In this document: piece by piece, positions 1 to 43,074 of the stretch | Layout: each line of letters starts with the position of its first letter | Position numbering within the stretch: the stretch's first letter is position 1 | Assembly: GCF_025370785.1 (NCBI RefSeq) | Contig: NZ_JAMXFA010000051.1 | Location: 1-43,074 of the forward strand | Length of the DNA: 43,074 nt | Direction of reading: 5' to 3' | DNA from: Laspinema olomoucense D3b | GTDB lineage: Bacteria > Cyanobacteriota > Cyanobacteriia > Cyanobacteriales > Laspinemataceae | The notes under the pieces: generated by a model | Told to the model about the DNA's origin: nothing | Seen by the model: only the letters and a program-made list of their open reading frames with translations | Database searches by the model: none | Translations under genes and position numbers: made by a program

Positions 1-136
1 CATCCTCCCCATCCTCCCCATCCTCCCCATCTTCCCCATCCTCCCCATCCTCCCCATCTTCCCCATCCTCCCCATCTTCCCCATCCTCCCCATCCTCCCC
101 ATCCTCCCCATCTTCCCCATCCTCCCCAACCCTCCC
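1..136. repeat. 9-bp minisatellite (CATCYTCCC)n
   Basis: About 14 tandem copies of a 9-base unit, CATCCTCCC with some units reading CATCTTCCC, followed by a degenerate last unit. The array continues off the left edge of the window. Read on the minus strand it is the same kind of G-rich GGGAGGATG array as at 10476-10622. A period of 9 keeps any reading frame open, so open frames through it are not evidence of a gene. Confidence 0.95.
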
Positions 137-196
137 CAGGCATTCCCCCGGGATGATACATTCGGGAAGGAAACGTTCGCAATTTTCCTCAAAACT

Positions 197-718
197 ATGA
201 CTGTACTCCCCATCCTGCGATCGCCTTTAAAGCTGTTCCCGCGTCTGTTATTGCCCACGCTGTTATCCCTACTGCTGAGTCTGGGCCTCGGATTTGGTGG
301 GTTCGGGTCCCCCGTGCTGGCGGATGCCATTCCCCCCGGCAGTCTAGCGGCTCAATCTGTGACTGAAATTAAAGTCAGTTTGGGCAATCCGGCGAATGAG
401 CTAAAGTTTTTTCCCAGTCACCTCGACTTTGTGGCCGGAAAGCAATATAAATTAGTCCTGGACAATCCCAGTCCCCAAAAACATTATTTCACGGCTAAAG
501 ATTTTGCCGATGCTAGTTATTCGAGCAAAGTTGAAGCGGGAAAGGTGGAAATTAAAGGGGCGATTCACGAACTTGAACTCAAACCCACGGCTGAGGCAGA
601 ATGGATCTTAACTCCGATGAAACCCGGAACTTATCAGTTGCGCTGCACCATTCCAGGTCACACTGAAGCGGGTATGACGGGGACGATTACTATCACGGCT
701 GGACCGCAATCGGTCTAA
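197..718 (+). CDS. Exported cupredoxin (plastocyanin/azurin-like blue copper protein)
   Basis: A 173-aa protein with a long hydrophobic N-terminal signal (about residues 8-42, probable cleavage after VLA42) and a small beta-rich cupredoxin domain. Candidate type-1 copper ligands are His96 (KHYF), Cys150, His155 and Met160 in a C-x4-H-x4-M loop. That loop is longer than the C-x2-H-x4-M of photosynthetic plastocyanin and nearer to azurin-type proteins, so I do not call petE. The likely role is periplasmic or lumenal electron transfer or copper binding. It is a single gene: the next gene starts 176 bases downstream. There is no good Shine-Dalgarno next to the ATG; a purine-rich stretch lies about 25 bases upstream. 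Confidence 0.82.
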   Translation: MTVLPILRSPLKLFPRLLLPTLLSLLLSLGLGFGGFGSPVLADAIPPGSLAAQSVTEIKVSLGNPANELKFFPSHLDFVAGKQYKLVLDNPSPQKHYFTAKDFADASYSSKVEAGKVEIKGAIHELELKPTAEAEWILTPMKPGTYQLRCTIPGHTEAGMTGTITITAGPQSV

Positions 719-894
719 AGCACTAGAACAGGTAAAGGGTCAGTCCCGACCCTTTACCCCAGAACCTTATGGGGAATTGCTGAATAATCTGTTAACTTAG
801 ATAAAGATTCCTAGATGCACAAGGGCGATCGCCGACTGGCGCAACGCTTCCTCATTATTTATTGATGTCCATATCCTAGTTACTTATCCCATAG

Positions 895-1728
895 ATGAAC
901 ATTCTTTCTAATCTACTGCCTCAGCCTGTCGGTCAATCGCGTGCCAAAAAACAGCAACGCCGGGGGATTGAACTCAAGTCGAAGCGTGAAATCGATATCA
1001 TGCGTCAGGCAGCAAAAATTGTCGCCACGGTCCTCAAAGAAATTTCTGAAACCGTTGAACCGGGAATGACCACTGCTGACTTGGATGCTTATGCGGAAAA
1101 ACGCATCCGGGAAATGGGGGCCACTCCGAGTTTTAAAGGGTATCATGGATTTCCCGCTTCGATTTGCGCCAGCGTTAATCAAGAAGTGGTGCATGGAATT
1201 CCCAATAAAAAGAAGGTACTCTGTCTCGGGGATGTCCTCAAGGTGGATACCGGCGCTTATTTTGAGGGATTTCATGGGGATTCTTGCATTACGATCGCGG
1301 TGGGTGGGGAAACTTCTCCAGAGGCGGCACACTTGATTCGGGCAGCAGAAGAGTCGCTTTACAAGGGCATTGAACAAGTGAAGGCGGGGAATTATCTGCT
1401 GGATATTGCCGGTGCGATCGAGGATTGCGTGAAGGCGAATGGGTTTAGTGTGGTGGAAGATTTCACGGGTCATGGTGTGGGTCGAAATCTTCATGAAGAA
1501 CCCTCGGTGTTTAATTTCCGGACTCGGGAGATGCCGAATGTCAAACTGCGTGCAGGGATGACTTTGGCGATCGAGCCCATTGTTAATCAGGGTTCGCGTC
1601 ACACGAAGATTTTATCGGATAAATGGACAGCGGTGACGGTGGATAATTCCTTGTCGGCTCAGTTTGAGCATACGGTTTTGGTGACTGAGGAAGGTTATGA
1701 GATTTTAACCGATCGCACCAAGGTATAG
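895..1728 (+). CDS. map: Methionine aminopeptidase, type I
   Basis: Removes the N-terminal methionine from nascent proteins in the cytoplasm. At 277 aa it is the usual type I core with a ~25-residue basic N-terminal extension ([10 protein letters not shown]). The five metal ligands are recognisable: Asp118 (KVDTG), Asp129 (FHGD), His193 (GHGVGR), Glu227 (AIEP) and Glu258 (QFEHT). The substrate-contact histidines His100 and His200 are also present. The gene is followed 16 bases downstream by a hairpin terminator, so it is probably monocistronic. Cyanobacteria often carry more than one map paralogue, and this may not be the only copy in the genome. Confidence 0.96.
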
Positions 1729-1744
1729 TTCTTCGGTCAGACTT

Positions 1745-1776
1745 GCCTCCTCCAGTCGGATGGAGGCTATTTTTTT
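1745..1776 (+). terminator. Rho-independent terminator after map
   Basis: GCCTCC pairs with GGAGGC, with additional TCC/GGA pairing possible in the loop, followed by a run of seven T after one A. Confidence 0.8.
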
Positions 1777-1866
1777 GGAGGCGATCGCCCCTTACCCTCC
1801 CGGATGGCACTCAGAAAGCCGCTTTTTTGACAAGATCCTGCTCATTCACCACAAATGCGGACCCAG

Positions 1867-1930
1867 AAAGCGGGTTTTTGCCCTAAATTGGCTGTAGAAC
1901 CCGCAAAAATTTTGTGAAAAAACCCGCTTT
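1867..1930. repeat. 13-bp perfect inverted repeat
   Basis: AAAGCGGGTTTTT (1867-1879) is the exact reverse complement of AAAAACCCGCTTT (1918-1930), separated by 38 bases that hold a further partial copy (AACCCGC). It resembles the AGAAACCCGGTTTCT repeat family found elsewhere in the window. It could fold as a long hairpin in RNA. Confidence 0.75.
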
Positions 1931-2245
1931 GTTTTCCCTTTACTGTAACCGACTCCGAGATTGTCCCAACCCTTCAAAAATGGGGGATCACTTGTTGACT
2001 GGGGCGATCGCCTTTTTGGTTGGTTTCTTGTTCGACCCTAAAGCATCGATCCTCGATGAGATTCCCGGAACAAAAAACTAGGTTTCTAGTCTTCAGACAG
2101 TTGCTGATAATGACAAATGGTGTATAGAAACCCGGTAGTCTTCCCCATCCTGTATCCCCGGACTCCGGTGACAACATTCGGGGTTAAACTTTAACTCTCT
2201 TCACACCCCTGTGAAGATTAACGAGATTGTAAATACAGCTCGGCT

Positions 2246-2274
2246 TTGAAAAAATTTATCGAGTATGGTATAGT
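2246..2274 (+). promoter_or_regulatory. Sigma70-type promoter upstream of the UbiA-family gene
   Basis: TTGAAA (2246-2251), a 17-base spacer, then TATAGT (2269-2274). This predicts a 5' leader of about 170 bases before the GTG start at 2453; the AT-rich palindrome at 2289-2305 would lie in that leader. Confidence 0.55.
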
Positions 2275-2452
2275 ATGAGCGCTTCTGTCTTAAAAATTTT
2301 TTAAGCTTCCCCGAGAACCCAAATCAAGGGGAAAGTGATATAATCCGGTAAATGAAAGGCGATCGCTGAGTTCGTTTAAACCGAGCTTCAGCATCTTAGA
2401 GTATAGCATCTCGCTCAATTCAATAATAGGGTGTAAGGGAGAAAAAGCGATT

Positions 2453-3358
2453 GTGCAAGCTAAACTGCTAGGAAACTGGAACTGGGGCATCCGATGGGCG
2501 CAAATGGTTAAGCGCGAACTCTTGGTGAATTGGTTATTCATCAAAAGTGAGATTTGGGTCGGAGTTATCCCGGGATTGATTTTTTTATGTGTGGCCTGGA
2601 ATTCGCAAGAATCGCCAGCAGTAGAATTACTGCCGGTGTTAGCCGGGGGAACGCTCTATTTCTTGTTATATACTTATACATTTTGTGTAGCCAACCAAAT
2701 GATGGGGGTGGTGGGCGATCGCCTTAACCAACGCGATCGCCCCCTGTGCCGGGGACTGATTTCCTATCAGGGAGCCAAGCGGCGCTGGATTGCCAGCATG
2801 GTAGGCTTTGCGGTGGTGGGATGGCAGTTAGGGGTTTTTGAATGGACTCTGCTGTGGCAACTCTGTATCAGTTGTCTGACGTTTGGGCGATTGGGTTTAG
2901 AGTGGCCCACGAAACACTTTTTCTTAGGACTCGGAGCGCTGGCGCAAATGGCAGCAGCATGGCAGGCAGTTGCTTCCATTAACCTGGTTCAGGGGACTTG
3001 GATCTTATTGGTAGCTATTCTTTGTAGCGCTGTTGTGGGCATTCAAGACCTGAGTGATCTCGAAGGAGATGTGGCGACGGGAGTAAACACATTTCCGGTA
3101 ACCTTTGGCAATGTGGGCAGCCGAGTTATCCTTTGTATCGGCTTTTTGCTCTTGCCTCTAGCCATTCATGTGGGACTGTTGATGCCAGCCGGTTTGAACA
3201 ACCCTTTACTGCTCTGGGCCCTCGCTCAAACCTTGGCGAGTTGGGGTGTGGCGGTGCGGGTGATTCTCTATCGATCGCCCACTGCTGACCGCGACACCTA
3301 CTTACTGGCTTTAGCATGGTATTACATCGTTTTAGGGAGTGCAAGCGCTGCATTTTAG
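2453..3358 (+). CDS. UbiA-family integral membrane prenyltransferase
   Basis: A 301-aa polytopic membrane protein that would transfer a polyprenyl group to an acceptor; the acceptor is not identifiable. The two family Asp-rich motifs are visible. The first, around residues 81-101, is NQ-x6-D89-x5-DRP-x3-G; it lacks the aspartate normally found directly after Asn (NDxxD), having Gln82 instead. The second, at residues 199-219, is canonical (DLSDLEGD followed by G-x2-TFPV). The start is GTG at 2453, preceded by GGGAG about 11 bases upstream. Chlorophyll, quinone and tocopherol prenyltransferases share the fold, but the overall sequence does not let me choose one. A strong terminator follows. Confidence 0.8.
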   Translation: MQAKLLGNWNWGIRWAQMVKRELLVNWLFIKSEIWVGVIPGLIFLCVAWNSQESPAVELLPVLAGGTLYFLLYTYTFCVANQMMGVVGDRLNQRDRPLCRGLISYQGAKRRWIASMVGFAVVGWQLGVFEWTLLWQLCISCLTFGRLGLEWPTKHFFLGLGALAQMAAAWQAVASINLVQGTWILLVAILCSAVVGIQDLSDLEGDVATGVNTFPVTFGNVGSRVILCIGFLLLPLAIHVGLLMPAGLNNPLLLWALAQTLASWGVAVRVILYRSPTADRDTYLLALAWYYIVLGSASAAF

Positions 3359-3398
3359 TCAGATTCAACTATCATTCACCTCTAAAATAGTTCAGAGC

Positions 3399-3427
3399 GA
3401 TCGCCGATAATCGGCGATCATTTTTTT
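3399..3427 (+). terminator. Terminator after the UbiA-family gene
   Basis: GATCGCCGA (3399-3407) pairs perfectly with TCGGCGATC (3411-3419) across a TAA loop, followed by seven T. The stem includes most of a HIP1-like core. Confidence 0.88.
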
Positions 3428-3781
3428 GCCCTATTTCCTTGGCGTTGTTGAAGGAAAATTCCCCCAAATCAGAATAGAATGCCATTCCTTCTAAATCCCC
3501 GAAAATAATGTTAATGAATTAACACCACCTTGTGGACTCAGCGAAGATCCCCGGTAAAAACCTAAATGTGCATTCTCGGTTCGAGGGGCGATCGTCAACA
3601 GTGACGATTGATAAACTGTCTACTTCACTGCATACCAAGGGGAATCCAGATTGTAAAGTAAACCATGAGCACGCGTGGCAACAATCAAAGCTAAATTGGG
3701 TAGGTTGCATCAACGAACCCACGCCGATTCGTGCTCGATGACAAGATAGAGAAGAAGAAGGCGATCGCGAGATAAGCAACC
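3428..3781. other. Gene-free spacer before the amidase
   Basis: Open frames of 69 aa (+) and 94 aa (-) overlap here, but neither resembles a protein family or has a ribosome binding site, so I treat both as chance. One HIP1 octamer lies close to the amidase start. I see no clear promoter. Confidence 0.45.
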
Positions 3782-5188
3782 ATGAATAAACAGGATTTAG
3801 CATTTACACCGGCTTTGGAACAAGCGCAGCTGATTCGGAACAAACAACTCTCGCCTTTAGAACTAACCCAGCTTTATTTAGAACGCATCGAAACCTTAGA
3901 TCCCAAGCTGGGCAGCTATTTCACCGTTACCGCTGAATTAGCCTTAGCTGATGCCAAGGCCAAAACGGAACAACTCGCCACAACGGATCCCGATACCCTG
4001 CCCCCCTTCTTTGGCATCCCCATTTCCATCAAAGACCTCACCGCCGTGGCGGATATGCCCTGTAGCTATGGCGTTGCCGCCCTGCGGGACAAATTACCCA
4101 GTCAAGATCGCGCAGTGGTTACCCGCATCAAACAAGGGGGATTTGTCCTCTTGGGGAAAACCGCTACATCCCAATTAGGCAGTCTTCCTTTTACAGAACC
4201 GGCAGGATTTCCACCCACCCGCAATCCGTGGAATTTAGACTATAGCCCAGGGGGGTCCAGTGGAGGAGCCTCTGCCGCCCTGAGTGCTGGATTATGTGCG
4301 ATCGCCCAGGCATCCGATGGCGGGGGTTCCCTCCGGGGTCCCGCTGCCTGCTGTGGGTTAGTCGGAATCAAACCCGCCAGAGGTCGAGTTTCCCTAGCGC
4401 CCCTGGGGGATTGTGTCAGTGGATTACTCACTCATGGGGCGCTCACCCGCACAGTCGCCGATGCCGCCGCCATGCTGGACCTCATTTCCGGTTATGTTCC
4501 CGGAGACCCTTACTGGCTTCCCGACCCTGACCCCTCCTTTCTCGCTCATGCCACCGCGAAAACCGTAAAACCCTTGCGGATAGCCTTTGCCACCCAGCTT
4601 GATCCAATTGGGGAAGCAGCCCCCGAATGTCAGCAGGCGGTCCTAAACACCGTGCAACGCCTGGAAGAAATGGGACACGCGATCGAAGAAATTTCCCTAG
4701 ACTTAACCGATTTACTCCAACCCCTCACCGCCATTTGGGTCAGTGGAGTCTCCTTTTCCGGGATGCCTAGAGAGATTCTGCAGCCGATCAACCAGTGGTT
4801 TTTAGAACGCGGACAACAGGTAACCAGCGGTCAATACCTGCAAGCTGTCGCCCAAATGCAGATGTTTTCCCGGCGGATTGTGGCCTCCTTGGAGCAATAT
4901 GACGCCCTGGTATTACCCGTGTTTATGAGTCCGACCATTCGGGTCGGGGAATGGGCGAATCTCAGTCCTGAAGAAATTTTGCACAAGAGTTTTGAATGGG
5001 TGGCTCCCTGTCCCCTATTTAATGCCACAGGTCAACCGGCGATCGCAATTCCCGCCGGATTTTCCTCCGGTTTACCCGTGGGGGTCCAGCTTGTAGGCCG
5101 TCCCGCCGGAGAAGCCCCCCTCTTTACCTTAGCCGCTCAACTAGAAGCCGCTCACCCTTGGATTCAGTACCGCCCCCCCATCGCCTAG
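3782..5188 (+). CDS. Amidase signature-family amidohydrolase
   Basis: A 468-aa cytoplasmic amidase of the GatA/AtzF fold. The Ser-cisSer-Lys triad is visible with the family spacing: Lys84 (SIKD), Ser159 in the GGSSGG loop, and nucleophile Ser183 in DGGGSLRGPA, followed by GLVGIKPARG. Length matches stand-alone amidases. It could be mistaken for the GatA subunit of Glu-tRNA amidotransferase, but there are no gatB or gatC neighbours and the C-terminal half looks like general amidases acting on small amides. No substrate can be assigned. It appears monocistronic. Confidence 0.88.
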   Translation: MNKQDLAFTPALEQAQLIRNKQLSPLELTQLYLERIETLDPKLGSYFTVTAELALADAKAKTEQLATTDPDTLPPFFGIPISIKDLTAVADMPCSYGVAALRDKLPSQDRAVVTRIKQGGFVLLGKTATSQLGSLPFTEPAGFPPTRNPWNLDYSPGGSSGGASAALSAGLCAIAQASDGGGSLRGPAACCGLVGIKPARGRVSLAPLGDCVSGLLTHGALTRTVADAAAMLDLISGYVPGDPYWLPDPDPSFLAHATAKTVKPLRIAFATQLDPIGEAAPECQQAVLNTVQRLEEMGHAIEEISLDLTDLLQPLTAIWVSGVSFSGMPREILQPINQWFLERGQQVTSGQYLQAVAQMQMFSRRIVASLEQYDALVLPVFMSPTIRVGEWANLSPEEILHKSFEWVAPCPLFNATGQPAIAIPAGFSSGLPVGVQLVGRPAGEAPLFTLAAQLEAAHPWIQYRPPIA

Positions 5189-5233
5189 GATGTTGGCCCA
5201 GTGGGGGTTAGAAGCTGACCCCGACCCAAATTA

Positions 5234-5298
5234 AAAAACCGGGTTTCTGCCTGAACCTGTGACAATTGGCAAAAAAATGGACAAGAAACCCGGTTTCT
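5234..5298. repeat. Pair of AAACCCGGTTTCT palindromic repeats
   Basis: AAAACCGGGTTTCT at about 5235-5248 and AGAAACCCGGTTTCT at 5284-5298, in opposite orientation around a 35-base spacer. They belong to a family with further copies at 23106-23120 and 30638-30735. Together they can form a hairpin between the convergent genes. Confidence 0.85.
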
Positions 5299-5327
5299 GA
5301 CCCCTACTCCAACCTTTGCTCCCTGCT

Positions 5328-5358
5328 AAAAAAAACTCCCTCCTGAATGGGAGAGAGT
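5328..5358 (-). terminator. Terminator of the Pro-rich membrane protein gene
   Basis: Read on the minus strand, ACTCTCTCC and GGAGGGAGT pair with one mismatch around a 6-base loop, followed by a run of seven or more T, 26 bases beyond the stop codon at 5384. Confidence 0.85.
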
Positions 5359-5383
5359 TGAAGGTTTAGGAGGAGCTTAAAAT

Positions 5384-6127
5384 TTAATTCGCAGGAATCG
5401 CCGAACCCGACTCATTGCTCGGTTCTGCCGATTGAGGCTCAGGAGCTGTTTCTGCGGGGGTTTCCGGTGCCTGCTGGCTTTCTACCGGAGGCGTGGCAGG
5501 TTCGGGTGACTCCGCCGGTGCGGCAGGAGTGGAATCTGGCTTAATTTCCGGCAGGTTGATGTTGATATTCGAGGGGGCCGCAGGCGCGGGTGCCGGTGGC
5601 TCGGCGGGAGCCTCTTGGGTTTGAGAGTTGGGGACCGTGATATTAATATTCGGGGCCGGTTCTGCCGGAGCGGGTTCAGAAGCGGGTTGCTCTTGCTCCC
5701 CGGAAGTATCTTGCGGGACCGGAATCACTCGTTCAATCAGAGTCCGTTCTCGCTCGATGGTGCGGGTGGGTGCGGGTTCGGCTTCTATCTGTTGAGGGAC
5801 CGGGGTAGTCACTGGAGTAGAAGCGCCATCGCGGTCGGACAGATAGTACAGGGTTCCTGCGGCTAACGCGGCTAAGGACGTGAGGATAATACCCAAGAAT
5901 AAGCCCCGGGCCGAATTGTCGTTGTCGCGCTCTCGCAGTTGATTTTCTCGAACGTTTTCCACGACTCGACCTTGCACATAACCGTCGTTATAACCGGCAT
6001 TTTCTGCACGGGCGACTCGGGCAGCGGTTGGACTGGCTGGGGGTACGCTGACTTGACCATGCCCTTGAGGTGTACTATTCACCTGTGAAGGGGTTTGAGG
6101 AGAGGATTGGCGTTCGTTAGATTTCAT
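5384..6127 (-). CDS. Single-pass membrane protein with Pro/Ala/Glu-rich outer domain
   Basis: About 247 aa from the ATG at 6127; a longer frame begins at a TTG at 6142, which I consider less likely. The N-terminal ~75 residues are polar (Ser/Pro/Gln then an ENAGYNDGY-VENVREN segment). One transmembrane helix follows (GLFLGIILTSLAALAAG). The rest is very rich in Pro, Ala and Glu, with two imperfect repeats centred on NINITVP and NININLP. No catalytic domain is recognised. The layout suggests an anchored spacer or periplasmic linker protein. A terminator follows, so it is transcribed alone. Base use matches the neighbours. Confidence 0.7.
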   Translation of the reverse strand: MKSNERQSSPQTPSQVNSTPQGHGQVSVPPASPTAARVARAENAGYNDGYVQGRVVENVRENQLRERDNDNSARGLFLGIILTSLAALAAGTLYYLSDRDGASTPVTTPVPQQIEAEPAPTRTIERERTLIERVIPVPQDTSGEQEQPASEPAPAEPAPNINITVPNSQTQEAPAEPPAPAPAAPSNININLPEIKPDSTPAAPAESPEPATPPVESQQAPETPAETAPEPQSAEPSNESGSAIPAN

Positions 6128-7154
6128 AATCGGTTCTATCAAAAGTATTCAACAAATGGGGGTATGTAACGTCGGCAGTTGGAGACTGGAAATAATCGGG
6201 GTAGTGGTTCATGCTTTTAAAATTTTTCAACGGAGTTGAAAAAAGGGGTCTACCCGGGTTCATTTTCGAGTTCGTCCCTGCTTCGGGTTTGACAATCCAC
6301 GAGGTCAAAACGCTTTTTCAATCAAAAAGTTTTTCCCTGAATGATTGCTGGTTCAACGGTTTCAAAGTTGCTGTACACCCCTTCCTAAAAAAATAGTTTA
6401 ATAATGAGGGTTGGAGAGTCTGAACGGGGTTAAGATACCGTCAGAGGGAAAATGGATGGTTTTGCGAGTGAATCGAAAGGATTCGAGGGCGCAAAACGGC
6501 TTTTTTTGGGTCATCCTCGATGCGATCGCCTTCTAAAATAAGATGGCTTGGCACAGGGGACGGGAGTTAACTCCAATGTCCCATCGAGTCTGGCCTTTCA
6601 CCCCAGAGAATCGGTCTAAACTCTAGGGGGATTGGACTCCTGATTGGTTCAGGATTCAACCCTGCTGTAATTTCAACTGTACTGGCTTAAAACCCTGTTC
6701 GGCTCCCCCCTTGGATGGATTTAAAGCGACTGTAATTGGGTAGAGGGATCGGTATAAATACAATCGATTAAAGGAAAATAGTGAGGGGGAATTTGGGGAT
6801 AAGTTTTTTGGTAAAAAGTTCCGAGGAAATGAGGCGAATCCTCGTTTTGATCCGGGGTTTAAAAGTTAGTGGGGGAGCCGGAATAATTTAGGGTAATTTC
6901 TGGTTTTTTATTCCCTGGGTATGAGAGTTTTTCTAAGAGAAAAGGGTAGCGATCGCCCCAGGGGGTAGAACAATCGGGTCCGGGCCTCGACTCAGCGGCG
7001 ATCGCCTCTAGCAAAGGGTTTGTCCGGGCAATGAAGAGAATCCCCTAGATTCAAGCCTACTCCCACCGGCGATCGCCACTCCAGGACTCGGTGAAGACAA
7101 ACAACCGCCCACCACCAGGAATTAAATTCCAGCCCTCCCAAATTGGTCCCTAAT
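6128..7154. other. Long spacer (1.0 kb) without convincing protein genes
   Basis: Only short open frames lacking family resemblance are present (for example a 61-aa frame at 6211-6396 and a 36-aa GTG frame at 6781-6891). The stretch contains a complete hairpin-plus-T-run at 6459-6507 with no gene upstream of it, a perfect palindrome GGAGTTAACTCC at 6563-6574, a promoter-like TTGGGT-17-TACAAT at 6736-6764, and several HIP1 sites near 6950-7075. It may encode a small RNA. Confidence 0.5.
6459..6507 (+). terminator. Terminator-like nested hairpin with no upstream gene
   Basis: GTTTTGCG (6459-6466) pairs with CGCAAAAC (6490-6497); inside it GAATC (6470-6474) pairs with GATTC (6480-6484). CGGC-like bases and seven T (6501-6507) follow. 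It points to a plus-strand transcript ending here, although the nearest annotated gene upstream is on the minus strand. Confidence 0.6.
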
Positions 7155-7185
7155 TTGCCTAAACCCAGAGAAAATGTGGTATAAT
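7155..7185 (+). promoter_or_regulatory. Promoter of the 78-aa membrane peptide gene
   Basis: An extended -10 element TGGTATAAT (7177-7185) with a weak -35 TTGCCT (7155-7160) at 19-base spacing. The predicted leader is about 45 bases before the ATG at 7239. Confidence 0.55.
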
Positions 7186-7238
7186 CCAGTTGTGTGAGCC
7201 TCAAATAACAGTGCTGTCCTTTCACTCTAAAGACACAG

Positions 7239-7475
7239 ATGCTTAAAACCACCTTAATTACAGGCTCGATTCTGTTGGCCTCTCTGTATATCGGATTTGG
7301 AGATAGATTTACCTTTCTGCCAAAAGAGATGCAGACAACGAGCGCCCAAACTCGCACCAGCCTCACGAAATTTGGCACCGGACTTATCCCGAAGTGGGTT
7401 TCTAACACTAAAGAGAAACCCGATGCGTTTGAGCGAACGGAACAACAACTCCAGCAAGAACAGAAGGCTCCGTGA
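7239..7475 (+). CDS. Small membrane-anchored protein of unknown function
   Basis: A 78-aa protein with an N-terminal hydrophobic helix (about residues 5-20, TTLITGSILLASLYIGFG), a central polar segment and a Gln/Glu-rich C-terminal tail. No family is recognised. It is supported as a gene by an extended -10 promoter 55 bases upstream and a very strong terminator 43 bases downstream, which isolate it as a transcription unit of its own. There is no clear Shine-Dalgarno before the ATG. Its position next to ilvC gives no functional hint because the two are convergent. Confidence 0.6.
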   Translation: MLKTTLITGSILLASLYIGFGDRFTFLPKEMQTTSAQTRTSLTKFGTGLIPKWVSNTKEKPDAFERTEQQLQQEQKAP

Positions 7476-7518
7476 TGGAATCCCCGGCGTCCCCACCCCT
7501 TGGACAATTCCATCCCAC

Positions 7519-7552
7519 CACAGACGCGCCCTAGGGCGCGTCTGTGCTTTTT
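7519..7552 (+). terminator. Strong terminator with 28-bp perfect palindrome
   Basis: The 28 bases at 7519-7546 (CACAGACGCGCCC and its exact complement) are a perfect palindrome, followed by CTTTTT. The T run is on the plus strand and serves the small gene. The hairpin also lies just beyond the end of the convergent ilvC gene and may stop it as well, although no T run follows on that strand. Confidence 0.9.
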
Positions 7553-7571
7553 CGACTCCTACTACAGCGGC

Positions 7572-8644
<1,073 letters not shown>

Positions 8645-8755
8645 GGTCAAGTTGAGTTTTTAGAGCTGGGGGATGGGGTGGTATTTCATTCCGGCGGCTT
8701 AAGGCTACCCTAGAAATCGTAGGCTCGACATCATGTCCTAGGAAGGATAGAAGCA

Positions 8756-9388
8756 ATGGATGAAGTGGTAAAAAAGGTAGCCGCTTTGGGACTGCCTGGA
8801 ATTATTTTGGCGATCGCAATGGCAACGACGGGGTTAACAGGTTCTGCCGCGATCGCCGCTGCCTTAGCCCTGTTGGGGGGTCCCGCCGGGGTCCTCGGCG
8901 GTATCGGCGTTTTGGGGATTACCGGGTTAATTGCGGAATATCTGACCCGGGAAAGCATTGAACAGTTGCTCACGGATGTCTATCGGGTACGGGCGCGCAC
9001 CGAACGCACGCAGACGGTTTTAGGGGAGTTGGAGTGGTTACCTATTTCTGAGGAGTTGAAAACTCGCCTGGAATGGGAAGTGCGACAAGTGGGCAACCAA
9101 CAGGCGAATTTTGCTACCTCAATTGGACCCGTAACTCAGGAGGCGATCGCCATTTTAAATCAGGTTCGGGGCATCAACTATGCTTCAGACAGCGACTTGA
9201 AAAATTCCAGACCGATTTTTGTCCTCCGGGATGGGACGGTGGTCCGAACCTGGAAAAATTGGTTAGGAATTGACCATATTTTCCTAGCGGATACCCAGGG
9301 GAATATTATTTATGGGGGGTTCGTCAGTTGGGTGGATAGCGACTCTTTGAATGAGGCGATCGCCCAGATTCGCACCGACTTTACTTAA
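8756..9388 (+). CDS. Membrane-associated protein with Gly/Ala-rich N-terminus, unknown function
   Basis: A 210-aa protein. Residues ~10-62 form two hydrophobic, Gly/Ala-rich segments with glycine-zipper character (AAIAAALALLGGPAGVLGGIG). Next comes a charged, probably helical stretch (ESIEQLLTDVYRVRARTERTQ) and a C-terminal domain that looks beta-rich (PIFVLRDGTVVRTWKNWLG, NIIYGGFVSW). No enzymatic motif is seen. The start is supported by AGGAAGGA just upstream of the ATG. The J-domain gene begins about 160 bases downstream on the same strand, with a weak hairpin (GGACC/GGTCC at 9417-9432) between them. Confidence 0.65.
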   Translation: MDEVVKKVAALGLPGIILAIAMATTGLTGSAAIAAALALLGGPAGVLGGIGVLGITGLIAEYLTRESIEQLLTDVYRVRARTERTQTVLGELEWLPISEELKTRLEWEVRQVGNQQANFATSIGPVTQEAIAILNQVRGINYASDSDLKNSRPIFVLRDGTVVRTWKNWLGIDHIFLADTQGNIIYGGFVSWVDSDSLNEAIAQIRTDFT

Positions 9389-9548
9389 AATCAGGACGGC
9401 GGCCCCTCTTAAAAAGGGACCTTTGAGGGTCCGGTTAATTCATGGCTTGCCCCGACTCTCGATAGATGCGATAAACTATCTAAAACTGACGCCAGTGGTG
9501 TTTGTTGTGACTCAAAACAGAGTAAACGCCAACAACCGAAAACCTCCA

Positions 9549-10091
9549 ATGCCACCGGGTACCTTGTCGGCACTGAATTATTATGCCTTGCTTGGCCTCT
9601 CCACTGGGGCAACGGTGCCGGAAATTCGGCGCGCTTATCGGGAACTGAGCAAGCGCTATCATCCCGATACTTCCCCCCTTCCCCAGGAGGAAGCGCGGGA
9701 AAAGTTTCAACAGCTTAAGGATGCTTACAAGACCCTGAGTAATGACCGAGAACGACATCTGTATGATGTGAAATTGAGACTAGAGCGGGATGGAATTGCG
9801 GGAAATGGGGTGGCGTTACCACCGCATTGGAAGCGCACCCCGGACGCTGCTTCTGGGAGGTCTACAGGGACGGTTCGCGACCCGTCGGAGCGTCCTTTGT
9901 CCGGTGGGGAGTTGTTTGTGCTGTTGATTCTGGGGATAACATTGATAGGCTGTTTGTTGCTGGCGATCGCGATCGGGTTAACAAGGGAAAATGTACCTTT
10001 ACCATCCCAGACTCCAGAGTTGTTCTCGATGCCAGTCTCTGTGAGCGCCTTGGATGAGAGAATGAACCTATCGGGCCAAACTGGATGTTGA
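9549..10091 (+). CDS. Membrane-anchored J-domain (DnaJ-like) protein
   Basis: About 180 aa from the ATG at 9549. The open frame extends back to 9351, but the J-domain starts right after this ATG (NYYALLGL), so the longer form is unlikely. The J-domain covers residues ~9-75 with the DnaK-stimulating HPD in KRYHPDTS. There is no Gly/Phe region, zinc finger or substrate-binding domain. A single transmembrane helix lies near residues 120-142 (LFVLLILGITLIGCLLLAIA). This makes it a J-protein that recruits Hsp70 to a membrane rather than a general chaperone. A DUF3143 gene follows, an arrangement I associate with cyanobacteria. Confidence 0.85.
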   Translation: MPPGTLSALNYYALLGLSTGATVPEIRRAYRELSKRYHPDTSPLPQEEAREKFQQLKDAYKTLSNDRERHLYDVKLRLERDGIAGNGVALPPHWKRTPDAASGRSTGTVRDPSERPLSGGELFVLLILGITLIGCLLLAIAIGLTRENVPLPSQTPELFSMPVSVSALDERMNLSGQTGC

Positions 10092-10200
10092 ACCCGTGAA
10101 ATGCCTGTTTTATGATCAAAAAAGAGGACGCGGCGACGGCGATCGGGGAATTCCAGTAGAACAAAATTTCTAAACTTACTGAAGCAAAGCTAAATTTTCT

Positions 10201-10473
10201 ATGACATTACCTTCACCGGATACCCCGCTTTATAACCATGCGCTTCCTGCGATCGAGCAATGGTTAGAGGACCAAGGATGCGAACAAGACCGAACCGAAC
10301 TGCACTGCTGGCGGGTAGAACGCCCCAGTTGGAATGCAGAACTTTTGCTGGATGTCGATCATGTCAGTGTCCGCTACATCAATGCTGACGGTGGGGTGCA
10401 AGATATTCAACGCTCCTTCAAATATTCCCTCAGTCGGCGAGATATTGAAGAAGCGATTTTTAGTGGACCCTAG
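10201..10473 (+). CDS. DUF3143 family protein
   Basis: A 90-aa soluble protein beginning TLPSPDTPLYNHALP, with AIEQWLEDQGC, LHCWRVERPSW and VRYINADGG. This pattern matches the short cyanobacterial family DUF3143 as I remember it. The biochemical role is unknown. It lies 109 bases downstream of the J-domain gene on the same strand, suggesting co-expression and a possible link to the Hsp70 partner. The stop codon is followed within 3 bases by the G-rich minisatellite. No Shine-Dalgarno is visible. Confidence 0.75.
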   Translation: MTLPSPDTPLYNHALPAIEQWLEDQGCEQDRTELHCWRVERPSWNAELLLDVDHVSVRYINADGGVQDIQRSFKYSLSRRDIEEAIFSGP

Positions 10474-10475
10474 GG

Positions 10476-10622
10476 GATTGGGGGAGATGGGGGAGATGGG
10501 GGAGATGGGGGAGATGGGGGAGATGGGGAGGATGGGGGAGATGGGGGAGATGGGGGAGATGGGGGAGATGGGGGAGATGGGGGGATGGGGGAGATGGGGG
10601 AGATTGGGGGGATGGGGGGATG
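10476..10622. repeat. G-rich 9-bp minisatellite (GGGGGAGAT)n
   Basis: About 16 tandem units of mostly GGGGGAGAT with a few variants, filling exactly the space between the DUF3143 stop and the convergent uppS stop. The G-rich strand is plus here, while at 1-136 the G-rich strand is minus. Runs of five G every nine bases could form G-quadruplexes. Open frames through it (MGEMGE repeats or SPPSPP on the other strand) are artefacts. Confidence 0.95.
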
Positions 10623-10623
10623 G

Positions 10624-11373
10624 TTAGACTTTGCCAAAACGGCGTTCTCGTTTTTGATAGGAACGAAGGGCGTAGTGAAATTCTTCTCGGTTAAAATCCG
10701 GCCAGAGGGTTTCGGTGACATAGAGTTCCGAATAGGCGACTTGCCAGAGGAGAAAATTGCTCAGGCGCATTTCGCCACTGGTGCGAATCAACAAATCGGG
10801 GTCTCCGACATCGGAGGTGTAGAGATGACGTTCAAATAACGCCTCATCGATTTGTTGGGGTTGAAGTAAACCTTGCTGCACCTGTTCGGCGATCGCCCGA
10901 CAAGCTTGGACGATTTCCTGACGACCTCCGTAATTCGTGGCGATCGTAAAATGGATCCCCTTATTGTTGCGAGTATTTTCCACCGATCGCCTGATTTCTT
11001 CTTGGAGGGATTTAGGCAAAGACTCTAAGTTTCCCACAAAGTTAATCCGGACATTTTCCTCCATCATCTCCTGGAGTTCTTGGCGCAGGACCCGCTCAAA
11101 CAGGGTCATCAAAAAATTGACTTCTTCTAGGGGACGCCCCCAATTTTCACTGGAAAATGCGTAGACGGTGAGGGCCTGAATTCCCCAATCCCGACAGCAG
11201 CGCAGGAGGTCCTTGAGGGTATCGACTCCCCGCCGATGCCCCATAAACCGGGGCATTCCATGAAGCTTCGCCCATCGACCATTTCCATCCATGATCACTG
11301 CTACGTGCTTGGGGAGTCTCTCTCCGTCGAGGTCAGCAGGCAACTGTTGTAAAGCTGATGGCTTGGTAATCAT
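10624..11373 (-). CDS. uppS: Isoprenyl transferase (undecaprenyl diphosphate synthase)
   Basis: Cis-prenyltransferase that makes the C55 carrier lipid for peptidoglycan and other glycans from IPP and FPP. At 249 aa it is the standard length. The catalytic aspartate is Asp29 in IMDGNGRWA, followed by HRRGVD; the C-terminal diphosphate-binding motif [11 protein letters not shown] and the WPDF motif are intact. Its ATG overlaps the cdaA stop as ATGA, so the two are translationally coupled. Transcription runs into the G-rich repeat just after the stop; I see no ordinary terminator. Confidence 0.96.
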
Positions 11374-12326
11374 TTTTTCTCCCGTGAAGCCGATGATGGA
11401 AGACGGAGCAAGCGTAGCACGAGTCCGACTGCTTTTGATAGTAACTGACGGCCTAAATTTCCCAAATCTGGAGCAACGGGTTCCCGTTCCACCGTTTGTG
11501 AAAATCGGGCTTGTAGTAGTTCCTTGAGTTTACTACTGGTTAAAGGTCGATTCAGGGTACCTTTTTCTGCCAAGGAGATGGAGCCAGTTTCCTCGGAGAC
11601 CACGACGCAAACACAGTTTTCGACGCGTTCTGTAATCCCCATTGCGGCCCGATGACGGGTTCCTAACTGTCGGGAAGCGCTGCGATCGGACAAAGGTAGA
11701 ATCACCCCGGCGGCCATAATGCGAGAGGCGCGAATTAAGAGCGCCCCATCATGCAATAGGGTACTGGTCTGAAAAATAGTCTGCAAGAGTTCTTTAGAGA
11801 CTTCGGCATTGATTTTGACCCCGGGAACGGAAAAATCTCGTTCGTCTATGGGACCGCTTGTTTCTAAAATCATCAAAGCGCCGGTGCGGTTTTGGGAGAG
11901 TTCCTTGACTGCATCGACGATTTCATCAATGACACTATCGGGTTTAGGAATAATCTGGCGGTAGGGTTGAAATAGTTGCCGGATTTCGCCTTTACCCAAT
12001 TGTTCCAAAAATCGGCGGAATTCCGACTGAAGAATCACCGCCATTGCCACTGCCGAACCAATCACTAAGTTACTTAGGACGAAACTTAACAGAGTCAGTT
12101 CGAGGCGGCTACTGATAGCTGCTGCGACCATCAGAATGATAAATCCGCGAACGATCCAAAGGGTGCGGCGCTCCCCAATGATGACGAGCACCATATAGGT
12201 CAGGGCCAAAACTAAGAGGATGTCAAGCGGAGTTTTAATCCATTCCTGCCAAATTTGGACCAGGTGAAGCAGCAAGGACTGAGTCCAGTTCGGGTCGATC
12301 GACAAGTGCTCCCACAAATATCCCAT
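11370..12326 (-). CDS. cdaA: Diadenylate cyclase CdaA (c-di-AMP synthase)
   Basis: Condenses two ATP to cyclic di-AMP, the messenger that controls potassium and osmotic balance. At 318 aa it has three N-terminal transmembrane segments (about residues 33-52, 57-73 and 77-99) and the cytoplasmic DAC domain with Asp193-Gly-Ala and Arg224-His-Arg, both required motifs. The C-terminal tail beyond ~270 is basic and variable. The usual partner genes cdaR and glmM found in Firmicutes are absent; here it is coupled to uppS and follows lysA. The c-di-AMP target could include K+ channels, and an RCK-type channel is encoded at 30745-32442. Confidence 0.95.
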
Positions 12327-12555
12327 CGGATCTCGATTAACCTTGCGCTTCTACATGACGAGATTGATAGGCTGGCAACCTCGCCAGCCTCTTAATTTTT
12401 CGTGGGTCTTAACCCACAGGGGGTTGAGCCCAAGCTGTTGTCCACCGGAAAAGCGATCGCCCCAACACTGGAATCAGTGTTTAACCGATTACATGGCTCA
12501 ACTCCAGAAGTTTTAAGGTTTCACATCGCCGGTCCTTTCCCAAAATGAGTGGCTA

Positions 12556-13965
12556 TTAACTTAGATGAGCCAGTCTTTCAGGTAGGCGATCTTGTCGAAT
12601 TAAATCTTCGTAAGTTTCCCGGGCCAGGATGATATTCGCAATCCCATCTTTGACTAATACGGCAGCGGGTCTGGCTACCCGATTATAATTCGAGGCCATG
12701 CTGTAATTGTAAGCACCTGTGGTCAGAACGACTATAATATCGCCGCTTTCGGTTTTAGGCAGATGGGCTTGATGAATTACAATGTCCCCCGATTCGCAGT
12801 GCTTACCGGCTATGGTAACAGTTTCTGTCAAGGGTGCGGACATCCGATTAGCAACAATGGCTCGATAGACGGATTGATAGGTAATCGGACGGGGGTTATC
12901 GGACATCCCGCCATCTACGGAAAGGTAGGTGCGGATTCCAGGTACCTGTTTTTGTGCGCCTAGGGTGTAGGCGGTGACGCAAGCCGGACCAATCAGCGAT
13001 CGCCCGGGTTCACAGAGCAATTTGGGTAAAGTCACCTGTTGGGACTCGCAGGCTTCGGTAATGGCTTCGCTAACGCCTTTGACCCATTCCTCAATGCTCG
13101 GTGGGTCGTCGGCTTCAGTATAGCGAATGCCTAATCCGCCTCCGACATTCAGTTCGGTGACGGGGAGTTGGTAGGCAGCGGCTTGTTTTAACCATTGGAC
13201 CATCACAGCAGCTAGGTCCCGGTGGGGTTGCCGTTCAAAAATTTGGGAGCCAATATGGGCATGGAGTCCAATGCAGGTCAAAACGGGATGCTGTTGGACA
13301 AAGGCAAAGACTTCTTCGATTTGGTCGGGATCAAAGCCAAATTTGCTGTCGAGGTGTCCGGTGCGGATATATTCATGAGTGTGACACTCGATCCCCGGGG
13401 TGAACCGCAACATGATGCGGATGGCTGACGGTGCGGTTTCTTTGGCGATCGCCACTAAGTGATGCAAGTCTTGCCAGTTGTCGGCAACGACGGTACAGCC
13501 ACTGGCAACGGCAATTTGTAACTCTTCTTTAGATTTGTTGTTGCCATGCAGATAAATTTTTTCGGGGTTTAAACCGGCTTCTAGGGCCGTGTACAGTTCC
13601 CCACCACTGACGACATCGATCCCCAGGTTTTCTTGGCCGACGATCGCGCAGATTGCCAAGCAATTCCAGGCTTTCGATGCATACAAGACCTGAGATTGAC
13701 CGGGATAGTACCGCGCAAACAGGTCCCGATACTGTCTGGCCCCTTCTCTGAGGGTGTCTTCGTCCAAAATATAAAGGGGCGAACCGAACTGCTCGACCAA
13801 GGTGACGACATCACAGCCGCCGATTTCTAGGCGATCGGCTTCATTGACTCGGGCGGTAAGCGGGAGCAGTTCCTGGTTGGGCGATCGCGTCTCGCTGGCG
13901 CTACTGGATTGACTTAGATACTGACGGCCTGTTTTTTGAACCGCCTGGGTTTGAATGGATACCAT
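12556..13965 (-). CDS. lysA: Diaminopimelate decarboxylase
   Basis: PLP enzyme that makes lysine from meso-diaminopimelate. From the ATG at 13965 it is 469 aa; the open frame continues to 14049 but would overlap the divergent rimI gene, and the extra residues show no similarity. The PLP lysine is Lys98 (YASKAW). HAHIGSQ, GGGLGIRY, CEPGRS and the CESGD loop that completes the active site of the partner subunit are all present. The ~45-residue Ser/Gln-rich N-terminal extension looks normal for cyanobacterial LysA. It lies upstream of cdaA-uppS with a 229-base gap. Confidence 0.95.
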   Translation of the reverse strand: MVSIQTQAVQKTGRQYLSQSSSASETRSPNQELLPLTARVNEADRLEIGGCDVVTLVEQFGSPLYILDEDTLREGARQYRDLFARYYPGQSQVLYASKAWNCLAICAIVGQENLGIDVVSGGELYTALEAGLNPEKIYLHGNNKSKEELQIAVASGCTVVADNWQDLHHLVAIAKETAPSAIRIMLRFTPGIECHTHEYIRTGHLDSKFGFDPDQIEEVFAFVQQHPVLTCIGLHAHIGSQIFERQPHRDLAAVMVQWLKQAAAYQLPVTELNVGGGLGIRYTEADDPPSIEEWVKGVSEAITEACESQQVTLPKLLCEPGRSLIGPACVTAYTLGAQKQVPGIRTYLSVDGGMSDNPRPITYQSVYRAIVANRMSAPLTETVTIAGKHCESGDIVIHQAHLPKTESGDIIVVLTTGAYNYSMASNYNRVARPAAVLVKDGIANIILARETYEDLIRQDRLPERLAHLS

Positions 13966-14003
13966 ATTTAACAATTTGTATGAGGTTAGGTCGATCCGCG
14001 TAA

Positions 14004-14648
14004 GTGGCTTCGTTTTCCAGTGTACAATCGTCTCCTGTCCTTTCTCCAATCAACCTCGGCTGTTTTGTGCCTGTTTTATTACTCAACCGACTCACCCCCG
14101 ACCTGTTAGAGTCTGTCGTGGAACTCGATCAGCGTTCTTTGGGCGGAATGTGGAGCTTTGATGCCTATCAGCGCGAGTTCAACAGTCCTAACAGTGATTT
14201 GCTGGTGTTATCGATTCCCTCACCGCCGGACTCTCCTGATTCCCCAGACTCTCCTCCTGTTTCCCCTCTGGTGGGCATCGGTTGTCTCTGGTCGATTCTG
14301 GAGGAAGCTCATATCACGGTTCTGGCTATTCATCCCGATTACTGGCATCAGGGTTTCGGTCAGTCCCTGCTCTATGGACTGTTGGCTTGTGCTAGGGCGC
14401 GGGGACTAGAATGGGCCACTTTGGAAGTACGTCGTTCTAATCAACGGGCTTTGTCCCTCTACCAAAAGTTTGGTTTTAGAGAGGTTGGCTTTCGCAAACG
14501 GTACTATAAAGACACGGATGAAGATGCCCTGATTTTTTGGCTCTCGGGTTTGCATAAACCCGAATTTACTGACAGTTTAGGGCTGTGGGAAGCCATTGTG
14601 CGCGATCGCCTCGCTCAATCCGGCTGGTCTTTATCCGTGCATCTTTAG
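14004..14648 (+). CDS. rimI: Ribosomal protein alanine N-acetyltransferase (GNAT)
   Basis: GNAT-fold acetyltransferase of the RimI type, acetyl-CoA dependent. It is 214 aa from the GTG at 14004; a second in-frame GTG at 14067 is also possible, and neither has a convincing Shine-Dalgarno. The acetyl-CoA loop is HQGFGQSLL, followed by EVRRSNQRALSLYQKFGF, which is characteristic of RimI. A low-complexity Pro/Asp/Ser insertion (SPPDSPDSPDSPP) lies between the early beta strands. The gene is divergent from lysA, 38 bases from its start, so the two share a control region. Confidence 0.85.
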   Translation: MASFSSVQSSPVLSPINLGCFVPVLLLNRLTPDLLESVVELDQRSLGGMWSFDAYQREFNSPNSDLLVLSIPSPPDSPDSPDSPPVSPLVGIGCLWSILEEAHITVLAIHPDYWHQGFGQSLLYGLLACARARGLEWATLEVRRSNQRALSLYQKFGFREVGFRKRYYKDTDEDALIFWLSGLHKPEFTDSLGLWEAIVRDRLAQSGWSLSVHL

Positions 14649-14671
14649 GATGATGATTTTTTGATAGTTTT

Positions 14672-14680
14672 TGGTATAAT
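14672..14680 (+). promoter_or_regulatory. Extended -10 promoter for the small secreted protein
   Basis: TGGTATAAT, a perfect TGn-TATAAT element; the -35 region is poor. The predicted transcript has a leader of about 165 bases containing CAACTTT/AAAGTTG (14709-14724) nested between GAAAC (14696-14700) and GTTTC (14727-14731), which would fold as a hairpin. Confidence 0.5.
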
Positions 14681-14852
14681 GTTATCAGGTTTTCTGAAAC
14701 GTTAAAAACAACTTTAAAAAGTTGGGGTTTCATGACGATCGCAATAGCAGACCCTGGCTCTGACTATTGAATTTTTCATCGACCCGTTAAACAGACTTCT
14801 TTCTTAACCTTGTCTTGCTAGTAAACCCCACAGTATCTAAGGGGGTATATAT

Positions 14853-15215
14853 ATGCCAAAACTACTGTCTACACTACTGATTTTCGCGGGAGTCAGTCTG
14901 AGTCTGACCGCGATGAGACCGGCAACAGCGATGGATTCTGACCCGTTCATGATTGCACAGGGTCCTGAATCAACTTCCGAGTCTACCGAGCCTGTTATGC
15001 AAACCCAGATGGGCGATCGGGCTGATTTAGAACGGGGAATTAGTGATTTTGACTGGGATCTCCCTAATCAAAACCCCGAAACTGAATTCGGCACTCCCCT
15101 CTTGCTTCCTATCCGCCTCACTGTTCCTTCCCAGGAAAACGAGGGTGATGGGTTAGCAGTTCAAATCGATTTCACTCGGTTAGATCGGTTAGAAGAGGTC
15201 GAGGGCCAACAGTGA
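14853..15215 (+). CDS. Small secreted acidic protein, unknown function
   Basis: A 120-aa protein with a clear signal peptide (hydrophobic core LLSTLLIFAGVSLSLTA, cleavage likely after PATA26). The mature part is strongly acidic and Ser/Thr/Glu/Gln-rich, with no cysteine, no catalytic motif and no membrane segment. The start is firm: AAGGGGG about 9 bases before the ATG. A structured 5' leader and its own extended -10 promoter suggest independent regulation. I do not recognise a family. Confidence 0.7.
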   Translation: MPKLLSTLLIFAGVSLSLTAMRPATAMDSDPFMIAQGPESTSESTEPVMQTQMGDRADLERGISDFDWDLPNQNPETEFGTPLLLPIRLTVPSQENEGDGLAVQIDFTRLDRLEEVEGQQ

Positions 15216-15228
15216 TTGATTTCAAGTG

Positions 15229-15262
15229 AAAGGGGAGGGCGGCGAGTGCTACCCTCCCCTTT
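15229..15262. terminator. Bidirectional hairpin between convergent genes
   Basis: AAAGGGGAGGG (15229-15239) pairs perfectly with CCCTCCCCTTT (15252-15262) over a 12-base loop. Neither side has a long T run, but the 11-bp GC-rich stem sits between the two convergent stop codons. Confidence 0.6.
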
Positions 15263-15281
15263 CTCCTGGAGTCATTCCAAA

Positions 15282-16301
15282 TTAAACCCTCACCCCTTCT
15301 TTCAACCTCTGGGAACAGAGTCTTTTTAAATCATCGACTAAAATTCCTAACAAATTTATCGCCTCCACTTCCACTGCTACAAAAGCATTGGTGAGAGATT
15401 TAGTCCCGTGGCGACGGTCTAAAATCGTTTGACCTCGGGTATAATTTCCAGCAGTTTCTACCGTCACTAATCCCCGCCGAAATAATAAGGTTTCTGGATA
15501 AAACAAATAAGCCAGGGTGACGGCATCATGAACTAAAAATCCATTAATGCCAGCAGTTTCTCGATGTTGCAAACAAGAATTGCTCATAAATTGACTCAGT
15601 TGGTGAATAAACTGGGCCAGTTCCAGGGTAGGATATGCCTGGGCGATCGCCTCGGTCATCTCCACTGTTAAAATTAGCTTCCGGGTCACATCCAACGGCA
15701 AAATTACCACATCCTCTCGACTCTCCAAAACAGTGACTGCCGCCTCGGGATTAAATGCCACATTAAACTCCGCTAGTGAGGTCACATTTCCTGGCACATC
15801 AAACGCACCCGCCATTAACACCAATTCCTTCGCCAAACGCAAAATCCCCGGTCGTTTCTGTTCCGCTGCCGCCAAATTTGTCAGCGGTCCCAACCCAATT
15901 ACCGTCACCTCCCCCGGTGCAGCTTCTAAGGTTTCAATAATCATGTCATCGGCATCGGGTGCTGCTGCAAATTGCCGAGGAGAATTGGGCAGTAAATGAG
16001 ATAAATTGCATAAACCATCTATCCCATGTACTTCCGCAGCATCCCCAATTTTTCCACCCTCCCAAACTACACTTTTGCCCACTTTCACTGATTCAAAACC
16101 CCCTAATGCTAAGACTTTACAAGCATTGGCAAAGGTTAATTCAGGGGAAACATTTCCCGCAACGGTCGTGACTCCCACCCATTCAGCGAACCCTTGTTTC
16201 ACCAAACTTTGCAGCCATAGCAAGGCAAAGGTATCATCTCCACCGGGGTCTGTATCCACTAGAATTTTTCGGGGGGATGGTGTCAAGATTTGACCGGACA
16301 T
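15282..16301 (-). CDS. Nucleoside hydrolase (IUNH family)
   Basis: Hydrolyses the N-glycosidic bond of ribonucleosides for purine/pyrimidine salvage. 339 aa. The calcium-binding N-terminal motif is DTDPGGDD (residues 16-23). Further family elements are GLGPLTNLA, AEFNVAFNPEAA and the C-terminal VHDAVTLAY that supplies the last metal-binding aspartate. GAGGAAG precedes the ATG closely. The substrate preference (uridine, inosine or broad) cannot be read from sequence. The gene stands alone, bounded by a hairpin downstream and a repeat cluster upstream. Confidence 0.9.
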   Translation of the reverse strand: MSGQILTPSPRKILVDTDPGGDDTFALLWLQSLVKQGFAEWVGVTTVAGNVSPELTFANACKVLALGGFESVKVGKSVVWEGGKIGDAAEVHGIDGLCNLSHLLPNSPRQFAAAPDADDMIIETLEAAPGEVTVIGLGPLTNLAAAEQKRPGILRLAKELVLMAGAFDVPGNVTSLAEFNVAFNPEAAVTVLESREDVVILPLDVTRKLILTVEMTEAIAQAYPTLELAQFIHQLSQFMSNSCLQHRETAGINGFLVHDAVTLAYLFYPETLLFRRGLVTVETAGNYTRGQTILDRRHGTKSLTNAFVAVEVEAINLLGILVDDLKRLCSQRLKEGVRV

Positions 16302-16354
16302 ACTTCCTCATAGATGCTTTATGGAATACCTAGACTTTTGATAATTTTTTTAAA

Positions 16355-16768
16355 GGCCCCCCTTCTTAAGGGTTGGGCTGTTTCATTCTCCCAGCCGACT
16401 TAATTTTTGCATTGTTCAATCGCTTGATCTGGCCGGGGATACAGCCATATTCCCCTCCCTTGGAGGGGTGTCCCGAAGGGACGGGGTGGTGTCTTGATTG
16501 AGAAGAGACATATACTTTTGAGTAAAGAAGCATAGCTCAATACTTGATTACTAGCTAGAATTTACCACCCCGCCCCTCCGGGGCACCCCTCCAAGGGAGG
16601 GGAATATGCCCCAAAATTCCCCTCCCTTGGAGGGGTGTCCCGAAGGGACGGGGTGGTCTCTATTTTTTAGGTTCAACTTAGGAAATTAGGCCGAAAACCC
16701 TTGTTCCGTAAAGCTTACGGGGTAAGGAAAATTTGACAATGAAACAGCCCTACGTTCTTAAGGGGGGT
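16355..16768. mobile_element. MITE-like repeat cluster with imperfect terminal inverted repeats
   Basis: The ends are inverted: CCCCCCTT and GGGCTGTTTCATT at the left (16355-16390) match the reverse complement of the right end (16735-16768). Inside are two identical 42-base direct copies of a hairpin-rich repeat (16449-16490 and 16616-16657) and one inverted copy (16564-16606). The inverted copy carries paired base changes that keep its stem: CCCCTCCGGGG instead of TCCCTTCGGGA. There is no transposase frame. The whole sits between the nucleoside hydrolase and gcvT. Confidence 0.6.
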
Positions 16769-16812
16769 TGGGGGGATCAATCCGGATTTTGGTAACAAAT
16801 TTAATGAGTTAA

Positions 16813-17958
16813 TTAAGCTTTTTGAGGTTTTTTACCCGAGCGATAGAAGGGCTTTTTAACTACAGTTCCCGGATAGGTTTTCCCGCGAATTTCCACCTCA
16901 ATAGATTGACCGGGTTTACTCAGTTCTAGGGGTAAATAAGCTAGGGCGATCGCTTTTTCCAAAGTAGGAGACCAACTGCCACTCGTAACCTCTCCCACAG
17001 GTTTACCTTCAGATATCACCGGATAACCATGACGAGCAATATAACGACCCTGCATTTCGATTCCCACCAAACGCCGTTTAACCCCTGTTTCTTTCTGTTT
17101 TACTAATACTTCCCTGCCGATAAATTCCCCTTTGGTATCCAGATGCACTAACCAACCCAAACCCGCTTCTAACGGGGTTGTGCTTTGGTCGATATCTTGA
17201 CCATAAAGCGCCATTGCTGCTTCCAAACGAAGGGTATCCCGGCAACCCAAACCACAGGGAGTTACACCCGAATTTAAGAGCGATCGCCACAGGGTCATCC
17301 CTGTTTCTGGATTCACCATCACTTCATATCCATCTTCCCCAGTGTATCCCGTGCGGGCCAAAAATCCATTTCCCCCGCATACTGACCCTTGTAAATGTCC
17401 AAACGGTTTTACCGCAGACAAATCCACTTCGACAAACTGCTGTAATTTCTGTACCGCTTCGGGACCTTGAACTGCTAGTAATACCTTCTGTTTCGATAAA
17501 TCCTGGAATTCCACATCGGACCCTGCCAATTGTGCTAATAACCAAGCTTTATCTTGTGCACAAGTGGCAGCATTCACAATCACCTGAGCAAAATGCCTTC
17601 CTGTTTCATCCTGCCCTTGATCATAAAAAATAATGTCATCTAGGATGCCACCCTTGTCATTCAGGAGAACTGTGTACTGACCCTCACCGGGTTGTAAACG
17701 AGACAAATCTGAAGGGACTAATCCTTGCATTTGCGTTAGCAAATCTTTACCACTCACAGAAAACATCCCCATGTGGGAGATATCAAACATTCCCGCAGCG
17801 GTTCTGACTGCTTGATGTTCCGGGTTAATTCCCGAAAACTGCACCGGCATTTCCCATCCAGAGAAGGCAGTCATCCTCGCATTTAGGGCGATCGCCTCCT
17901 CATAGAGGGGAGTTCGGGACAAGGGTTGTGCCGTCTCATTTGCTGCTGTGGTTGCCAC
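16813..17958 (-). CDS. gcvT: Glycine cleavage system T protein (aminomethyltransferase)
   Basis: Transfers the methylene of the H-protein aminomethyl group to tetrahydrofolate and releases ammonia; in cyanobacteria it works in photorespiratory glycine breakdown. 381 aa. Features: a TPLYEEA start of domain, SGWEMPVQF, FDISHMGMFSVSG, GYTGEDGYEV and GLGCRDTLRLEAAMALYG, all typical of GcvT. It begins with GTG and has GGAGG 9 bases upstream. No gcvH or gcvP is adjacent, as is common in cyanobacteria, and I see no glycine riboswitch in the 170-base upstream spacer. Confidence 0.96.
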   Translation of the reverse strand: MATTAANETAQPLSRTPLYEEAIALNARMTAFSGWEMPVQFSGINPEHQAVRTAAGMFDISHMGMFSVSGKDLLTQMQGLVPSDLSRLQPGEGQYTVLLNDKGGILDDIIFYDQGQDETGRHFAQVIVNAATCAQDKAWLLAQLAGSDVEFQDLSKQKVLLAVQGPEAVQKLQQFVEVDLSAVKPFGHLQGSVCGGNGFLARTGYTGEDGYEVMVNPETGMTLWRSLLNSGVTPCGLGCRDTLRLEAAMALYGQDIDQSTTPLEAGLGWLVHLDTKGEFIGREVLVKQKETGVKRRLVGIEMQGRYIARHGYPVISEGKPVGEVTSGSWSPTLEKAIALAYLPLELSKPGQSIEVEIRGKTYPGTVVKKPFYRSGKKPQKA

Positions 17959-18128
17959 TAATGTTTCCTCCGGTTGGGTGAAATATTTCTTATTTTAGGT
18001 GAAATTGGGTCCGGTGGCAGGGGGATAAACAGGCGATGGGGAAACCGGGGAATCCGCCTGCCGGTTCGATCCGTTTTGTGCTTATATTTTTTATACTATT
18101 CCCCACATTTTAAAAATTGCCCCCATTT

Positions 18129-20045
18129 TCAATACATTTGTAACCAATCAACTAAACTCACTTGGCGATGCTTATCTAGTTCTTCAATGCGCTTTTTTTC
18201 TTCAGAAATTTGTTCTTGATAGTACCGCGCACGGTCGGGTTCTTTTGTAACATCGGTTTGCTCCCAAAGCTGTAACGCTTGACGGCAACGCTTCTCACAG
18301 AATACCTTTTCAATACAAGCGATCGCCCCTTGAATCATCAGAGGTGGATTCAATAAATCTCGCTGAGACTTTTCATCCAAATGAAACAACTCAGAAACAG
18401 GTTTTAAATCCCGATTATTCTGTAAAAACCGCTCTTGGACTTGAGACAGTAAATCCCCGGTTGAATTGTGATATTCAAGCTGGATAATTTGCTGCCACAA
18501 AAACCGATGGGGGGTGAGACTAAAATCTAAATCCCGCGCCTCCAACTCCTGGGCGATCGCCCCGCGATGTTCCGGACAATGCAAATACAACCGCAATAAC
18601 ACTGCTTCAGCATTTTCTAACAATCCGCGATCGGCAGAAACCGGAACTTGATCCAGTTGCTTCTCCTGCTCACTCTTACTTTCCTTGCGCCGGATTCGAT
18701 TAAGTTTTTTAATTAAATCTTGGGCGCGTAAAGTAACTAAAGTTCCATTTCCCTGACTGAGAATTTCTGCACAGCGATTCACATAATACATTCGGGTATC
18801 GGTATTCTGAATTTTGGTGAGTAAATTCACCATTTGCTTGGCAATCCGTTGATAAGCATCGGATTGGTTTAAATCATTTCCTTGTAACAATTGCTGCATC
18901 TGCCAATCTAACCATAAAGGCGCATTATCCATCAATTGCCGATAGGGTTCTGGACTGCCGGTAGATTTGAGAAACTCATCCGCATCTTTACCATCGGGAA
19001 TATTGATAATTCTCAGTTGGACTTGTCCCTTGTATGCCAATTCGGCAATTTCTCCGATCGCCCGTTCCGCTGCCGTCGTCCCTGCCGTATCCGCATCAAA
19101 ATTCAGAATCACTTGTTTGGATTCGGTATAACGCAATAATTGCTTAACGGCATCCAAACTCAATGCGGTCCCCAAAGAGGCAACGGCATTAGAAATTCCT
19201 GCCGCATGAAGGGCGATCGCATCAAAATATCCCTCCACCACTACCGCTTTATCTGCCTTGGAAATCGCTGTTTTAGCTTTATCCAACGCATACAGCGTTT
19301 TGCCTTTATCAAATAACGGTGTTTCTGGAGAATTGAGATATTTCGGTTGTTCATCGCTGAGGGTTCTGCCACCAAAAGCAATAGCACGACCCTGGGAATC
19401 ATGAATTGGAATCATCAGGCGATCGCGAAAGCGATCGTAATATCCTCCCCCGGTATTCCGCGCCTTAATTAATCCCGCCTCTTCCACCAACTGGACGGAA
19501 AACCCTTTTTCTTCTACTAAATAACTATAGATACTTTCCCATCCTGCCGGTGCATAACCCAATTGAAACTGTTGGATTGTTTCCAGACTTAATTGCCGGT
19601 CAACTTTCAGATAATTCAGCGCATCACTGCCTTGGGGTTGATGTAAAGCGTGCTCATAAAACCGCACGGCGATCGCCATAATTTCATAGAGTTCTTCTCG
19701 CCGAGAAAGCTGTCGCTGTAACTCTTCCCGCTGTTCCGGTTCAATCGTATGCACAGGAACCTGATACCGTCGCGCCAGATCCAACACTACATCGGAAAAC
19801 GAGTGTTTGCCAATTTCCATCAAAAACGTAATCGAATTTCCCCCCGCCTGACATCCAAAACAGTAATACATCTGCTTACTGGGACTCACGGTAAAACTGG
19901 GTGACCCTTCATCATGAAAGGGACACAATCCCACCAAATCTTTACCCATTTTTTTGAGTACAACACGCTCAGAGACGATATCTACGATATCAGCACGTTG
20001 CTTGACTTGTTCAATCGTGTCAGGATGGATGCCAGGAATGTTCAT
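18129..20045 (-). CDS. dnaG: DNA primase
   Basis: Synthesises RNA primers for replication. 638 aa from the ATG at 20045 (a GTG two codons upstream is possible; other cyanobacterial primases start at the equivalent Met). The N-terminal CHC2 zinc finger has Cys-Pro-Phe-His and CFGC ligands. The Toprim core has VVVEGYFDAIALH with catalytic Glu, and NFDADTAG with the metal-binding Asp pair. The C-terminal third is the DnaB-helicase interaction domain. It is divergent from the SGNH hydrolase gene. Confidence 0.97.
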   Translation of the reverse strand: MNIPGIHPDTIEQVKQRADIVDIVSERVVLKKMGKDLVGLCPFHDEGSPSFTVSPSKQMYYCFGCQAGGNSITFLMEIGKHSFSDVVLDLARRYQVPVHTIEPEQREELQRQLSRREELYEIMAIAVRFYEHALHQPQGSDALNYLKVDRQLSLETIQQFQLGYAPAGWESIYSYLVEEKGFSVQLVEEAGLIKARNTGGGYYDRFRDRLMIPIHDSQGRAIAFGGRTLSDEQPKYLNSPETPLFDKGKTLYALDKAKTAISKADKAVVVEGYFDAIALHAAGISNAVASLGTALSLDAVKQLLRYTESKQVILNFDADTAGTTAAERAIGEIAELAYKGQVQLRIINIPDGKDADEFLKSTGSPEPYRQLMDNAPLWLDWQMQQLLQGNDLNQSDAYQRIAKQMVNLLTKIQNTDTRMYYVNRCAEILSQGNGTLVTLRAQDLIKKLNRIRRKESKSEQEKQLDQVPVSADRGLLENAEAVLLRLYLHCPEHRGAIAQELEARDLDFSLTPHRFLWQQIIQLEYHNSTGDLLSQVQERFLQNNRDLKPVSELFHLDEKSQRDLLNPPLMIQGAIACIEKVFCEKRCRQALQLWEQTDVTKEPDRARYYQEQISEEKKRIEELDKHRQVSLVDWLQMY

Positions 20046-20154
20046 CAGCACAGAATTACAGATTGATTCTTATAATCATATTAAGTCCTAAATCCCGATT
20101 TTATTATAGGGTGATGGGATAAAAACGCTGAGGGTGGTGGTGGAGGTTAAACCC

Positions 20155-21087
20155 GTGAAAATGATATGGATTGCGATCGCGATAATTGTTGGACTGTTCA
20201 TCGCCGTAGAAGTGGCACTCAGACTGCTCTTTGGGTTTGGCAACCCTCCCCTGTACATCCCCGACGAGAAAATCGGGTATCTGTTGGCACCGAATCAGAA
20301 ATTGCGACGCTTTGGCAATCGCTTCGAGATTAACCAATATTCCATGCGGAGTGCTGCCGTGAACCCAACATCAGACACCCTGCGAGTCTTGTTGCTAGGA
20401 GATTCCGTTGCCAATGGCGGATGGTGGACAGATCAAGCGCAAACCATCTCCGCCTTCATGCAGCAACAACTCCCGGAACGCCTCCCGGGGAATTCCCCTC
20501 AAATCGAAGTGTTCAACGCCTCCGCGAACTCCTGGGGACCCCGCAATGAACGCGCCTATCTGGAGAAATTTGGGACCTTTGGTGCTAAGGCAGTGGTGTT
20601 GCTCATCAATACCGATGATTTGTTTGGGACCCAACCAAGTTCTATACAAGTTGGACGCGATCGCAACTATCCTGACAAAAAACCGCCCTTCGCACTGGTA
20701 GAGATAGTGAGTCGATATCTTTTACCCGCGCCAACTGTGCCTAAGTTACCCGAGGAAAAAGGCGATCGCGTGGGGTTTAACTTAGAAGCAATTCATCAAA
20801 TTCAGCAAATTGTCACCGCAAACCAAGGTCAATTTATATTAGCAATCACCCCCTTATTACGAGAAATCGGAGAACCGGGACCGAGAGACTATGAAATAAA
20901 AGCGCGTCAACGCCTGCAAGAATTCACCCAACAGCATCAAATCACCTACTTGGATTTTTTAGACCCTTTTAATGCCGTAGAAAACCCAGCAAGTTTATAT
21001 CGAGACCACATTCATCTCAGTCCAAGTGGCAATGAGTTGGTTACTCAGAAGATTACGGAGGCACTGGCGCCGATGATGTCATTTTAA
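20155..21087 (+). CDS. SGNH/GDSL-type hydrolase, membrane anchored
   Basis: About 310 aa with an N-terminal transmembrane or signal-anchor helix (IWIAIAIIVGLFIAVEVALR) and an SGNH esterase domain. Block I is LLLGDSVANGG with the nucleophile Ser; the C-terminal block is YRDHIHLSPSGN with the Asp-x-x-His pair. The Gly and Asn blocks are less clear. The GTG start at 20155 is chosen because GGAGG lies 8 bases upstream; an ATG two codons later (20161) and a GTG at 20134 are alternatives. Probable exported esterase or O-acyl-polysaccharide enzyme. The 3' end has a decayed second copy at 22999-23074. Confidence 0.8.
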   Translation: MKMIWIAIAIIVGLFIAVEVALRLLFGFGNPPLYIPDEKIGYLLAPNQKLRRFGNRFEINQYSMRSAAVNPTSDTLRVLLLGDSVANGGWWTDQAQTISAFMQQQLPERLPGNSPQIEVFNASANSWGPRNERAYLEKFGTFGAKAVVLLINTDDLFGTQPSSIQVGRDRNYPDKKPPFALVEIVSRYLLPAPTVPKLPEEKGDRVGFNLEAIHQIQQIVTANQGQFILAITPLLREIGEPGPRDYEIKARQRLQEFTQQHQITYLDFLDPFNAVENPASLYRDHIHLSPSGNELVTQKITEALAPMMSF

Positions 21088-21196
21088 GGCATTAGGGTAG
21101 TGCTGCAACCCACATTGCGATTGTTGATGAATTATGAATCACTCATTCCATTTGATGGTATTATGTTGATGGTTATTGGTTTAAGATCGGGCAGGT

Positions 21197-21844
21197 ATGG
21201 ATATTTTTGATCGTTCACAACATCTCTATGTTTCTTCAGACTTTGACGCTATCATCAAAGATACGATCCGCTTTTTTAATGGAACCCCTGTCCATTCTAT
21301 TCCTATTCCCAAACGCTTTTCGGGTACCGGCGTATATGCTCTATACTGTATTGCTCAGTCGGGAATGTACTCAAAATTTCATAAAATTAATAGAACTGCA
21401 TTTAATATGCCGATTTATATTGGTAAAGCGGTTCCCAAAGGGTGGCGGCAAGCTAGGCAGTTATCCTCCATAGACAGTAGAAGTTATGAGTTATATAATC
21501 GACTCTATGAACATAGCTATAGCATCAATATTGCAGAGGGTTTGGAAATATCAGATTTTTTCTGCCGGTTTATGATTCTCGAAGGGAGAGAAAGTGATTT
21601 GATTGGAACGGTTGAAGCGGCCCTCATCCGAAAATATCAACCCATTTGGAACACTTTAATTGACGGATTTGGTAATCATGATCCGGGCAAGGGTAGATAC
21701 CAACAAGCAAAATCAGATTGGGATGTTTGCCATCCAGGACGTCCTTGGGCAGAAAAGTGCCAGGGAATACCTGCAAACCAAGAAAACCTTTTTCAAAGTA
21801 TTGAAAACTTTTTAAATAATTTAGATGATGAAAAACAACCCTAA
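21197..21844 (+). CDS. Eco29kI-like type II restriction endonuclease (GIY-YIG)
   Basis: A 215-aa GIY-YIG nuclease. Residues Tyr47 (GVY), Tyr74 (YIG), Arg102, His106, Glu140 and Asn152 fall in the order and spacing of the catalytic set known for R.Eco29kI, each shifted by two. YIGKAVPKGWRQAR and HDPGKGRYQQAKSDWD are strong family resemblances. R.Eco29kI cuts CCGCGG, and that is the expected but unproven target. The gene overlaps the start of the methyltransferase gene by 20 bases. The DNA is visibly AT-rich and lacks HIP1 sites, suggesting acquisition. Confidence 0.9.
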   Translation: MDIFDRSQHLYVSSDFDAIIKDTIRFFNGTPVHSIPIPKRFSGTGVYALYCIAQSGMYSKFHKINRTAFNMPIYIGKAVPKGWRQARQLSSIDSRSYELYNRLYEHSYSINIAEGLEISDFFCRFMILEGRESDLIGTVEAALIRKYQPIWNTLIDGFGNHDPGKGRYQQAKSDWDVCHPGRPWAEKCQGIPANQENLFQSIENFLNNLDDEKQP

Positions 21845-23006
21845 AATATCTTGCTTAGAATTATTTGCAGGTGCAGGGGGTCTAGCTAAAGGACTAGAAC
21901 TCTCGGGAATTCAACACACCGCTTTGATTGAATGGAATAAAGATGCCTGCAAAACCCTGAGCTATAACTATAGCGAAAATCTGGTTTATAATACCGATAT
22001 TCGTTCCTTCCAGTTTGACCAGTTCGATAAGGTTGATATGGTTTCAGGGGGACCGCCCTGTCAACCCTTTTCAATAGGAGGAAAGCACGAAGGAAATATA
22101 GATGAACGAGATATGTTTCCTTATGTGTGCAAAGCCATCAGTATCTCTAGGCCAAAGTTTTTTATATTTGAAAATGTCAAAGGTCTTTTACGACAATCAT
22201 TTAGGCGCTACTTTGAATATATTATTTTAAGATTAACCTATCCTGATGTTGACATAAAACTTTCAGAAAATTGGCAAGAACATCTCATCCGCCTTGAAAA
22301 TATCCAGACATCAGGCCAATATGACGCCGTAAAATATCAGGTAACTTTTCGCTTGGTGGATGCAGCAAATTACGGCATTCCCCAACGCCGGGAACGGGTT
22401 TTCATTGTAGGTATTAGAGAAGATTTAAACATCAACTGGGTTTTTCCCCAAGAAACCCACTCTCTAGATGCGCTACTCTGGTCACAATTCATTAGTTGTG
22501 ATTATTGGGAACGACATAGAGTCAAACCTTCAGGACTTGAAAATTTGGATAAAAGAACCCAGCAAAGGATTGAGCAACTCATCCAACAACCTACTTTATT
22601 CCCTCCCCCCTTAAAGCCTTGGAAAACAGTTAGAGATGAAATTGGAGAACTGCCAAAACCAGACCCTCAAGGGAGCTTTAATAGTGAACATATTCTTAGA
22701 ACAGGCGCAAAGGCATACCCTGGACACACGGGGAGTTATATTGATATGCCTTCTAAGACATTGAAAGCTGGAGATCATGGTGTTCCTGGAGGAGAAAATA
22801 TGATTCGGTATGAAGATGGTCAAATTCGGTACTACACAACCTTTGAAGCTAAACGAATCCAGACCTTTCCAGATGACTATAAAATTGTGGGGTCATGGAC
22901 AGAAGCCATGAGACAGATTGGCAATGCTGTACCTGTAAAACTAGGGCATTATATCGCAAGTTCCTTGGCTCAGACAATTTGTATGCCAGAGATTTCTCCT
23001 ACCTAG
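21825..23006 (+). CDS. DNA (cytosine-5) methyltransferase, partner of the Eco29kI-like nuclease
   Basis: A 393-aa C5-cytosine methyltransferase that protects the host from the preceding nuclease. Motif I is LFAGAGG, motif IV GGPPCQPFS with catalytic Cys79, motif VI FENVKG, motif VIII QRRERVFIVG and motif X GNAVP. The target-recognition region between VIII and IX is about 100 residues. The start is one of two consecutive ATG codons inside the nuclease gene, so the pair is translationally linked. The last codons and the stop lie in a sequence homologous to the SGNH hydrolase gene, marking a cassette boundary. Confidence 0.95.
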   Translation: MMKNNPKISCLELFAGAGGLAKGLELSGIQHTALIEWNKDACKTLSYNYSENLVYNTDIRSFQFDQFDKVDMVSGGPPCQPFSIGGKHEGNIDERDMFPYVCKAISISRPKFFIFENVKGLLRQSFRRYFEYIILRLTYPDVDIKLSENWQEHLIRLENIQTSGQYDAVKYQVTFRLVDAANYGIPQRRERVFIVGIREDLNINWVFPQETHSLDALLWSQFISCDYWERHRVKPSGLENLDKRTQQRIEQLIQQPTLFPPPLKPWKTVRDEIGELPKPDPQGSFNSEHILRTGAKAYPGHTGSYIDMPSKTLKAGDHGVPGGENMIRYEDGQIRYYTTFEAKRIQTFPDDYKIVGSWTEAMRQIGNAVPVKLGHYIASSLAQTICMPEISPT

Positions 23007-23074
23007 ATTTTTTAGATCCTTTTAATTCGGTGGAAAACCCAGAAAGTTTATATTTGGACCATTTAAGGCATTAG
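22999..23074 (+). pseudogene. Remnant of a second SGNH hydrolase 3' end
   Basis: The 63 bases 22999-23061 match 20946-21008 at 53 positions and read YLDFLDPFNSVENPESLYLDH in the same frame as the hydrolase; several of the differences are synonymous. After a deletion of about 75 bases the match resumes with TTTAAGGCATTAG, as at the end of the intact gene and just beyond it (21083-21095). It overlaps the last bases of the methyltransferase gene. Confidence 0.85.
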
Positions 23075-23307
23075 CGGAGGGCAAAAGTGCTTTATATTTT
23101 TAGCAAGAAACCGGGTTTCTACCGCAACTTTTGCCTGATCACCCTGGTCAAGATGTATCGGGTGTGGGGCGATGGGGAAATGGGGATGTTGAGCTGGGTC
23201 TAGCATCTGTTGATGAATTACCATACATTCTAGGGTTGGTGAGGCAATCCCTCGAAAGACAAATGGGAGACGTAGAGTAATCGATATGAATAATGGATAA
23301 TTGATAT
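23007..23307. other. Spacer after the R-M cassette
   Basis: Contains the hydrolase remnant, one AGAAACCGGGTTTCT repeat (23106-23120), and the left part of an 11-bp perfect hairpin (ATAATGGATAA/TTATCCATTAT, 23290-23318) that runs over the stop codon of the Uma2 gene. I see no other gene. Confidence 0.6.
23106..23120. repeat. AGAAACCGGGTTTCT repeat
   Basis: A 15-base near-palindrome, identical to the copy at 30638-30652 and the reverse complement of those at 5284, 30688 and 30721. Confidence 0.85.
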
Positions 23308-23973
23308 TTATCCATTATCAACTGACTGAAACTGTGCCATTAACCAGGCTCCGACTTGGGATTGGTCTTGGTTGCGACTCCGTTGCAGCGCTTGGTCTAG
23401 GGTCGCTATCTCCAGTCCTGGAAACATCATAGAGACATCAATTCGCTGACTCCCCCGATCGCTCATCTGATATGCCAATACCTCCGCTGTTTCCACGTTC
23501 ACAATCCAATATTCAGCAATCCCCACCTCTTCATAAAGGAATCGCTTAACTGTGCGATCGTCCAACAGGGATGATTTCGCTACCTCCACCACCACATCCG
23601 GTACCGGATATTCTTCCAAATTTACAACGTCAGTGCCGTTGGGGATGGCAGTTGCCTGGGTGCCAACGTAATAAGCTAAATCCGGCTGAAACTCGACATA
23701 GCCCGGTTTGCGGAAGGAACAGTTGTCTAATTCTCTAAATGCGATCGCCTTCAAAATGCTGTACAAGTTAACAGCTAGGGAAATCACACTATGGTCTGTG
23801 CTGTGGTCAAAGCCTACGGGTAGTTGCATTTCTAATCTCATTCGCCCATTGCTGTAATAGCCTTTGGATTTAGCATGGGTGGGGTCATCCAAAGCACTCA
23901 GGTACTCCTTCCAGGTGGCAGGAACCCAGGTATCACTGGCTATTAGATTAGAGAGTGGATTCATGCTTATCAT
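23308..23973 (-). CDS. Uma2 (DUF820) family putative PD-(D/E)XK nuclease
   Basis: 221 aa, or 218 aa if the third in-frame codon, ATG at 23964, is the start. Family landmarks: PDLAYYVG, PDVVVEVAKSS, then VKRFLYEEVGIAEYWIVN and VLAYQM. Uma2 proteins have the restriction-endonuclease fold and are hugely expanded in cyanobacteria, often next to mobile DNA; their in vivo function is unknown. This copy has the PDxxxEV core with Lys shifted, as usual for the family. Two further Uma2 genes lie at 29286 and 30033. Confidence 0.88.
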   Translation of the reverse strand: MISMNPLSNLIASDTWVPATWKEYLSALDDPTHAKSKGYYSNGRMRLEMQLPVGFDHSTDHSVISLAVNLYSILKAIAFRELDNCSFRKPGYVEFQPDLAYYVGTQATAIPNGTDVVNLEEYPVPDVVVEVAKSSLLDDRTVKRFLYEEVGIAEYWIVNVETAEVLAYQMSDRGSQRIDVSMMFPGLEIATLDQALQRSRNQDQSQVGAWLMAQFQSVDNG

Positions 23974-24087
23974 CCCGGAGGAAAAATCTACATCTATTCT
24001 ATGTTACTCCTACTCTGTAACTTTGGCAACCGGCAGAGTCTCCATTTCCACATCCAGAACTGTTACAAATTTTCGATATTGATGCAG

Positions 24088-24189
24088 TTAAGTATTAGGA
24101 TCGCCAATTGCCGTTTTAAGTTGGCTTGATAAGCGTTGATCTCCGAGTAAATACCAAAGCCAAATGTGGGTATCTAGCAGCAGTTTCAT
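24088..24189 (-). pseudogene. Truncated PIN-domain toxin
   Basis: Begins MKLLLDTHIWLWYLLGDQRL, the classic N-terminus of VapC-like PIN RNases with the first metal-binding aspartate, and stops after only 33 codons (SSQLKTAIGDPNT then TAA). A full PIN toxin is about 125-130 aa. The ATG overlaps the antitoxin stop as ATGA. The DNA after the stop does not continue the PIN sequence in any frame I can see, so this is a 3' deletion rather than a point mutation. Confidence 0.82.
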
Positions 24190-24416
24190 TCTAACACCTC
24201 CCAGGGCTTAGGCTCTGGCGCAATTATATCTCCTAAAATTTCACCGCTTTCCTTCATAGCCCCAAAAGCGGGGCGGGCATCTGGGATCGTAGCGGGATAG
24301 ATAATCACTAAGGGTTTGCCTTTATGGATGACCGTAATCGGGGTTTTAGTGCGTTCGACTTCTATAAATAAATTCTGGAGAATTTGGGGCAGTTCATTGG
24401 TCGTAATTTCTGTCAT
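24186..24416 (-). CDS. Phd/YefM-type antitoxin
   Basis: A 76-aa protein with the Phd/YefM fold: an N-terminal DNA-binding half (TTNELPQILQNLFIEVERT) with VIHKGKPLVIIYP, and a C-terminal toxin-binding tail (KESGEILGDIIAPEPKPWEVLE). It would neutralise a PIN toxin and repress its own operon. The cognate toxin gene starts in a 4-base overlap but is truncated, so the antitoxin is an orphan here. It may still regulate its promoter or cover a homologous toxin elsewhere. Confidence 0.88.
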   Translation of the reverse strand: MTEITTNELPQILQNLFIEVERTKTPITVIHKGKPLVIIYPATIPDARPAFGAMKESGEILGDIIAPEPKPWEVLE

Positions 24417-24510
24417 TTGTTACCGCCTGAACCGTGAAAAATAATGTAAATGCCGCACAGCTTAATTTTAGCTGACTAGAAATTCCCCGAGTCCGGACCC
24501 ACCGTCTGGA

Positions 24511-24660
24511 CTAACGGGGGTCGCCAATCAACACCAACGGCGACCCGAAAAACGGATGACAGTGAGACTGACTTAATTTCGCCTGACGCAACGCCTCCAC
24601 CTGGGTTAACTCCTCCTGCATGATCAGGGGATTCAACTCTATCCCGGAAAGGTAGTACAA
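24511..24660 (-). pseudogene. C-terminal remnant of a CHAT-domain protein
   Basis: On the minus strand this stretch reads LTQVEALRQAKLSQSHCHP, then FFGSPLVLIGDPR and a stop. That closely resembles the last ~40 residues of cyanobacterial CHAT (caspase-like) proteins: ALRQAQL, a His-Pro-aromatic segment, then FVLIGDPR. The matching region ends upstream of about 24660, where the frame runs antisense into the kinase gene, so the catalytic His/Cys part is missing. Identification rests on pattern memory. Confidence 0.5.
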
Positions 24661-24693
24661 TGACCCTGTACCCCCTTCCCTTGTCTCTGCCCT

Positions 24694-26409
24694 ATGTTTT
24701 GGCCCGACGGACACACCCTGCAAAACGGTAAACTGGTGATTGAGCACGTTCTCGGTCAAGGTGGATTTGGCATTACCTACAAAGCCATCCATCGCGGGTT
24801 TAACGCGCCCGTGGTGATTAAAACCCCGAACGCTCATCTCCGGAAGGACCCAGAATATCCGAAATATGTGAAGCGCTTCATCCGAGAGGCTCAGACTCTG
24901 GCTAAACTGGAACAGAATCCTCACCCCAATATTGTCCGGGTTAAGGATTTATTTGAGGAAGGGGATGCCCATTGTTTGGTGATGGAGTTTATCGATGGAA
25001 CGACCTTATCTGACTATGTGCAGCAACGCGGCCCCCTGTCTGAAGCCGAGGCCCTGAGATATATTCGTCCCATTGCCGATGCGTTGGTTCGAGTGCATGG
25101 GGTAGGTTTGGTGCATCGAGATGTCACCCCTCGTAACATCATGCTGCGGGATAATGGGCAGCCGGTTTTGATTGATTTTGGCATTTCTGGGGAGATTGTC
25201 CCCCAGGCTATGAGTTCCAAAATGTTTGGTAGTCGTGATTTTGCGCCCTATGAACAGTTAATTAAAGGCGATCGCAACCCGACCGTAGATATCTATACCC
25301 TGGCCGCCTCCCTGTACTATCTGATTACCGGACAACTCCCCCAGGATTGTTTGTCCCGCAAAGTGGATGATGAGCCATTGATTGCTCCCAAAGACTTAGT
25401 GTCGGTTAGTCAGCCCATCAATGATGCAATTCTCACAGGAATGGAATTGCTCCCGAAAAATCGCCCTGCTTCAATGGCAGCGTTCTTAGGGTTATTATCC
25501 CCTGCACCTGCCCCAGTCCCTGAAAAAATCTACCACTACGAAATCATCACCCTCAATCAGCAAGGGGAAATAGCCCAACGGCAAAAGGGACAGAATCGCG
25601 GCATTCTGGAAACCACCCTGGGGTTAAACCTAGAAATGGTGGTGATTCCTGCCGGAGCATTCCTGATGGGATCGCCGGAGAATGAAGCGGAGCGAGATAG
25701 TGACGAAAGCCCCCAACATCGGGTGACCTTACCAGAATTTTTGATGAGTCGCACGGCTATCACTCAAGCCCAATGGCGAATCGTTGCCCAACTGCCCCAA
25801 GTGATGCGTTCCCTAGAGCCTGATCCGGCTCACTTTAAAGGCAATAACAATCCTGTAGAACAGGTGAGTTGGGAAGACTGTATCGAATTCTGCCTGCGGT
25901 TAAACCAAGCCACAGGTCAGCCCTACCGCCTTCCCAGTGAAGCGGAATGGGAATATGCCTGTCGGGCTGGAACCACTACTCCTTACCACTTCGGCCCCAC
26001 CCTCTCCCCTCAAGTTGCAAACTATCATGGCAATTACAATTATGGTCAGGGCAAGAAAGGGGAATATCGAGAAAAAACGATTTCCGTGGGCAGTTTAAAT
26101 GCCCCGAACGCTTGGGGATTGCACGATATGCATGGGAATGTGTACGAGTGGTGTTTAGATGATTGGCATGACAGTTATGAAGGTGCGCCAACCGATGGTA
26201 GAGCCTGGATAAAGAATGATAATCATTCTCAAAGCAATATGGACTGGTTAAAAGATTTGTTGAATAAAGAGTCAATAACCAAGCTGCTGCGTGGCGGTTC
26301 CTGGGACTACTACCCGAGGTTCTGCCGTTGTGCCTACCGCAACAACTACCCCCGCGACGTCAAGGACAACTACTTGGGTTTTCGGGTGGTGGCCCCCAGA
26401 ACTGCTTAA
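24694..26409 (+). CDS. Ser/Thr kinase-FGE fusion, DGR variable (target) protein
   Basis: 571 aa, two domains. The kinase domain (residues ~14-270) has GQGGFGITY, Lys43 (VVIK), HRDVTPRN (141-148) and DFG (161-163). The catalytic-loop lysine of HRDxKPxN is replaced by Thr145, so activity needs testing. The formylglycine-generating-enzyme/C-type-lectin-fold domain (~310-571) has VVIPAGAFLMGSP, QVSWEDCIEFC, YRLPSEAEWEYACRAG and GNVYEWC. It ends in RGGSW...GFRVVAP, the usual frame of DGR variable regions. Its last ~40 codons are the VR at 26282-26399. Ten residues differ from the template-encoded ones: Asp538, Tyr539, Tyr540, Phe543, Tyr548, Tyr552, Pro553, Val556, Asp558 and Tyr560. No transmembrane segment is present, so it should be cytosolic. 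Confidence 0.95.
   Translation: MFWPDGHTLQNGKLVIEHVLGQGGFGITYKAIHRGFNAPVVIKTPNAHLRKDPEYPKYVKRFIREAQTLAKLEQNPHPNIVRVKDLFEEGDAHCLVMEFIDGTTLSDYVQQRGPLSEAEALRYIRPIADALVRVHGVGLVHRDVTPRNIMLRDNGQPVLIDFGISGEIVPQAMSSKMFGSRDFAPYEQLIKGDRNPTVDIYTLAASLYYLITGQLPQDCLSRKVDDEPLIAPKDLVSVSQPINDAILTGMELLPKNRPASMAAFLGLLSPAPAPVPEKIYHYEIITLNQQGEIAQRQKGQNRGILETTLGLNLEMVVIPAGAFLMGSPENEAERDSDESPQHRVTLPEFLMSRTAITQAQWRIVAQLPQVMRSLEPDPAHFKGNNNPVEQVSWEDCIEFCLRLNQATGQPYRLPSEAEWEYACRAGTTTPYHFGPTLSPQVANYHGNYNYGQGKKGEYREKTISVGSLNAPNAWGLHDMHGNVYEWCLDDWHDSYEGAPTDGRAWIKNDNHSQSNMDWLKDLLNKESITKLLRGGSWDYYPRFCRCAYRNNYPRDVKDNYLGFRVVAPRTA
26282..26399 (+). repeat. DGR variable repeat (VR)
   Basis: 118 bases matching the template at 27973-28090. 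All 12 differences lie at template adenines: 26305, 26308, 26311, 26320, 26321, 26335, 26347, 26350, 26359, 26360, 26365 and 26371. No other base differs. The last ~27 bases, from CTTGGG to CCCCCAG, contain no change and are the likely initiation-of-homing segment. Beyond it VR and TR diverge at non-adenine bases (AGAACTGCTTAACC versus AGCACTCTTCAACC), as IMH and IMH* do in known DGRs. Confidence 0.97.
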
Positions 26410-26441
26410 CCCTCTACTCTTTTTCCCTCTTTCCCTCTTTT

Positions 26442-26461
26442 GGCGCGGAGCGCCTTTTTTT
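26442..26461 (+). terminator. Hairpin and T run after the DGR target gene
   Basis: GGCGC-GGA-GCGCC followed by seven T. It is an intrinsic terminator for the target gene and, by position (about 40 bases beyond the VR), could also be the hairpin or cruciform that promotes homing in other DGRs. Confidence 0.8.
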
Positions 26462-26531
26462 ATTTTTTTAGATGACCCTGCCCCTGACTATGGTTTGATA
26501 AAGAAAGGTTACCTATTTTTGACAAACTGGA

Positions 26532-26885
26532 ATGGACGAACTGCCGATTATTCAGAAAACCTACGATCTAATACAATGGTATATTCCCATTTTGAACCGA
26601 TTACCGCGAGATCATAAAATGATGCTCGGAGAGCGGATTGTTACCCATCTCTATGAATTCCTAGAAAATCTCATTATAGCACGATATTCATCTCAAAAAA
26701 GCAACCTATTGCGTGCCCTGAACCCGAAACTTTCTATCCTCCGCTACCAGACCCGCCTCCTCATGGATTTTCAACTGATTTCCGTTGAGCGCTATGAATA
26801 TATCGCCAAACAGTTGGATACCATCGGCAAAGAACTGGGAGGCTGGATTCAGCAACAATCGGGCAAACCCACAAAAACAACCTAA
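26532..26885 (+). CDS. avd: DGR accessory variability determinant (Avd), four-helix-bundle protein
   Basis: A 117-aa, almost entirely helical, basic protein: IIQKTYDLIQWYIPILNRLPRDHKMMLGERIVTHLYEFLE and following helices match the Avd-type four-helix bundle. Avd forms a pentamer that binds the reverse transcriptase and template RNA and is needed for cDNA synthesis in studied DGRs. The gene lies 12 bases before the reverse transcriptase gene and downstream of the target. The Shine-Dalgarno is weak (CTGGA). Confidence 0.88.
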   Translation: MDELPIIQKTYDLIQWYIPILNRLPRDHKMMLGERIVTHLYEFLENLIIARYSSQKSNLLRALNPKLSILRYQTRLLMDFQLISVERYEYIAKQLDTIGKELGGWIQQQSGKPTKTT

Positions 26886-26897
26886 CTTTAACCTAGC

Positions 26898-27953
26898 ATG
26901 AAACGTTTCGGAAATCTCTGGCCTCAAATATCGAGCTTTGCAAACCTCCTCATAGCAGCCCGCAAAGCCCAAAAAGGGAAGCGGTTTCGGCCCACGGTTT
27001 TAGAATTCAACGATAACTTAGAAAGCAATCTGATTCAACTGCAAACTGAGCTCAACAGCCAAACCTATCAACCGGGAAATTACCATCAATTCTATGTCTA
27101 TGAACCCAAAAAAAGGCTAATTTCAGCGGCCCCCTATCGAGACCGAGTGGTCCACCATGCGCTCTGCAACATTATTGCGCCTTTATTAGAACGCTCCTTT
27201 ATTGATACTTCTTATGCGAATCGCATCGGCTACGGTAGCCACTGCGCCCTAGAAAAATTCACCACCCTCGCCCGCACTCACCGCTACATTCTCCAGTGCG
27301 ATATTCGGAAATTTTTCCCCACGATTAATCATAGCCTTCTCAAGGCAATCATTCGCCGCAAAATTAAATGTAAAAATACCCTGTGGTTGCTGGATACTAT
27401 CATTGATAATGGCAAAAATCTCGATCCGGTTCTTCACTACTTTCCCGGGGATGATCTGCTGGCACCAGTTTTATATCCTTGTGGTTTACCCGTAGGCAAT
27501 TTGACCAGCCAATTTTTAGCAAATCTCTACCTCAATGGCTTTGATCACTTTATTCTGCAAGCGCTAAAAATTCCCGCTTACGTTCGCTATGTTGATGATT
27601 TTGCTTTGTTTGCCAATGATCATACTCTCCTAGCCCAAGCTCGCCCAGAAATTGAAACCTATCTGGCCACCCTACGGCTAAAAATTCACCCCATCAAAAG
27701 TCAACTGTTTGAAACTCGCCACGGTGCTAATTTTTTAGGGTTCCGCATTCTCCCCCAACAAATTCGCGTTCGTTCGGACAGTCTCCAGCGACTCCGAGGT
27801 AAACTGAAAACCCGTTACCATGAATATCAGCATCAGCAGATTGATCAGAGTCAGTTCCAGCAATCCATCCAAAGCTGGCAAGCTCATCTCGACCACGGCA
27901 ACACCGCCCACTTGCAGCATCAACTTTTTGATCCAATGCTGGTAGAATTTTAA
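26898..27953 (+). CDS. DGR reverse transcriptase
   Basis: A 351-aa stand-alone reverse transcriptase that copies the TR RNA with errors opposite adenines. Motif A is [12 protein letters not shown] with Asp135. The DGR-specific motif 4 reads [11 protein letters not shown] (residues 196-206), with SQ where retroviral and group II enzymes have SP. Motif C is YVDD (231-234). Motif D/E and the thumb follow ([16 protein letters not shown]). There is no maturase, RNase H or endonuclease domain. Length is normal for DGR enzymes. The TR begins 20 bases after the stop, so the template RNA probably lies in the same transcript. Confidence 0.97.
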
Positions 27954-27972
27954 TCAAGGGATGAACGATTTT

Positions 27973-28090
27973 AGCTGCTGCGTGGCGGTTCCTGGAACAA
28001 CAACCCGAGGAACTGCCGTTGTGCCAACCGCAACAACAACACCCGCGACAACAAGAACAACAACTTGGGTTTTCGGGTGGTGGCCCCCAG
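27973..28090 (+). repeat. DGR template repeat (TR), non-coding
   Basis: The 118-base template for the VR at 26282-26399. In the VR frame it contains twelve AAC codons; changing the two A bases of AAC gives many amino acids but no stop codon. There are 29 adenines in the variable stretch. The RNA must include sequence downstream for priming, which would fall in 28091-28269. Apparent open frames across this region are not genes. Confidence 0.96.
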
Positions 28091-28269
28091 CACTCTTCAA
28101 CCGGCCAGAATAGCTCAATGGGAATTGGGTTAGCGTGCGATCGAGGAGTTCAGTTTCATTCCGGTGATGCCCCGGCATCCAAATATCTCGTCACCCAAAG
28201 GTGGGGGAGTAGGGACATCCGAAACCCGACTAATGGGATAATGAGGGCAAATTCTATCATACAAATCCT
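28091..28269 (+). other. Region downstream of TR, probable spacer RNA for cDNA priming
   Basis: 179 bases without a gene between TR and the second kinase. In characterised DGRs a structured RNA segment 3' of the TR is bound by RT-Avd and provides the priming site. Its presence here is inferred from position only. It may also hold the kinase promoter. Confidence 0.4.
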
Positions 28270-29229
28270 ATGCCTTGGGAAAAAGGAAAAACACTGAAGG
28301 ACGGAGCCTACACCATTGAGAGTGTTTTAGGACAAGGGCGATTTGCCATTACCTATCTAGCCAGCGATCGCATGGGGGAACGGGTGGCGATTAAAACCCT
28401 CAATCCTGATTCCTCAGTCTTAGGGCAAATGAGCGCGCCGGATCGTCAAGCCTTCGGCAGTAAATTTTATGATGAAGCGCTCAAACTGGAAAAATGTAAA
28501 CATCCTAATATTGTGCCAGTGCGGGAGGTGTTTGAAGAGTCGATGCGCGCTTGGTTGACCCAAGTCCGCTATGCTTGTATTGTTATGGACTATATCGATG
28601 GCTTTGATCTAGAGCATCGGCGATCGCCCCGTCTGCCGAGCGCTGAGGTATTGCACTATGGACGACAAATTGGCTCCGCTTTGATTGCCGTCCATGCACA
28701 AAAGATACTCCATCGGGATGTGAAACCGGGAAATATTATCGTGCGATCGCAGGGGGGCAAAAGTGAGGCAATTTTGATTGATTTTGGTTTAGCGCGTGCC
28801 TTTGCTCATCCCCTCACTCAACACATTACCACCAGTGGGTTTGCTCCCATCGAGCTATACTCAAATAAATTTGAGCGCGGCCCTTGGACTGATGTCTATG
28901 GTTTAGCCGCCACCCTCTACGAATTACTCACCGGAAAACCCCCAGAGGATGCCCTAGCCCGCCATGATAAAGATTTAAAAGTAGACTTAACTCCCCCGCG
29001 ATGTTATGTTCCCCAGATTAGCAAACGAGTGAATCAGGCGATCGTCCAAGGTTTAGCCGTGATGCCGGGCGATCGAACCCCATCAATTCCTAAGTTTTTA
29101 CGACAATTGGGAGTTGGACAGTGGTATGTCCCCTTTCCCGATTGGGATGTCAATATTTGGGTACAGGTAGGCACTATGATAGGAACTCTTCTCGCGGCAA
29201 CTGCGGCGATCATAGCGTTGTTCAAATAG
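28270..29229 (+). CDS. Ser/Thr protein kinase with C-terminal membrane anchor
   Basis: 319 aa. The kinase domain spans residues ~14-280 with LGQGRFAITY, Lys (VAIK), HRDVKPGN, DFGLA and the APIEL activation segment; all catalytic residues are conserved, unlike in the DGR target kinase. A transmembrane helix lies near the C-terminus (VGTMIGTLLAATAAIIAL) with almost nothing beyond it, so the kinase faces the cytoplasm as a tail-anchored protein. It starts 180 bases after the TR on the same strand. The two kinases share the start MxWxxGxTLxxG, suggesting a paralogous origin. Confidence 0.92.
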   Translation: MPWEKGKTLKDGAYTIESVLGQGRFAITYLASDRMGERVAIKTLNPDSSVLGQMSAPDRQAFGSKFYDEALKLEKCKHPNIVPVREVFEESMRAWLTQVRYACIVMDYIDGFDLEHRRSPRLPSAEVLHYGRQIGSALIAVHAQKILHRDVKPGNIIVRSQGGKSEAILIDFGLARAFAHPLTQHITTSGFAPIELYSNKFERGPWTDVYGLAATLYELLTGKPPEDALARHDKDLKVDLTPPRCYVPQISKRVNQAIVQGLAVMPGDRTPSIPKFLRQLGVGQWYVPFPDWDVNIWVQVGTMIGTLLAATAAIIALFK

Positions 29230-29285
29230 GGCTTGATTCGGAACTTGTTATAATGCATCAATCCTGATTAACAATAACCGGGACT

Positions 29286-29942
29286 ATGGTTCAAACTCCT
29301 ATCTCCTCTCATATTCTCTACCCGGACTCTGATGGTAAGCCGATCGCGGAAAATACCCTGCAATATCGCTGGATTGTGCGGTTAGTCACTAATCTCAAGC
29401 AACTCCTCAAGGAACAAGTTGCCTTTGTTGCGGGGGATTTACTCTGGTATCCGGTTCGGGTGGAACGTCCTCCCGCCCCCTGTCAAGCGCCAGATGCGAT
29501 GGTAGTGTGGGGTCGTCCGGATGGGGACCGAGGTAGTTATAAACAGTGGGAAGAAGATAACATTGCCCCCCAGGTGGTGTTTGAAATTCTCTCTCCCAGT
29601 AATACCATGATCGAAATGGCGGCAAAACAAAATTTTTATGCACAGTATGGTGTGCTGGAAATGGTTTTTTATGACCCCCAATCTCATAATTTTTGGGGGT
29701 TGCATCGGGCTACGGCGCAAGATAGCTTAAACTTTATCCAATCCCAGGATTTACCTTGGATTTCTCCTTTGTTGAATATTCGTTTTGAACTGTCGGCTGA
29801 TGGTTTAGCGGTGTATCATCCTGATGGGGAATTGTTCAAGGAACCGGGGGAGTTGTATGAGGAACGGGATAAGGCACAACAGGAAAGGGATAAAGCCTTT
29901 GCTAAACTTCGGGAACTGGGGATTGACCCTGAAACCCTTTAA
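29286..29942 (+). CDS. Uma2 (DUF820) family putative nuclease with coiled-coil tail
   Basis: 218 aa. Family landmarks are PDAMVVWGRP, PQVVFEILSPSNT and the AKQNFYAQYGVLEMVFYDP region. The C-terminus has a short charged coiled-coil repeat (EERDKAQQERDKAFAKLRELG) seen in many cyanobacterial members. It follows the second kinase on the same strand, 56 bases downstream. Function unknown; fold assigned by family. Confidence 0.88.
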   Translation: MVQTPISSHILYPDSDGKPIAENTLQYRWIVRLVTNLKQLLKEQVAFVAGDLLWYPVRVERPPAPCQAPDAMVVWGRPDGDRGSYKQWEEDNIAPQVVFEILSPSNTMIEMAAKQNFYAQYGVLEMVFYDPQSHNFWGLHRATAQDSLNFIQSQDLPWISPLLNIRFELSADGLAVYHPDGELFKEPGELYEERDKAQQERDKAFAKLRELGIDPETL

Positions 29943-29956
29943 ATGATGCCTGTTAC

Positions 29957-30028
29957 GGTGCTGAAATATATTGAATTTCAGCACCAAGACTTAGGAAATC
30001 AACGGGGTTGCTGAGGGCAAGCAACCCC
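29957..30028. terminator. Two perfect hairpins between convergent Uma2 genes
   Basis: GGTGCTGAAAT/ATTTCAGCACC (29957-29967 and 29975-29985, 11 bp) and GGGGTTGCT/AGCAACCCC (30004-30012 and 30020-30028, 9 bp). Neither has a T run. They probably stop transcription from both sides. Confidence 0.55.
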
Positions 30029-30032
30029 AAAA

Positions 30033-30584
30033 TTAGGCTGAAATTATGGCTTGAATGGGAATGGTTACATCAGGAAAGGCTAGAGGAGAAATTTCTCCCT
30101 CTTTTAAGGTCATTTTAGACCCATAATCCCGTCCCCTGGGTTGACGGTAGATAATTAATTCCGTTGTTTGGAGATTGACTAGCCAATATTCGGGGATTCC
30201 CGCTTCGGCATAGATGTGATATTTTAGGGTTGAATCTTTCTCTAAACTGGTATTAGCATATTCAATCACCCAGAAGATGTTTTCCGGATAGGGATGGTGA
30301 GACAGATATTCGCGCCCGAGGGGTTGCACAATGGCGAGATCTGGTTCGGGTTCCGATTGGTTGGGGAGGGTAATCGGTTTAGCGTGACGCAGGAAAGCGC
30401 GATCGCCTAAAACCCGAGTCAGATACGATCCCGTTTCGGAACTAAAAAACGCATGAGCTTCGCCTTCAGGGGACATTTTAACGATTTCTCCGGCTAACAA
30501 TTCCACCGGGCGATCATTGAGTAACCCGGTTTTAATAATTTGGTGGTAGTCTTCTAGGCTCCACTTGATTGTTGAAAGTACCAT
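30033..30584 (-). CDS. Uma2 (DUF820) family putative nuclease
   Basis: 183 aa, the compact form of the family: YHQIIKTGLLNDRPVELLAGEIVKMSPEG, EPEPDLAIV, WVIEYANTSLEKD, YAEAGIPEYWLVNLQ and ELIIYRQP. The PD-x-EYA core positions the catalytic Asp and Glu. It is convergent with the Uma2 gene at 29286 but clearly a different subgroup, so the two are not a recent tandem duplication. A cluster of three palindromic repeats lies upstream. Confidence 0.88.
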   Translation of the reverse strand: MVLSTIKWSLEDYHQIIKTGLLNDRPVELLAGEIVKMSPEGEAHAFFSSETGSYLTRVLGDRAFLRHAKPITLPNQSEPEPDLAIVQPLGREYLSHHPYPENIFWVIEYANTSLEKDSTLKYHIYAEAGIPEYWLVNLQTTELIIYRQPRGRDYGSKMTLKEGEISPLAFPDVTIPIQAIISA

Positions 30585-30637
30585 CTTGACACCTCTATCA
30601 ACCTTGTCTCTAGTTTATCATGAGTTTGCCAAGGGTG

Positions 30638-30735
30638 AGAAACCGGGTTTCTGGGATAACTTTTGTCTGATTGCAAAGATTTAGGAAAGAAACCCGGTTT
30701 CTGGATTGTTGCCAAGGGAAAGAAACCCGGTTTCT
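30638..30735. repeat. Cluster of three AGAAACCCGGTTTCT repeats
   Basis: Copies at 30638-30652 (in the AGAAACCGGGTTTCT orientation), 30688-30702 and 30721-30735. They fill the spacer between the channel gene and the Uma2 gene on the minus strand. The first and second are in opposite orientation and can pair. Confidence 0.9.
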
Positions 30736-30744
30736 GAATTAAGG

Positions 30745-32442
30745 TTAATTGGAACTGCTGGATATCAGTTTGGAGGGGGTGGTGCGCCAGAGTAATTCTA
30801 GTTTGTTGCCGGGGATTGTTAAATATAAAACATCTCCAACTTTTAGAGAGGTTTCTAATAACTCCCACCCATGAATAGTTTTCTCTGGGGTTTGAATATA
30901 TAAGGGGACAAAATCTGCTTTCATGGCTGATTCTTGGACAGTTTGATGATAAAAAGGATGGGCGGGGGTGATTAAGGTAGCGATCGCCACCCAAAGACTC
31001 CCGGCAGTCATGCCATTGCCTAAAATCCGTCCCCCGATCGCAGCGGCAGCAAAGGCAGGGGCGGCGATTTCTGTAGGATTGAGGACGTGTTCAAAGTCGA
31101 ACACTTGTTGTACCATTAAGGCAAAGCGCGGGTCCTCACTTCTCACGACCAGAGGCAGTTGCGGCACTACGCCTTTTGCAGTTAAGGCAATTTCTAAGTT
31201 AGTCATGTCATTGCTAGTGACAGCTAATACCGCTTCGGCTTTTTCAATATGAGCCGCTTTTAAACTGGCGGGTAAGGTAGCATCTGCCTGAATGACAGGA
31301 ATTTTTAACCCCTGTGCGGTACTCAGAAAGCGGCAGTTTGGATCGCGATCGATGACAACGACATCATACCCATTGCTATGTAGTTGCTCGATCGCCTTGA
31401 TTCCGATGTCTCCTAGTCCACACACGATATAATGATGGCGATGGGGGATTTCCGGGGTATCCCACAGTTGTCTCAATCGGCTACCTAGGATAAAATCGTT
31501 CAGGAGAGCATAGCAAATCCCCACAGCACCAGCCCCGACGAGCATCATCAGGGCGGTAAACAGTTTCAAGGGAACGGGAGAATGCTCCGCTACCGCTTCA
31601 TTGCCGCCAGCGCCCGTAATCATGCCCACCGAAAAATACAGAGAATCAACAAAAGAGGTGTTTGTATTAACAATAGTATAAGTAAAAGTTGCCGTTAAAA
31701 TTGTTAGTAAGAGGGCTAATAGGGCGAGGGTGGTGGCTTGATTTTGCTGTTGAAATCGGCGCCAATTGCCGAGGGATTCTTGGAATTTCCGGCCCCAGGA
31801 ACGTCGGTTGTGGCGCTTACTGAGTTGGGTGGCAACAATCAGGCGATCGCCCACTTCCAATGTCTTTCCAGTCAGGACCGCCGAAACGAGGTCGATATGA
31901 GGATGCTGGGGTAGATAGTATATCAGCATCCGGCGCGGATCTTCCCATAACTCAGCTAACTTGCGCCCGTTCCAGGGATGGCGCTGATCGATGTATTCTT
32001 CATGAATCGGCCAAGTTTCATTAAACAGTGTGAGATGCCCGATCGCCCGACTCCCCATTGCCGCAAAGGCAAAAATCGGGGCAGCCAAGGTGGAGACACT
32101 CATGCTGGTATGCTGGGGTAACGTGCGATCCAAGCGATCGCCTAAACTGCCATTAAACAGCCGTGTAATAATCCGAATCTTGGGATTTAGCAGACGAGCT
32201 TGCATCAGAATAGCTAAATTCACCGCATCATCATCGGAGGCGATGGCGATCGCATCCGCATCTCGAATCCCAGCAGCGAGTAAGGTGGCCGCTGATCGTG
32301 GATCTCCCACAATGATCCCCGTCTCTTCTCCAGGAACCAGGTGCTCTCCCACCCCTACAACCGACGCCCCCTGTTGTCTTAATAAGCAAAAAATTTGATA
32401 CCCCGTGCTACCCAGACAGCAAACAATGATTCGCGGTTTCAT
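30745..32442 (-). CDS. Ion channel-like protein with two RCK (TrkA-N/C) modules
   Basis: 565 aa. The first RCK/TrkA-N domain is at residues ~3-135 (CLGSTGYQIFCLLRQQG), then a TrkA-C-like part to ~208. A two-helix pore module follows (TM1 ~236-258, pore loop ~264-282, TM2 ~291-315), then a second TrkA-N domain (~338-460, VCGLGDIGIKAI) and TrkA-C. The expected potassium filter TVGYGD is replaced by TGAGGNE, closer in style to CASTOR/POLLUX-type channels. The probable role is a regulated cation channel sensing nucleotides through the RCK domains. c-di-AMP control is possible but not shown. Confidence 0.82.
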   Translation of the reverse strand: MKPRIIVCCLGSTGYQIFCLLRQQGASVVGVGEHLVPGEETGIIVGDPRSAATLLAAGIRDADAIAIASDDDAVNLAILMQARLLNPKIRIITRLFNGSLGDRLDRTLPQHTSMSVSTLAAPIFAFAAMGSRAIGHLTLFNETWPIHEEYIDQRHPWNGRKLAELWEDPRRMLIYYLPQHPHIDLVSAVLTGKTLEVGDRLIVATQLSKRHNRRSWGRKFQESLGNWRRFQQQNQATTLALLALLLTILTATFTYTIVNTNTSFVDSLYFSVGMITGAGGNEAVAEHSPVPLKLFTALMMLVGAGAVGICYALLNDFILGSRLRQLWDTPEIPHRHHYIVCGLGDIGIKAIEQLHSNGYDVVVIDRDPNCRFLSTAQGLKIPVIQADATLPASLKAAHIEKAEAVLAVTSNDMTNLEIALTAKGVVPQLPLVVRSEDPRFALMVQQVFDFEHVLNPTEIAAPAFAAAAIGGRILGNGMTAGSLWVAIATLITPAHPFYHQTVQESAMKADFVPLYIQTPEKTIHGWELLETSLKVGDVLYLTIPGNKLELLWRTTPSKLISSSSN

Positions 32443-32696
32443 GATGACCCCAGCCTACGATCAGGATTGAGAAAGAATACAGCCAAATTCACATCAATGT
32501 CACGGACGATAATATTTTCAGTCCCTCGGGATCTAAAAAATGTAGCGAAGGACACCGCCTTTTGTTTTTGCTTCAAAAAACTATCCCACCGATGGATATT
32601 GGCAGCGATCGCCTCTTGCAAAGCATGAGTAATTCCACTCAAGTAAAAGGGTTTTGGGTAACAACCCGCTGAATCTATTGAACTGGCGATCGCCAA
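32439..32696 (-). CDS. Possible small protein upstream of the channel gene
   Basis: An 85-aa frame whose stop overlaps the channel start as ATGA, the arrangement of a coupled gene pair. It has no recognised family, no signal or membrane segment and no clear Shine-Dalgarno. Composition is plausible for a protein (IIVRDIDVNLAVFFLNPDRRL), but it might be a fragment or chance frame. Confidence 0.25.
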   Translation of the reverse strand: MAIASSIDSAGCYPKPFYLSGITHALQEAIAANIHRWDSFLKQKQKAVSFATFFRSRGTENIIVRDIDVNLAVFFLNPDRRLGSS

Positions 32697-32725
32697 TTCC
32701 CGAAAAGGCGAGTATCTGGATCATG

Positions 32726-32843
32726 TATAGCAAATCAAATTTTTAAAATCTTACAAACCAAGAGTGAGAGTATCTTGCTCCTTACTGTAACCAGATGCTC
32801 CCACTCCCTTTAAATTTTGTCTAATTTATTTAGACTTGCTATA
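32726..32843. mobile_element. 118-bp MITE-like element
   Basis: The left end TATAGCAAATC is an imperfect inverted match of the right end GACTTGCTATA (one mismatch in 11), and AT-rich inverted similarity continues inward. Near the right end lies a second hairpin, GTCTAA/TTAGAC (32819-32835). There is no coding capacity. The size and TA-bounded ends suit a non-autonomous miniature element. Confidence 0.5.
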
Positions 32844-32944
32844 TCTTGGCTTTTTAAAAGCCTGTTTTCTGTTCCGTTTGAGTCAAGGGCTTACTTGATC
32901 TAACCGCACCCTTGAATTTCTCCGGATTTTCAGATAGAAGGAAA

Positions 32945-33991
32945 CTAAACTCCCTCTGACTTCGCCGCAGTTGCCGATAACCATTCCAACGCCCCGGTTG
33001 TTTTGTGCCATGCTACTAGCGCCGTAGCGGCATAAGAAACCGCCTCACTTTCATCCCCCCATCCGATTAAACTCGGCAGTTCTTTCGGCATCTTTTTCTT
33101 TCCCAAAAGATAATCAGGAACATATTGATTACGCTTTAAAGCTTGTTGTAACTCCTGATTTGTCTGCTCGGTTGCGCCATCCTTTTGAAACAACCATAAG
33201 GCGCGGGAATAGGTCCAGGAAGCCGAAGATTCATCTTCATATTGTTGAAAGAGATGGGCGATCGCCTCTGATGCACCTTCTTCCAACAGGCAAGGGAGCA
33301 ACATATAGCGGATGCCTTGATTATCATTGGGGTTGAGGCGTAACATCTGCTGGTAATGTGCGATCGCCTCTTCTGTCTCCCCCAACTGCAAACAACATTC
33401 CGCCAGACCCTGCCGTGCGCGCATATAGGGACGAGTCTCAGTCATTCCCCAAAAATATCCAGCGTGTTCTTCAAAGAATTCTGGACCTAAAGCTCGTTCA
33501 CCCGCCTGTACCCCTTGCTCATAAAACCCTTTGGCTTCCTTCAGGGTTTTAGCAGACTCTTGGGCTAATAGCACATAAGCATCCACACAATCGGCGCTAA
33601 TCTTTAATGCCCGCTTGGCTAATTGTACCCGCTTCTTGCCCGGAACCGACCAAGCCTCATACATAATATCTTGTGCCTTATCCAGGGGGGTTTCCTCCTG
33701 AGTCAGGGTGAGGGGTTGTCCGGAAGTGAGGGCTTCTTGGAGAAAAGCGCTCGCTGCTTCGCTCGACTCAAACTCATTCTCCTGCAAGAATTTCTGAATC
33801 TGCCGCATCATCTTTTCCATCTCCTGGAGACTGCCCGCCTTAAATCCTTTCAATCCCTGACTCGGGAGATCTTCATCGCTTTTAGGGGCTTTGGTAAGTT
33901 TAGTAGTTTTGGTGCTTTTAGTGCTTTTGGCAGCACTCGGGCTTGTTTTCTCCGTGTTTTTTTTGGGTTTTCTGGGTTTTTTCTCAGTCAT
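32945..33991 (-). CDS. TPR/ST7-like protein with Lys-rich N-terminus
   Basis: About 348 aa from the ATG at 33991, chosen because AGGA lies 8 bases upstream; an ATG at 34012 would add seven residues. The first ~45 residues are extremely rich in Lys, Thr, Ser and Pro and likely disordered. A helical segment follows (LQEMEKMMRQIQKFLQ), then TPR-like repeats (AYVLLAQESAKTLKEAKGFYEQG, RQGLAECCLQLGETEEAIAHYQQMLRLNPND). The pattern matches the ST7-like TPR family known from bacteria. It should act as a protein-binding scaffold; the partner is unknown. Confidence 0.75.
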   Translation of the reverse strand: MTEKKPRKPKKNTEKTSPSAAKSTKSTKTTKLTKAPKSDEDLPSQGLKGFKAGSLQEMEKMMRQIQKFLQENEFESSEAASAFLQEALTSGQPLTLTQEETPLDKAQDIMYEAWSVPGKKRVQLAKRALKISADCVDAYVLLAQESAKTLKEAKGFYEQGVQAGERALGPEFFEEHAGYFWGMTETRPYMRARQGLAECCLQLGETEEAIAHYQQMLRLNPNDNQGIRYMLLPCLLEEGASEAIAHLFQQYEDESSASWTYSRALWLFQKDGATEQTNQELQQALKRNQYVPDYLLGKKKMPKELPSLIGWGDESEAVSYAATALVAWHKTTGALEWLSATAAKSEGV

Positions 33992-34374
33992 GGTTGATGT
34001 CCTGGGGTTCATTCACTACAATTTATATTAGCAGGAGTAGAAAACAGTGCGATCGCCACCACTCCCCCTGGTGTTTCCCAGGGGTTGACTCCAGGCAACA
34101 CAAGCTACACTGAAAAGAATCAGACCTCAGCATCAAGACAGGATAGCGGGAATCAGAACGGGGATTTCTTCCCCTTTGTTTAGGGCTTCCCTCCCTCATT
34201 CGGGTCCAGGACTGATGCACCCAAGGGACGATTTATGAGCTTGTACCGGGCTGAAACCTTAGCACCAGTTGCACCTCCCCCCCCGAAGATTTCTGGGCCG
34301 TAACGATTGGGTTTAAAACTCTTCCAGGGCAGCGAATTTCAACTCTCAAATTTAAAATAAATTAGAGGAAAATA
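33992..34374. other. Spacer between TPR protein and ferredoxin-MBL genes
   Basis: Divergent control region with one hairpin (CCCCTGG/CCAGGGG, 34065-34084) lacking a T run, and an AT-rich stretch just before the ferredoxin-MBL gene. I see no clear promoter. Confidence 0.45.
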
Positions 34375-35250
34375 ATGGCTAATCAACAACTACGACGACC
34401 TGAAAATGTGAGCGGTGATTTCTATGTGGATACCACCTGCATTGATTGCGATACTTGCCGCTGGATGGCTCCCGATATCTTTCACCGTGACAATGAGCAA
34501 TCGGCAGTTTATCAGCAACCCCAAACAGAAGCCGAACGGTTGGAAGCGTTACAGGCCCTTTTAGCCTGTCCTACGGCTTCGATTGGGACTGTAGATAAAC
34601 CCAAAGACATCAAAAAAGCCCAAGAGAGTTTTCCCCTGTTAATTGAAAACAATATTTATCATTGTGGGTATCATGCGGAGAGTTCTTTTGGAGCGGCGAG
34701 TTATTTAATTCAGAGACCGGAGGGAAATATTTTGGTAGATTCCCCCCGCTTTTCTCCCCCGTTAGTTCAGCAGTTGGAATCAAGGGGAGGGATTCGTTAC
34801 CTTTATTTGACCCATCAGGATGATGTGGCCGATCATCAGAAATTTGCCGAATATTTCCGATGCGATCGCATCCTACATCAAGATGAAATCAATCCCCGAA
34901 CTCGGGAGGTCGAAATTCAGCTCACCGGCTATGAGCCAATTGAACTCGAATCAGATATGGTAATTATTCCCCTTCCTGGACATACCAAAGGCCATACCGT
35001 TTTGCTCTATCAAAACAAATTTCTATTTACCGGAGATTGTTTAGCTTGGTCCCATCGGCTGAATCAATTGATAGCCTTTCGCGATGCCTGTTGGTATTCT
35101 TGGCCAGAATTAATTAAATCCCTGCACAAGTTAAAAGACTACTCCTTTGAGTGGATTCTGCCCGGGCATGGTCGCCGCTACCATGCAGAAAATGCACAGC
35201 AAATGCAGCAGGAACTCCAGCGCTGTCTAGCTTGGATGGAAACCCAATGA
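34375..35250 (+). CDS. Ferredoxin-metallo-beta-lactamase fold fusion protein
   Basis: 291 aa. The N-terminal ~70 residues form a single-cluster ferredoxin: Cys22, Cys25 and Cys28 (CIDCDTC) with the fourth ligand Cys65-Pro. The rest is an MBL hydrolase domain. The first metal motif is THQDDVADH (His147, Asp149, Asp153, His154), where most MBL enzymes have HxHx[10 protein letters not shown] and FTGDCL supply further ligands, and LPGHGRRYH is at the end. AGAGGA before the ATG supports the start. It is a predicted cytoplasmic redox-linked hydrolase or oxidoreductase of unknown substrate, common in cyanobacteria. Confidence 0.85.
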
Positions 35251-35396
35251 TAACCGGGCCATTTCAGGGGTTGAGGACTGATGCCAAAAAAACAAGTTTT
35301 TCCTACCTTTCAGGGCTCATTACACCAGTCTAAAAAGCCGATTGGCGTTTAAAAAAGGGGAAAGGGGAGCAATCCGAAATGAAAGTAAGAAGTCTA

Positions 35397-38300
35397 TTAG
35401 AGAGACTGCCTGAGTAACAGGGTGGCATTTTCAGCAGTCAAGGGTTTAGAAAAAAAATAACCTTGTCCATCTTCAGACCCCAGGGACTTGAGTTCGGCTA
35501 GTTGTTCAGCGGTTTCCACCCCTTCTGCGGTGACATCCATTCCCAAACCGTGGGCTAAAGTGACGATCGCCTGAATGATTTCTAAATTTTTACCTTGGGT
35601 GCCGATCCGTTGCACAAAAGACTTATCAATCTTTAAAGTGTCAATCGGAAACTGAGCTAAATGAGACAGGGAAGAATAGCCCGTTCCAAAGTCATCTAAG
35701 GATAAATGAATGTTTCGTTCTTTCAGTTGCCAGAGGGTTTGATTGGCGGTTTGGGTATCTTCAATCAGGACACTTTCAGTAATTTCTAGCTTTAAGAAAG
35801 CCGGGTCGAGACCTGTTTCTTGGAGGACGCGATCGACGTGTTCGACTAAATCCGGTTGTAGAAATTGTTTCCCCGATAAATTGACGCTCATTTTTAAAAT
35901 GCCCTCTTTCCGGAGGGAGGGAAATTGGGTGTGCCATTCCACGAGTTGTCGGCAAGCTTCCCGCAGGACTAAGATGCCTAATGGCACGATTGACCCCGTT
36001 TCTTCCGCCAGGGGAATAAATTCGCTGGGGGGAATAAAGCCTCGTTGAGGGTGATGCCAGCGCAACAAGGCTTCAAATCCTACTATTTTCCCGTCGAATA
36101 AAGACACAATGGGTTGATAGACGAGGCTGAGGGAGGTTTGATTGAGACTGTCGGCTTCATGAAGTTCTTGGCGCAAATCATTTTCTAACTGTAAAAGTTC
36201 CACTGCCCGGTCATGCATCGCCTTATCAAAGATAGCAGTTCGAGCTTTGCCACTGCGTTTGGCGCGATACATGGCGATATCTGCGTTGCGGAGTAAATCC
36301 GCGCTGACTTCATGCTCGATGGAACTGAGGGCGATGCCGATGGTTACGGTAATAAAGACCGCGTGTCCTTCAAAGGTAAACGGTGCTTTTAGTTGCTGGT
36401 GAATTTTTTCTGCGAGGTCACTCGCCTGTTGAATGCTTTGGACATCTTCTAATAGGATAACATAATGATCACCACCGAGACGGGCAACGGTATTTTGAGA
36501 ATTCAGACACCGTTCTAAGCGGAAGGCGATCGCAATTAATAGCATATCCCCCACGGCATGACCTAAGCTGTCATTGACTCGTTTAAAGCGGTCAATATCG
36601 ATAAATAAAACCGCTATTTGCCGAGCGCTTTGCCAATTTTGGCGGGCGCTGGCTTCCCGGAGTCGTTCCATTAAAAAGGCGCGGTTAGGCAGTCCGGTTA
36701 AGGGGTCATAATAGGCTTGATGAATGAGTTCTTCTTCTGCCCGCTTGCGATCGCTGATGTCGGTTTGAACGCCAATATAATGGCTAATTGTCCCCCGTTC
36801 GTTTTCTACAGGAGACAAACTCAGTTCATTCCAAAATAACGTCCCGTCTTTGCGATAATTGCGTAAGGTGACTTTGCAATCTTGTCCATTGCGAATGGCA
36901 TTTCGCAACTCGTGTAATGCGGGTTGATGGCGATCGCGTCCTTGCAGAAATCGGCAGTTGCGTCCTGTCACCTCGGCGTAGGAATACCCCGTCATTTTTT
37001 CAAAACTGGGATTGACGTAAACCACGGCATTATCTTTGTTATACTCTGAGATGACGATGCCATTGCTACTGGCGGCGATCGCTCTTTCAAAGAGTCGCAG
37101 GCGTTCTTCTTGTTCTTTGCGCTCAGTGACATCCCGGGAATTGATCACAAATCCCGCAATTCCCGGTTCCTGAAGCAGGTTGCTGCCAACAGACTCTAGG
37201 GTGACCCATTTCCCGCTGGCATGACGAAAGCGAAACTCGCTCTCAACGACCCCGCCTCGTTGTTCCAAGGCTTGGGTAAATAAAGTATAAATTGCCTCTT
37301 TATCTTCCGGGTGAAGGTAGTTAAACCCATTGTCACCGATTAAATCTTGGGCTTTATAGCCTAGAATTCTTTCAACCGATGGACTTTGATATCGAATCGT
37401 TCCATCCGCTTCTAAAATGGTAATAATATCCGATGAATTTTGGACTAAAGACCGAAAGCGTTTTTCACTTTTAGCCAGGGCCTCTACCGCATTTTTCTGT
37501 TCGGTAATATTAAAGGCACTTAAACATAGACCAATAATCTGATTAGTTTCATCAAAAACAGGTTGCCCATTAATTTCAAACCAGTATTCGGTCCCGGTAT
37601 TTCCCAAGATTTTCTGCTGGAGTTGGACCGGCATTCCTTGAAGGCATTGATGAAAACTTTGATTGAAGAGTTCCAACCCATTGCGGGATACATATTCGTA
37701 GGCAAAATCTCCGGGTTCAATGGTTTTGCTCCATAACTTTTTAACAGTTTCCCGAGCGGTTTTATTAACATCTCTAATTTTATACTGGCGGTCAATTAAA
37801 ACAATGGATTGAGCCGATGAATTGAAAATTGCCCTTAAATTGGCTTCGGATTCAATTAAAGCCGCCTGAGTTTGCTTACGTTCCGTCACGTCGGTCAGGG
37901 TTTCGATTAACCGCACAACTTGGCCGTTACGGTCGCACAGGACTTCTCCTTTACTGACAACCCAGCGGATAGAGTTGGTTTGACCATGCAGAATCCGGTA
38001 CTCACTTTCGTAGTTCGTTTTAGCCCCGATCGCCTGCACAATTGTGCTTTGAACCAGGGGCCGGTCTTCCGCTTGGATCGCTTTAATATAACTACTAATG
38101 GTGGGGTTATAGCTGCCTTTTTCAATCCCTAAAATGGCGTGAACTTCATCAGACCAGGTAACATTTCCCGAGGGCAAATCCCACTCCCAAACGCCCATTT
38201 GGGCAGCTTTAAAAGCAGCCAGCAATCTCCCTTCACTCTGCTGCAATGCCCGTTGAGTCCGCTGGCGATCAAGTTCGGCGGCTGCCTGTCCGGCAAATAT

Positions 38301-39260
38301 GCTCAAGACTAATTGGGCGCGGTGAACGTCGATTAACGGGCGATCGTCGAATCCACACATTAACCCGATGGGTTTGCCATTCATATCCACTAAGCGGACT
38401 CCCAAGTAGCTGCAAGCTTCTAGCTTGCCCAGGGGGTTGCCTGGAGACAGGTGCGACTTAAATTTATCGGGAATCCAGTCGCTTCCACATTGCAGGACTT
38501 TTGCCCAAGGCGTTCCGGCGATCGCATATTCCAGTTCGCACAATTGCTCATTCCACCCGGGACCCGTCAGTTCGCCCCCCTCCCAGAATGCCCGAACTTT
38601 CACCACGGAAGCTTTGGTCCCCACCACCTCCCCAATAAAGACGTAGCGCATCCCCAATAATGAGCCCAGATAGCACGCCAAGGCGGGAAAAAACTGCTCT
38701 CCCGTCACGGGGGCTTTTCCGTTGTCCAGGGATTGCAGAATATTCTCCACTTCCTTGAACTCGGTCAGATCTTTAAAGGTTTTAAAGTACAGGAGTTCCT
38801 TTCCCACAGTCAATGCCTCGATGGAGACACTCACCCATAAGGGTGTTCCATCGGCTTTCTTCGCCACCAGTTCATAGTTCTTGATGACACCTTGAACCTG
38901 GAGGGTAGCGAGCAATTTTTTTCTTTCCGTTAAGTTATAATAAAAACAGTCTTGGTTGCGATTAATCGGCTCAGTACCTCTAAAGCCGAACAGTTCCCGA
39001 AAGCAATCATTAACATAGACGATCTTGCCATCAGTTGAATGGATCAAGGCGATCGGCACGGAAATCCGTTCGGCGATCGCCTCAAACAGACAGTTGGTCT
39101 CGCAAATCTCTAGGGAGACAGGTAAATCACTGGAAATAGACCCGTCCGGGTTAATGTAACTCAGGGTAGCTTCCTCCTTGACCCGTTGGCGTTCTAACTT
39201 CGCCTTTTCCTGATCTTTATTTATCAATTCTATCTCTTCGTTCTGTTCCACTAAGCTCAT
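35397..39260 (-). CDS. LOV/PAS/GAF sensor with GGDEF-EAL output (c-di-GMP enzyme)
   Basis: About 1287 aa; the start at 39260 is chosen because AGGAG lies 5 bases upstream, though the frame extends 13 codons further. Order: PAS (~50-165), GAF (~170-335), three more PAS domains, then a LOV-type PAS (~726-840), GGDEF (~850-1030), EAL (~1045-1285). The LOV domain has GRNCRFLQG with photoadduct Cys769 and NYRKDGTLFWN. The GGDEF site reads GGDHY (929-933), lacking the catalytic Glu, so cyclase activity is doubtful. The EAL domain keeps EALLRW, NLSGKQF, EITES, DDFGTG, KIDKSFV and QGYFFSKP, so phosphodiesterase activity is expected. No membrane segments. Confidence 0.93.
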   Translation of the reverse strand: MSLVEQNEEIELINKDQEKAKLERQRVKEEATLSYINPDGSISSDLPVSLEICETNCLFEAIAERISVPIALIHSTDGKIVYVNDCFRELFGFRGTEPINRNQDCFYYNLTERKKLLATLQVQGVIKNYELVAKKADGTPLWVSVSIEALTVGKELLYFKTFKDLTEFKEVENILQSLDNGKAPVTGEQFFPALACYLGSLLGMRYVFIGEVVGTKASVVKVRAFWEGGELTGPGWNEQLCELEYAIAGTPWAKVLQCGSDWIPDKFKSHLSPGNPLGKLEACSYLGVRLVDMNGKPIGLMCGFDDRPLIDVHRAQLVLSIFAGQAAAELDRQRTQRALQQSEGRLLAAFKAAQMGVWEWDLPSGNVTWSDEVHAILGIEKGSYNPTISSYIKAIQAEDRPLVQSTIVQAIGAKTNYESEYRILHGQTNSIRWVVSKGEVLCDRNGQVVRLIETLTDVTERKQTQAALIESEANLRAIFNSSAQSIVLIDRQYKIRDVNKTARETVKKLWSKTIEPGDFAYEYVSRNGLELFNQSFHQCLQGMPVQLQQKILGNTGTEYWFEINGQPVFDETNQIIGLCLSAFNITEQKNAVEALAKSEKRFRSLVQNSSDIITILEADGTIRYQSPSVERILGYKAQDLIGDNGFNYLHPEDKEAIYTLFTQALEQRGGVVESEFRFRHASGKWVTLESVGSNLLQEPGIAGFVINSRDVTERKEQEERLRLFERAIAASSNGIVISEYNKDNAVVYVNPSFEKMTGYSYAEVTGRNCRFLQGRDRHQPALHELRNAIRNGQDCKVTLRNYRKDGTLFWNELSLSPVENERGTISHYIGVQTDISDRKRAEEELIHQAYYDPLTGLPNRAFLMERLREASARQNWQSARQIAVLFIDIDRFKRVNDSLGHAVGDMLLIAIAFRLERCLNSQNTVARLGGDHYVILLEDVQSIQQASDLAEKIHQQLKAPFTFEGHAVFITVTIGIALSSIEHEVSADLLRNADIAMYRAKRSGKARTAIFDKAMHDRAVELLQLENDLRQELHEADSLNQTSLSLVYQPIVSLFDGKIVGFEALLRWHHPQRGFIPPSEFIPLAEETGSIVPLGILVLREACRQLVEWHTQFPSLRKEGILKMSVNLSGKQFLQPDLVEHVDRVLQETGLDPAFLKLEITESVLIEDTQTANQTLWQLKERNIHLSLDDFGTGYSSLSHLAQFPIDTLKIDKSFVQRIGTQGKNLEIIQAIVTLAHGLGMDVTAEGVETAEQLAELKSLGSEDGQGYFFSKPLTAENATLLLRQSL

Positions 39261-40082
39261 CCCCACTCCTTCCCTCTCGTTGGGAAACTCCCGGCCCATC
39301 TCATCTTAAAAATTGTATGAACATTTTTTAATTAATCTTAATATTCGGTGGGCCTTTTGTAAAACAGTTTTAATTAAAATTCATTAAACCCCATCGGCTC
39401 GGCAGACAGAACTTGTGCCAATACTTAAACAAAAAAGCGTGTTCCTCGGGCCCCAAGACACTTCCGAGGGTCTTTGTTAATGAAAACCCCTGCTCCCCTC
39501 CAAGCCTCTGTACCTAGATTACCCGGATGTAGCTAATAACTCTCTTGCCTCTTCCTTGCCGAGTAAACCTAGCCCTAACTAAACCTGAAATTAGCAGAGG
39601 GATGCAAGAAATCGGGTTCTAACCGGATGAAATGTCAACTGCCTAACCGGGCTAACCCTCCTCACCCTCCGGTTGAGGTCGGTAGATGCGGCGGGAGGGT
39701 TAAGTTATCCCAATCATTGTAAGAGTTATCTAAAAAAGTTAAGAATTGTACATAAATCTTTACAGCCCAAATAACTTCCCCATAAGCTTTTGGGATGTAA
39801 CCCGATCGCCAGGGGTGGGATCTGAAATGTCGTTACGCTCTCCCGGTAAGGGGAGGGTTCAGTCCTGAACCGGACGGATGCGATCGCCCCAGATGCCCCC
39901 CAGAAAACCGTCTCAGCCGTCGAAAGCGGAGGGAACCGCCCAGAACCCGTCAACTCCCCCTGGGAAGGATAAACAACTTATCCCCTCCCCCCAGTAACAA
40001 TCACTCATCCTGTCAAAGTGCCTACTGAATCCAACCCATTCCTACATTAAAATTAGCGATACCGTTAGAGGAGACACCTGCA
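39261..40082. other. Gene-free spacer upstream of acnB
   Basis: No convincing gene; a 75-aa minus-strand frame at 39726-39953 has no support. It holds an inverted repeat TAACCCTCC/GGAGGGTTA (39653-39661 and 39694-39702), a hairpin GGTTCAG/CTGAACC (39856-39871) and one near-HIP1 site. It probably contains divergent promoters for the sensor protein and acnB. Confidence 0.5.
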
Positions 40083-42692
40083 ATGCTAGAATCCTACCGT
40101 CAACAGGCAGCCTCTAGGGCCAGTCAAGGCATTCCGCCCCTGCCCTTAGATGCCCAGCAAACCTCAGAACTCTGTGAACTGCTGAAAAATCCCCCACCGG
40201 CAGAAGAAGAAACCCTGCTGCACCTGCTGCGCGATCGCATCCCACCCGGAGTAGATCAAGCTGCCTACGTCAAAGCTGGCTTCCTCACCGCCATTGCCAA
40301 AGGCGAAATCACCTCTCCCCTGGTTTCCCCCTTGGAGGCGATCGAACTCCTCGGCACCATGTTGGGCGGCTACAATGTCCAATCCTTAAGCGATTTGCTG
40401 CAATCCAGCCAGCCAGAGATTGCCCAAGGTGCTGCGGATGCCCTCAAGAAAACCCTGCTGGTGTTTGATGCCATGCATGATGTTCTGGAGTTGTCCGAAA
40501 CTAATCCCTATGCAAAGCAGGCGATCGACTCTTGGGCGAATGCCGAATGGTTTACCTCTCGCCCTCCTGTCCCTGAAACTGTCACCGTCACCGTTTTTAA
40601 AGTCCCCGGGGAAACCAACACCGACGACTTGTCCCCCGCCTCTCATGCCACCACTCGCCCGGATATTCCCCTGCACGCCCTCGCGATGTTAGAATCCCGC
40701 ATGACCGGGGCCCTAGAAACCCTAGGGGAAATCAAGGGCAAAGGACATCCCGTCGCCTATGTGGGGGATGTGGTGGGAACCGGGTCCTCCCGTAAATCTG
40801 CTATTAACTCTGTGCTGTGGCATATTGGCAATGATATCCCCTGCGTTCCGAATAAACGTGCAGGCGGGTATATCCTTGGGGGTGCGATCGCGCCGATTTT
40901 CTTCAACACCGCTGAAGACTCCGGTGCTCTACCTATCGAATGTGACGTCACCAACCTGGAAACCGGCATGGTGATTACCATCCATCCCTACAAAGGACAA
41001 ATCACCAACGAAGCCGGAGAGGTGATTTCCCACTTCACCCTGAAACCGAACACCATTTTGGATGAAGTGCGGGCGGGGGGACGGATTCCCCTGATTGTCG
41101 GGCGATCGCTCACCGACAAAACCCGCAAGGCGATCGGACTCGACATCAGCCCCCTCTTCACCCGTCCCGAAATCCCCACCGACACCGGCAAAGGCTTCAC
41201 CCTCGCCCAAAAAATGGTCGGAGAAGCCTGCGGCATCCCTGGCGTCCGTCCCGGTACCGCCTGCGAGCCCCTAATGACCACCGTAGGTTCCCAGGATACC
41301 ACCGGACCCATGACCCGCGACGAACTCAAAGAACTCGCCTGTCTCGGCTTCTCCGCCGATTTAGTCATGCAGAGTTTTTGTCATACCGCCGCCTATCCCA
41401 AACCCGTGGATATCACCACCCAAAAAGAACTCCCCGACTTCTTTTCCACCCGAGGCGGCGTGGCATTACGTCCCGGAGACGGCATCATCCACTCCTGGCT
41501 GAACCGGATGCTACTCCCGGATACCGTCGGCACCGGAGGCGACTCTCACACCCGTTTCCCCCTGGGAATTTCCTTCCCCGCAGGTTCGGGCTTAGTCGCC
41601 TTTGCTGCGGCTTTAGGCGTCATGCCCTTAGATATGCCGGAATCGGTATTAGTGCGGTTTAAAGGGGAATTGCAACCCGGTGTTACCCTGCGGGATATCG
41701 TCAATGCCATTCCTTATGTTGCCATCCAAAAAGGATTGCTCACCGTCGAGAAACAGAACAAAAAGAATGTGTTTTCTGGACGGATTATGGAAATGGAAGG
41801 CTTACCGGATTTGAAAGTAGAACAAGCCTTTGAACTCACCGACGCCACGGCAGAACGCTCCTGCGCCGGTTCTACCATTAAACTGAGTGAGGAAACCGTT
41901 GCCGAATACCTGCGATCGAACGTTACTCTGTTAAAAAATATGGCCGCCCGAGGCTATCAAGATGCTCGCACCATCTTACGCCGCGTCGCCAAAATGGAGC
42001 AATGGTTACAAAATCCCCAACTCATGTCGGCTGATGCTGATGCCGAGTATGTGGAAACCCTAGAAATCGACTTAAACGAGATTAAAGAACCCATCGTCGC
42101 TGCACCCAATGACCCGGACAACATTAAATTAATGTCCGAATGTGCGGGAGATAAAATTGATGAAGTCTTCATCGGCTCCTGCATGACCAATATCGGTCAT
42201 TATCGCGCTGCTGCAAAAGTTTTAGAAGGGGCGGGATTAGTCAAGGTTCGCCTGTGGATTTGTCCTCCCACTCGCATGGACGAAGAACAGTTAAAAGCCG
42301 AGGGCATTTACGAGATTTTTGAAGCAGCCAATGCCCGGACAGAGATGCCCGGTTGTAGCCTTTGCATGGGCAACCAAGCCCGTGTTGAAGATGGAGCAAC
42401 GGTGTTTTCTACCTCGACGCGCAATTTCAATAATCGCATGGGTAAAGATGCCCGAGTCTATCTCGGTTCAGCAGAATTAGCCGCAGTTTGTGCCTTACTT
42501 GGACGGATTCCCACGGTGGAAGAATATCAAGCAATTGTCAGTGAGAAAATTAATCCCTTTGCTGATGATTTGTATCGGTATTTGAACTTTGACCAAATCC
42601 AGGGATTTGAGGATGAAGGTCGAGTCATTCCCCTGGAAGAGTTGCCAAAAATTGAGGATATTTTGGGAATGCCTGTGGGCGCAGGTAAATAA
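40083..42692 (+). CDS. acnB: Aconitate hydratase B
   Basis: Interconverts citrate and isocitrate in the TCA cycle, supplying 2-oxoglutarate for nitrogen assimilation in cyanobacteria. 869 aa, the full AcnB length, with the AcnB-specific order: N-terminal HEAT-like domain, swivel domain ([15 protein letters not shown]), then the 4Fe-4S catalytic core. Cluster cysteines are in GSCMTNIGH and CSLCMGN. Substrate-loop elements such as GGDSHTRFP are present. GAGGAG lies a few bases before the ATG. A long hairpin terminator follows, so it is probably transcribed alone. Confidence 0.97.
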
Positions 42693-43074
42693 CTGTAGCC
42701 TAGACTATAGCGGTTCCGGGATTGATAGCAACTAAATCCAGATTTTATCTTTACTTTACCCCCCTGGCAAACGCTATAAGTTAGAGCTTTAGGGGGTAAA
42801 AATAGACAGGAGTCAAGCGGAAGCTACTTAAAATTGACCCGGAAGGGTAGAGGGTAGCTTCCGCTTTTTTGTAGCGTTTTGTGTTCAGGAAAATTGAATA
42901 ACCGGCCACCCTAAAATTAACAGGATGGAAACTTGCTGCTACTCACAAGGCGAGAAGAACTGGCAGGCTCCCGATTTGGTAAACTTACCAATAGATGATA
43001 TAGCGTTTCTCTTGTTGGTGAAGTACATTCACCGATCCCCCTAAATCCCCCTTGACAAGGGGGACTTTCCAGGT
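42693..43074. other. Spacer after acnB to the window end
   Basis: Besides the terminator at 42816-42870 it contains a TTTACCCCC/GGGGGTAAA inverted repeat (42755-42800) and, at the right edge, CCCCCTTG/CAAGGGGG (43047-43063), which looks like a dispersed cyanobacterial repeat cut off by the window. I see no gene. Confidence 0.6.
42816..42870 (+). terminator. Terminator after acnB
   Basis: AGCGGAAGCTAC (42816-42827) pairs perfectly with GTAGCTTCCGCT (42854-42865) over a 26-base loop, followed immediately by a run of T to 42870. Confidence 0.85.

What the first reader, a model, noticed from the sequence alone, without database searches (positions are those of the whole stretch)
24694..28090. 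Complete diversity-generating retroelement whose target is a protein kinase-FGE fusion
Target gene with VR, avd, DGR-type reverse transcriptase and TR lie in order on one strand within 3.4 kb. The target joins a Ser/Thr kinase to an FGE (C-type-lectin fold) domain whose C-terminal ligand face is diversified. Known phage DGRs diversify receptor-binding tips; here the variable surface would tune what an intracellular kinase senses or binds. DGRs on signalling proteins have been reported in cyanobacteria, so the class is not wholly new, but this exact locus appears intact and worth characterising.
Basis: partly seen in the sequence, partly recalled or inferred. Interest (0 to 1): 0.95.

Follow-up and report, generated by a model that had tools for sequence, protein, structure and literature searches.

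The report
Self-mutating kinase sensor, cyanobacterial DGR
A filamentous cyanobacterium carries a complete genetic device that rewrites the sensing end of a protein kinase, a kind already known in cyanobacteria; the useful extra is that a close relative has lost the device yet kept the sensor gene intact.

Summary
Kinase-FGE target, avd, DGR-type RT and TR lie in order at 24694-28090; VR (26282-26399) and TR (27973-28090) differ at 12 of 118 sites, all at TR adenines. [quoted passage not shown] So: a new member of a known kind. The added value is comparative. In Oscillatoria acuminata PCC 6304 (same genus; named by plasmid match) the orthologous target is open, but two deletions removed most of avd, RT and TR. 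A second kinase-FGE DGR, with RT, TR and VR in two congeners, survives in the window's own genome as a target without cassette. Between species, VR differences sit at TR-adenine sites (18/31 against 4/87). Loci with RT show 0/267 non-adenine VR/TR differences; cassette-less ones show 3-7 per locus, though part of that may be the use of foreign TRs. Kinase and FGE parts stay under purifying selection. 'Diversify, then keep' fits but is not proven; present activity and ligand are untested.

The parts
24694..26409 (+). DGR target gene: protein kinase-FGE fusion, 571 aa
24739..25347 (+). Pkinase domain (aa 16-218)
   Evidence: Pfam PF00069, E 5e-39; HRD, Asn and DFG present, catalytic-loop Lys is Thr
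25633..26391 (+). FGE-sulfatase (C-type-lectin-fold) domain (aa 314-566)
   Evidence: Pfam PF03781, E 7e-50; fold like PvdO 5hha and T. denticola variable protein 2y3c
26282..26399 (+). VR, ends 10 bp before the end of the stop codon
   Evidence: 12 mismatches to TR, all at TR adenines
26442..26454 (+). GC-rich hairpin GGCGC-GGA-GCGCC, 42 bp past VR; possible target-recognition hairpin or terminator, uncertain
   Evidence: terminator-like sites in the region are not above chance (4 found, 5.2 expected)
26532..26885 (+). avd
   Evidence: NCBIfam NF033474 above cut-off, Pfam bAvd
26898..27953 (+). DGR-type reverse transcriptase, open, QCDI / VGNLTSQ / YVDD by inspection
   Evidence: RVT_1 E 5e-20; RT tree
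27973..28090 (+). TR, non-coding, 20 bp past the RT stop
28270..29229 (+). neighbouring kinase gene (319 aa) without FGE or VR; part of the block absent from G003 and G008; role in the system unknown

Best explanation
A complete DGR of the cyanobacterial kind. By analogy with the studied Bordetella phage DGR, TR RNA is copied by RT with Avd with errors at adenines and the cDNA replaces VR, redrawing the ligand face of the FGE domain of a kinase (mechanism inferred; anatomy and adenine signature shown). The cassette worked after, or very near, the split from O. acuminata. In the genus the mutator is dispensable: three open kinase-FGE targets at two loci now lack their cassette (O. acuminata loci 1 and 2, window genome locus 2), and their kinase and FGE parts are under purifying selection. 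The reading I favour is that the receptor stays useful in a fixed form after the mutator is lost.
For: VR/TR: 12 A and 0 other differences. Between-species VR: 18/31 A sites against 4/87 others, p 1e-9. Intact loci, own VR against own TR: other sites 0/87, 0/90, 0/90. Chance of 0/87 if last homing predated the split, at the 9.2% divergence of the aligned gene: 2e-4 (about 0.02 by hand if 4/87 is used instead). O. acuminata: target open, 89% identical; avd and RT remnants only. Locus 2. dN/dS of kinase and FGE parts 0.11-0.38 in eight pairs.
Against: One genome only, so present activity is not shown. The pooled 0/267 against 19/360 (p 2e-5) compares own TR with TRs picked as nearest, mostly foreign; against a cross-species control (3/180) p is 0.06, and intact VRs against the O. 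acuminata remnant TR give 3/90 and 5/91. dN/dS spans time before the loss, and kinase values with O. acuminata locus 2 (0.32-0.38) are no lower than in the pair with both cassettes (0.34). The two locus-2 losses may share a first deletion. Thr for Lys in the kinase; long RT branch, 0.48.
Confidence: 0.75

Rival explanations
1. The DGR is a recently silenced relic in this strain: parts intact by sequence, but no longer working.
For: RT has a long branch (0.48, median 0.16) and 7 of 127 near-invariant positions changed; relatives lose cassettes.
Against: RT and avd open; 0/87 non-adenine VR/TR differences. Two of the RT changes (Phe139, Asn144) also stand in the O. acuminata remnant, so are old, and VRs went on diverging at adenines.
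Confidence: 0.2
2. Cassette loss is neutral erosion; the target is kept only because deletions happened to spare it or because the kinase does something unrelated to the variable face.
For: G007 locus 1 lost even more (avd remnant joined to 28471, contig end), and G003 and G008 lack the whole block 24032-29225, so targets are not always kept.
Against: Three cassette-less targets are open with dN/dS well under 1 outside VR.
Confidence: 0.4
3. The kinase-FGE is an anti-phage or other conflict sensor with a diversified antigen-binding face.
For: Proposed for DGR targets of multicellular bacteria (PMC10907252, passages); best PADLOC matches are PD-T4-6 kinase models; an Eco29kI-like restriction pair lies nearby.
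Against: PADLOC matches are read as general kinase similarity; no STAND NTPase, TIR or protease partner was recognised among the ten proteins scanned.
Confidence: 0.3
4. The module is phage or plasmid cargo.
For: RTs 60-63% identical on four cyanobacterial plasmids (capped at 5000 records); block absent from G003 and G008.
Against: Housekeeping-like neighbours by inspection; 164 of 164 phage records under 60% identity, best of the 8 listed 42%; same position in O. acuminata and, as remnant, G007.
Confidence: 0.04

Closest known systems
Cyanobacterial DGRs of Vallota-Eastman et al. 2020 (PMC7517822; abstract, section 4 parts 1-2 of 3 and passages seen)
   Same: Ser/Thr kinase grafted to a C-terminal C-type-lectin-fold domain with VR near the 3' end; paralogues without RT; the authors suggest removal of the diversification parts once a good variant is selected.
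   Different: Here the suggestion is seen at orthologous positions in sister species. The words Oscillatoria and avd were not found in the main text.
Nostoc punctiforme DGR (PMC12691664, passages)
   Same: Filamentous cyanobacterium; RT, Avd, TR and two targets expressed.
   Different: There adenine mutation was seen by resequencing; here activity is inferred from comparison.
Bordetella phage BPP-1 DGR (PMC3240598, passages)
   Same: VR, avd, RT, TR, adenine-specific change.
   Different: TR follows RT here; target is a kinase, not a phage tail tip; hairpin past VR is shorter and farther (5 bp stem, 3-base loop, 42 bp) than the 7-10 bp stems, GRNA loops and 4-34 bp given there.
Treponema denticola variable protein 1 (2y3c)
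   Same: FGE-like fold of a DGR target.
   Different: 22% identity in the fold alignment; no kinase (recalled).
Thiohalocapsa PB-PSB1 DGRs (PMC10907252, passages)
   Same: C-type-lectin-fold (also FGE) targets as putative sensors; a Pkinase domain is in the figure key.
   Different: Conflict-system partners described there were not recognised here.

Membership tests
Diversity-generating retroelement | VR and TR that differ at TR adenines | tested here: met
   12 of 12 differences at A
Diversity-generating retroelement | DGR-type RT next to TR | tested here: met
   RVT_1; falls with cyanobacterial DGR RTs, set of 3 at 100/98; TR/VR pairs in 68 of the 80 relatives
Diversity-generating retroelement | Avd | tested here: met
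   NF033474 above cut-off
Diversity-generating retroelement | GC-rich hairpin just past VR | tested here: inconclusive
   5 bp stem 42 bp past VR; 12 of 86 VR rows have stems of 7 bp or more against 0.7 expected from shuffles, the window not among them
Diversity-generating retroelement | Mutagenic retrohoming observed | not testable with these tools
   needs culture sequencing
Active Hanks-type Ser/Thr kinase | HRDxKxxN and DFG motifs | tested here: inconclusive
   HRD, Asn and DFG present, Lys is Thr
Formylglycine-generating enzyme (as enzyme) | C-terminal part of the solved enzymes | tested here: inconclusive
   Sequence matches to entries named formylglycine-generating enzyme end at query residues 192-196 of 271, before VR, while PvdO and 2y3c reach 266; active-site cysteines not mapped

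The most novel reading that the evidence does not exclude
DGRs in filamentous cyanobacteria act as temporary affinity-maturation devices: a kinase receptor is diversified, a useful variant is selected, and the mutator is then deleted while the matured receptor is kept, so one genus carries still-maturing and finished receptors at orthologous loci.
Probability: 0.3. Interest if true: 0.7.

Novelty: new member of a known kind. Interest (0 to 1): 0.42.

Why it matters
The locus adds one more kinase-targeting DGR to a published class. Its value lies in the setting: two loci, each with the mutator present in some congeners and deleted in others, and open targets left in three cassette-less cases. 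That makes a suggestion in print (removal of the diversification parts after selection) testable by ordinary binding and kinase assays on matched 'still variable' and 'fixed' receptors, one of them in a named culture strain, O. acuminata PCC 6304.

Tried and rejected
Remote VRs of the window TR: nothing convincing beyond the local VR and a diverged paralogue. Rfam: no match at gathering scores. tRNA: none. Promoter/terminator scan: not above chance (3 against 4.9; 4 against 5.2). PADLOC kinase and RT matches taken as general similarity. Phage origin: unlikely. The survey totals of adenine against other mismatches (934 against 56 in 68 loci) are not used as evidence, since the search scored and filtered for adenine mismatches. 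The RNA fold after TR was not used. A note of mine that L148 holds a TR-like stretch at 4761-4886 was wrong; that stretch is flank. Paper searches bearing on DGR loss with a kept target (listings; passages) showed no report of orthologous loss in cyanobacteria; a review passage notes a crAss-like phage target conserved in genomes that lack DGRs (PMC8867640). Most of the listing was off topic, and subscription papers are not held, so absence from print is weakly supported.

Full report
Observation. Target, avd, RT and TR lie in that order on the + strand at 24694-28090. VR and TR are 118 bp each, 1691 bp apart, with 12 differences, all at the 31 adenines of TR and none at the 87 other bases; the chance of that placement is 1.7e-8. 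Ten codons are altered. TR has 16 adenine-bearing codons of 38 in frame, 12 of them AAC; one (AAG) could become a stop; about 8e16 protein variants are possible. Profiles name Pkinase, FGE-sulfatase, Avd and RVT_1. The next best RT in the genome is 34% identical.

The target. An AlphaFold2 model from 41 aligned targets gives a confident FGE part (block pLDDT means 87 or more from residue 281 to 570, except 66 and 81 at 511-530) and a poor kinase part. Foldseek puts PvdO (5hha) first and Treponema denticola variable protein 1 (2y3c) next; by sequence PvdO is also first and 2y3c is sixth. No coordinates were to hand, so exposure of the variable residues was not computed. No search for signal peptides or membrane helices was run. 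The kinase has HRD, Asn and DFG, with Thr in place of the catalytic-loop Lys.

How typical it is. A scan with the RT kept 80 loci, the best of 124 relatives. A script found TR/VR pairs in 68 of 80; in 63 of the 68 TR lies within 400 bp 3' of RT (L077, with a cut RT match, counted in by hand), 65 have a VR within 1.8 kb upstream of RT, and an avd match sits just upstream of RT in 66 of 80. The layout is ordinary. Of 41 targets scanned (the window and 40 of the 60 listed) all have FGE and 3 have Pkinase. [quoted passage not shown]

Locus 1 in congeners. 14 genomes of the family were searched; 5 have this RT at E <= 1e-60. G002 is Oscillatoria acuminata PCC 6304: 8000 of 8000 bases of its 50,699-bp contig match NC_019694.1 at 100%. 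There the window aligns from 24471 to 26746, from 27184 to 27341, and from 28093 on, at 89-91%. The 3' part of avd, most of RT and the whole TR are gone in two deletions, while a 572-aa target is open. In G007 about 137 bp of avd remain, next to 28471, near a contig end, so its target cannot be judged. In G003 and G008 nothing aligns between 24031 and 29226 or 29233, with 47 and 54 bp between; whether by loss or never present is open.

Locus 2. G003 and G007 carry a kinase-FGE DGR elsewhere, with open RT, TR and VR (avd not tested apart, though the window aligns across it). Target and right flank are 90-92% identical to contig C81 of the window's own genome, where the 584-aa target is open and the cassette is missing; part of that interval reads N. 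O. acuminata keeps this target too, 764 aa with an inserted stretch, plus a C-terminal RT remnant and a TR. So three open targets at two loci lack their cassette; the two locus-2 losses may share a first deletion. The RT tree puts locus 1 with L014 and G010 of the same family (100/98) and locus 2 with six rows named Nostoc, Richelia, Calothrix and Rhizonema (98/87), so the two have separate histories; the bootstrap had not settled.

Counts by site class. Locus 1, window against O. acuminata VR: 18/31 A sites and 4/87 others differ (p 1e-9). Locus 2 VRs pairwise (10 pairs): A 13-20 of 23-25, others 1-9 of 89-90. Own VR against own TR at loci with RT: A 12/31, 17/22, 11/25; others 0/87, 0/90, 0/90. 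Cassette-less VRs against the nearest TR: others 4/87, 3/91, 6/91, and 6/91 for a G007 paralogue (6/90 against its own genome's TR). O. acuminata locus 2 against its own remnant TR: A 13/24, others 7/91. Pooled, 0/267 against 19/360, p 2e-5; but against a cross-species control of 3/180 p is 0.06, and the intact VRs against the O. acuminata remnant TR give 3/90 and 5/91. So erosion after loss is suggested, not proven. dN/dS of kinase and FGE parts is 0.11-0.38 in eight pairs, 0.34 and 0.21 in the pair where both have the cassette; VR values are 0.93-7.5 on few synonymous changes.

Reading. The DGR is real and its VR was rewritten after, or very near, the split from O. acuminata. The copying mechanism is inferred from the Bordetella system. 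What the kinase senses is unknown; the 2020 authors propose autoinhibition relieved by ligand, or choice of substrate. Loss of the cassette with the receptor kept fits 'diversify, then keep', which they raise for a paralogue; the orthologous cases here are a cleaner instance, but neutral erosion is a serious rival.

Verdict. New member of a known kind, interest 0.42; the receptor-freezing reading would deserve 0.7 if true.

Noticed in passing
window 21197-23006: Eco29kI-type restriction endonuclease next to a C-5 cytosine methylase: an apparent type II restriction-modification pair close to the DGR.
   Followed up: no
L147 5431-7725: The O. acuminata locus-2 target carries an extra stretch between kinase and FGE that reads like a CAP/SCP domain (by eye, not scanned): a domain gained by a cassette-less target.
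   Followed up: no
L019, L022, L025, L028, L053, L061, L065, L072: Rows named Thiotrichaceae, Acidobacteria or Chloroflexaceae fall within the 59-row set of cyanobacterial RTs (100/98), unlike the 2020 statement that this subgroup is not shared; transfer or binning error.
   Followed up: no
window 26898-27953: The RT has a long branch (0.48) and 7 changed near-invariant residues, among them Phe139, Asn144 and Tyr193; whether this shifts its error pattern is open.
   Followed up: partly
80 bp past VR in related loci: 12 of 86 VR rows have hairpin stems of 7 bp or more within 80 bp, against 0.7 expected from mononucleotide shuffles.
   Followed up: partly
window 23308-23973 and 29286-29942: Two Uma2-family genes flank the module; O. 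acuminata has a further partial copy at L146 13182-13493.
   Followed up: no
L003 860-1380: Tandem-like repeats around GTAGGGGCGTATTGCATACGCCC, part read as N, lie where the locus-2 cassette is missing on contig C81; possibly linked to the loss.
   Followed up: no
L055, L056, L059, L064 and others: Many relatives have a second VR gene just past TR; in the window that place holds a kinase without FGE.
   Followed up: no
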